From positions 1 through 64,000 of the forward strand of contig JAKSYS010000210.1 of the NCBI GenBank assembly GCA_022925895.1: a stretch of DNA of 64,000 bases, written 5' to 3'. This stretch comes from Fragilaria crotonensis (lineage: Eukaryota > Bacillariophyta > Fragilariophyceae > Fragilariales > Fragilariaceae). Below the pieces are notes generated by a model. That model was not told the origin of the DNA, did no database searches, and saw only the letters and a list, made by a program, of their open reading frames with translations. Both the position numbers and the translations under genes were made by a program. Positions 1-64,000 of the stretch are shown one piece after another; the stretch's first letter is position 1, and the number at the start of each line of letters is the position of its first letter.

Positions 1-456
1 CCCTGCAATAAGAGTTGTCCTTTCTGGCAAGTTCCGTTCATTTCTGTTGCGTTGAGGATACTTGCTGGCGTACTTCTTTTCAAACAAAAACATGCTGTCC
101 GTCGCACTCCCGTATACACCTTTTTCTTCATTCACCACTCGCGGCGTCGGAGGCGCCAAAAAGGTAGTTAATGCACAATCCCAAACGCCAGTATCACCAG
201 ATTGCCAATACCCATCCCAACATGACATGCCCGAACTCCAGGGCGTCCTTGCGCCATGACGAACGACGGCAGTCACATGCGCCAAGCGAGAATCTCCGAG
301 ATGGACATTGGGCCTGATCGGAGGAATGCCGCGGGTGGCCATTTGCTCTGGTGGTGTGGAACAGTATGGAGGATAAGCATCATATCGCTCGTACCAGGAG
401 AATGCGACAGGTGTGAAGAGCAACAGGAAGACGACGGAGAACACCGAGAATGTCAT
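1..456 (-). CDS. Histidine acid phosphatase, N-terminal part (runs off left edge)
   Basis: The minus strand is open from an ATG at 456 down to base 1 (152 codons, no stop). Residues 1-20 form a typical signal peptide (MTFSVFSVVFLLLFTPVAFS). The catalytic signature RHGARTP lies at residues 66-72; in histidine acid phosphatases this His is the phosphorylated nucleophile and the two Arg bind phosphate. The family hydrolyses phosphomonoesters and includes secreted phytases and lysosomal-type acid phosphatases; the substrate cannot be told from this part. The second catalytic motif (HD/HAE), expected near the C-terminus, lies outside the window. A secreted or vacuolar location is inferred from the signal peptide. 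The gene is divergent from the inositol-synthase-like/kinase fusion, with about 870 bp between start codons. Confidence 0.85.
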   Translation of the reverse strand, partial: MTFSVFSVVFLLLFTPVAFSWYERYDAYPPYCSTPPEQMATRGIPPIRPNVHLGDSRLAHVTAVVRHGARTPWSSGMSCWDGYWQSGDTGVWDCALTTFLAPPTPRVVNEEKGVYGSATDSMFLFEKKYASKYPQRNRNERNLPERTTLIAG

Positions 457-1329
457 TGTTGTTGTGAATGTTTTTAAATGAACTGTCCTTCGAATCAAAC
501 CCGCACTCGCTACATCCTACAGTACCCGGTACCTCGCAGTATCCAGTACCTGGTACCAAGCGCCGCTGATTTCTGACGAGTGGTACTCTACTATACTGTG
601 ATACAAACAAAGTACAAATACTGCTACATACTCCAGCACATTATGGTTTCGTATATTTCGTTACCTCTACGTTTACCAGTAGTTCCACTTGGTAAAACGT
701 ACGACAAACGCGCATTGTTAGCACCGGTGACGGGACACGGGACAAGCAGTCCAACGTCTACTGTAGTACCATGTACGTGTACACTGTACATTGTCTCCGA
801 TGTACAAGTACTGGGTTTTGTATTGTAATTTGTACTCCAGTACTACAATTCCAGTATAGATTGCTGGTACAACGGCACAACTAACTGCAGTTCTCCACTG
901 CTCCGAGCTCCGAGCTCCCCGAGTACTAGTAGTACGTACCAGTACTTGCACATGAGTATGAGTACGAGCACGTAGTACAAGTATAGGGTAAATTGAATTT
1001 ACTCTGAGGAGGTCCTGTAAAATCGTTTCTTCTCGTAGCTTCTACTTCCAATTAATACTAAGCAGAGGTGCGTGGCCGGACCTTCCTACATACGCTACCA
1101 GTACTCTACTCTCTAGACTAATGTAGTAAATAAGAAGGGCAACGGCACACACACCACCTGGTACTGTACTAGGTTCTACCTTTACAGGGAGTATTGACGT
1201 ATGTCACCAACTTCTATGCACCTCGTACCTTGTACTTGTACGGCATGCTGGGGACAATAAACCGATGCCCTAATCACTTGACCGTCGACCACCACTCTCA
1301 CAACTTGATCATTTCCCATACGTCACAAC
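457..1329. other. Divergent intergenic region, rich in GTAC
   Basis: No credible gene. The stretch lies between two divergent start codons and so should hold both promoters. It is dense in the tetranucleotide GTAC and in near-palindromes of agtac/gtact type, especially at 500-960. It also holds one copy of a short palindrome-ended repeat (1010-1084). No TATA box or other regulatory site could be assigned. Confidence 0.5.
1010..1084. repeat. Short palindrome-ended repeat, copy A
   Basis: About 75 bp that recur at 63413-63489. The two copies share the core ttcttctcgtagcttctac and the run agcagaggtgcgtggccgga. The ends are inverted (AGGTCCTG.. and ..GGCCGGACCT here; AGGTCCGGC and GCCGGACCT in copy B). 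The core can fold as a small hairpin (CGTAG-ctt-CTAC). It looks like a miniature non-coding mobile element; no target duplication is clear. Confidence 0.6.
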
Positions 1330-4300
1330 ATGCCATCTCAAACGTCTTCGAGACGATCCGATGGATCCTACCTCTCGTCTGGGTCGTCCACATCCTCGCA
1401 AATATCAGCCTCCTCCAGCTACCGGCATCATCACGCGGATCTAATTCCCACTCCAACAAAACCCCAACCCATTTTATTGCAAGACGCACAGCATGCTCCA
1501 AAAACGCGAGGCTCGCTGGGCCTGTTGATAGTCGGCTTGGGCGGACAAACAGGATTGGCAGTAACAGCTGGAATAGTCGCGAATCGATCCAATATATCTT
1601 GGAAGGGTGCCAAAGGTGAACCCCGGCAGGCATCCTATCAAGCCTGCCATACACAACCCTCAGCAATGACGACCATAGTGCCAAGCGACTTTCATTTGGC
1701 AAATGCGAACTTAGCCGCGATTGGCGGGTGGGTGAGTCCTCTGATACCTGTTCTCTTTCTAAACCCTCGTTTATGCTTTTGGCTCACACAAAAACGCTCT
1801 TTGTCCTAGGACGTTCGTCCGACCAAACTCGGCGACGCTCTTGTAAAAGCGCAACTTTTGGATTATGATTTGCAACGTCAGGTGTACGACGATCTGCAAA
1901 AAATAAAAGTATTTCGCGGTTACGGCGACGGAACACATGTATTGGACGACCGTGATGCCACGTCGTTATCAGACGTGGTGAAATGTTTGCGAGCCGATAT
2001 TCGATATTTTAAATGGCGCAACGGCGTCGTTGGCCACACGACAGTAGTTTGGTCAGCAGATGAGGATCTATCACAATTGAAATCGAATTATGATGATGCT
2101 CGTGATCTGTTGACGGCCATTGATGACAATGATGTTTCGATGCCACCCTCCGTAGTGTATGCAGCTGCCGCACTATTCGAGGGATGTTCGTTTGTTAATG
2201 CCACGGCATCTGCTGCTAGCATTTGCCCCGGAGTGATAGATTTGGCACAGCAACAACAAGGTGTTTATTGGTTGGGACCGGAATGTTATTCGTCTCTCAT
2301 GACGACACAGGGCTTGGAGAGATTGGGACATTCCGTCGTCACGTCAGACCTGTCGTGTGAAACAGTTCAACATGTGACGAGCTTGGGATTTTTGAGTCAG
2401 CCCCATAGCTTAGTTACGTATTGCCAGTCCAATGATGCCCTTCGTGTCGCTCCTTTTATCATAGATGTTGCTGTCTGGTGTGATTTCTTCTCCGGTAAGG
2501 GATGGCCGCATGACCAAGTCGTAAAGGCGCTAGGCTATTATTTTCCAACGGACGAGGACAACAACAGCGCAAGCCATTGGTCTTCACAATTGCAACTCTT
2601 GAAATCTCAAGCGCAAGCGGCTATTGACTCAAAGATACGAGGAGGTACAGATGTCTCGAAAAAGAAACGAGTCCGCATCCGATCCGAAGAGAAGACGACA
2701 GAATGGGCCATTCCGCACGATGCCAACATTATCTGCGCAGGCCTCGCCTGCGTTGACATGCAACTCATTCAAGCGACAGGCAATGGTGGTGAAAGCATTG
2801 ACACCTTTGAGGGTGAGAAAAGCATTGGCGGTGGGAGCGTCAGCATGGCCTGCAAAACCGTGGCGCGTCTTTGTTATGGAGCGCCATTAGAGGAAGAAAC
2901 GTATATGCAAGTGACTCCACCAGTTGTAAATTCCGTGATTCCCTTGTGTAAAATTGGAAATGACGACACAGGCAACAAGTTAATTCAACTTTTGGAGCAC
3001 TGCGGTAGTGCCTGTCGCAACGTTGAGACGAAATATGTAAGAGAGGCTCGGAAACGGGATGCGACTGCTAGGACAGCGTTGGCTGTTTTACCAATCTACA
3101 AGGACGGTCGACGAGGATGTTTCTTTGATGCAGCGTCAAACGCAACATTTTCTCCTCAATGCATGATCGATATGATTCATAGTTTGTCATCCTTGTCAAC
3201 TGGACCACAATTAGATGTCAGCCACTTATCCGACGATGAGTTGGATGAGTATCAGGATAGGGTGGAGGGTGCTTTGCCGACGTATGGAGCGTTTTTGTTT
3301 GGTTATCCCCATCTGTTACCCAAGCTGCAAGGGGAAGCCTTGGCTAGTGTCATGCAGGAAGCTCGTGGTGTCATGGTTGACGGTGGCATCGTAGCGCTTG
3401 ATTTAAACGGTGTAACGGAGGGCGCTTTCGCACGCAATGGAGCTCTGCGCAGCGTTAGTGACCTTCGAAGTGATCCAGTCATTGGGCCTGCCCTGCAACA
3501 TGTGGACCTGTTGCACATGAACGAGCATGAACTAATGTTGCTGACTGGCTGCGAGATCCGAAATGAACCCCACTCACAGCTTGACGACGAGTTCGCCATT
3601 GCAAGTGCTATCAATTTGTTTCTGCTGTGCGGTGTTGGCATCGTTGCCGTCACACGAGGAAGCAAGGGCAGCTTTGTAAGCTGTAGCGACGAGAAGCGTT
3701 TTAGCCAAAACCGCATGTTGCCAGCTTCGTGGGTGGACTGCACGGTTAAGATCAACGCCACTAGGCTGCCGAGCGATACTATCATGAACAGCAATGGAGC
3801 AGGCGACTCCTTCACGGCAGGATTGCTCGTCGCCGCCATGTTGCGTCACACTGGCATGACGGTGCCAGTTCGAGAAGAGGGCGAAGACTCGTTCGATTCT
3901 GGTATGCAGCCGCTTTCTCCGATCCCCGTGGCGACGCCCTCTCCGAAAAAGAAGGTCATGACGCCGTATCAGTTGTACATGCGAGAACATTATGTCTCGC
4001 TGAAACAACAATGCAACGATGACAAGAAGGCTATCTTCACGAAATGTCACGAAATGTGGGAGAACGAAACTGACGAAATCAAGTCCATGTACGAACGAAA
4101 GGCACGGGATGAAGATGAAATGTCTCCTGACAAGACTGATCTCACCACACGCCTTGTGCAAGACTTGAATACCATGGATGCCTCGACTCCCCGTAGCAAC
4201 CAGCATTCAAGTCCAGCACATTCCAACCAAAAGAACGTATACATGGCCAACCGATCGCTTAATTTAGAGTCGGCTGTTCAGTTTGCAAGCCTTGTTGCCG

Positions 4301-4401
4301 CTCATCATGTTGATGCATCGACGCGGGACGAGTTGCACATTGACGTGGGGCGACTTTTGGATCGATCTCTCATTCTGCAAGAAGGACTAGAAGAAATCTA
4401 A
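1330..4401 (+). CDS. Fusion protein: myo-inositol-phosphate-synthase-like domain + PfkB kinase with inserted HMG box
   Basis: Two exons, 1330-1731 and 1810-4401, give about 997 residues. The intron (1732-1809, GTGAGT..CTAG) is phase 0 and joins IGGW to DVRPTKL, matching the GGWDISNMNLADA block of myo-inositol-3-phosphate synthase. Residues 1-60 are Ser-rich. Residues about 64-390 follow that synthase: nucleotide-binding loop GLGGQTG (69-75), VVWSADEDLSQ, then the counterpart of the SPSTLYA..PGLIDLA block. The catalytic GGDDFKSGQT segment reads GPECYSSLMTTQ and the NHLGNNDG region is absent, so synthase activity is doubtful. Residues from about 434 are a PfkB-family kinase: Gly-rich GGGSVSMACKTVARL, LHMNEHELMLLTG, and the signature NSNGAGDSFTAG (about 793-804) with the catalytic Asp. 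An HMG box (about 846-910) sits between that helix and the last kinase helix (about 951-975). Plant myo-inositol kinase is a PfkB enzyme, so an inositol role is possible but inferred. The ATG at 1330 was chosen as the first in frame. Confidence 0.85.
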
Positions 4402-4703
4402 CATTAAAAAGAAATGAAGACGGCGACAATGCGGGAGTGCCGCTAATGACATATCATAATCAGTCTCTAAATGTCTACCTTCAAGTTGGAAAGAATAGGA
4501 ACGCAAAATTTGTAAATGAACAATATTCAATCGCCGCAAGTGTATCTTCGTGGGATCATGCGTATTACCAGACCGAACCGTATCAAAATAGCTTCGGTGG
4601 ATGGCCCTGAAATATTTTTGCTGTGAATCTCCGTCAAACTCACAGATAGCAAGCGAGCGATGAGCAGTCTCCCCGTCGTGCACCCCTTCGCTTTTAGGAG
4701 AGG
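4402..4703. other. Convergent 3' gap
   Basis: About 300 bp between the convergent stop codons of the fusion gene and the bZIP gene. No coding potential or RNA gene is seen; presumably it holds the two 3' ends. Confidence 0.4.
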
Positions 4704-6343
4704 CTATTGGAACTGATGTCCATCGAAACGTTGAGGCTCGAGCGCCTCCAAAAGTGGTGAAGCCATGTGCTCATTGCTTGGGATTTTCAAAACATCTTGC
4801 AATCGCTTGCAGATGTCACTGAGAGAACTCTCTTGGTCAGTCTCGCATGGTTCTTGTTTGGCCATTGTCACTGGGTGCGTCTTCTTCAGGCGGTCACCGT
4901 TCTCAGCATACCATTTGAAATACTTGGCGCTTTGATCAGCGCTTAAGGTGGAAAGAAACAGGTTTTCGCTGCGGCCCACAGTAGACTGCCCATGGGTCAA
5001 AACTCCTCGCTTCATATTGGACACCATTTTGGTGGCATCGGCCATGAGTCTTCGATTATGTGGCAAGGTGACAGACTCGCGCGCGCTCTTACAAAAGGCG
5101 AGAATTTTTTCCTCCTGATCGACGCTAATGCTCAATTCATAGCAAACCAATGGCCAAAGTCTAGTCGGTTCATCAGGTCCGGATTTCAGGGTTCTATCGT
5201 CATCTTCTTCATCTGCGTCGAGAAGCCCATCGTTGGAAGGATAACTCTTTGTTTCCTTTGGTAGCGCCTTCTTCCAAATGGTGGTAATCTCTTCGCCAAC
5301 TTGCTTGGAGCTGAGACGTCCGATAACACGTGACGGATCGATCTTGATCTTTTCTTCCTTCCCAGCAGTGAAAAATGATCCCTCTTGTTTCGTGAGCCAC
5401 AAGATAAACACTTGATACTTCGGAAGCATCAATTGTCGTAGAGCCGAATACTGAAACGAGGTGCAGTTCTGACGAATAGCACAGTTCGGACCCAGTGAGT
5501 CTAGCAACTCACGAATTGACTCTGGATCCACAGACTCCTCTGGTAAGTTTTGTATAGCATTACTCCGAAGTCTCTGCATATTATCCTCCATGTCATTCAA
5601 TTTCAATCTTCGCTCTACTTCAATTTCCCCTTGTAACCCGTTGACCTTCGCTGACAATCTAGCCAAATTTTCCTTCTTTCGTCGTCGCGACTGACGAGCT
5701 GATTCTCTATTTCTCGCCAATCGCTTGGCCCGACGTTCTTCAGATTCTTGAGGCTGCTGCTGCGACGGAGGCGGAGGATACACTGGGTGGGCGCAAGCGC
5801 GTAGGCAGGTACTTGTTGCTGCTGCTGGTTCATCAAGGCCATGGCATTGACTTGATTAAGCCATGCAACATGCTGTCGACGACGTTCGACTTCTGATTGA
5901 TCAGTAGGATTTCGTGGTGGAGGGGGAAGCATTAGCATTTCTTGAGGCGTTCCCATCGTTGCTGCTGGTGAAATAGGACTGATAGAGGGGGGAGACGTAT
6001 TGGCGGGTCGATGATTGGGATGCTGGTGATATTGATGCAAGACGGGACCTCCGCTGACGAGTGTTGCTGCCATCGACGAGAGAGACGACGATGACGACGA
6101 CGCCGAGCCCAATGGCGCTGCGCGTGGCACTTTGGAGCCTTTCGACGACGATGAACCGTAGAAATGCACAGCAGGAGTTCTAGTCACCGATGTCAAACTT
6201 TGAGGTTCTGCAACGCCACCAAAGCTCCTCTGGGATTGTAGTGCATGTTGATCTCCGAGGAAATATGACAGTAAATGATCTGAAAATGGAATGTGAACGT
6301 GATAGTCAATATCAGTGTCAAATGGGTCACCGTAGAAAGACAT
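4704..6343 (-). CDS. bZIP transcription factor
   Basis: Two open frames join into one protein of about 530 residues. Residues 1-185 (from ATG 6343) are Ser-, Pro- and Gln-rich. The second frame (down to 4704) opens with a Pro/Gln tract followed by a classical basic region, RNRESARQSRRRKKENLARL, with the N-x7-R DNA contacts. The leucine-zipper heptads after it are short, as in many diatom bZIPs. The remaining 300 residues are acidic and mixed and were not recognised. The frame change falls near 5783. Either one base is missing (reading ...ALAPTQ-VYPPPPSQQQPQ..., one G short at CAGTG), or a 53-nt intron at 5812-5760 (GTACCT..CGCAG, phase 0) removes it. The missing base is favoured because such gaps recur across the window. 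Expected to act in the nucleus. Confidence 0.8.
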
Positions 6344-6609
6344 ATTACATCACTACTGCCGACCTCTCACCTTCTTCTGTATCCCATTGACCTGGAATAT
6401 ATCCTCCCTGTTTCTCTTCCATCTTGATGAACCTTGATGGCTGCGTTTGCGACTACCGGTAGCCTTTTCTCTCTGGAGTCGAAAGAGCAATGCAGATGTC
6501 ACTACCTGCACAGATAAGATTAGTATGACTAAATCGGTAGTATAGAAGGGAATCGGTTTGGTTCGCACCAGTGACACCGAAATTGGCTGAGGCGACAAGC
6601 GACTTGTGG
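6344..6609. other. Short 5' flank of the bZIP gene
   Basis: Lies between the bZIP start and the target duplication of LINE copy 1. No gene is supported. It presumably held the bZIP promoter, with the LINE inserted just beyond it. Confidence 0.35.
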
Positions 6610-6625
6610 ACCACGTGTTGTTTCC
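6610..6625. repeat. Target-site duplication of LINE copy 1 (3' side)
   Basis: The 16-bp CCACGTGTTGTTTCCA is identical to 15586-15601. Confidence 0.9.
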
Positions 6626-6660
6626 AGTTATATGTAACCTAATTATAAGGTTGTCACCGT

Positions 6661-6682
6661 GTACTGGCCGGTAGGCCAGTAC
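6661..6682 (-). other. Hairpin in the LINE copy 1 3' UTR
   Basis: GTACTGGCC-ggta-GGCCAGTAC is a perfect 9-bp stem with a 4-nt loop, about 40 nt from the 3' end of the element. Flanking blocks are recognisable in the 3' UTR of copy 2 (44495-44600): taattat..ggtt, gcgtacccc(a)ccccggc and ccgcg..ga. It may be the RNA structure recognised by the element's reverse transcriptase (inference). Confidence 0.45.
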
Positions 6683-6766
6683 CGTGTACCCACACCCGGC
6701 GGCGAACCGCGGGATGATTTAACTAAACTATGAACTGTACATAAACCTCATACAATCATGCGTCAA

Positions 6767-9700
6767 TCATGACAACTTACTTGGAAAGAAAGATGTCAGT
6801 AGAGATTGTCGGGATCCGTCCCGCGAATATGCCTCCGTAGATTGCTTCACTATTCGTAGCCATCGTCGACGATTCGAAGCGGATCCAGACAGTAGTTTTT
6901 CAAGCGAGCCGGAACAGTAGTGCTGGTCGTGATGGGGAAGAAGATGTGGCTTACTGTGGTAATATTTGATCTCCGCAATATCACTGTCACGAATTGCCCG
7001 GACGTTGTCATCGTCCTTGTTGTGGAGAGCGGAATTCCTCGAAAGCCAAACGCTTCTGGTAAATACGTGTGTCGCGTGTATGATGGATCTCATGCGAAAG
7101 TCTCCTCTAGCGGTATCCATTTCGTCGGTTGGTATAAATCATGAGCAGCAGCCTCGCGCCATGAGGTACTGAAGAAACCTCGAAGAGCGTTACCCCACCC
7201 AATACCGGCTTGATCGCGAATTGCATCTTGGAGAGAGGATTGAAACACAGGGTCATATTCCGTAAGGCGAGGGGCAAATGGGACAGAGTCTTCGTGTTCA
7301 AGCCAGTGGAGGAGACCTGCTGCAATGACATACCTTACAGGATGAATGTCCTTAGAGCAAATATCGGCCTTCAGTGTCTTGACATGCAGAGAACGTTGTG
7401 GACAAGATGGACATTTCAGCAGATGATCCGTTGTCTCCTCAGAAACTTTACAGCATGGACACAAACTCAGCAGCGGATCTTTGACGGTTGCTTGCTTGAA
7501 GCGTCGCGTGCCGACCGGTAATTGCTCATGGACGAACTTCGTGCGAGTTATTTGTTGGCGTATTGGAAGACGACGATAATGTGTGCCAAACGCCTGACGT
7601 CGATTGTGTTCCACACTGCGTCAGACCACTTCTTCTTTTCCTGCAAGTATTGTCGGAGATGGTAGCCGTTGACATGATACCGTATGGTGTCGTCAAACTG
7701 ACCTGTAAGACGCTGATTGTTGATGGATATGGAGCATTGTTGAGTATGGACGTGATCGCAAAAAGGGCGAGATTTCAGGGAACCACTTGTGCGATACCCT
7801 GTCGCGAGGGAATCAGCTGCTATGTTCAATGATACTGGCACTGAGAAGGTCCTGGTGCTCCGGGAGTCTTGATGGCCTTTTATCCAGCGATACTTAAAGT
7901 TGCTTTTGATAGATGCGAGATGTATCCGAATGACGGAGATAAGGTCTGCGTCGTTAGGCATACGCCGCGAGGGGTGACGCGTCGCGTAACGTCGGACTCT
8001 CGAAATGGCCGCTTTGCTGTCGCAAAGCCAAGTAAATCTGCATTTATGTCGAATGCCCCAGAACTTAGATAAATGGTCAAGAAAAAGCAACGCGGATGCG
8101 TAACCAGAAAGTTCACATCGCGTAGAGGAAGCTGTCTCAAATGGACCATCGACTGGTCCTGCGCACCGAAATAAGACAGTAGGGCCATCGGAAATAACCC
8201 AGCCATAAGTCCCCTGCGTTTTCAACAAGCCACCATCGGTTGCGACGTAGAGTTGTCTTTTGGACCGAAATGATTTCCACACTCGAAGGTCAGTGGATGT
8301 CTGCTCGATACCATCCAACATTCTGCGACTATGTTGTGATAGACTCGACAGGTAATCCATGAGGTCGGCAAAAGCGATTGGTGGCAATCGATCTGCAGGT
8401 GGAGCACGTGGGGGGATCCTTGTAGGGAGCGGTCTTCCAGTAGGGAACGTATCGAAGGTATGATGACTTGATGTACCGTTTCCATAATCGAATTTGATGT
8501 TTGGAAGGTGACTGTTGCCGTGGCCATAAAAGACTCGCAGTGAATCCCTCAGGTCGTTGGCCATCCAGTAGCAATAGGTTGACAGCCTTTGGATTCGATC
8601 GGTCGGTTATGTCCGCAAGGGTCGTGACTTGGAGAAAAAGCCTGACAAGGTTGATATCTTTTTGTTGTGCAGGAGAGTACCGTCGGAGATGAATGTCTTG
8701 CATAATATATTCGTCATTAGCGCCGCGAAGTTGAATCGTATGTACGTCGCTCACAACGACCGACATGTTGTGTAGCGATAGAAATTGACGCAGGGATAGG
8801 ATCCAAGTCGGAGTCAGATACGAAATATGGATGTTTGGGAACTGGAGCAGGTCCTGACCAATGCCGGCTTCGATTTGTAGATATTGAAGATTGAGCCTGA
8901 GGAGCTTTCCCGTTTCAGAGTTGCTATATATAGCGTCTCGAAAGAATTTCAGCGATTCGATTCCCACTTCCGTGCGCAAGTCGTAGAGATCAAGGCCACC
9001 CAGTTCGCGAGGACCATGCCTGATAGATGTTGGGATGGTACTTTGGACGTTGAGCTTTTTTAGGATGGCGGGAATGATGCGAGATTGAACGATGCCAAGC
9101 TCCTCTTCATCGACTGCCACTGCTGCCAATCCATATCGCATGGACGGCACATACATGGTCCGATGGAAGATGCTTACGTCTGATGCCGATAACCGCGGTG
9201 ACAGAATACGAGTCGCAAAGGCATCAGCTTTCTGCTTCAAGTATTTAATGTGGGGTCCGAAGTCGCCAAGAGGATTCATCAAAACACCGAGCATTCGTGT
9301 AGATTCGTCCAGTGCGGTTCTCCTGATGATAGATGCATCCTGCTCTTTATTCCCCTGATAAACGCGAACGTCTCGATCTGTAGATCTGATGGGGCTAATG
9401 ACTGGACGACCATTTGTCCATTCCCACCTGACTATAAACCAGGAACACTTTGCCAGATTGAGTTTGCCGCCTGAGAGAAATAATAAATGTTCCCACGTTT
9501 GTGCAACTTTCTCTAGGCGAGCAATAAGGTCGTTTAGGTCAGTATCGTCTGACGACGAAGTGAAGCTGAGTGACGTGTCGTCAACGAAAGCATCCGAAAG
9601 TCTCTGGTGGGCAATGTCTCCCGATAGCGATGAGAAATTCACGCGATCCGGTATCAAGCGATCCAACGTTTGAAGCAAAATTACGACGAGAGAGAGCCAA

Positions 9701-12508
9701 ACTGCGGGTGAAGCGCCACTCCCTTGACCCGTCCCAAACAGTGGAGCGAATGCTGTCCCTTGATAGTTGTCCTTGGATATACCGTGGACCGTTTTGACAG
9801 TGTATTGCATGAACTGTAACGAATCTGCGTGCGTTCGAATGGCGTTACGTGGCATGCCACATTTCCGTGCCGCAAGCATCCCAAGGCCGACAATTATGCG
9901 ATCGTAACAAGCGGACGCATCATTATCAAATCGAGCGTAGTCATGCTTCAAAACCCGACAGAGATCGCTGGATAACTGGGTGAGCATGATGGGATCTATT
10001 GCCATACGACCCGGAATAGAGCCATGTTGCCCGTCGTGTAGAAGATTCATCGAAAGTGCTCGTCTAACCAACCGGTGTCCCCACTGAAGCTTCAGAAAAA
10101 AAGTTGAAATCTGCTTCAAATAAATGTATTATTCGAAGCCGATTAATGCGGGGCCGACCGAAGTCCTTTTCAATAAGGACATTTACCGCCTGACTCCAGC
10201 GAGGAATGGAGATTCCACTGCCAATCGAGATGTTTAGGAATTTTACAAAACAGTCCAGTAGAATTGGATGTTGAATTTCAGATTTGTAGAGTCCTAAGTG
10301 TCGTCCCGATGGTGACGTTGATGTAGCTTCCCCTCCATGACTTGAATCCACGTAGGACATCATCATGACTGATGTCAGTCGGAATATAGCCTTTATCACG
10401 AATCGATGATGGGATGGTAAATGATGCCAGGAACTCCCGAAGAGCTGGGTCATCGTTAGACCATTCGCATGGAGACATACCCTCAAGGATCCGATCAGAC
10501 GACAGCGATAGACCAGAGAATGTTATGGCGTCGTACAAAAGACCGTTGCCCAGTGGTGATTCGCTCGCAGCTCGAAAAGATTCTCGGTTGTACTTGAGAA
10601 GATGCTTTTCCATTTGATCTCTATCGATTACCGTCTCCCAAAGAATATCTGATGGGTCGCGGTTTTGAAGAAGATGATATGCGTGAGAGTCATCAACATC
10701 ATGGTCTGATGTGGATGATCCAGCAGGAACCAGAATTTTGGATAGACTGGACACGACAGTTGGTTTCACCGTACGCCGGATGTCGCTGAATTTGTTACGG
10801 ATGGTTTCACCATCAATAGTCTTCCTCACGATGGCCGCTTTTCTTTGACTCTGTCATTGTGTCCGGATCGCAGTCGTCTTCATAATTAGCAAGCAGTTCT
10901 TCGTAACATTTGAGACGCATCGGAGTTGCGGCAGATTGGCATTTATAGAATTCAGACGAGGCTTTGTTAAAATGTGCGCGAACCTCTTGTATTGATAGTT
11001 CCTCATTGAGGAATGGAAACCGAAAACGCTATCATGAACTCGAATTTGCTGTTGCCATCGACTGAACGTCGCAGAGTAGTCCTTGTTCTCTGTGACTTCA
11101 CGTAGTCGAAGTTTCCAGTAGATACGAATAAATGCTCTGTTTCGAAGAATTGGGGACCACCGGCATTTTTTGGGTGGTTTGCTTAACGCATTCTCAGCCG
11201 CCTTCATTGCTCGTCCTTTGTCGTTATCCCACGCAATTAGTTGAGAGCGAATATCGTCCCGGGACATAGAATGAAAATTGTTATACAGGGTGGTAATTCG
11301 ATCGACCATTTTGTGTGCCGTATAATATTCCATGACTTTATTGTTGTATTTTGTTACCAGTTCAGGATTTCCTGTATGAACAGTCCGCAACTTGTGAGGC
11401 ATGATTGGCTGGGAACGATGGAAAAACCCCATTGTGAGATCGACGTAAAGACCGCGATGGTCAGACTGTGGACCCTCATTGTAAGCTAAGGTTCCTGATC
11501 GTTCCAGGAATTGACGTGCACTCTTACAGCCAAGGATGAAGTCAATCCGTCGAGATGCTGCTCCAATGTATGTTGATTCCGCTGGATCGTCGGCGTGAAA
11601 GTCGAAAAGCGCGCAATGGTCCATGAATGCTGCAAAATGTGGATCCGAAGACATCGTCGCGTTGGCGTCCATCATAACCACGATAGCGTGTCCAGACTCT
11701 TGAAGACGTACTATTTGGTGTTGAGATCGCGGAGGAATAGGCGCCTTGATTGGGAGACTGTTTCGTTAGTGAACGAAAGTAGTTGTATTCTCGTGCGAAT
11801 GCGCTTCCAAGTGGTACCGACCGAATAGACCCTGAGCAGATGCGGTATGCTGTTATCACAGAGAGTTTTTGTTCCTCAGAACCCGACAATGTTACTCCTG
11901 ACCATCGGCCAAGTCCAGTGGGGTCGATTATACTTTCACCATGTACTCGGATACCAGGCTTCCAGCCACCACCGTGACAGTTCCTCCCGCTTGAAAATTC
12001 TCCGATGTCGGAATGGGGTCAATTGCGTTCGTGGGAAATCCGAACACTGTTTTGTGCTGCCGATGGAACCTGCGTACCACATTGTTGAACTCGTCACGTA
12101 GATGATGATGTTGCCAGCAGGTATTGGTTTCTGCAAGTCCAGCAAGATCCACATGAAGAGCTTGGAGTGCGTTCATGAAGTACCTGTAATCCTCGCCACT
12201 TCGGGAGACGCTTAGACCATGCACGTTTTGAAAGAATAACCGCACTGTTTTCTCTGATTTTTGTATAATGGCGTCGCCATAAGACTTTGTCAAAGCAGGA
12301 TCTAAGGGATGATGACGAGGTTTCCGTCCGGGGCGATGGGGAATCGACATAAAATGTCCGATAGGAAGTAGGGAATGGATGGATCGATGGGCAGGTTGCG
12401 ATATCTGCGACTTTGATAAGGCCTGCCATTTTGGGTTGCTGCGACGGAAGATATCCGGTGGCTCTCTGCAAGGACTACATGTGATTGGGAGTCTTCAGAC
12501 GAACTCAT
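6767..12508 (-). pseudogene. LINE copy 1 ORF3: APE endonuclease - RT - RNase H - CCHC finger, broken
   Basis: It starts at ATG 12508, whose last two bases lie in the TGA of ORF2 (ATGA). Recognisable blocks in order: FFQNVHGLSV and LAETNTCW (endonuclease N-part, about 12200-12080), MMDANAT and SRRIDFILG and GPQSDHRGLY (endonuclease C-part, about 11680-11440), PSGRHLGLYK, then RT motif A FDNDASACYD, motif B GTGQGSGASP, and motif C AFVDDTSL (near 9580). RNase H follows (ATDGGL, STRCELSG, CDSKAAIS, NIAADSLA), then a CPCCKVSEETTDHLLKC finger (about 7480-7430). The protein end SLLTSFFPSKLS aligns with SLITNYFSKTAR of copy 2. About a dozen small indels break the frame. The fourth RNase H acid is NIAAD here against NIDAD in copy 2. 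Confidence 0.85.
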
Positions 12509-13706
12509 GATGCTGACCCGCCGCCTTGAGAGAGTTTTTCCTTGTATCGACTCTCAAGGTCGGTGGTGATGTCGTCCAGCTTTGTTGTGGCCTGTAAGAG
12601 TGGATCCATGTTGTTATCGTCAGGGAGTGGTGTTTGAGCCGCCTGAGATAAAAGAGCCGGACTCTCCATATCGCAATCGAGTGCCTCTGATGTCTGTGTT
12701 TCAATGATAGATGATCTGTGGCTTTGACTGTTGCCAGAATTATCATGCTGATCATGAACTTGCTGCCGCGCGCCAGCGTCGCCAGTGTCAGTTTCTGTGC
12801 AACCCGGCCGATACTTCTTTTTGATTGGTGACGAAAATGAGACCCGATCCAGCTGACGATTTGAATATTCAGAAGAAGGAGAGTGCTGTGTGTTGTCTTC
12901 CTCTACTGCACGGTGTGTTGCAATGGTCATGGTCTGGCCACCAGTCGCCTGACTACCAGTCTGAATATGTGTCTGAGCGATCATATCCATAAGTGCTGAT
13001 ATCTTATCGCTGAGTGTATTCATTGTTCCCCCAACTCCGGCTTGTTTCTCCATAACATTCATCAGATTGCCCTCCATCATGTCAAAACGGTGATCCAGGT
13101 CATCGAATCGTGTGAATTGTCGTTCCATGCGTTCCAGTCTCTCAGTGTTGATACGATCCTTCCGATCGAATTCCTTTTGCTGACGTTGTATCCGAGCATC
13201 AATTTCTTGAAAGCGGGCCGTGGACGTCGACATTGATGACAGGCGGGAACTAATTGAGTGATTTGAGTCCGTAGACGCCTCCGTAAGAACCGTTGACCGC
13301 AGCCCATATTGATCTCGAATTGATTCCAGTGGGGTAGGGGCATCCTTGGCTTCGACGTTTTGTCCTTGTCCACGGATGAGCGCGTCTCGGCCTGTGGTGG
13401 AGGCGAAGAATTTGGTGTTGATTTGCTTTCTACGGATCCTCCAGATACGCGAGATGACTCGGCTCTTGAGTCTGATTCTTGTGATGCTGAATCGACGCTT
13501 TGAGCTGTTGTTTGTTTCCACGATTCCGTAGACGAAAATAGTTTGTCGATGAAAGACAAATTTGCGTTTACTTTGGAGACCACGTGGATGACTGTTGGAG
13601 GGTCCGATAGCGTCCCTAAATCGTTCCTCTCTGATTGAGAAGGGAATACTCGACGGCGGTACTCTTCAAAAGCCTTGCGAACCGTGTCTTCATGCTGAGG
13701 AGCCAT
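12505..13706 (-). CDS. LINE copy 1 ORF2: coiled-coil protein
   Basis: ATG at 13706; the stop (12505-12507) overlaps the ORF3 start as ATGA. One small indel in the middle joins two frames, giving about 400 residues. The N-terminus (PPTVIHVVSKVNANLSF) aligns with copy 2 (PPSVIHVNPKLTANLNF), as does the central charged coiled coil (ARFQEIDARIQRQQKEFDRK) followed by the helix KQAGVGGTMNTLSDKISALM. The rest is Ser/Thr/Gln-rich and disordered. There is no zinc knuckle. It is probably an RNA-binding or assembly protein analogous to the LINE ORF1p coiled coil (inference). Confidence 0.75.
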
Positions 13707-15490
13707 GAGTAAAAAGATTTTTGATCGTATCCGCCATTGACGACGTCGACATGTGCTGATTCGTTTCCCTCTGCTGATACAATGGATGCCGCCCAGTCCC
13801 TTGTGGTCCTCTCCATCTGTGTGCCATCCGGAAAGAACTCAGTCCTCACAGTATCGAGATTGTTAATCATTGGGGACAATTGAATAAAACGAAGCGACTT
13901 GATATAGGAATCGTGCTTCTCAAACAAGGTCATTGCTTCTGTCGTTGTCATCTTCGCAAACGCAAACCGTGGAATATATACTCCCGCCCCAGATCCGTCC
14001 AAAGTAGAGAGCAAAGTCTGGCTCAGAGAATGGACATGGTTTTTCCCACATTGTACCACAAGGTGATTGATATCTTGGTCGAATGGCGTGCGACGATGGA
14101 GAACGATGTTAAAAAAGGGGGTCGTGTCGGGAAGCTTGCTCCTGAGACTTTGTAAAAACCTGGTACGATGCGTAGTACGAGGAGCTTTGAGAAGGATGTA
14201 GCCAGCAATAACATCATCTCCGCTTGTACTTTTGGAATTGGAAAACGACGCCGTTACTTTGTTCCTTGTAAATGCTTCCTGCACGCGTGGCAGATTCCTC
14301 CAGGAAAAAGAAGGTTTGTCAGTAAAACCGAAGCGAAGAGGCACAATGATTTGCGATTGGGAAGGTAAAACGGAAAGAGAGGGCGCAATATACGATCGCA
14401 CTTCCTCTGGTGTCATTTTGGAAATGGAATTGCAGTGTTCCGTTCCTTCGTCTGTCCATCGGTATAAAAGACCATCTTCGTCTCGAAAAACATCATTGAG
14501 AAGCGAATGAATCTCAGCGGACAAAGCGTTCGATTTCTGAGATAGCGCAAGAGAGACCACTTCTGAATTCGTTTTCCAGCGAAGCGAGATCCGGATTGTG
14601 CCATCGTTGATTGGAACGTTCGAGTTAGGAATCAGAGCTGACATCTTTCCATCAGTGGACGATGAGAATGAATTCGAATCTTCCTTTCTTTCATGCTCGT
14701 GTTTACGACTTGTTGGGAGCGGATTGTTTGTCTGCAAGTTTGGCTTGTTCTGCGGGGGTTTGTTCGGCTGCAACGTGATCAGAGGATTGACCGTGGGGAC
14801 TATCTTTACTGGAAGTGGAGGATCAACTTCCATTGGTTCATCGTCTTGTTCTTCTGGGATTGGAGGTGTGGTGAATGCCAGTTGCTGTTTGAAGAGGTCT
14901 GTTGTCTTGAGAACAATCGACGTCTTTTTCGAAGCCAAGGATGCTTTCCTAGCAGTCTGAGTTCGACGTTTAGCTTTTGCGGATCCAATGACCTTGTTCC
15001 ATGAGTAGATGTTAGACGCGCGCTTTGACCATTCTGCAAAACCGATGTTAACCGTGTCCACCGGAAGAACTTTGTCGGTGTGAGTGGATAGATAAGGTAG
15101 CGAAAAGGTATTTGCCCAATCGTGAAGCTTCTTTGGAACATCAAGTTTGCGATCAATGTGATACATATATCGGTACCAGACAACTAGGTGAAGTTGAAGT
15201 TGGTCGGTGTCAAAATTGTTCCAGAGTGCTTCGAAATCGGTGAAAGACACAATGTCCCGCCCGAGGGTGGTGAACCTATGCCAGGCAGTTGGGGTGGTGT
15301 CGTTGCGTTGAACTGTTTCCTCATAGATTCGTTTGACTCGTTCGTTCTGAGTTTCAGACAAATGTTCTGGGGGAATGTCGATGTCGGGGAATTCTTTCCA
15401 ATCTTTCAACAGAAAACCAAAGGAGTCATCAGTGTCAGGTGGAAGAGACGTAAGAAGGGTGGAGAACGGAGGATCCGCTGTTTCGGTCAT
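13616..15490 (-). CDS. LINE copy 1 ORF1: protein of unknown function
   Basis: 624 residues, uninterrupted, with ATG at 15490 (MTETADPPFSTLLTSLPPD). It aligns along its length with ORF1 of copy 2: TPTAWHRFTTLG, VVWYRYMYHIDRK, STSGDDVIAGYILLKAP, VLHRRTPFDQDINHLVVQCG and VYIPRFAFAKMTTTEA. A linker of about 150 residues is Pro/Lys-rich. No known domain, CCHC knuckle or RRM was recognised. It overlaps ORF2 by 91 nt in the -1 frame. That it stayed open while ORF3 decayed is odd and may mean chance, a milder error rate or a kept function. Confidence 0.8.
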   Translation of the reverse strand: MTETADPPFSTLLTSLPPDTDDSFGFLLKDWKEFPDIDIPPEHLSETQNERVKRIYEETVQRNDTTPTAWHRFTTLGRDIVSFTDFEALWNNFDTDQLQLHLVVWYRYMYHIDRKLDVPKKLHDWANTFSLPYLSTHTDKVLPVDTVNIGFAEWSKRASNIYSWNKVIGSAKAKRRTQTARKASLASKKTSIVLKTTDLFKQQLAFTTPPIPEEQDDEPMEVDPPLPVKIVPTVNPLITLQPNKPPQNKPNLQTNNPLPTSRKHEHERKEDSNSFSSSTDGKMSALIPNSNVPINDGTIRISLRWKTNSEVVSLALSQKSNALSAEIHSLLNDVFRDEDGLLYRWTDEGTEHCNSISKMTPEEVRSYIAPSLSVLPSQSQIIVPLRFGFTDKPSFSWRNLPRVQEAFTRNKVTASFSNSKSTSGDDVIAGYILLKAPRTTHRTRFLQSLRSKLPDTTPFFNIVLHRRTPFDQDINHLVVQCGKNHVHSLSQTLLSTLDGSGAGVYIPRFAFAKMTTTEAMTLFEKHDSYIKSLRFIQLSPMINNLDTVRTEFFPDGTQMERTTRDWAASIVSAEGNESAHVDVVNGGYDQKSFYSWLLSMKTRFARLLKSTAVEYSLLNQRGTI

Positions 15491-15585
15491 GGTGGTGACG
15501 TGCACGACGGCCTCGTTGAGTTTACTACTGTAAATCGGTTGACGGACGGACTGGTGTTGCAAATTCTTAATACTAGAAATTGTGT

Positions 15586-15601
15586 CCACGTGTTGTTTCC
15601 A
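15586..15601. repeat. Target-site duplication of LINE copy 1 (5' side)
   Basis: Identical to 6610-6625. Confidence 0.9.
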
Positions 15602-16447
15602 TATGCTCTGTCATTCAGTGAACAAACGCGCGTGTCGAATATTCCACATAAGGACAACATACTGGTACCGAGTTGTGAATGTCAGCCAATCACAGTCCCG
15701 GACCGACTTCTTTTTGGACGTGGCAATTTTGACTCAACTGCGATCATTGAGAAATGTAGGTATCCAACAATCTAATTCGGCACATCCGTTTATGGTACTC
15801 TACATGTAACATAGATCAAAATTCTATATAGAAGTGCCCCCACCAGAATCCCCAGTTTTACCTTGTCGAATCTTGTCTACTCTCGTAGTGGTACTGGGTA
15901 CCACTACTATACTACACATAGATACACCTGCGTATGATATATATTAGGGGATTCGTATGTACGTCGTATTGCACACTCGTACTCAATCAATCAGAATGTG
16001 ACGTACGTACAGTAGTAGTGCTTGTACTACACGTGCACACTGTAGAACTCCAGTCACCAGTCTACAGTATTGTATATATTTTAAGTCCCACAAGCTGCTC
16101 ATAGACGTTAAGGGCAATTCTGAATATGTTTATACATGTAAGATTTCTCGGGATTAGGCTACCTGACGTTAAGTAAGTTACCAGACTCCGTTATAAATGG
16201 GTCTTCAATATAGCCCATTCGTCGATGCTTGCGAGACCGCCGGGCCACCGCCACACCTTCTAAATACCCCGCGAACCCCAATTCAGTATCGCCATCTGAT
16301 ACTTCTGTGCACAGTGCATTTGACAACCCTCACTTCCCTGTCGCCTATATTGCTCTCAGAAAAACCTCAGTAGAATTTTACGACTACTCTTCAAGACGAG
16401 CATTCTAAAACCACTGCCTCTCTTCTCCGTCAGACGAAGTGGAAAGC
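15602..16447. other. Intergenic region upstream of the TPR gene
   Basis: No gene seen. The part at 15880-16090 is rich in GTAC and agtac/gtagt words; the last 250 bp are plainer and probably hold the promoter and 5' UTR of the TPR gene. Confidence 0.4.
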
Positions 16448-18542
16448 ATGACTCCATCATCGGCTTCCTCTGTTGAGGCTTCTCCTGCGGACGCGACACC
16501 TGATGAGGCTTCCTCTGTCGAGGTGACACATGAAGACTTCCAACGACAGGCATCCAACAAGAAACGGTTTCGGTTTCGTGACATGTTGCCCACCAACACT
16601 AAAAAGTCGCCAACTGATTCTCGGGAGATTGTGATCACTTCCTCCGAGCTCATGTCAGTCACGAACCAGACCGTAACAAGTTATGAAACAGTCCGTGTTT
16701 CCAATCGAACCGCAAAGGAGAAACGACAGAAGTCATCAGTGACAGACCTGCCCTTGAAAGGGTGGGAAATTCTTCGAAAACTCCAGGGCAAGAAAACTGA
16801 CGCATCAGCAGAAAGCAACTCTGTCGTATCGGACGGCGTAGTCGGTACCAAGAAAGTAGCCCCATTGCGAAGACGTGTCTTGGGAGATCGTTCGCTCCGC
16901 GACAGGAGCAAAGTTGCCGCATTGCGACGTTCGAAAATGGATGATGCGATGAGAGGGCGAATGGATGGAATGGATGTGCTATCCTTGGGACCTGCACGAT
17001 TGGCGTCTATTCGTCGCTCGCAAGTGTTGGACGACTGCGACTCCTATGTTGAATCCATGAACCCGGCATTGACGCCGTCCAAGATGGTGTCGGATATGAT
17101 TTTGATGTCAGCCGGACGAGAACCTCCTGAAATGGTGTTGGAAGGGTACATGCCGGGAGGCGACGATCGATGGAGGGTGAGTATGGAAGAACCCTTGGTA
17201 TTCCCACAAGAGCCAGTCGGGTTGCCAGCGGAGAAAACTCATACAGTCTCAACCCCGTCCACTGCATCCGACGATTGTGGTTCTTCCCTGTCCTGCCCAG
17301 CATTGGCAGCTTCCGAATGTGGCTCATCGTTAACATGTGGAGAAGACGATATTACAACGCTGATGGGATCCATGTGGGGATTGGAGAAGCCACCGCCGAC
17401 ACATGTTATAGCAAGTCCTGAGCCGATCGACGACGACGTTTTGCAAATGGCTTCTGCTTGTAATGTGCCTATCGATGTGGACGAAGAAGCGTTCATGGTC
17501 GAGACAAGTGCACACTTGCGGTCCGTTCATGATATCGCTTCGATATACCTGTGTCGACAAGACTACGAAGGCGCACTTACCATCTTCTTCAAGATTCTTA
17601 AGGGCCTCAAACTGAAGCATGAAGAAAAACCGCACTTTGTTATTGGTTCCACCCTTCACAACATTGGAGTCGTTCAAATGTGGCAAGGTCGATTTCCTGA
17701 AGCCTTGGCAACGTTGGACCAAGCGGTCAATATTCGAATGGCTGTACTACCGTCAAAGCATCCAGATATCGCAGTTTCTCTTGCGCGCAAAGCTTTGGCT
17801 GAATTCGCCTTGAACCGACTGAAGGAATCTGTTGACTCGTTCGGCAAGGCGTTGGTGTTATGCCCAACACAAAATGCGACGCGAGCCAAAATTTTGAATA
17901 ATATCGGTGTGGTTCACTATCAAGCAAAGCACTTCATTCAAGCTCTACAGGCTTTTGCTAGCGCTTTGGAGATTCAGCGTCGGTGGCTGGAAGGGCCCGT
18001 TCGGCGGGAGTCCATCATATTTGATGCAACTACTACCCTCCGGAATATGGGCAAGTTCTATGTGACAAAATGCGACTTTGGCACCGGCCTTGACGTGTTT
18101 CAAGAGGCGATGGTGGTAAGTAATCTTCAAAGTGTCCTTTATCTTCTTTCTATCTTCGTACCTTACCACTGTTCGCCGACAGCTCCAAAACACCGCGTTT
18201 CGCAATGACAGTCCATTGGTATTAGAGAACCTCGGTAACTTGGCGTACACCAGGATCAAGACAGGAGAATTGGATAAAGCAACTGAACTTTACAAGACTA
18301 TCCTAAAGGTGCAAGAGGGACAGAATGGCAAAGAAAGTCGAGAATACAACGAGACTCTAGGTCTGTTTGGTTTAGTCCTAACAATGCGACAGGAGTACTC
18401 CGAAGCTCTGGCATGTCTTTCGGCTGCTCTGAAATGGCAAGAGGATAATCTTGGTGTAACTCATCGCTCGGTTCAATATACAAAGCAACTTGTCAAGAAG
18501 ATTTCAAGGTTATCTCGAGGTGGTGTTTCTGAGTGGATCTAG
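16448..18542 (+). CDS. TPR-repeat protein (kinesin-light-chain-like)
   Basis: Two exons, 16448-18115 and 18183-18542, give 675 residues. The intron (GTAAGT..GACAG, 67 nt) is phase 0. The start is the ATG at 16448 (MTPSSASSVEASPADATPD). Residues 1-40 carry short Glu/Ala/Ser repeats. Residues 40-340 are basic then low-complexity, with no known fold. Residues about 350-660 hold at least six tetratricopeptide repeats of the 42-residue kinesin-light-chain spacing: AHLRSVHDIASIYLCRQDYE, LHNIGVVQMWQGRFPEALAT, ILNNIGVVHYQAKHFIQALQ, ENLGNLAYTRIKTGELDKAT and LGLFGLVLTMRQEYSEALAC. TPRs bind partner proteins; no partner is indicated. There is no kinesin or enzymatic domain. Diatoms have many such proteins of unknown role. 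Confidence 0.85.
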
Positions 18543-18851
18543 TGAAAGGAATTGAGTTTACGAGCATGGTGTTTTGGCACTTTGATTTTTCTAGTAGCAA
18601 GAGAAGAAAGTAACTACATGCATATCAAAAGGAGAAGAGAGGGAATGATTTAGGCGGATTCGTGTTCAATGTGCCAAGGAGGTCCAGCGAAAGGACTTAT
18701 TGGCGAATGCAAGTTCTTTTGAGTCATTGACAATGGCTAAAAATCGATTCACAGGTCAAGATTGTGCCCTTATCATCAAGATTAAGCAAGGACGAGCTGA
18801 TTTGTAGGTTAAGATGAAATTAGCATTGCACTGCATCATAGATAACCAATA
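18543..18851. other. Convergent 3' gap
   Basis: About 310 bp between the TPR and ATP10-like stop codons. No coding or RNA feature seen. Confidence 0.4.
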
Positions 18852-19751
18852 TCAATAATACTGCTTCAGATTTATTCCATGTAGTTTCTTTTTACTCGGA
18901 CTTCGCAGTTGTTCCAGCCTCGGTGTCAGCTCCATGGCTAAGTCAATCAATCGTTTCACTTCAGCCTCTGTTGCTTCTCCTGATCCTGCAAAACGCACGC
19001 GCCCCAACCCGTCGAGCAAATATACATACCCCGTGAGCGTGTTGTGCATGCCCAAGGTGTTCTTCAACTCGTCGATACTAGCCTGACTAGGACCAAAACA
19101 AAGCAAGGTTTGCGATTGCAGTTGGGGTGGTGTTGCATTTCGAAAACTTCGCGTCAGAAAACCGCTCAACAACATCTTGGTTAACTTCCCCTCAGTAATG
19201 GAAAGACGCATCGCCTTGCCTCTCGGGTTTCCAGTCCCAAAGGCGGCTTCAAAGGGATCAATCCACGTGGGCAACAGTTTATATCCAAAGTCCTTGTATG
19301 CAACCCCAACGAGGGTGCATTGTGCAGATGGATCTCTAGCGCGATTGTCTCTTATGAAGAAGGATGGGACGTCGACCGTTTCGTTGGTACTCAGGACTCG
19401 AGTGTCCAACAACGGCGGGAACACTTCGGCATCTGCTTCTGAAATTTCCGACATGAGAATGGGTTTGCTCCCAGCCTTGGACAAGTCTTGCATCATCCAA
19501 AAATGGCCATATGCTCGCTCTACCAAAACCTCACGCAAATCACCTTTGCGATCCTTCTTGAGAACCGAGCGGCCATCGGGAGAGAGGAGAGAGACAATGG
19601 AATCTGGATTGGCATGGATTCCAGCTATGCGTTTGCTTTTGTGCGCTGTTGTTGAGAAAGTTTTATGGATGACGATGTTAACTTGTAAACACGCAGTTGG
19701 ACGATGGACGCCATTGGTGAGTAGCCGTCGGGAGGCGGCGGCGATCATCAT
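18852..19751 (-). CDS. ATP10: ATP10-like mitochondrial F1Fo-ATPase assembly factor
   Basis: Single exon. Of the possible starts, ATG 19751 (MMIAAASRRLLTNGVHRPTA) is preferred over the upstream ATG at 19805 because it gives a typical mitochondrial presequence: Ala/Arg/Leu-rich, no acids. About 299 residues. The body fits the Atp10 family: VPSFFIRDNRARD, CTLVGVAYKDFGY, WIDPFEAAFG and the C-terminal block LTGYVYLLDGLGRVRFAGSG, the thioredoxin-like strand pair at the end of Atp10. In yeast Atp10 binds newly made subunit 6 of the Fo sector in the inner membrane. No frame breaks. It is divergent from the reductase gene at 20375, with about 620 bp between starts. Confidence 0.75.
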   Translation of the reverse strand: MMIAAASRRLLTNGVHRPTACLQVNIVIHKTFSTTAHKSKRIAGIHANPDSIVSLLSPDGRSVLKKDRKGDLREVLVERAYGHFWMMQDLSKAGSKPILMSEISEADAEVFPPLLDTRVLSTNETVDVPSFFIRDNRARDPSAQCTLVGVAYKDFGYKLLPTWIDPFEAAFGTGNPRGKAMRLSITEGKLTKMLLSGFLTRSFRNATPPQLQSQTLLCFGPSQASIDELKNTLGMHNTLTGYVYLLDGLGRVRFAGSGEATEAEVKRLIDLAMELTPRLEQLRSPSKKKLHGINLKQYY

Positions 19752-20374
19752 CGTCGTCAGAGGCAGATTTTGTCTGATCCCCTCAATTATGAAGCACATG
19801 CACATTACGGCGGATGCAATTCACAATTGGCATTAACGTACGTATAACGTCTATCTTGAACTTTGGGTGTTCCATGACTACGAGGACACGAAACGCCCGA
19901 GTTTTTCAGAGGACAGGTATACAACAAGATCTTTCCAGAAAATGTTACTGCCGCCGTACGCTGTGTGTACCGCGCACGGCGGTACTTGTACTACTAGGGT
20001 AGTACTATATCTTGGGAACAGGAGCGTACATCGGTGCATGACGCCACCAACTTCGTCACACAAATTCGTGCCGAGCAATCACGGAAGATACCAAACGGAC
20101 TCAAGGGTTGGTGAGTTTGTTGTGTTGAGATGAGAGTCGCATTAACTACCTGTAGGCTACTGGTGCTTCTCAGGTTGCTCCTAACTGCATCTTCATTTCG
20201 CTCTCCTGTGCTTGTCGCGAATTATGCGGGGTACGTCTCCACTCCGACCTGACCACAACCCACGAACCGCTCGTCACTTTACATGAAACATGATTCTGAT
20301 ACACATTCTCTCCCCTCGCTCTCGATTGATGCTGCAGTAGAAGTACCGCTACACCGTCGCTTGTTTCTCTCAAA
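19752..20374. other. Divergent promoter region
   Basis: Lies between the ATP10-like and reductase genes. It contains a GC-rich inverted stretch (ccgtacgctgtgtg / cgcgcacggcggtac) near 19950-19985 and a few GTAC words. No assignable promoter motif. Confidence 0.35.
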
Positions 20375-21323
20375 ATGTCTGCTGTTGGTTTCGTTGGATT
20401 GGGAATCATGGGAGAGGGCATGGCCGCCCGTCTCTTGAGTCAAAGGATTGCTGGATCGGAGGAGAAGCCACTGGTAGTTTGGAATCGCACTGGTTCCAAA
20501 TGCAGTGCTTTGCAGGAAAAATTCCCGGATAAGACCGTTCTCATTAAAGAGACCGCGAAGGAAGTCGTGGAAGCCTGCTCCATTACGTATTGCATGTTGT
20601 CCACTCCTGAAGCCAGTCGTTCGGTGTTCGAAGGCGAGACTGGAGTTTTGGCAGGGTGTCGGAGGGTAAGGCCATTGTCGACTGCGCCACCTGGCCGAGG
20701 CGGATATGGTGCGCATGGACAATGATGTCACTGCCAAGGGTGGACGCTTTTTGGAAGCTCCCGTATCCGGTTCCAAGGGACCAGCGTTGGAGGGGACTCT
20801 CATTTTCTTGTGTGCTGGATCGCAGGAACTCTTCGATGAAGTCAAGGAAAACGGTTTGAATGCGATGGGCAAGGCAAGTCACTTCTTTGCCCCGACTGTT
20901 GGTTACGGAACACGTGCCAAGCTCGTCGTTAACTCCTTAATGGGGACCATGCTGGCAGCTTTTGGGGAAGGATTGGCACTCTCAGAATCGGTTGGTTTGG
21001 ATCCTGCTACTATGATCCAAGTCATTGGTCAGGGGGCCATTCAAAGTCCAGTCTACAATTTGAAGGGTCCCAAAATGATCAAGAAGGACCACGCCCCGAA
21101 CTTTCCACTCAAACACGCTCACAAGGACATGGCACTGGCGTGTGACATGGCGAAGGAAGCCAAGGTGGAGTTCAGTATCATTGGACAAGCCGAGAAGGTT
21201 TTCAGGGAAGCAAGGGAAGATCATGAGCTTCTGCTTGCGGATGCGGATTTCAGTGCTGTATTTGAATTGATCCACAAGAAGTCGGAAAGTGAATTCTCCA
21301 AGAAGCGAATGCGCGACGAATAG
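20375..21323 (+). CDS. 3-hydroxyisobutyrate dehydrogenase / glyoxylate-succinic semialdehyde reductase family
   Basis: ATG 20375 opens MSAVGFVGLGIMGEGMAARL, the Rossmann GxGxMGxxM signature of beta-hydroxyacid dehydrogenases, with VVWNRTGSKC as the NADP-side strand. Later come the substrate loop FLEAPVSGSKGPALEGTL and GYGTRAKLVVNSLMG, which carries the catalytic Lys, and the C-terminal helices ending KKRMRDE. About 316 residues, close to plant GLYR reductases, which convert glyoxylate and succinic semialdehyde to glycolate and gamma-hydroxybutyrate with NADPH. No clear targeting peptide, so probably cytosolic. Two single-base gaps are needed, both in short homopolymers: near 20657 (GCAGGG-TGTC) and near 20692 (ACC-TGGCC). 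With them the protein reads continuously across SEGKAIVDCAT and DMVRMDNDV. They look like consensus errors, though a recent pseudogene is not excluded. Confidence 0.8.
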
Positions 21324-21625
21324 CTATCCGCTCCGACACGACCATATTCGGAGTGAGCCTGTGGATACGCGTTTAACGCTGCGACTGCCGTTCAAAATTC
21401 TCCACTTGCATCATCATAGCTCAACTACCAGTATAGACTACTTGCTCAAAGGTTACAAGCGAGGGTTAATCTTGGAACTCACAAATTTAGGGGTACCTCT
21501 GTGCAATATGCTTTGGTTTGTAGTTTTGTGGCCTGCGTATGTACAGTACGCTCGTACTCCGACTACTCCGACTGGAGTATCTAATACTGAATACTGCATA
21601 CTGCGTAGGTCATATCGTCATATCA
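21324..21625. other. 3' flank of the reductase gene
   Basis: About 300 bp before the hAT transposon, with GTAC/CATATC words just before the target duplication. No gene seen. Confidence 0.35.
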
Positions 21626-21633
21626 GTCATATC

Positions 21634-21654
21634 CAGGGGTGGGTTTTTTAGGCG
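21634..21654 (+). repeat. Left terminal inverted repeat of the hAT element
   Basis: 21 bp beginning CAGGGGTGGG; perfect inverted match to 24515-24535. Confidence 0.9.
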
Positions 21655-21869
21655 ATCCGGCCGGCGCGCCTACCACCGCCTAAAATAGGTTAATTTAGGC
21701 GCTTTGCCAGACCCTATTCTAGGCGCAGGGGTTAGGGGTTAGGGGTAACAGCACGGTGCGACGGTACGGCAACTACCGGTAGCCTACTAATACTCGAAGA
21801 TCAACAGTGGGTCTCCTTCATCTCGCATTTAACATCAAACATCGATGACTATGATCTACGTAGTATTAA

Positions 21870-24291
21870 TTAAAGCTGCTGAATTGTAAGGAATTGTTTT
21901 GCCTGCAGAATTGCCTCCAGCCCAAAATCAGAGAGCGACTTCCTTAAGTTGTCTTTCTCCCATCGCAGTACCGAGAAGTCGGACTCTACAGTGCATGTTC
22001 CAGGAAAAAGAGTTGCAATTCCACCGCAGAAGGCCCGTAGATTTTGAAACCCATTGATGTTTAGCACACTCCATGCATCAGCAAACAACGAGGTGTCCTT
22101 GTCCCTGCTCTCAGGAGATGAATAAATGGACTGCTTCAATAAAGCATCGGTTCGATACTGCATGATAAGTTCCTTGTGTTCATCGGCAATCTTGTCAACG
22201 ATATCATCATCACCTGCCAAATCATGATGCTGTTCCAATCGGAATGAATGCTCACAGACCATGCGAAGAAAATCGCGAGGGCGCGTTCCCACCAATTCCT
22301 TCGGTAGGACAGGGGGCAATGACGTTTCGTCCATGAACGGACTGTTCTTGTCTTGATTGCGCACGACACAGATGTTTTCAATTCGATCACATGCAACGCA
22401 ATAGACTGAGCCTATGTCTCGTAGAAGCTGCTGCTGAAGGGCATCATCCGCCTCACTGATGAGTCCTTCAACCCAGCTAGCAAGACCGCACAGATAATCT
22501 CGAACTTGAGCAAATGATACCACGTACGATCCACTTGACACATGCGTTTCCGGATCACAAAGAAGTACAGCACCCTGTGTCAGTGGCCCCTCAATTCCAA
22601 CATCTTCAATGAAGGTTTTGACAAGAAGCTTCTTGAAAGCAGCGGTCTGTTCTGACACTAATGTTGTCGATCCTTGAATATACTTGAAGGTTGATGCGGT
22701 GTAGTTCGTGAAGTTCTGCATCGCAACAAGGTAGACCCACCAAAGCCGAGGTGGTGCTGATGGTGGATGCACACTTTCAATATGACGAAGAAGCTCAATG
22801 CGATACGTCTTAAACCAGTTGGTGACTTTGTAGGTGGAGAGCCAACGATTGACAACACGAGGGCATGTCGTACCCATGTCAGCGATTAGCTTCTGTTGAC
22901 GACTGAGGTGAGAGATGAACTTCAGCATTATATTGAAGAAATTGGTTCCTACCACACTCGTCATTATATGTTCCATAACAAGGTCCAGTTGATGTGCACC
23001 GCACCATATCCTCAAAAGGGTACAATTGTCATGCATATAGTTTTGCAACCTTGTCACCACCCCAGCAGCTCGTCCGGTCATGTTGCGAGCACCATCTGAT
23101 GCAATTCCCAGCATAGAAACCTGCCACTTCGGACAGAGAACACTTAAGAACTTTACTAGCATGTCAAACATCACTTCACCTGTATGACGATCTTGCATTG
23201 GTATGGCACATCCATGCAAGTTGAATATATTTCGATGTTTCTTCGAGTAGATTCGGAATCGGAGATCAAGATATGAGGTGCTATGATGCGTAGCACTGTC
23301 GATTGCAATTGAGAAAGCCCACGCATCATTCAGAAGCAATGATATCTTCTGCAGATTTGCAGCACTAGCAACCCTCATGATTTGGCCAACCTCCTTCCGG
23401 GCAAGGGCTCTGCTTGGAATTTTCAAAGACTTCGGTGGTATGTCTCATAATATTCTCGGCCATCCGAAATGTTGCTCCACAGGATATATAACGTACTGCC
23501 AGCTCAAAGAGGAGAGGCTTTGTTATGGTTGCAACATAACTGTAAGAAGTTGATGCGTCTTCCTCATCGTTGCCACTTTCGGCTGGAGAATCATCGACGT
23601 TGCCAACTGCTGAAGTGTCGATTCTCTCGAACAGGGAAAGTGCGAGCGCTTTGGCCCTTGCAGCCAGCACACGGCGATCATTCATCACAGCATCTTGCTC
23701 AGCTGCGGTGCAAAACCTTGATGATGCAATGTCGATTCCTCCATCATCATCGTTGTCAATAACCACAGAAGCATCATCATCATCACCATCACCGACACCA
23801 GTAGTAGGGATGTCTTCATCGGTGCTTGCATACATCATTTCACCAATGATAACTTCAACAATACTTTTATCAATTGTGGACACAAGCTGTTGTCTGCCTT
23901 GACCTGGCCGATCAGGAGACTGGAAATGACTTCTTGCAGATGCAGCAATGGAATTGGTATGAGAAAAAAATTTGTTGCATTCATCGTAACGTGAGGTATA
24001 CTTCCATATCATCTTGGCCTTCTCGTACTCAGCCCATTTCAAGGGATGTTGAGTGCGAACATGATTTTCGATGTTGTCGTATCGAAATGGAACAGTCCAT
24101 GACTGTCCGGACCCGGGAGAGGATGCTTTTCGCTTTGACCCTACTTTTGCTTCGCGACCGAATGCAACACAGAATCGGCATCGGAGTCCATTGACAACGC
24201 CTGTGTGCATGATTCGAGATGCAACACTGATGCCAAACTTGATATCATTCTCCTTTCTTACATAGGAGCTAGATCGAGCTGAAGACGGCAT
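21870..24291 (-). CDS. hAT transposase with N-terminal BED-like finger
   Basis: ATG 24291 opens MPSSARSSSYVRKENDIKFG. A BED-like finger follows (CRFCVAFG ... NIENHVRTQHPLKW). The catalytic core shows the hAT blocks SDGARNMTGRAAGVVTRL and WCGAHQLDLVMEHIM. The C-terminal dimerisation region is CTVESDFSVLRWEKDNLRKS. About 805 residues. One frame change lies near 23415: a run of three T in GTCTTTGAAAATTCC has one T too many to read VLKIPSRALARKEVG across both frames. Without that single base the transposase would be whole. Residues about 180-260 are acidic and Asp/Ser-rich. Confidence 0.85.
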
Positions 24292-24514
24292 ACGTGGGAA
24301 AGTTAGGAAGATGATGCGATGGTGATTGATAATTGATTAAAATGAATTGATCACTACTCTAGTAGAGAAGTAATTGTGCACTCGTCTGCAATGAAAGATC
24401 CTCGTGAACACCAAGTATTCTCGGATATCTAGCACGTATGCTTATATTCACGTCAAATTTAGGCGCTTTGACAGGTTCGAATTTAGGCGCCCATGCCCAT
24501 TTTGGTAGGCGGGC

Positions 24515-24535
24515 GCCTAAAAAACCCACCCCTGG
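24515..24535 (-). repeat. Right terminal inverted repeat of the hAT element
   Basis: 21 bp ending ..CCCACCCCTG; perfect inverted match to 21634-21654. Confidence 0.9.
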
Positions 24536-24543
24536 TCATATCG

Positions 24544-24916
24544 TCATATCTCGTTAGTACTGTAGTCTATTATCTGAAGGACTTAAGACCTAAGAGATCT
24601 TGACTACTGGAGTACTGTAGGACCTGTTTTTATTATACTGGTACTGTCGATAGGACAAACCAACCGCTTTCACAGAAATGCCAGATTTTTCTCGATCACA
24701 GGAACATTTTTGACATTCATTTTTCCGTTACTGAAGTCTGTGGTACGTTCTGGAGTACCCGTACATTGTACAAGTACTTCAGTACCCAGTAGGCCGAGGA
24801 TGAGGTTAAATCTTGATTGACTATTTTGTAGATTTCGCCCATTGTTCAATTGTTTTGTTCATTTTTTCTTCCTACCTTCCAGTTCCAGCCTACTGTACCG
24901 ATAGTATCATACATGC
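24544..24916. other. Spacer between the hAT element and the MITE
   Basis: No gene seen; AT-rich with some GTAC words. Confidence 0.3.
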
Positions 24917-25509
24917 TACCACATAAAAAGTGCCTGGAGCCGTTACTTTCACCCCGTTGTGGACTAAAGATATCTTGCTCAAAATTGCTTTGATTTCAAT
25001 TCTGTTTGCTTACAAATGCTGTGTAATGTTCTTGGCTATCCAGAACATTAATCATACGTTTACCAGAGCAAGAATTGATGAAGTTGTCGCTGAACTTGGG
25101 ACGCTAATTTTAGAATTTAACAGCTCCAGGCACTTCATTTAAATGTATACATACCTGAAGACATTTTTTGGGCATCGGTTGAGATTTTTCACCCCATTTG
25201 ACTATGATTTTTGTACGTGTTTTCTACTGCTACAGAGTTTTCCCTATTGGTGGTACGCGATCAATGGGGTGAAATCTGAGGAGAAAAATTGCCACCCCTC
25301 AACTTCCTGTGAGCTTTACAACCCAGTCTACAAATTGGTTTCTTCACTGCTCCAGACAACATTGTTATATTGTATATCAGAGATCAACTCTTCCATAGCA
25401 AGTGCTATCAATTTCTTGAAATTGAGTGACTTCTTTGTAGGAGGAGGCGAAAAACCCCCGTCTAACGGCTCCAGCGGTCGAAACGGCTCCAGGCACTTTT
25501 TATGTGGTA
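24917..25509. mobile_element. MITE with TA target duplication (Tc1/mariner-like ends)
   Basis: 589 bp (24919-25507) with long perfect terminal inverted repeats of 26 bp, beginning CCACATAAAAAGTGCCTGGA at the left and its complement at the right. It is flanked by TA on both sides, the target duplication of Tc1/mariner-type elements. Internally there are further partial copies of the end (agctccaggcacttcattt at 25123, cggctccagcggt near 25467). No transposase frame is present, so it is non-autonomous. Confidence 0.8.
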
Positions 25510-25797
25510 CAGGTATGAAGGTATGAACAATCCGTACGCCTTGAGACTTGGGACTGGAACAGTATGCAGAATGCTGTGTCCTTACCATCCTTACACGTGC
25601 TACAAGTACGAGTACCCAAACCCATGGGTACGGGTGGTTTTGGATGACGATATCTGGGTCTGGGTGTACCGGCAAATCATACAAAAATGACAGTAGATGT
25701 TTGCTAGGTATCTAGTAGTCCGCCTCTCCAGTACTAACTACTGTTACTCTTTGGGTAGGTCTTGGTGTATCGAATGTTCAGATGGTTTGGGCACTAC

Positions 25798-26344
25798 TTC
25801 ACGAGCATCGTTACGGGTTAAATGCCCAGGATTATTCCTACAGAATTTATGACTACGATATTAAGTTTCGGATACAAGTAGGATTGTTGTTTCGGCGACA
25901 TTTAGACGATAGTGAGTGCGACACGTCGCGACAATCCAGCACAATCGGTCGAACCAGCTCGTCAGTTCGTGATTGGAAATGTTGAAATACATGGGAATGA
26001 GCAAGTGGAACGTGACTGCAGTACTGATTCACTAAACTCGTCGTACATACAAGTACAGTTGTACTTGTAGTCCGATTGCACCAACACTCATTCACGAGCA
26101 TCGTTAGGGTAAATGCCCAGTTATTCCTACATGTATCTCTTCCTCTGCTTAAATTTAAGTCTGGATGGTCTGGAGTCTGGAGACATTTAGACCCAGTGCG
26201 ACCCGTGCGACAATCCAGCACAATCGGTTAGGGTGGAGCTCGTCCAGTTCGTGATTGATGGGTGAAATACATGGGAATGAGCAAGTCAACAAAACTGCAG
26301 TACTGATTGCTAAACTCGTCGTACAACAAGTACAGTTGTACTGG
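25798..26344. repeat. Imperfect tandem duplication, period about 296 bp
   Basis: Unit 1 (25798 to about 26071) and unit 2 (26094-26344) share, in order, ttcacgagcatcgtta, ggttaaatgcccag or its variant, attcctaca, gcgacaatccagcacaatcg, cagttcgtgattg, gaaatacatgggaatgagca, ctgcagtactgatt, ctaaactcgtcgtaca and caagtacagttgtact. Many small gaps separate the units. No gene lies here. Confidence 0.75.
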
Positions 26345-26597
26345 GTAGTGGGTTGGGTTGGTCTTAGTTCGTACACTGTGCGGGTTTGGGCTGGTACTTC
26401 CGTGCGTAGCGTACGTAGGTACCCTGGGTTTGATGTTTTCAAAAATTCCCGTCTCTGTCTGGAGTCTGCATTCTGCAGTCATGGACAACGGGTTCTCGGT
26501 CATAATAAAACTATGCTGCCAACCTGACAGATACTTCGCGGAAGTGTAACAAAGGAAAAGGCATCTACCACCACGGGAAAAATTTCAAGCCATTAGG

Positions 26598-28388
26598 ATG
26601 TCAGTGAGATTGCTCTTTGCGGCTATCTTGGCTGCCTCGTTCCTGTCAAAAGCTGGGGGTGAGGCTACCGAGGAAGTTTCGTGTGGTCTTTAGTTGGCGT
26701 TCTCCGAGGTGTTTGGTCGGCTGGGCGTTTTTACTCGCAATGAACTCGAAAAGGGAACGATACTGAACGCTCAAGACATTGTTGTGCCTCTGATTGAAGA
26801 CGAAGGCCCTCTGTGGGACGATAATCGATGGTCTCACCTACTTGGTTACGTTGAGTGGGAAGGCCGAGCAGTCCGCGCTCTGTTCTCGGGAACTGGTGGC
26901 GCAATAAACGTCCATTCGACATTGCACAATGTAGAACCTGTTCTGGTGGCAGATCACGAGCAGAACTCCGGTTTGCATCGAAATAAAGATGCCGGAGCTG
27001 GTGCTTTTTCATACCAGGTCATGCAGTACATCGTCACGTCGTCGATACCCGCCGGCGGGCAAGTATTGTTGCAAAATGTCGATTCCCGTCAAACAATCAC
27101 GGATGCCGACTATGAGATCATGGACGCGGCCGTGGAAACAGTGGACAAAATGCTTGCGGATGTTCCAGAGAGTCACAAGGATGTATTCCTCCGTCATATT
27201 CTGAAGTTTGCGCGTTCGGGTATGATGGCTTCCTTTTCCGACACGTTTCCGGCCACTCCAGTTCAATTTCAGAGGGCAAAGGATTTTGGTGTTGCAAAGT
27301 CTTGGACGTATGATGACTCAAACGTTTCTCCCACATGGCTAAACGAAAATGGGAAATGTTTGGATAACCTGCAGTCTGCCGCCTCTACCATTGACCAAGC
27401 CGGTCGTGGCGCTTTCGCAAGCAGAGCACTCAATGAGGGCGCGGTTGTTGTTCCTGCCCCAGTCATTCCGATTTCGCGATTCAACTTGGAGAAGTTTGAA
27501 GATGATGAGCACCAATTACTCCGCAACTATTGTTACGGCCACTTTGCTTCATCCCTTTTACTTTGTCCTTATGGATCCCCAGCTTCTTATGTCAACCACG
27601 CAGGAGACAGTCGAGCCAATGTCAAAATGGTGTGGTCGACAACATTGGACTCCAAACACGAAATTTGGTCCAACAAGTCTGTTTCTGAGATATTAAAACA
27701 TCCAGAGCCTGGATTGGTGTTCGATCTTGTTGCCACCAGGAATATTGCTGAAGGTGAGGAAATTCTCCTTGACTACGGCGACAGTTGGGATGAGGATTGG
27801 AAGCGTCATGTGGAATGGTGGGAACCATCGATAGATGCTCAAACCTACCAATCTGCGGCGCAATTGAATCAATTGCTCAATTCATCCCAAATCAGGACAG
27901 ATGCCGAGCAATCATCCGATCCGTACCCTCAGAATGTCTTGGTGGCTGCGAGATATTATATCGACAGGAGTGCCAAGCCCAAGACAGAGGAGAGACGTGA
28001 TCGAGTTACAATCAAGACCTTTGCGTGGGAGGCGCCGCAAGGCAGCACATCAGCGTTGGTGCGTGGCGTGCATGCGGTGCATGTAGTGCAACGAAAACGC
28101 GGAATCTTTGGTGGCGAATCTTACGTTATTGAGTTGTTGAACCACCCTCTGGCACTTAGTGGGGACCCGCAGTACATCAAGAAGACGGAACGAATTATTG
28201 TGACCGGAGTTCCTCGTGAGGTGCTTCATTTTGTGGACGCTCCGTACAGTTCGGATCACCATTTGGATAACGCTTTCCGATGTGAGATCCAAATTCCGGA
28301 AGAAATATTCCCAGCAGCATGGGCGGATTTGATGGATGGTGGAGACCTCCACGCAGCGTACGATGAGCCCGAGGAAGAAGAATTATAA
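26598..28388 (+). CDS. Secreted SET-domain protein with an in-frame TAG
   Basis: ATG 26598 opens a signal peptide (MSVRLLFAAILAASFLSKAG), then EEVSCGL, then TAG at 26691-26693, then the same frame runs on uninterrupted to 28388 (LAFSEVFGRLGVFTRNELEK...). In total 596 codons. There are two SET-like halves: GVFTRNELEKGTIL early, and a fuller one later with GAFASRALNEGAVVV, SYVNHAGDSRANVKM and LVATRNIAEGEEILLDYGD, the last two being the usual cofactor and lysine-channel motifs. Related algal secreted SET proteins carry CGL followed by an aromatic residue here, so TAG may be a changed Trp or Tyr codon. Alternatives are a base-call error, a pseudogene or read-through. Substrate unknown; the signal peptide argues against a nuclear histone role. 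Its stop is 24 bp from the convergent HAD gene. Confidence 0.75.
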
Positions 28389-28412
28389 GACGTTCTACAT
28401 TGTTACATTTGG

Positions 28413-29258
28413 CTACTTCGCGGAGAACGTGGTTTGTGGCAACAACGCGCGCAAGCTCTCTATAGTATCACAGACATAGTCGAACGGTGCCGCTCGGACC
28501 TTCGCTTCGGCATGAGATCCCCACAACACACCAATGGCAGTCATGCCTGCACTTTTTGCCGCTGCGCCATCACTGGGACTGTCGCCAATGTATACGCAAC
28601 TCGCCGGGTCGACACCATTCATGTCTTGACAAACAACCAGCAATCCATCGGGATGTGGCTTTGGTTTAGGGACATCATCAGCTCCTCGAATCGAGGAGAA
28701 TCGATTGTAAATTGCTCCATCCTCGGCACTGTTGACCCGGAGCACGGCGTGGGCGTATTGATGTGCTGCGTTCGTGAGCGCACCTACCTGAACGTGCTCG
28801 GGTATGTCAAATATCATCTCGTGAACGCCGGGATAGAACTGTGCTGTTTCCATTGAGACCAGACCTATGTATAGATCATCGAATTCTTTCGCCAATCGTG
28901 AACTGACGACTTCGTAGTCGGCGTCCCCAGGAAATACTCCAGCGTGTCGAGCCATTCTCTCTGGAGTGGCATAGATCGTGCATTCATGGTACATGTCCTC
29001 GGTAATGTCATCTATTTGATTGTTTTTCAAGACTACCCTGGTAGCATCAAAGCCAAGTTTGAACGAGTCAGCCAAAGTCCCATCAATGTCAAAGATGACG
29101 GCCTTGTAGTCGACAAAAGGGACCTTCCTCCCTTCGTGGAGTGCAGTGGCAACTGTCTCGCAACGACCGTGTGGCATGACAACGAACGCGTGATTTGGTA
29201 GACACAATGCTAAAAGCACGAAAGGGATGAAACGAAGCGTTTCACTAATCGATCTCAT
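28413..29258 (-). CDS. HAD-superfamily phosphatase (phosphoglycolate-phosphatase-like), plastid-type presequence
   Basis: 281 residues from ATG 29258, single exon, unbroken. HAD motif I is VIFDIDGTLADS, with the nucleophile and acid Asp; motif II is GALTNA; the motif III Lys lies in VPKPKPHPDG; motif IV is YIGDSPSDGAAAKSAG. The helical cap between I and II is of the phosphoglycolate phosphatase/beta-phosphoglucomutase type. The N-terminus is hydrophobic (RFIPFVLLALCLPNHAFVVM). The HA-F cleavage context resembles the ASAFAP motif by which diatom bipartite signals enter the secondary plastid, so a plastid location is inferred. The reaction is probably phosphate release from a small phosphorylated metabolite; 2-phosphoglycolate is possible but not proven. 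Confidence 0.8.
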   Translation of the reverse strand: MRSISETLRFIPFVLLALCLPNHAFVVMPHGRCETVATALHEGRKVPFVDYKAVIFDIDGTLADSFKLGFDATRVVLKNNQIDDITEDMYHECTIYATPERMARHAGVFPGDADYEVVSSRLAKEFDDLYIGLVSMETAQFYPGVHEMIFDIPEHVQVGALTNAAHQYAHAVLRVNSAEDGAIYNRFSSIRGADDVPKPKPHPDGLLVVCQDMNGVDPASCVYIGDSPSDGAAAKSAGMTAIGVLWGSHAEAKVRAAPFDYVCDTIESLRALLPQTTFSAK

Positions 29259-29980
29259 GCCCCGCTTCTTCTACCGTAGTTCCTTAGAGGTGAATGTGCA
29301 AGGAGCAAGGGAACACAGCTTACCAATTGGCATTTGGCATGCGCCTCGCCCTCCGTCGTCAGTCGTCAGTTCTCCTGTGAGAGAAAAATGGACTGAATCT
29401 GCAGAATGTGAGTGTACAGTACAAGTACACGAGTACCTGGTAGCCGATTCCACTTCTGTCTGTCGGGTGTCGGGTGTGACAGAAGCAATGAGTGTCTAGA
29501 GTAGAAAGTACAAGTACAAGTACTGTACAAAGTACAAACCATGTACTCGGAGTACATATACGAGGTACACTGCTGTACTTGAATACTGGATCTGATGAAA
29601 ATGGAAACCGTTGTGGAAGATGCGATCTACGCGTCAACATCACTCGTAACTCGTAACGCACGAACAGCTGAAGTACGCGTACGTACGAGTAAAAGGGATC
29701 GAGTGGGTACCCCACGTCTATGTACTGGCGAAGTGACAACCCGACTGGTGTCGACAAACCATTTTATGAAGTGGATCCATCTGGCCACTCGAAAACTAAG
29801 CTGGCGACCGAAGCAGGGAGAACGTTTATCCTACTACATTAGCACTCTTGATCAACAACGCCGCCCCTGCGGTATCTATTGCATCGCGTCTTTCTATTCA
29901 CTCGGTCCTAGTCTCAGGTCTCAGTCAGATCGCAGCGAGCCTGACCGGTCGGAGCGCAGATTCGCCGTTTTGCTGAAAAC
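29259..29980. other. Divergent promoter region of the HAD and glucan synthase genes
   Basis: About 720 bp between start codons. 29400-29590 is rich in GTAC and agtac words, including a close run of tacaagtac and agtacaa units. No gene is supported here. Confidence 0.4.
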
Positions 29981-32900
29981 ATGATACCCATTACTGTTGA
30001 CTCGATCTTCGATGTCATCTACCCCCTGAGTCGGCTGCTTGTCACTGGTTTCATCATTTGGTATGCCAGTGGATGCACAAGGTATGTCAACTCACGCTAC
30101 TGTACTACCATTCTAGTCTATTTATACTGAGATTTGTCTAACGCACTTGCTTGTTTCGCAGCCAACAGCGGCTTTTTTCGGGTTTCCTAACTGCCGTTGT
30201 GTCTGGGTTTCTGACCTTTACATTCCTAGAACCTCTGTTCTTCCCAGTTGGGTTGGAAGTTGCGATTGTAGCACTATATATCCTCTCCATCAATGCTGCC
30301 TTCGTAGGCATGTCCCTTGGTGTCCTATTGCCGTTGATTTTTCCAGGACTCTGTTTTGGTGTTGCTGTGTCCCTCTTTGCTGGCTGTCTTATGACCATGT
30401 CAAACCCACTTTACTTTCCGGTAGCCAGTGCAGCTCTTGGCGTCGTTGGCGCCATCTTGTCAGCTCGGTACGTTCCCAGTGACGTATGATCACGGTCGCT
30501 GTCTTGCTTCCTCTACAAGCTGGCCTAATGTTGCATTGTTCACAGCTGGAGTCTGTCGGTGATGCTCGCACTAGCCACTATCCTTGTCGGAGGTGGCGTA
30601 GCGTCGACTTTCGTTGTCAAGTCGTTCTCAGCTTACTTGATGGACGTTGCTCGTGGTTACCAGTTCCATCCTTCGGAAACAACTGGATTTGAGGACTTCG
30701 ACTTGTCAATCTCCACTGAGATTCTTCTTGGCTTGGTCTGGACAGCATCGTCTGTGTTGGTTGCCGCATGTCTGGTTTATCGCGATGGCAGCTTTCGCAA
30801 TCTCAACTTCTTCTCCCTGTTCCGTTCCAATTACACGGCCGTCCCTACCACGGAGGAGGCAGGTCCTCAGCCGAAGGCCAAGATTGCCCATCTACCTTCT
30901 TTCCGCGATCCTCCTGCTAACGCCACGGATGCCTACAATGTCTTTGATCCTGCAGATTTGCCTCCCAGGCTTGCCGAATATGCTAACATGGTGTATTCGG
31001 CTTGCGAAGATCTTGGGAACTTTTTCGGTTTCCAAGATTCGTCTGTCCGCAACCAAGCTGAACACTTATTGATCCTGTTGAGTAACAATCGTCGTTACAT
31101 GAGCAGTCACATCCTTCCGGTTTCTGTCCAACCTCCCAGTCCCATTCACGCACTTCATGCCAAGGTCTTCTCGAACTACATGAAGTGGTGCCGCGCCATG
31201 TCGGTTCCTCCTAACTTTTCCAAGATGAATACCTCCATGTCGGCTCCACCAGCCGTCGGTAGTCGAGTTGTGGATTTGGTTCTGTGGTTCTGTATTTGGG
31301 GCGAGGCGCGAACCTTCGACACATGCCCGAGTGCTTGTGGTTCTTGTATCACAAGATGATGGAGGAGTACACACGAAGCGGGGATACAGCCAGACCCGCA
31401 GTCTCTACGCCGGCCACTACCTCGATAATGTGGTTGGACCTCTCTACGAAGTTGTTGCAAAGGTACGTCATGCGTGGCCATAATTTATCAATGTTCTGCG
31501 TGATTCCTCTGACTCTCTTGCTATCTTCTATCCCAGAATATGAGCTCCAAGTCTGACCACGTCGACAGGCGTAACTACGACGATTTCAACGAGTTCTTCT
31601 GGTCGCGAAACTGCTTGAAGTTCAGATACTCGTCAGAAATCATTGCAGAGGATGGCTCTGACGTTGAGGCAATCAGCATCCTATCTGGTCCGCTTCCTGG
31701 CGAGTCACTGCAAGGGATTGCCGATGGTCTTGCGAACGCCCCAAAGACTTTTCTTGAGAAACGTTCATGGTTGCGTGGGGTGCTTGCACTACACCGTCTG
31801 CTGGAATGGCACATAGTTACATTCTACCTCCTCAGTCATCGCCTTCTCTCGAGAACTAATCTGGGGCTGGGTCTACTCTCTACAGCTTGCGAGTGGAGTC
31901 TTCTGGATTTTCAATGCTCTTCATTTGACCTGGAACCTTCTTGAAGTCTGGGGTTCCTACCAGAATTCAGCTCACTGGCACTTCTGTTTGTGGCTCCATC
32001 TTTACTTTGGTTGCACGCTTTTTGATTCTTGTCTATCAAAGTCTGTACTTGATGTGGGCTTTCTCGCCTCAAAAGGGAGTCTATCTTGGCATCGAAGCTG
32101 ATTCAACGTTTTGGTGGTGGCAGTACATTTGGCTATCACTTCTCTGTATGATTCCATACTTCGTGGAATGCGTTTTCCAGATCTGGCCAGCACTTTCCAC
32201 TAGACTGTTCACCAGTCAAAATGATTACATCCAGTCGTTCATGAATATTCTGTACCCACTCAGCCGCTTGTATGTCGGAAAGGAAGTCCACGAATCGTTC
32301 CAGCACGCCGCTGTGTACATCTTCTTTTGGATAACGCTGATCACGTGGAAGCTATTCTTCTCGTATGTGTTCGAGGTGTATTCGATGGTCCTGCCATCCC
32401 TTCAGCTGACCGACGATTACCTCAATTACCCAAATCAAAGTTTCGCGAAAATGATGCTCCTATTAACAATGCGCTGGCTTCCACAGTTCCTTGTGTATCT
32501 GATCGATATGAGCATTTGGTACGCTGCCTGGCAAGCATTTGCAGGGACAGCCGTTGGATTCTCTGACCATCTTGGAGATGTGCGGTCTATTGATGACATT
32601 CGCAAGAACTTTGGACGCGCGCCAGAAAACTTCTGCAAGAAGTTACTCTCTCCTGATGCCGGAAGCCGCCGTGGATCGTCGGCTAGCTTTTTGGGAGGTA
32701 CTAGCACGCAAAGTTTGCCACACGTTGGCGAGGGTTCGTCGTTGCTGGGTAGCGATCCCCATAAGCTTCAGAGCTATGTCAACAGGTTGCTCGACGTGCG
32801 TATCCAAAAATGGGTCATGTTCAGTGCAGCCTGGAACGAGATTATTGACCACTTCCGCGATGAGGACATTGTATCAAACACAGAAAGCGACAACTTAAAA

Positions 32901-35900
32901 TTCAGTCGATTCGATGGGTTTAGCCAAGCAATATACTTGCCAGTTTTCCAGACTGCGGGGGTCATCGAGAATGTTATGGCAGAACTTGAACGACCTTCGG
33001 ATGAGTATAGATGCTCAAAGACCGGCGTTGTGAAGGACGATATTTTCTTCAAGCCCATCACTGAGAACGTGATTATGCTGACAGCAGTTTCCGAGATGTG
33101 GGAACTCGGCAGCTACCTTTTCACGCAAATGCTTGGCCCTGTTCATGCCAAAGATATCACCTCTGTGATGGGAACCATCTTGAAATGGTCCGAAAACGGC
33201 ACTCTTAGCAGCCATGTCCATTGCGAGAACATCCGCGGTGTGATGGATAATTTCGTCGCTTTGATCAAGATCATGTCGAAGGGGCTCGGTAAGCGTAAAC
33301 CGGCCGCTAAGCATCGCAGTGGCGTTAAAGCGAGAACCGTTGAAAGCAAACCTGCTGATACGAGGCGATCAGGATTCCGCCGCGTTGTCAGTGCTGGCTC
33401 CCTCACAAGCCTCGACAACGACCAACCATCAAAGACGGAGAAGAGAACAGACCCACTCCCTGGGCTGAAAAGCAAGGAAATGATTCACGACGCGTTGAGA
33501 GACCAAGTACGCGATAAATTCAGGAACATCGCACACGCCATGAAGGGACTTGTGAAGAACACTTTGACAGACCCTGAAAGTCAAGATGTTGCAGACCGTA
33601 TTACCTTCCTATTGAGCATGGAGAATGGATTCCTCTGGGATAACGCTTATGCGTCTGACCAGTTGGATGACATCTCCAAGAATGTGACGTATAAGGCGGT
33701 TCTCAAAAAGACATATGGCCTTGTCGCGTGCCACCCCGACGATGTCGAACCCAAGTCGAAGGAGGCTCGGCGTCGTTTAACATTCTTCGTGAACACTTTG
33801 TTCATGGACATGCCTGATGCTCCTTCTGTGCATGATATGTTTTCGTGGAATGTTCTCACTCCATACTATTCTGAGGATGTCACGTATGGCAAGGACGACC
33901 TAGAAAAGCGAAGCGACGCCCTCGGTGTCTCGACGCTGCTCTACCTCCAAACCCTTTATCGTTCAGACTGGAACAATTTCTTGGAGAGGATGGGCATAAC
34001 CGACGAAGAAAAGATTTGGTCTAAGAAGTACGTTGATGAAACAAGGCGATGGGCTAGCATTCGTGCGCAGACGCTGTCGCGCACTGTAAATGGAATGATG
34101 TACTACGAAAAGGCGCTGCGTTTGCTAGCCAACCTTGAACGTTTAGACGGTGACACCACGAACGACCTGATGGGTGAAAAGTTTGGCTACATTGTTTCCT
34201 GTCAAGTCTATGGAAATATGAAGAGCAATCAAGATCCAAAAGCGACTGACATTGAGGATTTGATGCACCGTCACCCTCACATGCGTGTTGCGTACATCGA
34301 TACCATACGTCTCAATCGATCAGGTTCGTCCATGTACTACTCAGTCCTTGTCAAGAGCGATGGCAATGGTGGAATTCAGGAGGTGTATCGTGTGCGCCTG
34401 CCAGGCAACCCAATCGTCGGAGAAGGCAAGCCTGAGAATCAGAATCACGCCATGATTTTCACACGTGGAGAGTTTTGCAAACCATTGACATGAACCAGGA
34501 AGGTTATTTCGAGGAGGCCTTAAAATGAGAAATTGTCTTCAGGAGTTCGCGAAACGTGAAGGTCCTCTCCTACCACCATCCTTGGACTGCGAGAGCACAT
34601 TTTCACTGGGAGCGTCAGTTCCTTGGCCAACTATATGGCTCTCAAGAAATGTCGTTTGTCACACTTGGACAGAGGGTGCTGACGCGACCACTTCATATTC
34701 GATTGCATTACGGTCATCCCGACGTTTTTGACAAACTTTTCTTCATCACCAGGGGAGGAATTAGCAAGAGTTCCAAGGGAATTAACCTTTCGGAAGATAT
34801 CTTTGCTGGATACAACAATATTCTTCGAGGTGGCGCGGTCGGTTTCAAGGAGTACCTTCAGATCGGAAAGGGCCGTGACGTCGGCATGAGCCAGATTTAC
34901 AAATTCGAAGCCAAATTGAGCCAGGGTGCTGCTGAGCAAAGTCTTTCGCGAGATGTTTACAGAATGTGCAACCGCTTGGACTTTTTCCGACTCTTGTCTT
35001 TCTATTACGGAGGCATCGGACACTACCTGTCGAATGTGCTGACTATTCTGACGGTCATCGTGGTTGTGTACTTGATGACGGTGCTAGCCATATTCGACCT
35101 CGAGAGGATCGGAGATCGTCTTATCACCCCCATGGGTACTATTCAGATGCTGTTGGGAGGTCTCGGTCTTTTGCAGACTATTCCCCTGTTTGCCACCCTT
35201 GGCGTCGAACGCGGTTGGTGGGCAAGTATTCAGGAGATATTCTATGTCTTCGTGACTGGAGGACCACTCCATTTCATGTTCCACATTCAAACCAAAGCTA
35301 CCTACATGGCTCAAACCATCTTGGTTGGGGGAGCGAAGTATCGCCCGACTGGCCGTGGTTTTGTCACTCAGCACACGCCTTTCGACGAGCAGTACCGATT
35401 CTTTGCCGCAAGCCACCTGTACCTTGGAGTGGAATTGGCCGCTTTGCTGATCCTGATGGGCATCTACACAGACGCTGGACAATACATTGGCAGAACCTGG
35501 TCCTTGTGGCTGGCTTCATCCTCATTCTTGGCCAGCCCTTTCTGGTTTAATCCTTTGACTTTCGACTGGAATGTTGTTACATCTGACTATGACATCTGGT
35601 TACGCTGGTTGAGGTGCAGCACCGGGGGTGCTTCGAAGAGTTGGGCAATGTGGTGGGTTGAAGAGAATGCCTTCTACAAGAGTATGCCACTTCCATCCAA
35701 GCTGTTTTACATCGTTAAGGCCGCCTTATTTGTTTTGATCGGTGAAGGCATACGCCGCTCAGACCTGTTCCAAGCCGACACGGCGCTGAACAAGCCAATT
35801 GTTGGAATTGGAAAAGTGCTTGGTTTTATCGTTGCGTTGGTCCTTGTGGGCCGTGTATTCACGGCAAACGAGCGAAGCCTTGCCTACCCTGTTCGACGAA

Positions 35901-36604
35901 CCATTGGCATCATGATTTTCACGGGAATCGCTGTCGGCATTGTCACTGTCTTTGTGGAAGACACAAACTGTATTCGATATGCTGTTGCTGCATACTTTAT
36001 GATTGGTGCGGTGTGTATGCTCGGCCTCCTCTTTGGTTTCAAGTTCGTCAAGCATTTCTATTTTATTCATGACTTGGTCTGCGGACACATCATTTTCACG
36101 CCTATCTTTATCCTCGCAGCTCTTCAACTTCCTCGTCACGTTCAATCCTGGTTGTTGTATCACAATGCGCTATCTTCTGATGTTGTTGTAAGCGACATTC
36201 TGAGATACGCTAGAAAGAGCCAGGAATCTGGTGGTAGTGCTGGTGAGAATAGTGATCTGGTGGAGCAAGTCGCTGAATTGAAAAGGCTTGTGCTGAAGCA
36301 GGAACAATTGCTAACTTCGTCGGGCATTGCTAGCGGCAATAGATTGGCTACGAGCACGACCACTGTTTCAGGCAGTTCGACGGCTGCACCAGGTTTGCTC
36401 AAAAGTCAAGGCGAACGAGAAAAGTTGCCTGGGTACGGCAGGGCATTGAGCATGTCTGGCATTGACGTATGGGGCGATATGGCTCTCGGCGACGGGATGT
36501 CAACCTCATACACTCAACCTTCGCAAGATACTTTCTACGATACGTCACGGCCGCAAGCACAAGGTTTTTCGTTTTCTCAACCTGATGCCATGCCGCCTAG
36601 ATGA
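29981..36604 (+). CDS. 1,3-beta-glucan (callose-type) synthase, GT48
   Basis: A polytopic glucan synthase of about 2,100 residues. Exon 1 is 29981-30081, followed by introns 30082-30161, 30468-30545 and 31463-31536 (all GTA..AG). The N-terminal part has several membrane spans, then a soluble stretch with LVLWFCIWGEA..NLRHMPECLWFLY, the FKS1 domain. Next come RNYDDFNEFFW, a second membrane block, and the catalytic GT48 region: RRLTFFVNTLFMDMPDAP, RAQTLSRTVNGMMYYEKALR, FGYIVSCQVYG, VAYIDTIRLNRSG, ENQNHAMIFTRGE and DVFDKLFFITRGGISKSSKG. The C-terminal membrane domain and a short coiled coil follow. Family members polymerise UDP-glucose to beta-1,3-glucan. In diatoms this is the backbone of chrysolaminarin or of callose in the wall; the target membrane is not shown here. 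About eight frame breaks, all readable as one- or two-base gaps, cluster at 31300-31975 and 34470-34655, while 32.0-34.4 kb and 34.7-36.6 kb are clean. Probably consensus errors. Confidence 0.85.
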
Positions 36605-36867
36605 ATACGATTCGTACACTCTGATCACAGAACTCTGTATGTGCTACTTGTGCAATCTACATGTGAGTAACAAAATAAGGAAGAGGCTAAAATTCACATT
36701 CTATAGGAGCACATTAGGACCCTTGCCGCTTATCATGCAGCTTGGACAAGATATATGGTTGACTGTAGAAATTGCGTCAACAATTCCGCGTCCAATCCCG
36801 TCGGTGCAGGAATGGCATCGAGTAAACACGGGAAAGGAACTGAAACGATACCCGACGGAGTCACACG
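36605..36867. other. Convergent 3' gap
   Basis: No feature seen between the glucan synthase stop and the stop of the kelch/RING gene. Confidence 0.35.
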
Positions 36868-38855
36868 TCACACCATCTCAGTATGTTGTGTCGCGGTCAA
36901 AGGTTCAGCTGCATCCCCGCGAAAGCGTCGTCGACTTCTGCGCTCTCGCCGTTCGCCGCTCGCCACACTCGGGGATTGCTGTTGAGACGTTGCTGTAGTA
37001 TCACTCGTCATTGACACGACACTGACATTGTCGCTAGCGTCCTCCTCCTCCACTTCCATCGAGTAATGACTGCTTATTTCAAGGTTTTCGTTTTGATCGA
37101 GACGCTCGCGTTGGCCTCGACGAAGCATTTGAACAATGCGAGTCAGCGTCGAAGGTACTTGTTCCGACTCCAGTGCTTCGACAACATGCCTGCAGGGTGC
37201 CCGGCATAGGGGGCAAGTCGTTTCAGCGGCTAGCCAATCATCCACGCACAGCTGGTGAAAAGTGTGTTTGCACGGTAGATCTCGGACAATTTCGCCGTCA
37301 CAGAAGTTCAGCAAGCAGATGCTGCACACCACGTTTTCATCTAGATGCTCATCACTCGCACACAAAACTCGCTGAGGGAGAACTTGCAACTGCTCAGGGT
37401 CAAACCGCGAAGCGAGGCGGCATCTCTGTTGGGGCGCCTTCGCATTGATCGTGGACTTCCAACGAAGCATAGTCCACACTGGACAAGAACAAAAATCAGC
37501 AAAATGAATCCCCCGCCACTATTGTTGGCGTCATCATTGCTCTCGTCGTCTGTGTACCAGCCAGCACCCCCGTCTGGGAAGAAATCTGTGTTTCCCATTA
37601 TCGGTAAGGCGCACGCACTTCCTCCGATATCGATGCGCCAAGTTGCTTCGCGATAAACGGGCAAGCTGAACCCACCGAAGACATACATTTTTCCAGCTGA
37701 AGACAGGACGGCTGAGTGACCGGATCGATCATGTGGAATTTTGTTTGACATATCACCTAGTTGAATAGGAGCGGCTTCAATCGACCCATCCGCAAGATGC
37801 ATAACGCTTGCAAAGCCCAAGTTCGCAGGGCGGCAGCTATGATATTTGTATTCAAGATCTTCTGAAATATGTGGTCCGAACCCGACAAGGACAGTCTGAT
37901 GACTTTTCACATCATTGTACATCACTAATGTTTGATTTGGAGCGATGCATCCTTCGACTTGCCATATAGAACTGATTTCTTTGCTTTCAAGGTTCAACCA
38001 TAGAAGAGGGTTGCTTTGCCCGTCCTCCGACCCCACAACTAAGAAGTATTGCCCAACTACGATTGCGCTGTAGTCTCCTTGATTGAAATCCTCTCTCTCA
38101 ATCTGATACCAAAGTTCCCACGCATCTTCTGTGAAATCATAAGCCCAAACTTGATTCGAAACCTTGGCGTTCGCCTGCTCGCAGCAATGCCAAAACGGAT
38201 TTTCATGAGGATGGCCAGCGACGACCACCAACCTGGGAAGCTCTTGGTCACGATACCAGAGTCCCCCCTTGAGTGGGGCACCCGCGGTACTAGATGAGTT
38301 TAATGCCACTCGTGGCAGAATTCGACGCCAAGCTGACCACGTGTTGTCAACGACCTCCCTCAATGGAATGCGATACACGTGATAGTCCTCGTTTTCCTGG
38401 GAGGATCCTTGAAATACGTAGAGATCCTCGTTCAAAATCACAGACAAGTGACCCTGTCGCGGGGAAGGGGCACATGGCACTGATTTCTCCCACAAGTCTG
38501 CTCGTTTCCAAGGATCATCCGTTGCAGTATTCTCAGTTGCGGCACATGCCACCCCGCTCGTGGAGTTGACATTCGAGTCGTCCATGGCGAACCACTGCTC
38601 TTCCCCAAAAAGATCTGCGTGTGTCAAATTAAGAAGCCAAACATGAAAACTATCTTCGTCACTCCCTTTGTCGAATCCTCCAGTCACGACCATCCACTCG
38701 GTTCCCTCGAAGGTGGTGGTGACGGCATCATGTCCTTGCAACACTGGCATGGGCGCCGTTGTTGTATTGAGCTGCTCCCACAACGGTGGAGGGATGCTGT
38801 GACCAAGTGCATTTGTTCCCTCAGCGCTCACACAATTCGTCAACGAAAAGTTCAT
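36868..38855 (-). CDS. Kelch-like ectodomain - transmembrane - RING-H2 protein (putative membrane E3 ligase)
   Basis: Two frames join by one missing base near 37410 (GCCTCGCT-TCGCGG, reading [16 protein letters not shown]), giving about 660 residues. The N-terminal 440 residues are kelch-like, with [47 protein letters not shown] and many Asn-X-Ser/Thr sites, as expected for a lumenal or outer-face domain. One membrane span follows ([20 protein letters not shown]), then Arg-rich SMRRRPNRD, consistent with the following part being cytosolic. The C-terminal RING-H2 reads [21 protein letters not shown]. The final 100 residues are Ser/Glu-rich with a basic [12 protein letters not shown] cluster. 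The start is ATG 38855; no clear signal peptide is visible, so an upstream exon or a further missing base is possible. Probable E2-dependent ubiquitin ligase activity (from the family). Confidence 0.75.
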
Positions 38856-38888
38856 CCTTAATCCTGATGCGATCGCTTTCTTTGTCAA

Positions 38889-39803
38889 AACGTGGCATCA
38901 ATAGTGTTTATTGAATCCAGGAGTCAAATGCCACCTCCAGTTTGAAAGTTTGGGATTGTTCGTGCATGATTCTTGTAGGAGGATTTATCAACGCTAATAT
39001 AACGTCTAATTTCATAGTTATTCTGAATACATGCTATTACATATGACATATAACATATGACATATGAGTGTGCATACACGTCCACGTGACGTGTTCATTT
39101 GATCCTGTCGCACAGTGTATGCTGATACTGGTGGTCATATCTAGTCCCTTCCACATGTTTAACTTGCAACTTCTTGATTTTTCCTTCTCAAAAAAGTACG
39201 GAGTACACCAGTATGCGTTGAACGACATACATTTCAGTATGACCTTCTCAGAATTCCATCTATATATTCTATATTGCCCTGTATCCTATGAATACAAACG
39301 TTTTCATACAAAAAATAACAATAATCTATTTCAATGTTTATACATACTGTACCTTATGGTACCGGGTACCACCGGTACAGAGTAGCGTGCATACCTTTGA
39401 ATTTTTGTCGTAGCACATGATACTGTACGACATACTCCGGAAAGGAGTAGAGAGTACTACGGCTCTACAGCGCAATTGTACTTCCGTCGTTTCGGGGGGA
39501 AGAAATCCCTTCATCAGCTCTCCGGTCTCCAGTACATTGTACTTAAACTCTGACTACTCTATCATAGCTAGTAGAACAGCACTGGAGTACTACAAACTAA
39601 GCTAAGACATTTCTACTGTCGTACTGTGGCAGGTTGGTAAGATAAGCCAACTCCCGGTAGTACCGTAGTAGTGGCGTATGGTTACCCTACGGTAGGAATT
39701 GGAGAGGAGGGGAGGAGCAACTTTTCCATCATACGAGCGCAACGGAGCAAGCACTCGAATTTCGAAGACGGCTACAGAATCAATGAACTAACCCGCCGCA
39801 ACC
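38889..39803. other. Intergenic region
   Basis: About 900 bp, no gene. A short CATATGACATA-type tandem lies at 39038-39068 (about three units of tgacatata). 39350-39620 is rich in GTAC words. Nothing else recognised. Confidence 0.4.
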
Positions 39804-40711
39804 ATGTTGATACGCCGAGCATGCGTACTGCTACTTCTCTTGGTCGAAGGAGTTATTGGGTCGTTGACAAATAATCCGCTCGCGTCCTTTTCGAGCAAGG
39901 ACTTACAAATCAGAGATCTTGAAAGTGAAACCATGCCCAGTTTGTTTGGACCGGAAGAAGCACAATTTGATAGATATGCGGCTTGCTTGGCAGCGACTGA
40001 GGGGTTGAGGAGAATCCGAGATAAGAAACTTGGTGGCCGCAGGTTTCTTCGGGTTACAGACGAACCGACTGAAGCGCAGAAGCGAATAACGTCCGAGTAT
40101 GTTGTCAACTCCTCGAAAGTGCTGGAGGCCATGGGTATGTCAGTCAGTCAATTCAATCAACTTGGTCGTCAAGTGGGGGCAAATAGTGAATTGAAAGAAA
40201 AAGGTAAGTACAACCAACGAGACCCTTTCACCCACGTGTCTTTCAATTTTTGTTGTTCACTCTCTACTCTAACTTGTTTTGTCTTAGGTCATGGAACAAG
40301 CCTACCTTTACCGAATGGCGGGGACTCTCGATATGGATCGTGTGCCACTGGTAGAAGATCCGGTGTCAGAAAAAATGCTCAAGTCGACTCGTCGGAAACG
40401 GGTCGAGCTCTTCTGCAATAGTATGCAAGAGATTGAACAGCTAAGGGAAGATCAAATGGCGAAACTAAAGCGATCACTTCACGTACAACATCTTCCGCCT
40501 GGAATGAACTTGAGTGATCCAGCAGTGATGCCCTTTCTTTCCCCCCAAAGTTCGAGCTGTAGTGGAAGCCTTCCCGCTCCAGGCGGAACAAATTGTTAAG
40601 AAATACGGCCTTAATTCGGATGAGTTCAACAGCATGCTGGAAGAAGCTAAAGCCAACCCTTTGTTCCGATTCCGGGTCGAAAAGTACTTGAGCGAGGCAG
40701 AGGGAAAGTAG
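39804..40711 (+). CDS. Small secreted or organelle-targeted protein, DUF4168-like (tentative)
   Basis: ATG 39804 opens a strong signal peptide (MLIRRACVLLLLLVEGVIGS). Exon 1 ends at 40203; the intron is 40204-40287 (GTAAGT..CTTAG). Exon 2 reads VMEQAYLYRMAGTLDMDRVP and ends at 40711 with NPLFRFRVEKYLSEAEGK. About 270 residues, with two helical blocks (VSQFNQLGRQVGANSELKEK and NSDEFNSMLEEAKANPLFRF) that resemble each other and the DUF4168 pattern of cyanobacterial and plastid proteins. Two homopolymer lengths must differ by one to read through: the A run before the donor at 40199-40202 and the C run at 40541-40546. Function unknown; the DUF4168 link is a weak resemblance by eye. Confidence 0.6.
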
Positions 40712-41292
40712 TTGACTACCGATAGCTAATGGGATGTAGTGAAGGTTCGTTCTAGTGTAGAAGACGTAATGTGTAATGTACAACTGACAACCAGAAAAAG
40801 GATTTCACCATTTTTCAAGAACTGCTGTGCGTGGTGGTGTGTGCGTTGTGAGTACCACGTACAGTACTGGTTACTGTATTAACTTAGTACTCCAGCACTC
40901 CGAGTACAGCATACTGTCGTATGATGCTTTGTACTGTTGTAGAACCTACAGTAATACTAGTGAAATTGTACTCGGAACATAGTAGGACTGGTACTCCGGT
41001 ACTTATTGCGGCTATGATGGAGTGATAGAGTGATATTGTACCAGGTACAGTAACGTTATACAGTACCATGTACTTGTAGCATGTCCCCCAAAAAAAAGGA
41101 TCCATATCTTCGCATCTCACGACGTCGCGCTCGTGTCGAGATGCGACAGGCGACATTCTGCAGGTTGGGATTGGAGAACTGTGGCGTATCAGAGAGGTCT
41201 CTCTCTTAACGACGTATTGATATATTTGCTTGTATGTTCAGCATTTTCATGGGTTATTGAATCGCTACTAGAGTGCAAGGTTGAAATTGACA
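40712..41292. other. Intergenic region
   Basis: About 580 bp between two plus-strand genes. GTAC-rich at 40850-41080. No gene recognised. Confidence 0.4.
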
Positions 41293-43147
41293 ATGAGAAT
41301 CGCCTGGTGCCTTACGTTCGTTTTGACGTTGACGCCCGAGGCCTGCAGTTTTGTCCCTTTGCCATCTCGAGTTGAACAACAAAGGATTCATGCGAAAAAG
41401 TTTTCCTTTATCATTCTACACGAAGTCATCGACATCGATGCGGTTGTACCTCCAGCCGGCGTCCCTGGAATCGTCCAGGTATCTGGTGCGCATCGTTTTC
41501 CTTCGAGCTCTCGCCTTTGTTTACGGGGTTGCCTTCACCGTGGCATATAAACAGAACAAAGCTCTCATTGGTGATGCTGGCCTTACTCCAGCTCGCCATG
41601 TGCTTGACCAGGCAGAGGCGCGAGCGAATAATAAGCAAAAGCAACGCCAAGCATGGATCGCAGGTAGGAACATGACGGGTCCATCCGAAGATCAAAATCG
41701 CTATCTGCCGGTTGTCGAGACGATTTCCCTCCGCCTATACCAAAATCGATTCTTTCAAAGGCTGAGACACCTTTGGGATTACAGTGACTCCTCTAATCGA
41801 CCTGTCACTACGATTCTTTGGCTCGTCAAGGACCGTTCCAAACTCAACTCATGGCTGGATAGAATCGCGGTCTGTGGTATCGGAATGGCGGCGGTCGTCT
41901 TTTTGCTTGGAGCAGCCAATTTGCCACTTCTCCTTGCCCTTTGGGTGTGCCAACGCTCTCTCTGGGCCGTCGGAGGACCCTGGTACGGTTATGGATGGGA
42001 ACCGCAGCTCGCTGAATTAGGATTTCACTCCCTGTTTTTGGTTCCGTTATGGTCCCTCAAACCCTTTGCGGCCCCAGCTGTACCTTCCGTTGTCGCATGG
42101 TCGATGCGTTGGTTCCTTTTTCGCATAATGATTGGAGCTGGTCTTATTAAGTTGAAGGGAGGAAAGGAATGGAAGGACTTGACAGCCATGTACCATCATT
42201 ATGAAACGCAGCCAATCCCCAACCCTCTCTCAAAATACTTTCATAATGCACCGAAATGGTGGCATCGTTGGGAAGTCATTACCAATCACTTTGTAGAGCT
42301 CGTCGCTCCTTGGATGTTGTTGCTTCCTTTTCGCCGGTTGCGTATCATTGGTGGATTGATACAAATCATTTTTCAAGCTGTGTTGATCCTTTCTGGCAAC
42401 CTCAGCTTTCTGAATTGGCTTACGGCGGTCCCCGCAATCTTTTGCCTGGATGATGCCGTACTGATGCCTCTCTTCTCGTCCTCTCGCGTTGCCACAGCTG
42501 AAATCGCTTCATGGATTGATTCCTCTGTGTATCCCGTGTCTACGACACGGCGTGCCGTCAATGTCCTGTATGGACTTGTCGTGTCGACATTGAGTGTCCC
42601 GGTCGTACGCAACCTATGTTCTCGTCGACAAGTAATGAATGGGTCGTTTGATCCGCTGCGCCTCGTCAATACCTACGGCGCATTTGGTACAGTTGGCAGC
42701 GAGCGCACCGAGCTCGTTGTAAGTAGTGCTCTGGACGCGGCGGGCGAATGGAAAGAGTACGAGTTTCCGGCGAAACCTAGTGATGTGAACAAACCTCCGA
42801 GGTGGATATCACCGTATCACTATCGGTTAGATTGGCAAATGTGGATTGCGGTGCAGCTCGGGAGTGTCAACAGGTCTCCCTGGATGTTCACGCTTTTGAA
42901 GAAGCTATTTGAAGGTGATGAAGGTGTATTGACTAGCTTGTTGGGAAAGATCCTTGGGATGGGCAAAGACCGAAGTATATTCGGATTGATCGGTATCGTT
43001 ACAGATTTCATCATCTTGAAAAAGGACCGAATGGTCCTTACTGGGAACGAGAGTACGTCGGACGTTGGTACCCTCGCCAAGGAGTATGTACACTGGAAAG
43101 TTTGCAGAGCGACGAAATACTTTCTAATACGCGACGCTAGTGGTTGA
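41293..43147 (+). CDS. Lipase maturation factor (LMF1/2) family membrane protein
   Basis: About 618 residues. ATG 41293 starts a signal-like sequence (MRIAWCLTFVLTLTPEACSF). One base is missing in the A run near 41398 (GCGAAAAAG) to join it to the main frame (SFPLSFYTKSSTSMRLYL...). The body has several membrane spans and the family core: FRIMIGAGLIKLKGGKEWKD, YHHYETQPIPNPLSKYFH, NHFVELVAPWMLLLPFRRLR and LILSGNLSFLNWLT. These match the conserved domain of LMF1, an ER membrane protein that in animals helps dimeric lipases fold. Family members also occur in algae and bacteria without known clients, so the client here is unknown. The C-terminal 200 residues match the lumenal half (KPPRWISPYHYRLDWQMWIA). 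Confidence 0.85.
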
Positions 43148-43192
43148 GCATTTCAGAGTATGGGTTATGATGGTTTTATGATATCACCACTG

Positions 43193-43936
43193 CTACTGAT
43201 CCCATAAGTCAGCTACGATAAAAAATAACGCATCTAACAGCCACAACGACGACGACACCATGCCCCAGCCCGCTACGTTCCATACTTTTCCGTCCATGTA
43301 GCTGACCATGACATCGATGAAAGACCCAACGAGAAATAAGAGGTATCCTCCGCATTGCAACAAACAAGCAATGTGATTTTCATAGCGGAAAGAGCTTCCG
43401 CTGAAAGCTAGAACTGCCTGAATGAAATAGAAATGAACGGCCATGATCGAAGGTAGAGTATCAAGACGAACCGATCCAGAATCAGCGACAAGCGCTCCCA
43501 CCATATCCATCAAGGCTGCCATTCCAAATATGGTTGAAACTGCAAGCTCCCAATGAAGATTATCAACAAATGCGCTCTGAAACTCACACACAGCATTCAT
43601 GATGTACATGAAAGGCGCTGCAGTGGTCAAGACATCGTACAAACTCCAGTTGACGAAGACTACCAGAGAAACGTGCCGGTTGTGGTCATACGTCTCCTCA
43701 CCTGGGGATGTCAGATCCCACATAGCAATAAAAACATAAACAACACTACCAGAGAGGAAGAAAATGTTGGACCAAGATATTTGCATCGATTTGCACCTTC
43801 CCCTGATCCCCGCGGCAAAGTGCCGTACTTCGAGTACGGCAGATGAAGCATGGCTTCGTTCCTCCGCAACGTCCGAAGCCCCTTCCAGCAGGGGTACACT
43901 GCTTTCCATGGTCGTAGTCGTCCTGTTCCTAGTCAA
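43193..43936 (-). CDS. Polytopic membrane protein, unknown
   Basis: 247 residues from ATG 43936 (METs at 43936 and 43909 are both possible starts; the second gives MESSVPLLEGASD). About six hydrophobic segments: IFFLSGSVVYVFIAMW, LVVFVNWSLYDVLTTAAPFM, LAVSTIFGMAALMDMVGALV, VHFYFIQAVLAFSG, LLQCGGYLLFLVGSFIDVMV and SSLWLLDALFFIVAD. No family was recognised. It is convergent with the lipase-maturation-factor gene, with 45 bp between stops. No frame breaks. Confidence 0.65.
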   Translation of the reverse strand: MTRNRTTTTMESSVPLLEGASDVAEERSHASSAVLEVRHFAAGIRGRCKSMQISWSNIFFLSGSVVYVFIAMWDLTSPGEETYDHNRHVSLVVFVNWSLYDVLTTAAPFMYIMNAVCEFQSAFVDNLHWELAVSTIFGMAALMDMVGALVADSGSVRLDTLPSIMAVHFYFIQAVLAFSGSSFRYENHIACLLQCGGYLLFLVGSFIDVMVSYMDGKVWNVAGWGMVSSSLWLLDALFFIVADLWDQ

Positions 43937-44475
43937 TTCTCACGTCACGATACCAGTCGTCCGCATGCATTTGCAATCTCAATTCATAAGCGACAACGGT
44001 GCTTCAGTATTGAGCATTCCATCGTCTCATCTTCTGTGAGAAGAATACGGTACAGTAGTAAACTACCAGCCAAAAAACATTTCACGCATTCACGCTTCAC
44101 ATGGAGGGCACAGGCGTATGACATAGACATATACATACAAATCCGAATGAAAACGGTTGAAAAACGAGTAAACATACCTCCGAATAAACTACATACCCTG
44201 GTACCATTGGAAGAATCGATGTCGCTCTTGTTGCACAACGTTCATCATAATTTTGTCAAACAATCCAATTGGTAACCTTTAAGAATTGTGAGAAGTGGAA
44301 TCACAAGCAGGAAAAGACCCCAAATGTTGTTAAGGCGACGGTGCAAATAAAACACCCGACTACGTTTGACAAATGGAAATTGCATGCCCACCCAGAGGAA
44401 AGTTTAATCCCATTCTGACTCATGCACGCTTGGAGCAAAATAGTATGCCGGCTTGATCGACAAACTGCTGACATC
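43937..44475. other. Intergenic region
   Basis: No gene recognised. It ends at the insertion point of LINE copy 2; its natural continuation is 53336 onward. Confidence 0.35.
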
Positions 44476-44494
44476 TGCAAACAAGTTTGTTGAC
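44476..44494. repeat. Target-site duplication of LINE copy 2 (3' side)
   Basis: 19 bp, identical to 53317-53335. Confidence 0.92.
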
Positions 44495-44624
44495 AAAACA
44501 AAACATAAACTAATTATCGGGTTAACACCTCGTCTAAACCGTGAGGTTCAGAATGCGTACCCCACCCCGGCAGGTCGCCCCGCGAGAGTTGACACTTATA
44601 TCAAATATCTTCTTCGAATAGCCG

Positions 44625-47600
44625 TTACCGCGCCGTTTTTGAGAAATAATTCGTGATCAATGATTGACTGCCTCCGTCCAGTTTATTGTCCTCAATAGAT
44701 CTCCGAACCCGTCGCAGCCATCGTCGTCGATTGGATGCAGAACCATTAACTAGACGTTCCAATGAGCGTTCGCAATAGTGTCGATCACCGGGTCTCAATA
44801 GGTGTGGTTGCTTATGAAGCGTCTGGATCTCCGCAATTTCCGCCGACCGTATATGTAGTTGCTCGTCGTCGCCCGGAGTATGTAGAATTTCATTACGAGC
44901 AGTCCACATTCGTGTCGCGTGATCGTATAGAGCGGTCATACAGGATCGCATACGTTTCCAACCCGTGGCGGTATCTATTCGTTCTGTGTTGTACATATCC
45001 AGACACGATAGCCGGAACCACGATTTACTCAGCAGTCCAGATATTGCCTCCTTCCAGCCAATGCTACTTTGTGACTCCAAAGCTTCTGCAATAGGTGCAC
45101 GCAAATGGGAGGAATATTGTTGTATATCGGGCGCAAACTGTGAAGTTGATGTTGTCCAGTGTTCAATGCCTTCCACGAGTAGGTATCGTAGGGGGTGCGT
45201 ATCTTTAGTGACCAACTCTTGTCTCAATTGTCGAAGACTTGTGTTGTATTCAGGATTGGAACTGCATCGGAGAAGATGACTGTATGATTCGTCGTTCACT
45301 TTACAACATGGACATAGTTTGAGTGTTGGATCTTTAATGCGCGACTGGTCAAATCGCCTCTGACCGATGGGAAGCTGTCCGTGCACTCGCTTCATCTGCG
45401 TAACCTGACGACTGGGTCGAAGTCTTTTGAAATACCTGCCGAAGTTAACAAAATCGATCTCGTCCCATGTGGCGTCCGACCATTGATGTTTTTCCTGCAT
45501 GTACCTTCGAAGATGATAACCATTAATGTGATACCGAATGCAGGAGTCGTACTGACTAGTAAGACGCTTGCCGTTTATTGATATCGACACCTTTTGAGAG
45601 TCTTGATGATCTACCACCGATGAAGACCTCAACCGTCCTCGAAGCCGGTATCGTGTTGCCAAAAAATCAGCGTCGATGTTGAGGCGAGCCTTCCAAGGTA
45701 AGGCATCGTAGGACTGCAGTGTATCTTGGTGGCCTTTTACCCAATCTGGTCTAAACGGTCGCCGAAGTTCTCGAAGCAATTGCGAAATCAATGATATCAA
45801 GTCCGCATCGTCCGGCATACGAGCCGGTGAATATTGTGCTGCTAACGCATATTTCCGAATCCTTGAGATGGCAGCTTTACTGTCTGTTATCCAGACGAAA
45901 GAACATCGGTGTCGAAGTCCCCACATCCTTGAAAAAGCTGTCACCAAGAGTAGCGATGATGCGCACCCAGCGAGTTCGCTTCGAGTTGATGACTCAGCCG
46001 AGACGAATCCATCTACGGGACCAGAGCATCGGAATAAGACACACTTCCTGGTGGCCAGTACCCATCCATGCGTGCCTGCACCGCCGTCCAGTCCGCCGTC
46101 TGACGCGATATACAGTTTTTCTTTTGACCGAAACGCACGCCATATCTGTAAATCAGTTGCTTGTTGTTGTAAATCAGCGAGCAGTCGTCGTTGAGACCTT
46201 GGAAATGTTTGCACGTATGTGTTGATGTTGTCGAACGACGTTGGTACTAGAATGGCGTCTTTCTCTGGAACCGAGCCCGGGGACAGAGGAGGATTTTTCC
46301 AGTAAGGTACATATCGGAGATAGGATGACCGTATGTACCTTTTCCAGAGCCGACGCTGGTGAGGCGTCGGGGTTTTCTGTCGAGGCCATTTAGTATTGTC
46401 GGACCAAGACTCCGGTCTTATGCCATCTAGAGCGGAGAGAAGAATGGATGACGGCCTCTGAGGATCCGAGAGATCGGCAAGCGTTTGAACCTGAAGAAAG
46501 ACTCGAACCAAATTAATGTCTCGTTGTTGGCTTTCATTGTACCGCTCCAGGTGCTTCGATTGCATAATGTACTCGTCCTTGTTGGATTGCAATGGCGGAA
46601 TATAAACATCGGTCATCGTTATCGCCATGTTATGACATGACAAAAATCGACGAACGGACAATATCCATGTCGGGGTCAAGTACGGGACGTAGATTGATGG
46701 TTGTTCGAGGAGAGGTTGTCCGATGCCTGCTTCGAGTTGCGAATATTGTAAATTCATTCGAATGAGATTTCCCGATTCCGAGTCTGAGTATATTGAGTTT
46801 CGAAGATATTTGATTGCTTCGATGCCCGCTTCTGTACGTAGGTCGTACATTGCCAGACCACCCATTTCAAGAGGTCCGTGTCTGATGGAAGTCGGCAAGT
46901 TGCCATTAACATGCATTTTTTGCAACATTGTCCGGATGATGCGGTGCTGAACTCCGGCCAATTCTTCCTCATCCACAGCAAGAGCCGGTAGACTATACCT
47001 CATAGCAGGAATATAGATAGACTGATGGAATATCCGAATATCCGTTGCCGTGAGTCTGGATGTCGCGATGCGGGATGCGTATCTTTCAGATTTTTGTCGC
47101 AGCTGCTTGATGTGATGCCCGAAATCGCCGTTGGGATTTAAATATACCCCGAGCATTCTCGTCGATTCGTCGACCGAAGTCCTCCGAATTGCGGTTGTTG
47201 ATGTCTGCGAGCCCTGATGAAGTTGTATTGTAGGATCTGTTGGTTGGATCTTGCGAAGACGTGGTCGACCGCTCTCCCATTCCCAATACATAACATACCA
47301 CGAGCACTTAGCTAGATTAAGTTTTCCGCCGGATAGAAATAGTAAATGTTCCCATGTTTGTGCTACCTGTTGGAGTCTTCCTATTAATTCGTCGTAGCTG
47401 TGTTCCCCAGCCGATGTGAATCCGAGAGAAGTGTCGTCGACAAAAGCGTCTACCAGGCGTTGATGTGTCCTATCTCCCCGAAGAGGAACGAAATTTATCC
47501 TGTCCGGTACGAGTCTGTCCAACGTGTTCAGGAGAATGACAACCAAGGTGAGCCAAACAGAGGGGGAAGCGCCGCTTCCTTGGCCAGTGCCAAAAAGTGG

Positions 47601-50328
47601 CTCAAACGGTGTACCTTGATAGTTATTGTCGGAGACGCCATAGGCTGTCTTGACAGTGTATTTCATGAACTGTAAAGCCTCAGAATGGACGCGTATGGCA
47701 TTATCTGGCATTCCACATCGACGTGCTGCAAGCATTCCAAGAGCCACAATAATCCTGTCGTAACATGCCGATGCATCGTTATCGAATCTGGCCAGATCGT
47801 GTTTGAGCACTCGACACAGGTCGGTAGTTAGTTGCGTGAGCATGACAGGTCCATTGCTTGCCTATTTGGCACGGACCCATGCTGACCGGGATGAAGGATG
47901 TCGAGTTCCAGCGCCTTACGTACAAGGCGGTGTCCCCATTGGAGCTTTAAAAATAGATTGAAATCTGCTTCGAACAGATGTATGATACGAAGACGATGTA
48001 TTCGTGGACGTCCGGGATCTTTTTCTATGAGAACATTGGTGGCATTACTCCAGCGTGGAATTGCGATTCCTCTTGAAATAGCAATATTCATGAATTGTAC
48101 CAAACATTTCAGAAGATCGGGATGTTGAATGATGGCCTTATAATGCCCAAGGTGACGACCAGATGGTGACGTAGACGTTGACTCCGGCCATTGTTTGAAC
48201 CCTTTTTTACATCGTTCTCGGAGAGCTCTGTTGATATGGGTGGACCGTCGAGGACGTGGTCGGGAATAACAAATGATGCAAGAAATTCTGTCAGCGCATA
48301 GTCGTCGCCACACAGCTCAGGAGGTACTTCGCCTTTCAGAATAGACTGTGAAACCGGCGAGAGACTGGAGAAAGTAATTGCATCATGAAGTACTCCATTT
48401 CCGCATGGGGACTCTGCCGCCGCTCGAAAAGAATGGCGATTGTAGTGCAATAACTGGCGTTCGATGTCATCTCTATTGATCACTGTCTCCCATATAAGAC
48501 TTTCAGGATCTGAATGTTGGAGAAGATTATAGATTGCAGCTTCGTCGTGCGATGATGTGTCAAGCAGTTGTGGTACCATAAGCTTGGTAAGGCCGGAACG
48601 TTCTGATGGGTTGATTACCTGGCGGAGAGTTCGAAACTTTCCTCGACATACTTCGCTTGCTATCGTTTGCTTCACAATCTTAGCTTTGCGAAATGATTCC
48701 TGTCGAGTATCGGGGTGCTCATCATCCTCGTAGGTTTCCAACAAGTCCTGATAACATTTCATTCGCAGTGGTATAGATGATTTTTGACAGCGGCGAAATA
48801 CGCGGTGTGCTCTGTTGTAGTGTTCTCTTATGTCCCGAAGAGAGAGCCTTTGACCAAGATATGGTAAACCGAATGTTGCATCGAATGATTGAACGTGTTG
48901 TTGCCATCGTTGAAAAGTCTTGGTGTAGTCGTATGACGAATCTTTTGCCTCCCAGAGTCGTAGCTTCCAATACCGATAAATGATGGCTGAATTTCGGAGT
49001 GCTGGTGACCATTGAAAATTCTTTGGTGGTTTGCGAAGAATAGCTTCAGAAGCCTCCATGGCTCTTCCCTGGTCATTGTCCCATTTAATTAATGCCTGTC
49101 GAACTTCTTCACGACTCTGATTATGATGTGTCGCATATAGTTGATTTATACGGTCGATCATCTTATGTTGAGAGTAATATCGTAACATTGAGTCGTGATA
49201 CGTTGAAACATGTTCAGGATTACCGGTATGAAGAGATCTGGCGGATGGTGGGAGCACTTTCGATAGATTATGGTCGAATACATCTTCCATCTTTAGGTCA
49301 ATATATAACCCTCGGTGATCCGATTGCGGTCCGTCAAAATATGACAGAGTTCCTGACCGATCGATGGATTTCTGAACCTGTTGACACCCGAAGATATAGT
49401 CGATCCGTCTCGAAGCAGAACCAATGTATGTCGACGGAGCTGGATCATTATCGTGAAGATCGTGCAGATTGCATGCTTGAATAAATAATTCGAACTGGGG
49501 ATCTGTGTCGATCGTCGAGTTTGCGTCAAGCATCAACAGGATCATGTGACCAGCCTCCTGAAGTCGAGTGATCATGTTTTTGAGATCTGTAAGAATCTCG
49601 TGACGCGGATTGTTGTGACGCCGTTGATGCTCTCGAAAATATTCATATTCTCGAAGAAAGGCGCTACCAATCGGGGCCGAGTTTGGTGAACCAGAGCAGA
49701 CCCTGTATGCCGTTATTATCGAAAGGAAAGTCTTATTGCGACCCATGAGAGAGATTCCGCTCCATCGACCGAGTCCCGTTGGATCCGTAAGATCTACTTC
49801 ACCATTGATCGTCGATGTCAAGCGACCTGTTGCTAAGGTAAGACTTCCTCCTGACTGAAACGTCTCCATTGGCAGGCACTGGTCAATGTCCCTGTTAGGA
49901 GTTCCGAAGGTTACTTTGCTTTGTTGGTAGTGTCGTCTGAGGAGCTGTCTGAATTCGAAACTGATGTGAGGGTGTGACCAACATGTATTTGTTTCCGCAA
50001 GACCGGCGATGTCGATATCATATGCTTTCAAGCAGGAAATGTAGTAACGATAGTCTTCTCCCGAAGAATTGTAGGTCAGACCTTTGACATTCTGAAAGAA
50101 AAATCGTGTTGTACCTTTCTGCTTTTGAAGAACGGGATCACCATAAGACTTGTCGGGGTGCGAATCTGCGGGAGAGTCCCATATTTTTCGACCTGGACGA
50201 CGGGAAGGAATGAGAAGAATTGGAGACATGGCAAGAGAAGGAATCGAAGGGTCTATGAGTGGCAGGTGTTTTGAATGGCGAGAAACCGTGGTTTCCTGCG
50301 AATGGGAGCGCATCCTCGTTGATCTCAT
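44625..50328 (-). CDS. LINE copy 2 ORF3: APE endonuclease - RT - RNase H - CCHC finger
   Basis: About 1,900 residues, starting at ATG 50328, which overlaps the ORF2 stop as ATGA. Endonuclease: FFFQNVKGLTY, LAETNTCW, MLDANSTI, SASRRIDYIFG and GPQSDHRGLYIDL. RT: TSTSPSGRHLGHYK, NVLIEKDPGRPR, motif A ARFDNDASACYD, motif B GTGQGSGASPSVWL, and motif C AFVDDTSL, that is FVDD instead of the usual YADD. RNase H has all four acids: IASDGGL, STRSELAG, ITDSKAAI and NIDADFLA. Zinc finger: CPCCKVNDESYSHLLRC. The C-terminus ends NYFSKTAR. Two one-base gaps interrupt it, at the A run near 48209 and near 47851. It nicks target DNA, copies the element RNA in place, and removes the RNA with its own RNase H. 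Confidence 0.88.
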
Positions 50329-51580
50329 GATGGAGACCCTCCGCCGAGAGAGTTTTGGGTATTGTATCGACTCTCTAGGTCGGTGGTGATGTCCTCAAGA
50401 TTCTGGGTTGTCATTGGAACGGAGTGATGGTCTTCCTCGTCCTGCGATTTGCCTTGACTTTGGTTGTCGTCGTCAACGTTCATATCGTCCTCTGCTCCGT
50501 CAAGGAGTACCTCGATTCGCTCTTTATCGCCTCTTACTGGTTTTTGCTTCTTCTTATCAGGAGACCTAAATTTGCCGGAGTCAGATGATTTGGTCGATTT
50601 CGATTCCATGGACCTCAAAGACCCGCTGCCATCTTCTATAGCTTTGACGGAGTCTATCTCTTCATCGTCTTCCTTCTCTGGGATTGAAGCTGCTGGAATG
50701 GATGCATGTGCCTCCGTAACTCGTGCAACATCAGATGGCTTAGTTGATGACGATGCGTTAGGTGACGGTCGTCGAGCCTTCGTCGCATCTTCCCTCTGTG
50801 GTAGGGTTGTCTCCGCTACAAGACCCATCAGTAGACTTATCTTGTCGCTCAGGATATTGATGGATGCTCCAAATCCGGCCTGTTTTTCCATCACTACCAA
50901 CATTTGACCGCTCATCGTCTGTAATTCCGCCGTTTGTGCCTGTTGAGCTGTCTCAAGCTTCGTGTCAATATCGGTCTTCATGGAGTCTAACTTTGAATCT
51001 ACCTCATCAAATCTATGCAATTGTCGTTCGATTTGAGACAATCGTTCGGATGAGATTTTATCTTTTCGATCGAAGTCATTCTGTTGCCGGGTTATGCGTG
51101 CCTCGAGTTCCAAAAAACGAGCGCTTGATGTGGAAAGCATCGATTGTCTAGACTTTCCTGACATACTGTTCGAAGTCGTCGACACTGTTGCATTGTCACC
51201 GGTCGATTGATTACGATACTGATTACGAAGAGATTCGAGGGGCGTTGGTGGGCGTTTGTGCATTCCTCCGTCATCCTGTTTGCGGTCAGGATCTTGGCTG
51301 TCCGTCGATACGTCGGAATTGACTGAGTCTTGCTGGTCAGAGATCACGCTTGTTGATGATCCCAGTGCCGTGTCTTGGGGTGTGTCTGTTAACTCTTTTG
51401 ACTCCGATAACTTCGCAAGAAAGTTCAAGTTCGCTGTTAACTTTGGGTTCACATGAATAACCGACGGTGGTCCTACACTGTCTCTAAAGCGTGCTTCGCG
51501 CTGAGTGAACGGAAAACCTGCCTCTTGTATACTTCCAGGGCGCCAATAGCTGCTTTTTCATATGTTGGTGGTACCAGCAT
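50325..51580 (-). CDS. LINE copy 2 ORF2: coiled-coil protein
   Basis: ATG 51580 (MLVPPTYEKAAIGALEVYKR) aligns with the ORF2 start of copy 1. One base is missing in a T run (CAGGTTTTCCG, near 51526); beyond it the frame continues through PPSVIHVNPKLTANLNFLAK to the stop at 50325. About 418 residues. Central coiled coil (ARFLELEARITRQQNDFDRK ... LSQIERQLHRFDEVDSKLDS), then KQAGFGASINILSDKISLLM, then a charged disordered tail. No zinc knuckle. It overlaps ORF1 by 97 nt and ORF3 by 4 nt. Confidence 0.75.
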
Positions 51581-53258
51581 ATATGCCTTCTGATCAGTCC
51601 GCCGTTAACAACATCACATTGTATGTATGAGAGCCCATCCGTTGATTTGATTGTTTTTGACCATTCGCGTAGCGACCTTTCGACTGTTGTTCCATCGTCC
51701 TTATGTTCGGTGCGAATAGTGTCTAAATTTGCAAACATTGGAAAAAGTGGAATTCCTTTTAGAGACTTGATATACTTGTCGTGAGTTTTGAAGAGATTTC
51801 CGACCTGGTCCTTTGTCATGTCTGCGAAGGCAAACCTAGGTATGTAAACTGGTGTTCGATCTCCAGTGAGGTTGCCTAAAAGTGCTTGGCTGAGTGGATG
51901 GACATGCCGTTCTCCGCATTGGATGACTAAGTGATTAATAGCTTGATCCAAAGGAGTTCTGCGGTGGAGAAGTATGTCGAACATTGGCGTCGAATCCGGT
52001 AGAGTACTTCGGAGATACTGTAAGTATCGGAGACGATGAGTAGTCATGGGAGCCTTGAGAAGGATATATCCCGCGATTGTCAATTTTCCACTTGTACTTT
52101 TGGAATTCGAAAAAGAAACCGTAGCCCTGTACCTGTCAAGAGTCGCCTTTGTCGTTTCTAAGTTCCTCCATGCCGATGGCGTTTTGCTGTTGAATCCGAA
52201 GCGAATTGGAATAATGACCATTGATTGTGTTGGCATCAGCGTGATTGATGGACTAATGAATGATCGGACTTCCTGAGGTGTCATCTTGGAGATTGAGTTG
52301 TACTTTTCCAGACCTTCGGTTCCCCAGTGGTACAGGAGACCGTCATCGTCGCTGAAGAGATCGTTTAGGAGAGAATAGATTGAATTTGTCAAGGCTTCCG
52401 TTTGGCGAGAAGTACTTGACGTATCAATTCTGGTTGACCAACGAATCGTGACGCGATAAGTGCCATCGTTGACTGGGACGTTTGTATTAGGGATTATGGC
52501 TGAGACTTTCCCGTCTGATGAGCCTGTCGACAAACCATCTGAGTCCTGGGTCTTATTTGCAGTAGGAGCTGTATCAAACTTGACTTGTTTCTCGCTATCG
52601 ATCGGTGAGTCATTAGGAATGTCAGGATTGGTCTCCTTCTCAAGAATTGTATTCTGAGAAGGTGCAAAAAGGGATGCTTTACGGGATCGAGTAAAACCGA
52701 GACTTTGCAGATTCATGGACTTGGTTGGCTTATGGGCTGGATTGTGTCTTCCTTTCGCTGGTCCTACTTTCTTCCATGGAGTCATCGAGAAACCTTTAGT
52801 TGTCGCCAGAGAATGCCAAGTGGTTTTAAGAGTGTCGATGGTTAGAAGGGATGGATCATGGGTCGCTAAGAACTGTTGGGAGATCTTTGTTGCCCAAGCA
52901 TTGAGTTTGTCGGGGATCACCTTCTTTCTCTCAATATGGTACATATAATTGTACCAAATGACACTATGGACTCGAATAGGATCGGTTTCGGCCTCTCTCC
53001 ACATCATCTCGAACAGGTCTCCTGTGACGGCATATTGTCCAAGTGTAAAGTACCTGTACCATGCAGTCGGGGTGTGAGCGTTTCGAAAGTCGGTTTCACT
53101 GTGAAGGCGATTGTATCGATCTTTTGTTGTTTCTGGTGGTTTCGGATCAAACTCAGGAGGCTCTATCCACTGCTTGGTAGAAAAGCCAAAGACGGGATCA
53201 TCGTCTGGGGGAGCGAAGCAGGTGCGAGAGAGTTAGGAACGAATGATCCTCCCATCAT
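51484..53258 (-). CDS. LINE copy 2 ORF1: protein of unknown function
   Basis: ATG 53258 (MMGGSFVPNSLAPASLP) lines up with copy 1 (MTETADPPFSTLLTSLP) if one C is missing in the C run near 53208. After it, DDDPVFGFSTKQW matches DTDDSFGFLLKDW and the frame is open to 51484. About 591 residues. Conserved blocks: TPTAWYRYFTLGQ, VIWYNYMYHIERK, SKSTSGKLTIAGYILLKAP, ILLHRRTPLDQAINHLVIQC and VYIPRFAFADMTKDQ. No known domain recognised. Confidence 0.78.
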
Positions 53259-53316
53259 GGTGGCTGTTCGTAAGAGATTTCGTAGGGGAAGTACTAGGGA
53301 CGGTTGACGGACAGAA

Positions 53317-53335
53317 TGCAAACAAGTTTGTTGAC
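53317..53335. repeat. Target-site duplication of LINE copy 2 (5' side)
   Basis: TGCAAACAAGTTTGTTGAC, identical to 44476-44494. Confidence 0.92.
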
Positions 53336-55500
53336 CGCAGCAGACTCTTGCTTTTAGCTACAGAATAAAACTACTGACACAATGGCAGAGTATAACTGCT
53401 GATCCAACATGTTTCACGTGAATTTATTGTCAGCAAAAAATGTTGATGTACAAGCATGCAAAATTGCTGTAAGCAAAGATGAAGGACATATGCCAGGGGG
53501 TCTCACTGGTAGGAGTGTACGCTAGAGGCTCGGTTGCAAATAAGAATGCCAATAAATCCGAAAGCAGCCAACGAGTACCATCATGTTGAATTGGCTGTGT
53601 GAGGAGTGTCCCCAACATCCCATGCTGGGTAGGTGGTGCCACTTCTCCGGAATAAATGGGAAGCAGAACAAATGAGAATCCACAGGCGTATCCAATGATA
53701 AAGCTAGACTCAAGATTGATTATATTGAACGCAAAACATCCATGTGTCCATCATCAGCACTCCGTAGTACTGCCCACCACGCAAGTCAGCCAAGCGTCCG
53801 AGGACAGTAGCGCAGTCAGAGGGTCCGGCTTCCATGAACAAGGCTGTGAGAGCCAAGGACCATGTGCTTATGAATGCTCTACAACAACTCCTGTTGTTGG
53901 CACATTCATGATGCCCGGTATGTTTCTGACCAACAAATTGACCACTATGAGGGGGGTAAGTCCAAGGGCGGACATAAGGACGGTATCAAAGTCGAGTTCA
54001 TCCAAGAAGATGTTAATGCTGCTGCAGGATCGCCTCGGTTCCATGTCCCACCCCTTGGGATAGGCTGGTGTGCAAGGCAGCATCAAGGTTTGTGGGATAC
54101 AATGGGAAATATCTGGAAAGGCTGTGCTCATTCTGAAGCAATTGAAAGACTGTAGTGAAGGAGTTCACTGCCAGTAGAATCATTCATGGTGACCCAGCAG
54201 TTGCATTGTGGGAGCAATACTACACAAGGAAAAAGGCCCTACATGTAATAAGTGTTCAGACAATACTGTACTCTCATTAATGGTGTGTCCTGTGGGGTTA
54301 AGGAAATCCCTTGAAGTAGATAGATGCAACTTTTGGTAGAGTTAAGGTGAGTCTCTAATGGACATCCTTTCATGAACACCAGCATTGTGCAGACAAGTGT
54401 ACTGAGGACTAAAGATAGTACTTAATCCCCATTGCCAAAAAGCATTTAACACTTGGTACACAATTACAACGCATCATGTCATTGTTTTGTTATTGGGGTT
54501 CTGTCCTTGTGCATTGGCAAGCTGCTTCTATAAATGTCAGTGTATGAATCAAGCATATAGTAGCTAGTGAACCTCAGCAAATGGTAGCATGCTGTCAAAG
54601 GATCAGCAACTGTACTATTGCATGGCTGCTGCTGCCTGTCAGTGATGAAGTATGCAACAACATTGAAGGAGGCAGCATGGAATATGAAAAAATTCAGTGG
54701 TGGGGCAAGAGGCTGATTCTTGAAGATTTGCTAGTAGCATTATTTCACATCAACAATCTTCCAATGGAAGACGCTGCACTATGCCACCTGAAACTTCATA
54801 GTAGGTCTACGTCGTACTCTGAGTAGATGCTGGGACTTGAGATTGTTGAAGCATAACAGTAAGACTACAAGGACAAGTGCCTGGTACCACGTAATAAAGA
54901 CAGAGGAGTCAGAGGAGTTGAGGTACAGCAGCTAATGGTTCTTGTTGTTGAACCATGATTGACGTTGGAATTTTGTCATCCCCCCAGCTGAGTCCCATCC
55001 GGCTTTGGATATGCAGATTCCTATGTTCACTGTAGTATATGGCAAACGCCAGTACAAAAACTACAGTTGTCCTGGACTGCTTTCCGCCCACATTACATCA
55101 TTGTCTACAACAGCATTTTATCCACATTAACCCTTTGCAATCTAACTGTAATTACCCTTCATGTGTCAACTCATTCCCAGCATGTGTCCCTCATCATGCT
55201 GGCTAAGCCTCATCATGCTGGCTAAGTCTAATCATGTTGCAACAGTTGTTGCAAGCCTCAATTTTCTCATGGGAGGGGAGTTGTTGATGAGAATTCAATG
55301 TCCTTATCAGTGGAATGAAGGCTTTGAATGCTCACTCCCGCCGCCCACAACACTCTAGCTTTGCAAAAGGCAAGAACCGGCAAGATTCAATCAAACCTGG
55401 ATTGAATTGGTTCTTTCAAAATGAAACCTAGAAATAGCTCATAAGTTAAACTAGCAGAATTACAAAACTTAACGTTTGACCGACTCCGCATTTTCACGAA
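53336..55500. other. Unrecognised gene-poor stretch, possibly a decayed element
   Basis: About 2.2 kb without a convincing gene. Only short open frames occur on both strands, none with a family resemblance. The composition (many tgg, gca and cag words; few GTAC) differs from the GTAC-rich spacers and is closer to the decayed hAT element at 61961-63283. There is a small direct repeat of catcatgctggctaag at about 55193-55227. No paired terminal repeats were found by eye. LINE copy 2 is inserted at its left edge. Confidence 0.35.
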
Positions 55501-56730
55501 ATAGTACGCTGTCCTTGATCACGCAGTGTACTTCGACTGTCAGGTGAGAGGTGAGAACTGCTGCTGGAGGTTCCGGGAATTCTTGTTCATCTGGTAATAG
55601 ATCGTGTGAAATCTTCTCAGACATGAGTCAAAGTTCCGGAACCCCCTGGTATGTCATCAATGTCATATATGCATACGTGACGTTGTATGACATAAAGAAG
55701 GACTGTTCCCTGGTTCGTATGTGTACAAACTGTACACAAGTATTTTTGATGATCGTTCTCTTCGGACGTCGGACTTTTCAAACACAAAGCAAGTACTCCA
55801 GTGTACGGAGTGCTCAAGTAAATGTTTCATAGTAGAACCCGCACTCTGAAGAAGTGTGGCATAGCAGTACGCTGAAACTCGGGTGGTCGCTCGTAGGGAC
55901 GCTTCCCCTCCCCCCACCCCTGCAATGACACCTCCAAGGAGAAATGTCATTGGGCATTGGGCATCTTGAATTCCGAGCTTCGTCGCTTCATATGGCTTGT
56001 TTCATCGTTATACTCCATATCGTACAACTCCTGTAGGGTCAGTATAAAATTCCGAGACGTCACGATCATACACCAGATCCGGCATCCTCGCGAATCCGAA
56101 CAACACGATCATCCCCACACACAAAAAAGAACTGCGGACCATGACATTGAAACGGCAATTCAATCACCTTCCAATCCTCATCAGGAAGACATTTTAGTAA
56201 TGTTTGCTCACTTATCAAGTTGGTGAGGCCTTTGACCCAAAAAGTCTTCCTGATTGGCTACAATGAAGGCGCTACAGGTGCGTTTCCATTGTTGGATCGA
56301 CGTCGCAAAACAAAACGTTACCAAGACAAATGGCTGACCGATGAAACATATTTTCAACCAATCAAGGCTCACCTTCCTTCCCATGAGTCCCTTGAAATTG
56401 ATAGAGGTGGCACGAACTGAGCAATTTTGATGTGTGGAGGGGTAATAATACTACTATGTGATGATCATCATGATCAAACACCGTTAGAATATTTGATTCG
56501 AAGGAGGCGTTGATTTGTGCAGCAATCAGAGCAGAATTGTTATGGGGTAACAGGTACTATGTCGCAACACCACGTTTCTTACAGGATGATGGAATTAATG
56601 ATTGGTAGAGTGTGGCTGGTTTGTCGGAGTTCCTCAGATTTTGTCGATTTGATGACTGTAAGCCTGACTGTAGAGGCAGCAGCTGATGAGGCTGGTGCTA
56701 TGCGCCAGTCATAAAGGTTGCAATTGCAGA
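55501..56730. other. Intergenic or unassigned stretch
   Basis: No gene is firmly supported. A short plus-strand frame at 56220-56420 (KVFLIGYNEGATGAFPLLDR ... basic tail), preceded by an open stretch with a possible splice site at 56222, could be the end of a small gene; confidence in that is below 0.2. The rest shows nothing recognisable. Confidence 0.25.
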
Positions 56731-56736
56731 GAAGTT

Positions 56737-57205
56737 GCTGGCTGTCCTTGTAGCTTCATCATTTCTCGCTACTTTTACGGAAGCTCACTCGGTCAAGGGC
56801 TGTCCTCAAGTTCTCGTAGTTCGTTGCTCAAGCACAAAAGGAGGAGTACTCACTCGGTCATTGGCTGTTATTGTAGTCCCTTGGACTTCGTTCCTCCAAC
56901 ACAATAGTACCAAGGAGAAGTCTCACTAGTAGGTCATTGGCTGATCTCATAGTCTCTTCATTCCTCCAACACAATGATAAAGAATTCACTCGGTCACTGT
57001 CGTAGTAGTATCTCCTCCATTAGTACCATACCATGAACTCACTCCTCGGGCACTGGCTGTCCTCGTAGTCTCATCTTCAATCCTCCTCCAGCACAAGTAC
57101 AACAATGCTACCAACGAGACCTCACTTGATCCCTGCTGTAGTCTCTTCTTTTCTCGAAGACCCCACTCCTCGGTCACTGGCTGTCCTTGTACTGGCGCAA
57201 CGAGA
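56737..57205. repeat. Degenerate minisatellite, units of roughly 80-100 bp
   Basis: About six diverged units sharing the order cactcggtca-ttggctgtcct-tgtagtctcttc-attcctccaacacaa-tagtacca(a). Clear instances begin near 56737, 56790, 56858, 56930, 57033 and 57170. Non-coding. Confidence 0.65.
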
Positions 57206-58150
57206 GCTGACTCGGCCACCGTCGCACAATGGGTGTAAAAAGACTCACATTTGCGAAATTGTCGATGATCAAATGCCAAAGCACTGACCTGGGAAGATCC
57301 AGAAAGGCAGATTGCTGACTTGTGATCCTTTGTTGTGTTGGTGTCAAGATCTTGAGACCTTTTGTAGTGCTGAGTGCTGAGTTTACTCTCCGTGTAGGGT
57401 CTACTCCAGCACTAAAAAGAATTTTTATCGTCTTCAAAAATTGATAAATGCATACTGAGTCTACGTGTCCCTACGATATGTAGGCTCAGGATGAAACAAG
57501 CCATACCAGCTATGGTGATTCACTGATTCACTAGGTAGAGTAGGCAAAGTCTTACCCGACCGTAGGAGTCTCAGAGTGATTAGTATAGCCGGAGAGCCGA
57601 TAAACCCATTGATTGGATGTCCTTTGGAAAGTCTCGAACCTATGCCCCAGAAAGTGCAACAAATTGAAACGACCGGTATCATAGTAGAAGAACGTGGTAA
57701 TAGATCGAGTTCGACATATACGTAATCCAACTATGAGTAGTGGTGTACAGCGTTTACATTCTAGATTTCAGAACAATGCTCTCGATTTTCCCTTAATGTA
57801 TGACAAGGTTTTCCCTATAATCAAAACCGTGTTTGCGTGTTACACGAAGACCAAGGTGTTCGGTTGTCTCATGGAATATGTCGTAATACAATATTTATTG
57901 AAAGAAATACTCCGAAATGACCCGTGCTCGTTCGCTTAATGAATTCTTGCGAACTGGACATTTCATCTGGTACTAAAGTTTGATGTAGAAAGTGACGAAG
58001 TTTTGGCATGCATTCGGGTTTGAGCCCGAAGCCTGTAGGTTCCTACGTGTTTCTGTAGCTTCCATGGACTTCGTTCGAGGAGCAAAACACGAAAACCAAC
58101 CTCTGGTAGTCGTTTTGTCTTGAACATAAGTTCAGACTGTGGGTGCGAAG
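57206..58150. other. Intergenic region upstream of the HSF gene
   Basis: About 950 bp, no gene recognised. The last 200 bp presumably contain the HSF promoter. Confidence 0.35.
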
Positions 58151-59194
58151 ATGTTCACCAACATCCCGTCGCGGCAGAAGACAGCATCAGCCCTCGAGAG
58201 TTTGGGCATTTCGGCAGATGGGAGAGGGTCAATGATATCTCCGGCTGTGTTGGCGGCTGTTGGTGGATTGGCTTCGTCCCTTGCTCGTTCACGTCCTGAG
58301 CTGTACTCGGAGTATGAGCCAATCAACTCAATACTTGCACGCGATTACACGCCCCGAAATGTGAATTCAGAGATTCTTGCTGCCCTTGTTGGTCGCAGGC
58401 AGGATGCCCTTTGCGAAGCGTTGCTCGGTCGTTCCCTTCCTTTTTCAAACCCTTTGGAAGCACTAGTCGCTGCTTCCCCTCAGTTATCGGCGACGGAGGC
58501 TTTCCAACAAGGAGCCATGGTGAATCAATACTTCCAACGCGGACGAGAAGACGCCCTGTTGTCCTTGCTGAAGTCCGAGGCTCTTGGTCCTTCGTTCTTG
58601 CCACGAAATCCTGCCGTGATACCTTCCGCAAGCGTGCGAACAGAACCAGTTATCAAGGAAGGTCAGGATCGTGCACCCGAGATTACTAACGCCGTTGCCT
58701 TGGAGGCTTTGGGCAGTTTCGGGATTGAGCGACGCCATCGGAATGTCCCTTACTTCGATGCTTCTAAACTGGAGGATCCTGATCCCACCTTTGTCAGCAA
58801 TCGCAGACCGCGTGGTGGCATCAGTGAACCTTTTCCAGAAAAGCTCCATCGCATGTTGAGAGAAGCCGAAGATGGCGGTGAATCCGATGTAGTTTCTTTC
58901 TACCCTCACGGTCGTGCCTTTTCCATTCACCACGCCGAACGCTTCTGTCGCGAGGTTATGCCTCGGTATTTCAAGCTGTCCAGATTGAGCTCCTTCCAAC
59001 GCCAGCTCAACCTCTACGGATTCACCCGAATCACCGCAGGTCCAGACACCGGTGGTTACTACCACGAGCTCTTCCTCAAGGGCCGTCCTGCCTTGGCCAT
59101 TCACATTAGGCGAGCAGGTGCCCCAAAGGCTCGTCGCATTGGTCGCACTCTAAACCGGCGCACCCTCCTACAGTACCTGATTTCTATTCCATGA
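58151..59194 (+). CDS. Heat-shock-factor-type DNA-binding protein
   Basis: 347 residues from ATG 58151 (MFTNIPSRQKTASALESLGI). The N-terminal 220 residues are Ala/Leu/Ser-rich without a recognised fold. The HSF DNA-binding domain lies at about 226-322: EPFPEKLHRMLREAE, VSFYPHGRAFSIHHAERFCR and the recognition helix region LSRLSSFQRQLNLYGFTRI. It lacks a clear heptad-repeat trimerisation region, as do many diatom HSF-like factors, and the domain is C-terminal rather than N-terminal. Near 59172 a shift by one missing base would give the alternative end VPDFYSMTPVKTANEEG..., stopping at 59259; that end looks more natural and fits the window-wide base losses. Nuclear location inferred. Confidence 0.85.
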   Translation: MFTNIPSRQKTASALESLGISADGRGSMISPAVLAAVGGLASSLARSRPELYSEYEPINSILARDYTPRNVNSEILAALVGRRQDALCEALLGRSLPFSNPLEALVAASPQLSATEAFQQGAMVNQYFQRGREDALLSLLKSEALGPSFLPRNPAVIPSASVRTEPVIKEGQDRAPEITNAVALEALGSFGIERRHRNVPYFDASKLEDPDPTFVSNRRPRGGISEPFPEKLHRMLREAEDGGESDVVSFYPHGRAFSIHHAERFCREVMPRYFKLSRLSSFQRQLNLYGFTRITAGPDTGGYYHELFLKGRPALAIHIRRAGAPKARRIGRTLNRRTLLQYLISIP

Positions 59195-59352
59195 CTCCAG
59201 TTAAGACTGCCAATGAAGAAGGCAACTCCAAGCCTCCAGCTCGCGTAGACAAGTGGTAAAACGCACGTGTAGCGGTGCACCAATGTTAGAGGTTGTACTC
59301 TGGAGTTCTCGAGTTTAAGTTTTGCATGATTTTATTATAACGAAATTGATAG

Positions 59353-61188
59353 CTACGTCTCTAGCTTCGCCTTTTTTCTTGCAAGACTGTGACCGTTGCT
59401 GAAGGGAGGTTCCCGTTCTGGTTCCTTCCCTTCTGGTGAAATGCCGGATGCTACCATCATGGGGTTTTCCAGAAGTAGTTCAAGTGTCAAATCCAAGTTT
59501 CCAATCATGGCGGCCATCATGAATGGGTATACGCCAAGTTTCCCATCTCGAGTCCCTAAAGCGAGAGGAGCTGCCTTGACTAACGATTGTACCCCTTCAT
59601 TCCATTGCTTGCCCGTCTCAATCGCCCAATGGAGCGGCATCTTGAAATCCTTGTCCAAAGCTCTCGCACCATCAGGGTAGGCATTTACAAATATCGTGAT
59701 GGGGTTGTCCTCAGCTCGATTTTCCGATAACAATCGATGGTAGAGCGGCTTCTGATTAACACCTTTGTTAAGCCAATATTGCTCCTCGTCGACTCCTTCG
59801 CTTCTGTCACACATAGCGGCACGGTGCAGGGGAAGGTATCCTTCCTCGTCTCGTTCGCGTACCTGCCAAGGGAACAGCATAATCGCAGATCGTATGAACT
59901 GTGGAGGGGTCGGTATACTGGCTGCAGCGTGCAAAACTCTCCAGCGAGCACAGCCCGGCGGTGGATCCTGATACGAGCGGTGGTAGGTGAGCCGCAAGAA
60001 CAAGTCATACATGCGCCACATCGGGACAGCAGTATCCCGGACAAAGAGGTCTTCAATTGGCGTGGATGCGTCTTTCCGCTCCGTTGTGACCTCCAACTTT
60101 TTGTCCTCCATGGAAAACATGGGGATATATAACGTGGACCGGGAGTATGCGATACAATTCGAGTCGATTGACTGCTTCAGGGTACAGGTCGAAGATAAGA
60201 TGGACTGCATCAAGCGGGACACCGTAGCATCCAGCGTAGAAGATTGGCGTGCGAAGTTTGTGATCCATCGTGCGAGCTGCCTCGTGAGCCCCATGATATC
60301 TCTCCTCATTTGTCAGTAACTTTATCACTTCAGTCGTGCATCCAGCAGCACATGCAGAGTGCAACGGTGTTTGCTGCTTACACTCCCGCATCAACAAAAG
60401 ACAAGATTGGCCATCCAGGAGCTGTGGTGCAGCATCTAGAGTTGTAGGCGCTGGCAAATGGATGAAAGGTAACAAAATTTCGGACACGAATACAAGTCAT
60501 TGACAGCGAGTTGCCGCACCATTTCAACAATCAATGGAGGGTAGCTGGCAGCAATCAAGATAGATGCGGTCAAGTTAGGATCACAAAAGTCTTGAAGAGG
60601 TACATAGTCAATTGGAAGCCCTGCTGCCTTGGAGTACGCCACGTCTAGCAGCAGCCTCACGCATACCGCATTCACATCACCTCCAAGTACCAAAAGAAGG
60701 TGCAGAGGCGTTGATTGACCTTCGCTTTCCTGCATTAGAACAGCTTGTGGGTATGCGATCAATAGCAGCGCGATGACGGACGGATCATAGGCAAATTGAC
60801 CACCGCATGCATTGTGAAGAGGGGTATTTCCGTCTCTATCGGTCATTCCAGCGGATTCTGGACGCATTGTTAACATGGCTCTCAATAATGCTAGAGGACA
60901 CTCTCCGCTTTCGCAGGCGAGATGAATTGCGGTCAAAGCTCGCCCATTTCCACCCTGGGATGTTGTTGGCAAAATTTCGTCCGGATGAGATATGGTTCGT
61001 TTCATTGCTTCATCCCATTCACCATTCTCTATGTGCACTTGAAGTTGTGTAAGCTCATCTTCCACCTCCCTCAATCCAGCGACATCGGCTTCCATTCCCA
61101 AGTTATCGGCAACAATGATGTTGTCCCCGTCGTCATGCAAAGGGGGATTGCGAGCAACCGCGACATCATGTTCGTTGTTGTTGCTCAT
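59353..61188 (-). CDS. Ankyrin-repeat protein
   Basis: Three frames join into about 610 residues. Start ATG 61188 (MSNNNEHDVAVARNPPLHDD). Ankyrin units: LTAIHLACESGECPLALLRA, GNTPLHNACGGQFAYDPSVI, STPLHLLLVLGGD, QQTPLHSACAAGCTTEVIKL, RTPIFYAGCYGVPLDAVHLI, GYLPLHRAAMCDR, KMPLHWAIETGKQWNE and VYPFMMAAMIGNLDLTLELL. The C-terminus is basic (HSLARKKAKLET). Frame changes near 60475 and 60140 look like small base losses. No enzymatic or membrane segment is visible. Diatoms hold many such proteins of unknown function; partner binding is inferred only from the repeats. Confidence 0.75.
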
Positions 61189-61960
61189 AGAACAGCTGCT
61201 CTCCTCTTTTGTTCAAGAGACTTTCCAACAGAAATGCCTTCTGCGATGAGATAGCATACAACTCACAACTAAGGAGATCCGTACTCTGAACTCGGAACTC
61301 GGGGTATTGTCCTTGTACCCAGGAGTGGAGTGTATTCCAGTGGGGCTGCGATACTCCAGTACAAGTATGTATGATACCAAATACACTGCGACCAGCGACC
61401 AGCGACCAGCGACTGCAAAGCCGAATTTCTCGGTTGCAAGTCCAAGACGGCACAGCGACTGAGAATTGTCTTCCAAACGAGAGCTCCAGTACAAGTAGTG
61501 TGTAAGTAGATACTCAAGTACATAAGTTCGAAACGGCATACTCGTATGTAGAGTCGTACGCTGACTTCCTACGGAAACAGGAGATTATGTTTTTATATTT
61601 CAGTTTTTTACTTAAAACAATGAAGTGTGAACTCCTAGTAGCATCAGGTATAGCAGTACTATTAGGATTTTACTTGCATAGACATAGCCACTAGAGAGCA
61701 AGCATGAAGCATATGTATGGATACATTGTGTATCATACAGTTCTACAGAGTTTCCAAAATCGGGATCACCGAATGGCTGGCACAAACACCCTGGCATTGT
61801 CATAAGTCATAACAGATAGTCATACTACAAGTGCAGTATTGTACCGTTTGTACGCAGAGTATACATATACGACATATATCGTACGTCGTATTCATATTCT
61901 TCTGGGATTGGAATGGTCTTGGAGTACGACGTACGGAGTACACTCCTGGGATAATCCTGA
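61189..61960. other. Intergenic region
   Basis: No gene. GTAC words and short direct repeats (gcgaccagcgaccagcgac at 61389-61411) are present. Confidence 0.4.
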
Positions 61961-63283
61961 CTCCTGACCAGGCCTCATTATTTTCGGTTTTTTATTAATT
62001 TCGGGAATTTTCCGAAATTAAGGTCTGAGAAACTCCTGAAAATAACGGTGACGTGGCACTTTTCTCTCGTACAACGCTGTGTTAAAAATGGTCGAACTTT
62101 GATGGTCGAAGGGATGGGATGGTGAAAACTGTCGGAATTTCAATTCTGAAGTTACAACCATCTCCCATCACACCCAAGAAGTCCATAGGTGCATTGGAAT
62201 TCAATAAAAATTAAAACATGAAGTGTCCTGTGCAGATTTGTGAGTGTGTGTTTGTGTCAAAAGCTACGTTGGGTGTGGTATGTTTGTCGCGTACAACCTT
62301 CGGGTTTGGCAATACTGGTACTCCTGACAGCAAACTGCACATGAAAGTGGACACAACATAATAGAATATCTACAGATCTACCATTGAACAGTTCAAATAG
62401 CATTGTGAGCCCTCTTTGCAAACAGCTGCATTGATTTAAGAGGATGATTGGAGCAAGAATTCTATTGAACAAATCTTAGAATATGAAGAGTGCAGCCGAT
62501 GCATGTCGAATTAAAGTAGCTATGAAGCAAGTGGAAGCAGTGCAACAAGATCACCATACCATGGTGCTGGTCTGAAGTCAATGACATCTCATTTTTCTTT
62601 CAATTGTGGATGGGTGTTGTGGAGCAATGGAGTTGCAGAGAATGCTGGGAAATCAATGATGAGATTCCTGCATGGTTCTTCAACAAGAACTAAGATCTGT
62701 GTTTCATGGCACCAAGTGATATCATAAGAGCATTACAACATCAGAATTTTTGCCTCTTGGCAAACATCTGAGAGGAAACATTGAGAGCATTTACGCCGAC
62801 TTTGGACATCTAAGCCAGAATAGCCTAGTATGTTGATTGTGAAGGGGAAGTAGTGTGTAGCTTGAAAGGCAGTGACAAGATTGGATGCAATAGAATGCAC
62901 AAGTTGCTTTCTTCAGAGACTGTTTGACCTCTGGCTTACTGCTAGTGTGTTGCCCAGTATGAGCATGGTGGAATCTGGCTTTGCCATCATCATTTTGAAA
63001 GGGATCAACATTAGGAGATAGTGAAGCATTACCAACATCACCTGCCCCAATGAATCACTTTTACAGTGCACACAAGAACACAGAAACCTTCATGAGCCTT
63101 TCTATTTAGTAAGCAGTCCATCAATGGAACAAAAGGGTGTACTTTTGGGCACTTAATGGTGAGTAAACAATGCCATTTAGGTAATTCCCGAATTTAATCC
63201 GAAAATAAGTTTTCAAAACTCCCGAATTTAGCTATTTTCGTTATTTTCGGATTTACACGAAAATAAGGAGGCCTGCTCCTGAC
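61961..63283. mobile_element. Decayed hAT-like DNA transposon
   Basis: 1,307 bp (61969-63275) with 18-bp terminal inverted repeats differing at one position (CAGGCCTCATTATTTTCG left; complement of CAGGCCTCCTTATTTTCG right) and an exact 8-bp duplication, CTCCTGAC, at 61961-61968 and 63276-63283. Both ends begin with CAG, as in hAT. Inside, the plus strand near 62950-63003 reads LPSMSMVESGFAIIILKG, a recognisable remnant of the hAT C-terminal VES-F motif. The rest is not readable as a transposase, so it is a non-autonomous or deeply decayed copy, unrelated in ends to the hAT at 21634. Confidence 0.82.
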
Positions 63284-63782
63284 TCAGAGTCGGTACCAGA
63301 TAGCACGTCTATCAAAAGGCGTATGCGTGCATGAGCATATATAGGGGTCTAGTACAGTAGACATATCGGTAACTCGTACTACCAGTACCGCTACATTACA
63401 ATGGTACCGGGGAGGTCCGGCAAAATCACGTTTCTTCTCGTAGCTTCTACGTGCAATAAATACCAAGCAGAGGTGCGTGGCCGGACCTTTGGTACCACGT
63501 ACCAGTACACTGGATTTCGTGCTCCACTACCCAGTATACCTGGTACGACTGCAGAATGCGCAGCCGCGTTGGAGGGAGAATTCCAATCCAGTATCAGTTC
63601 TTGTACCATGGTACTGTATTATGCGCCATAGACGCCATCCGTGATCGGTGAAAACTCATTTCCAGTTGTCCCAATGGGCACATTCTGTTAGATGAACATC
63701 TTCCTCCCAAGTGCTACAACTCCATTTCTTGAGGTGCGTCTTTCTTGCCATCACAAAAACCCCACACAGCATACACAGCGTC
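63284..63782. other. Intergenic region with short repeat copy B
   Basis: GTAC-rich at 63360-63620, holding the short palindrome-ended repeat. Probably the promoter region of the gene at the right edge. Confidence 0.4.
63413..63489. repeat. Short palindrome-ended repeat, copy B
   Basis: About 77 bp matching copy A at 1010-1084. Inverted ends AGGTCCGGC / GCCGGACCT with an internal hairpin CGTAG-ctt-CTACG. Better preserved than copy A. Confidence 0.6.
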
Positions 63783-64000
63783 ATGGATCGCTCCAGCTCC
63801 AGTGGCAAATCCCGTGAACCCTTTCGACCTTCGCGATCCTCGAGAAACAACCGTTCGTTCACACAGCGGTCAAGGAGCAAGTATTCCATAGACAGGGATG
63901 ACGTCTCAGATTCTTCACATTCAAGTCGAAAACAGTGCCCGTTTGGTCCGGTCCATCGAATTCTGCCGCTGGAAGCTTTCGCGACGAAGATATCTTCGCG
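63783..64000 (+). CDS. N-terminal part of an unknown Ser/Arg-rich protein (runs off right edge)
   Basis: ATG 63783 opens a frame that is still open at the window end (72 codons): MDRSSSSGKSREPFRPSRSS ... FGPVHRILPLEAF. Low-complexity Ser/Arg start, no signal peptide, no recognised domain. Whether this is the true first exon cannot be judged from here. Confidence 0.45.
   Translation, partial: MDRSSSSGKSREPFRPSRSSRNNRSFTQRSRSKYSIDRDDVSDSSHSSRKQCPFGPVHRILPLEAFATKISS

Follow-up and report, generated by a model that had tools for sequence, protein, structure and literature searches.

A gene near the start of a Fragilaria crotonensis contig (JAKSYS010000210.1, assembly GCA_022925895.1; the window analysed is its first 64,000 nucleotides) appears to encode, in one piece, a domain resembling myo-inositol-3-phosphate synthase (MIPS) and a PfkB-type kinase. 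Its layout raises three questions: whether the gene is truly one gene, whether either half can still act as the enzyme that it resembles, and what a protein built in this way might do. An earlier note, made from the DNA letters alone, had suggested that two routes to inositol phosphate might be joined here, the synthase half having become a sensor for the kinase. We examined the gene model, the domains and their motifs, and the relatives of each part in the same genome, in other sequence collections and in the open literature.

One reading frame joins the two halves

Splicing of the two exons (Table 1) yields 997 codons without a stop, for a protein of 997 amino acids, preceded upstream by an in-frame stop at 1306. 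The coordinates and the splicing proposed earlier therefore hold. Retention of the 78-bp intron would bring in an in-frame TAG, and its removal restores the GGWD block of MIPS, the junction falling inside that block (GGW/D), as had been claimed for IGGW-DVRP. Exon 2 is open throughout its 863 codons (residues 135–997), which encode the larger share of the synthase part along with the linker, the kinase and an HMG box. The Ser-rich residues 1–60 had no domain match.

Table 1 Features of the fusion gene, with positions in the window (res, residues of the protein)
Feature	Position	Strand	Content
Exon 1	1330..1731	+	Ser-rich N-terminus (res 1–60), start of MIPS-like domain, loop GLGGQTG (res 69–75); PF07994 from res 63
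Intron	1732..1809	+	78 bp, GT..AG
Exon 2	1810..4401	+	863 codons + stop, one open frame
Remainder of MIPS-like domain (res 135–379)	1810..2544	+	PF01658 block absent; 36 residues (2260–2367) instead
Linker (res 380–431)	2545..2700	+	basic KKKRVRIR, res 418–425, 2659–2682
PfkB-type kinase body (res 432–815)	2701..3852	+	D in CVDM, GGGSVSMA, NEHE, GSKGS, NGAGDSF
Kinase insert (res 816–919)	3853..4164	+	holds HMG box, res 848–903, 3949–4116
C-terminal piece (res 920–997)	4165..4398	+	probable last PfkB helix LNLESAVQFA (951–960)

Fusions of this kind can arise on paper, when a gene model joins neighbouring genes or an assembly mis-joins contigs, and the present assembly is a draft. Such an artefact is nevertheless very improbable here, as the junction of the halves lies inside the one long exon and the codon use there is coding-like: under a model trained on eight stretches from the same genome (3835 codons), the fusion frame outscored the other five in 20 of the 21 exon-2 windows and in all three windows of exon 1. 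The sole frame-keeping GTRNGT..YAG intron candidate of 45–400 bases in exon 2 is inside the kinase, not between the halves. In the genome (62.1 Mb, 881 contigs), the exon-2 protein matched only itself and a canonical MIPS, and the kinase half, in a protein search with the best candidates scored, matched only itself; these searches thus showed no second copy of either half from which a chimera could have been drawn. At the level of sequence, the synthase–kinase fusion is real, and the claim of a single protein stands to that extent, one reading frame joining both halves. An alternative in-frame intron at 3729–3791 was set aside, as its removal would delete sequence that aligns to the stretch before GAGD.

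The synthase-like half lacks the catalytic domain of MIPS

The NAD-binding domain of MIPS (PF07994) was found at residues 63–379 and scored 131.3 bits (cut-off 25; E = 6.9e-38), which places most of residues 60–400, the span named in the earlier note, in the synthase family; the MIPS likeness claimed for the first 390 residues was right in kind, but its extent should be about 63–379. Neither the whole fusion protein (Pfam, E up to 1) nor the part encoded by exon 2 (E up to 10) matched PF01658, the catalytic and assembly domain, and the single PF01658 match in the genome is in the canonical MIPS gene. A profile of eight MIPS (the genome's own and seven plasmid-borne prokaryotic ones) matched residues 58–284 at 103.5 bits and 321–379 at 4.2 bits, over columns 7–237 and 336–392; the latter residues are weak in this profile, yet the Pfam match extends through them. 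The skipped columns, 238–335, hold GxDFKSGQT and NxLGNxDG, in the region of PF01658, in agreement with the loss of GGDDFKSGQT and NHLGNNDG reported from the letters.

The loss is unevenly spread. Seven MIPS share 50 invariant columns (L022, short at its N terminus, was excluded). Of these, the fusion retains 13 of 18 in the Rossmann N region, counting the start Met, and 1 of 21 in the catalytic region, where 16 are deleted; the C-terminal region still has 4 of its 11. Four canonical lysines (K354, K358, K395 and K471), which we take to correspond to the yeast active-site lysines 369, 373, 412 and 489, align with Leu, Gln, a gap and a gap, in a part where the alignment is unsure; residues 226–363 of the fusion contain no Lys at all. 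The nucleotide loop GLGGQTG was found as claimed, with G61, G66 and G69 conserved; just past it, the otherwise invariant T73 and T74 are changed. With MIPS (PF07994 plus PF01658) the fusion thus shares the Rossmann half with its GxGGxxG loop, GGWD and a C-terminal DxLxxxP block, at 28.6% identity to the genome's own MIPS over 248 aligned positions, and differs from it in the deletion of PF01658, the missing catalytic lysines and the fused kinase.

The canonical MIPS elsewhere in the genome has 537 residues and three exons, with intron positions different from those of the fusion. Its presence would have left the fusion copy free to diverge. In an eight-row tree the fusion grouped with this canonical MIPS (support 97/95), a placement that is suggestive given the long branch of 3.89 changes per column. 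Because PF01658 is missing, residues 226–363 have no Lys and a complete MIPS is kept separately, this half very probably no longer works as a synthase. It may still bind NAD(H), to judge by the kept glycine loop and GGWD. The sensor role suggested earlier for this half is reasonable in so far as it describes a degenerate ligand-binding part, the catalytic domain being lost and the NAD loop kept.

A fully working bifunctional enzyme, synthase plus myo-inositol kinase, with both halves producing Ins(3)P, is for these reasons improbable in the extreme. It has in its favour only the family resemblance of the two halves; the absence of PF01658 and of the catalytic lysines argues strongly against the synthase activity, and no inositol-kinase signal emerged from the other half.

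The kinase half retains phosphate-transfer motifs

The second half matched PfkB (PF00294) at 48.6 bits (cut-off 25.8; E = 9e-13), and a profile of 12 PfkB sequences scored it at 50.5 bits, where the highest of 1000 shuffles reached 3.4. Motifs of predicted phosphate transfer are retained, namely GND.G, NxxE (NEHE in HMNEHELM, 703–710), GSKGS and NGAGDSF (796–802), the last of which carries the GAGD anion hole and base. PfkB/ribokinase-type kinases share GND.G, NxxE, GSKG and GAGD with the fusion, which is 23–26% identical to four ribokinases from viral contigs; unlike them, it has an insert holding an HMG box and lacks the usual Asn of the GG motif (GGGSVSMA), where Ser or Met stands in its place, depending on the alignment. 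The Asp of DxxGAGD is also replaced, by Asn.

Naming a substrate from these resemblances is another matter. The best NCBIfam match, a weak one, was ribokinase (28.7 bits against a cut-off of 299.65), and solved structures gave ribokinases at E = 0.007–0.04, with no inositol-kinase chain among the matches. The model of IolC, the inositol-catabolism kinase, came third in NCBIfam and was weak like the others (22.2 bits against 300); the substrate of IolC is 5-dehydro-2-deoxygluconate. On this evidence the earlier proposal of a myo-inositol kinase, and with it of two joined routes to Ins(3)P, is not supported; myo-inositol as substrate is an unsupported guess. A kinase profile search built on a five-row alignment was uninformative for naming the substrate, as four of the five rows were ribokinases.

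The insert follows the GAGD helix and precedes LNLESAVQFA, probably the last helix. When residues 816–919 were omitted, the PfkB match extended to profile column 288; the stretch then scored 44.0 bits instead of 36.3 and the total was 58.1 instead of 50.5, compared with at most 51.6 bits for 20 cuts of the same length in the kinase body (a lenient control, in that matched kinase sequence was removed). The isolated C-terminal piece scored 1.8 bits against the PfkB profile and did not beat its shuffles (best of 1000, of which 860 scored, 7.4), so that support for LNLESAVQFA as the last PfkB helix, which we consider probable, comes from scoring with the insert left out. The complete PfkB kinase of the earlier note is accordingly sound in its PfkB match and its NGAGDSF, and has to be qualified for the HMG insert at about 816–919 and for the GG motif without Asn.

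These departures from the family bear on a further reading, in which both enzyme-derived halves are inactive and the protein is a structural component of a complex concerned with chromatin or transcription, as FLN is in the plastid transcription complex. The Asn-less GG motif, the Asn before xxGAGD and the interruption of the C-terminal part by the insert are all consistent with such a scaffold. However, GAGD and NxxE are kept, and the Asn before xxGAGD recurs in L008, another kinase of the genome, so that this change need not mean lost activity; overall we regard an inactive scaffold as unlikely. The role of FLN proteins within the plastid complex is itself called unknown in the cited passages (PMC3409070), and terms for activity, looked for in the same source, were not found there.

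PfkB kinases joined to other domains probably occur elsewhere in the genome. L007 (1183–3189) is another PfkB fusion, with the ribokinase-like part first and a second part that looks like a HAM1/inosine-triphosphatase domain, and L008 is probably a PfkB kinase fused to another enzyme.

A divergent HMG box probably lies within the kinase

The kinase insert contains a match to the HMG box (PF00505; E = 1.7e-5) that the earlier note had missed. It exceeded the Pfam cut-off of 25.4 bits narrowly in all four queries that contain it: the whole protein gave 25.6 bits, exon 2 gave 25.9, and the kinase half and the isolated insert gave 26.7 and 29.0. Against an HMG profile from the diatom's own genome (16 of 30 fetched HMG loci, picked for full-length matches, two pairs being identical), the insert scored 12.0 bits, and 2000 shuffles, of which 1892 scored, reached at most 6.9; the whole protein, at 7.3 bits, was near that best shuffle. 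A phmmer search of the stretch against solved structures listed six chains, all of them HMG-box proteins, at E = 0.15 and worse. Comparison with the 30 HMG loci and with six more HMG regions gave no close relative of the box (best E = 0.073); the genome total is 49 HMG matches, this one included. Taken together, the scores point to an HMG box that is probably real and divergent. Like HMG-box proteins, the fusion carries a PF00505 box over the Pfam cut-off, and unlike them it carries the box within a metabolic kinase.

Basic and phosphorylation-type motifs accompany the box. The linker motif KKKRVRIR aligns with the basic tail of canonical MIPS and may therefore be the old end of the synthase. 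A CDK-type SPKK site adjoins the HMG box, and TPTK and SPDK sites also occur in the protein. Motifs this short and basic are common; one occurs in two of eight proteins of the genome used for comparison, canonical MIPS being one of the two.

The presence of an HMG box shifts the likely setting of the protein from cytosolic metabolism to the nucleus, and a nuclear location, to judge from the box and the KKKRVRIR linker, is probable. The main competing view keeps the protein in the cytosol as a small-molecule kinase, with the pseudo-synthase as an allosteric NAD(H)- or metabolite-binding or scaffolding part and the insert as a degenerate HMG-like helical loop that has no role on DNA. The kept kinase motifs and the weakness of the HMG box suit this view; it has to contend with a box that passes the cut-off in every query containing it and an insert that outscores all its shuffles, with the basic linker, and with the lack of support for any particular substrate. 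We consider a cytosolic kinase possible though rather doubtful.

Relatives in other collections and in the literature

Outside the genome, searches returned no relative of the exon-2 protein in phages; of the kinase half, or of the HMG and C-terminal piece, in plasmids; of the exon-2 protein, its MIPS-like part or its kinase part in viral contigs; or of the kinase half in prokaryote genomes. The same held for better-known queries: canonical MIPS returned nothing from prokaryote genomes and viral contigs, and neither a three-row alignment of bacterial MIPS nor L010, another kinase of the genome, returned anything from viral contigs. Since a MIPS match occurs in 43 records from plasmids alone, these pattern searches evidently miss distant relatives, and their silence says little.

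In open PMC text we found no paper describing a protein that unites the remains of a synthase with a kinase and an HMG box, which agrees with the earlier statement that no protein of this layout has been described. The main text of a study of the pH response of F. crotonensis (PMC9732472) does not contain inositol, pfkB, HMG or KAI2, and PMC12159174, on 49 newly annotated genomes, contains neither the word inositol nor the word fusion. The combination of parts is unusual; PfkB kinases fused to other enzymes already exist.

Neighbouring genes

The adjacent gene (4704–5783, minus strand), oriented tail to tail with the fusion, encodes a bZIP transcription factor domain (PF00170, E = 3.8e-7). Farther along the window, 1,3-beta-glucan synthase (PF02364) extends over two frames on the plus strand (31941–34493 and 34556–36604), probably one gene with an intron. 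A heat-shock-factor-type DNA-binding domain, of a family that is large in diatoms, is encoded at 58139–59194 (plus strand; E = 3e-21), and three long open frames of 1072, 739 and 507 amino acids at 44628–53007 (minus strand) had no Pfam match at E = 0.001. A separate search of the genome for silicon transporters gave 19 matches, 18 over the cut-off, with tandem domains within single frames at C97:29749–33762 (three in a 1456-amino-acid frame) and C771:21664–24330 (two in a 1008-amino-acid frame).

A possible regulator

The reading that we favour, tentatively and at somewhat less than even chances, is a pseudo-synthase/kinase that acts as a metabolite-responsive regulator associated with DNA or chromatin. 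Its first module would derive from a eukaryote-type inositol-3-phosphate synthase, of which the NAD-binding Rossmann part remains and the catalytic and assembly domain has been lost; from its sequence, this module should no longer make inositol phosphate, and NAD(H) binding has possibly been kept. The second would be a PfkB/ribokinase-type kinase with phosphate-transfer motifs, and the third the HMG box beside SPKK, which together with the KKKRVRIR linker probably brings the protein to DNA or chromatin. NAD(H), or a sugar or polyol with ATP, or both, would then set the shape or the DNA binding of the protein, with or without residual kinase turnover, as in regulators derived from enzymes. The signals for the nuclear and regulatory steps are weak, the HMG box being just over its cut-off and basic motifs being common.

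Each enzyme half has a precedent for such a role, in inositol synthase or sugar-kinase-like proteins that act in transcription. In the cited passages, Arabidopsis MIPS1 is a nuclear protein that binds the promoter of its own gene (PMC4844270), yeast Gal3p is a galactokinase-like regulator without catalysis, and plant FLN1/2 are PfkB-type parts of the plastid transcription complex (PMC3409070).

A more specific form of the regulator would be a nuclear sensor that links inositol and NAD metabolism to chromatin: the pseudo-synthase would read NAD(H) or glucose-6-phosphate, the kinase would locally make or read a sugar or inositol phosphate, and its opening and closing would alter the grip on DNA of the HMG box in its C-terminal part. 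We give this detailed version little credence. To our knowledge, and as far as the cited passages go, none of MIPS1, Gal3p and FLN1/2 combines all three modules of the fusion.

Enzymes with a second role in gene regulation, such as Gal3p, MIPS1 and FLN, usually come to light one at a time; in this case the make-up of the gene suggests a change of that kind. The weight of the fusion depends on its presence in other diatoms. If it is conserved among them, it would offer a ready test of how metabolic state might reach chromatin in an ecologically weighty group of algae.
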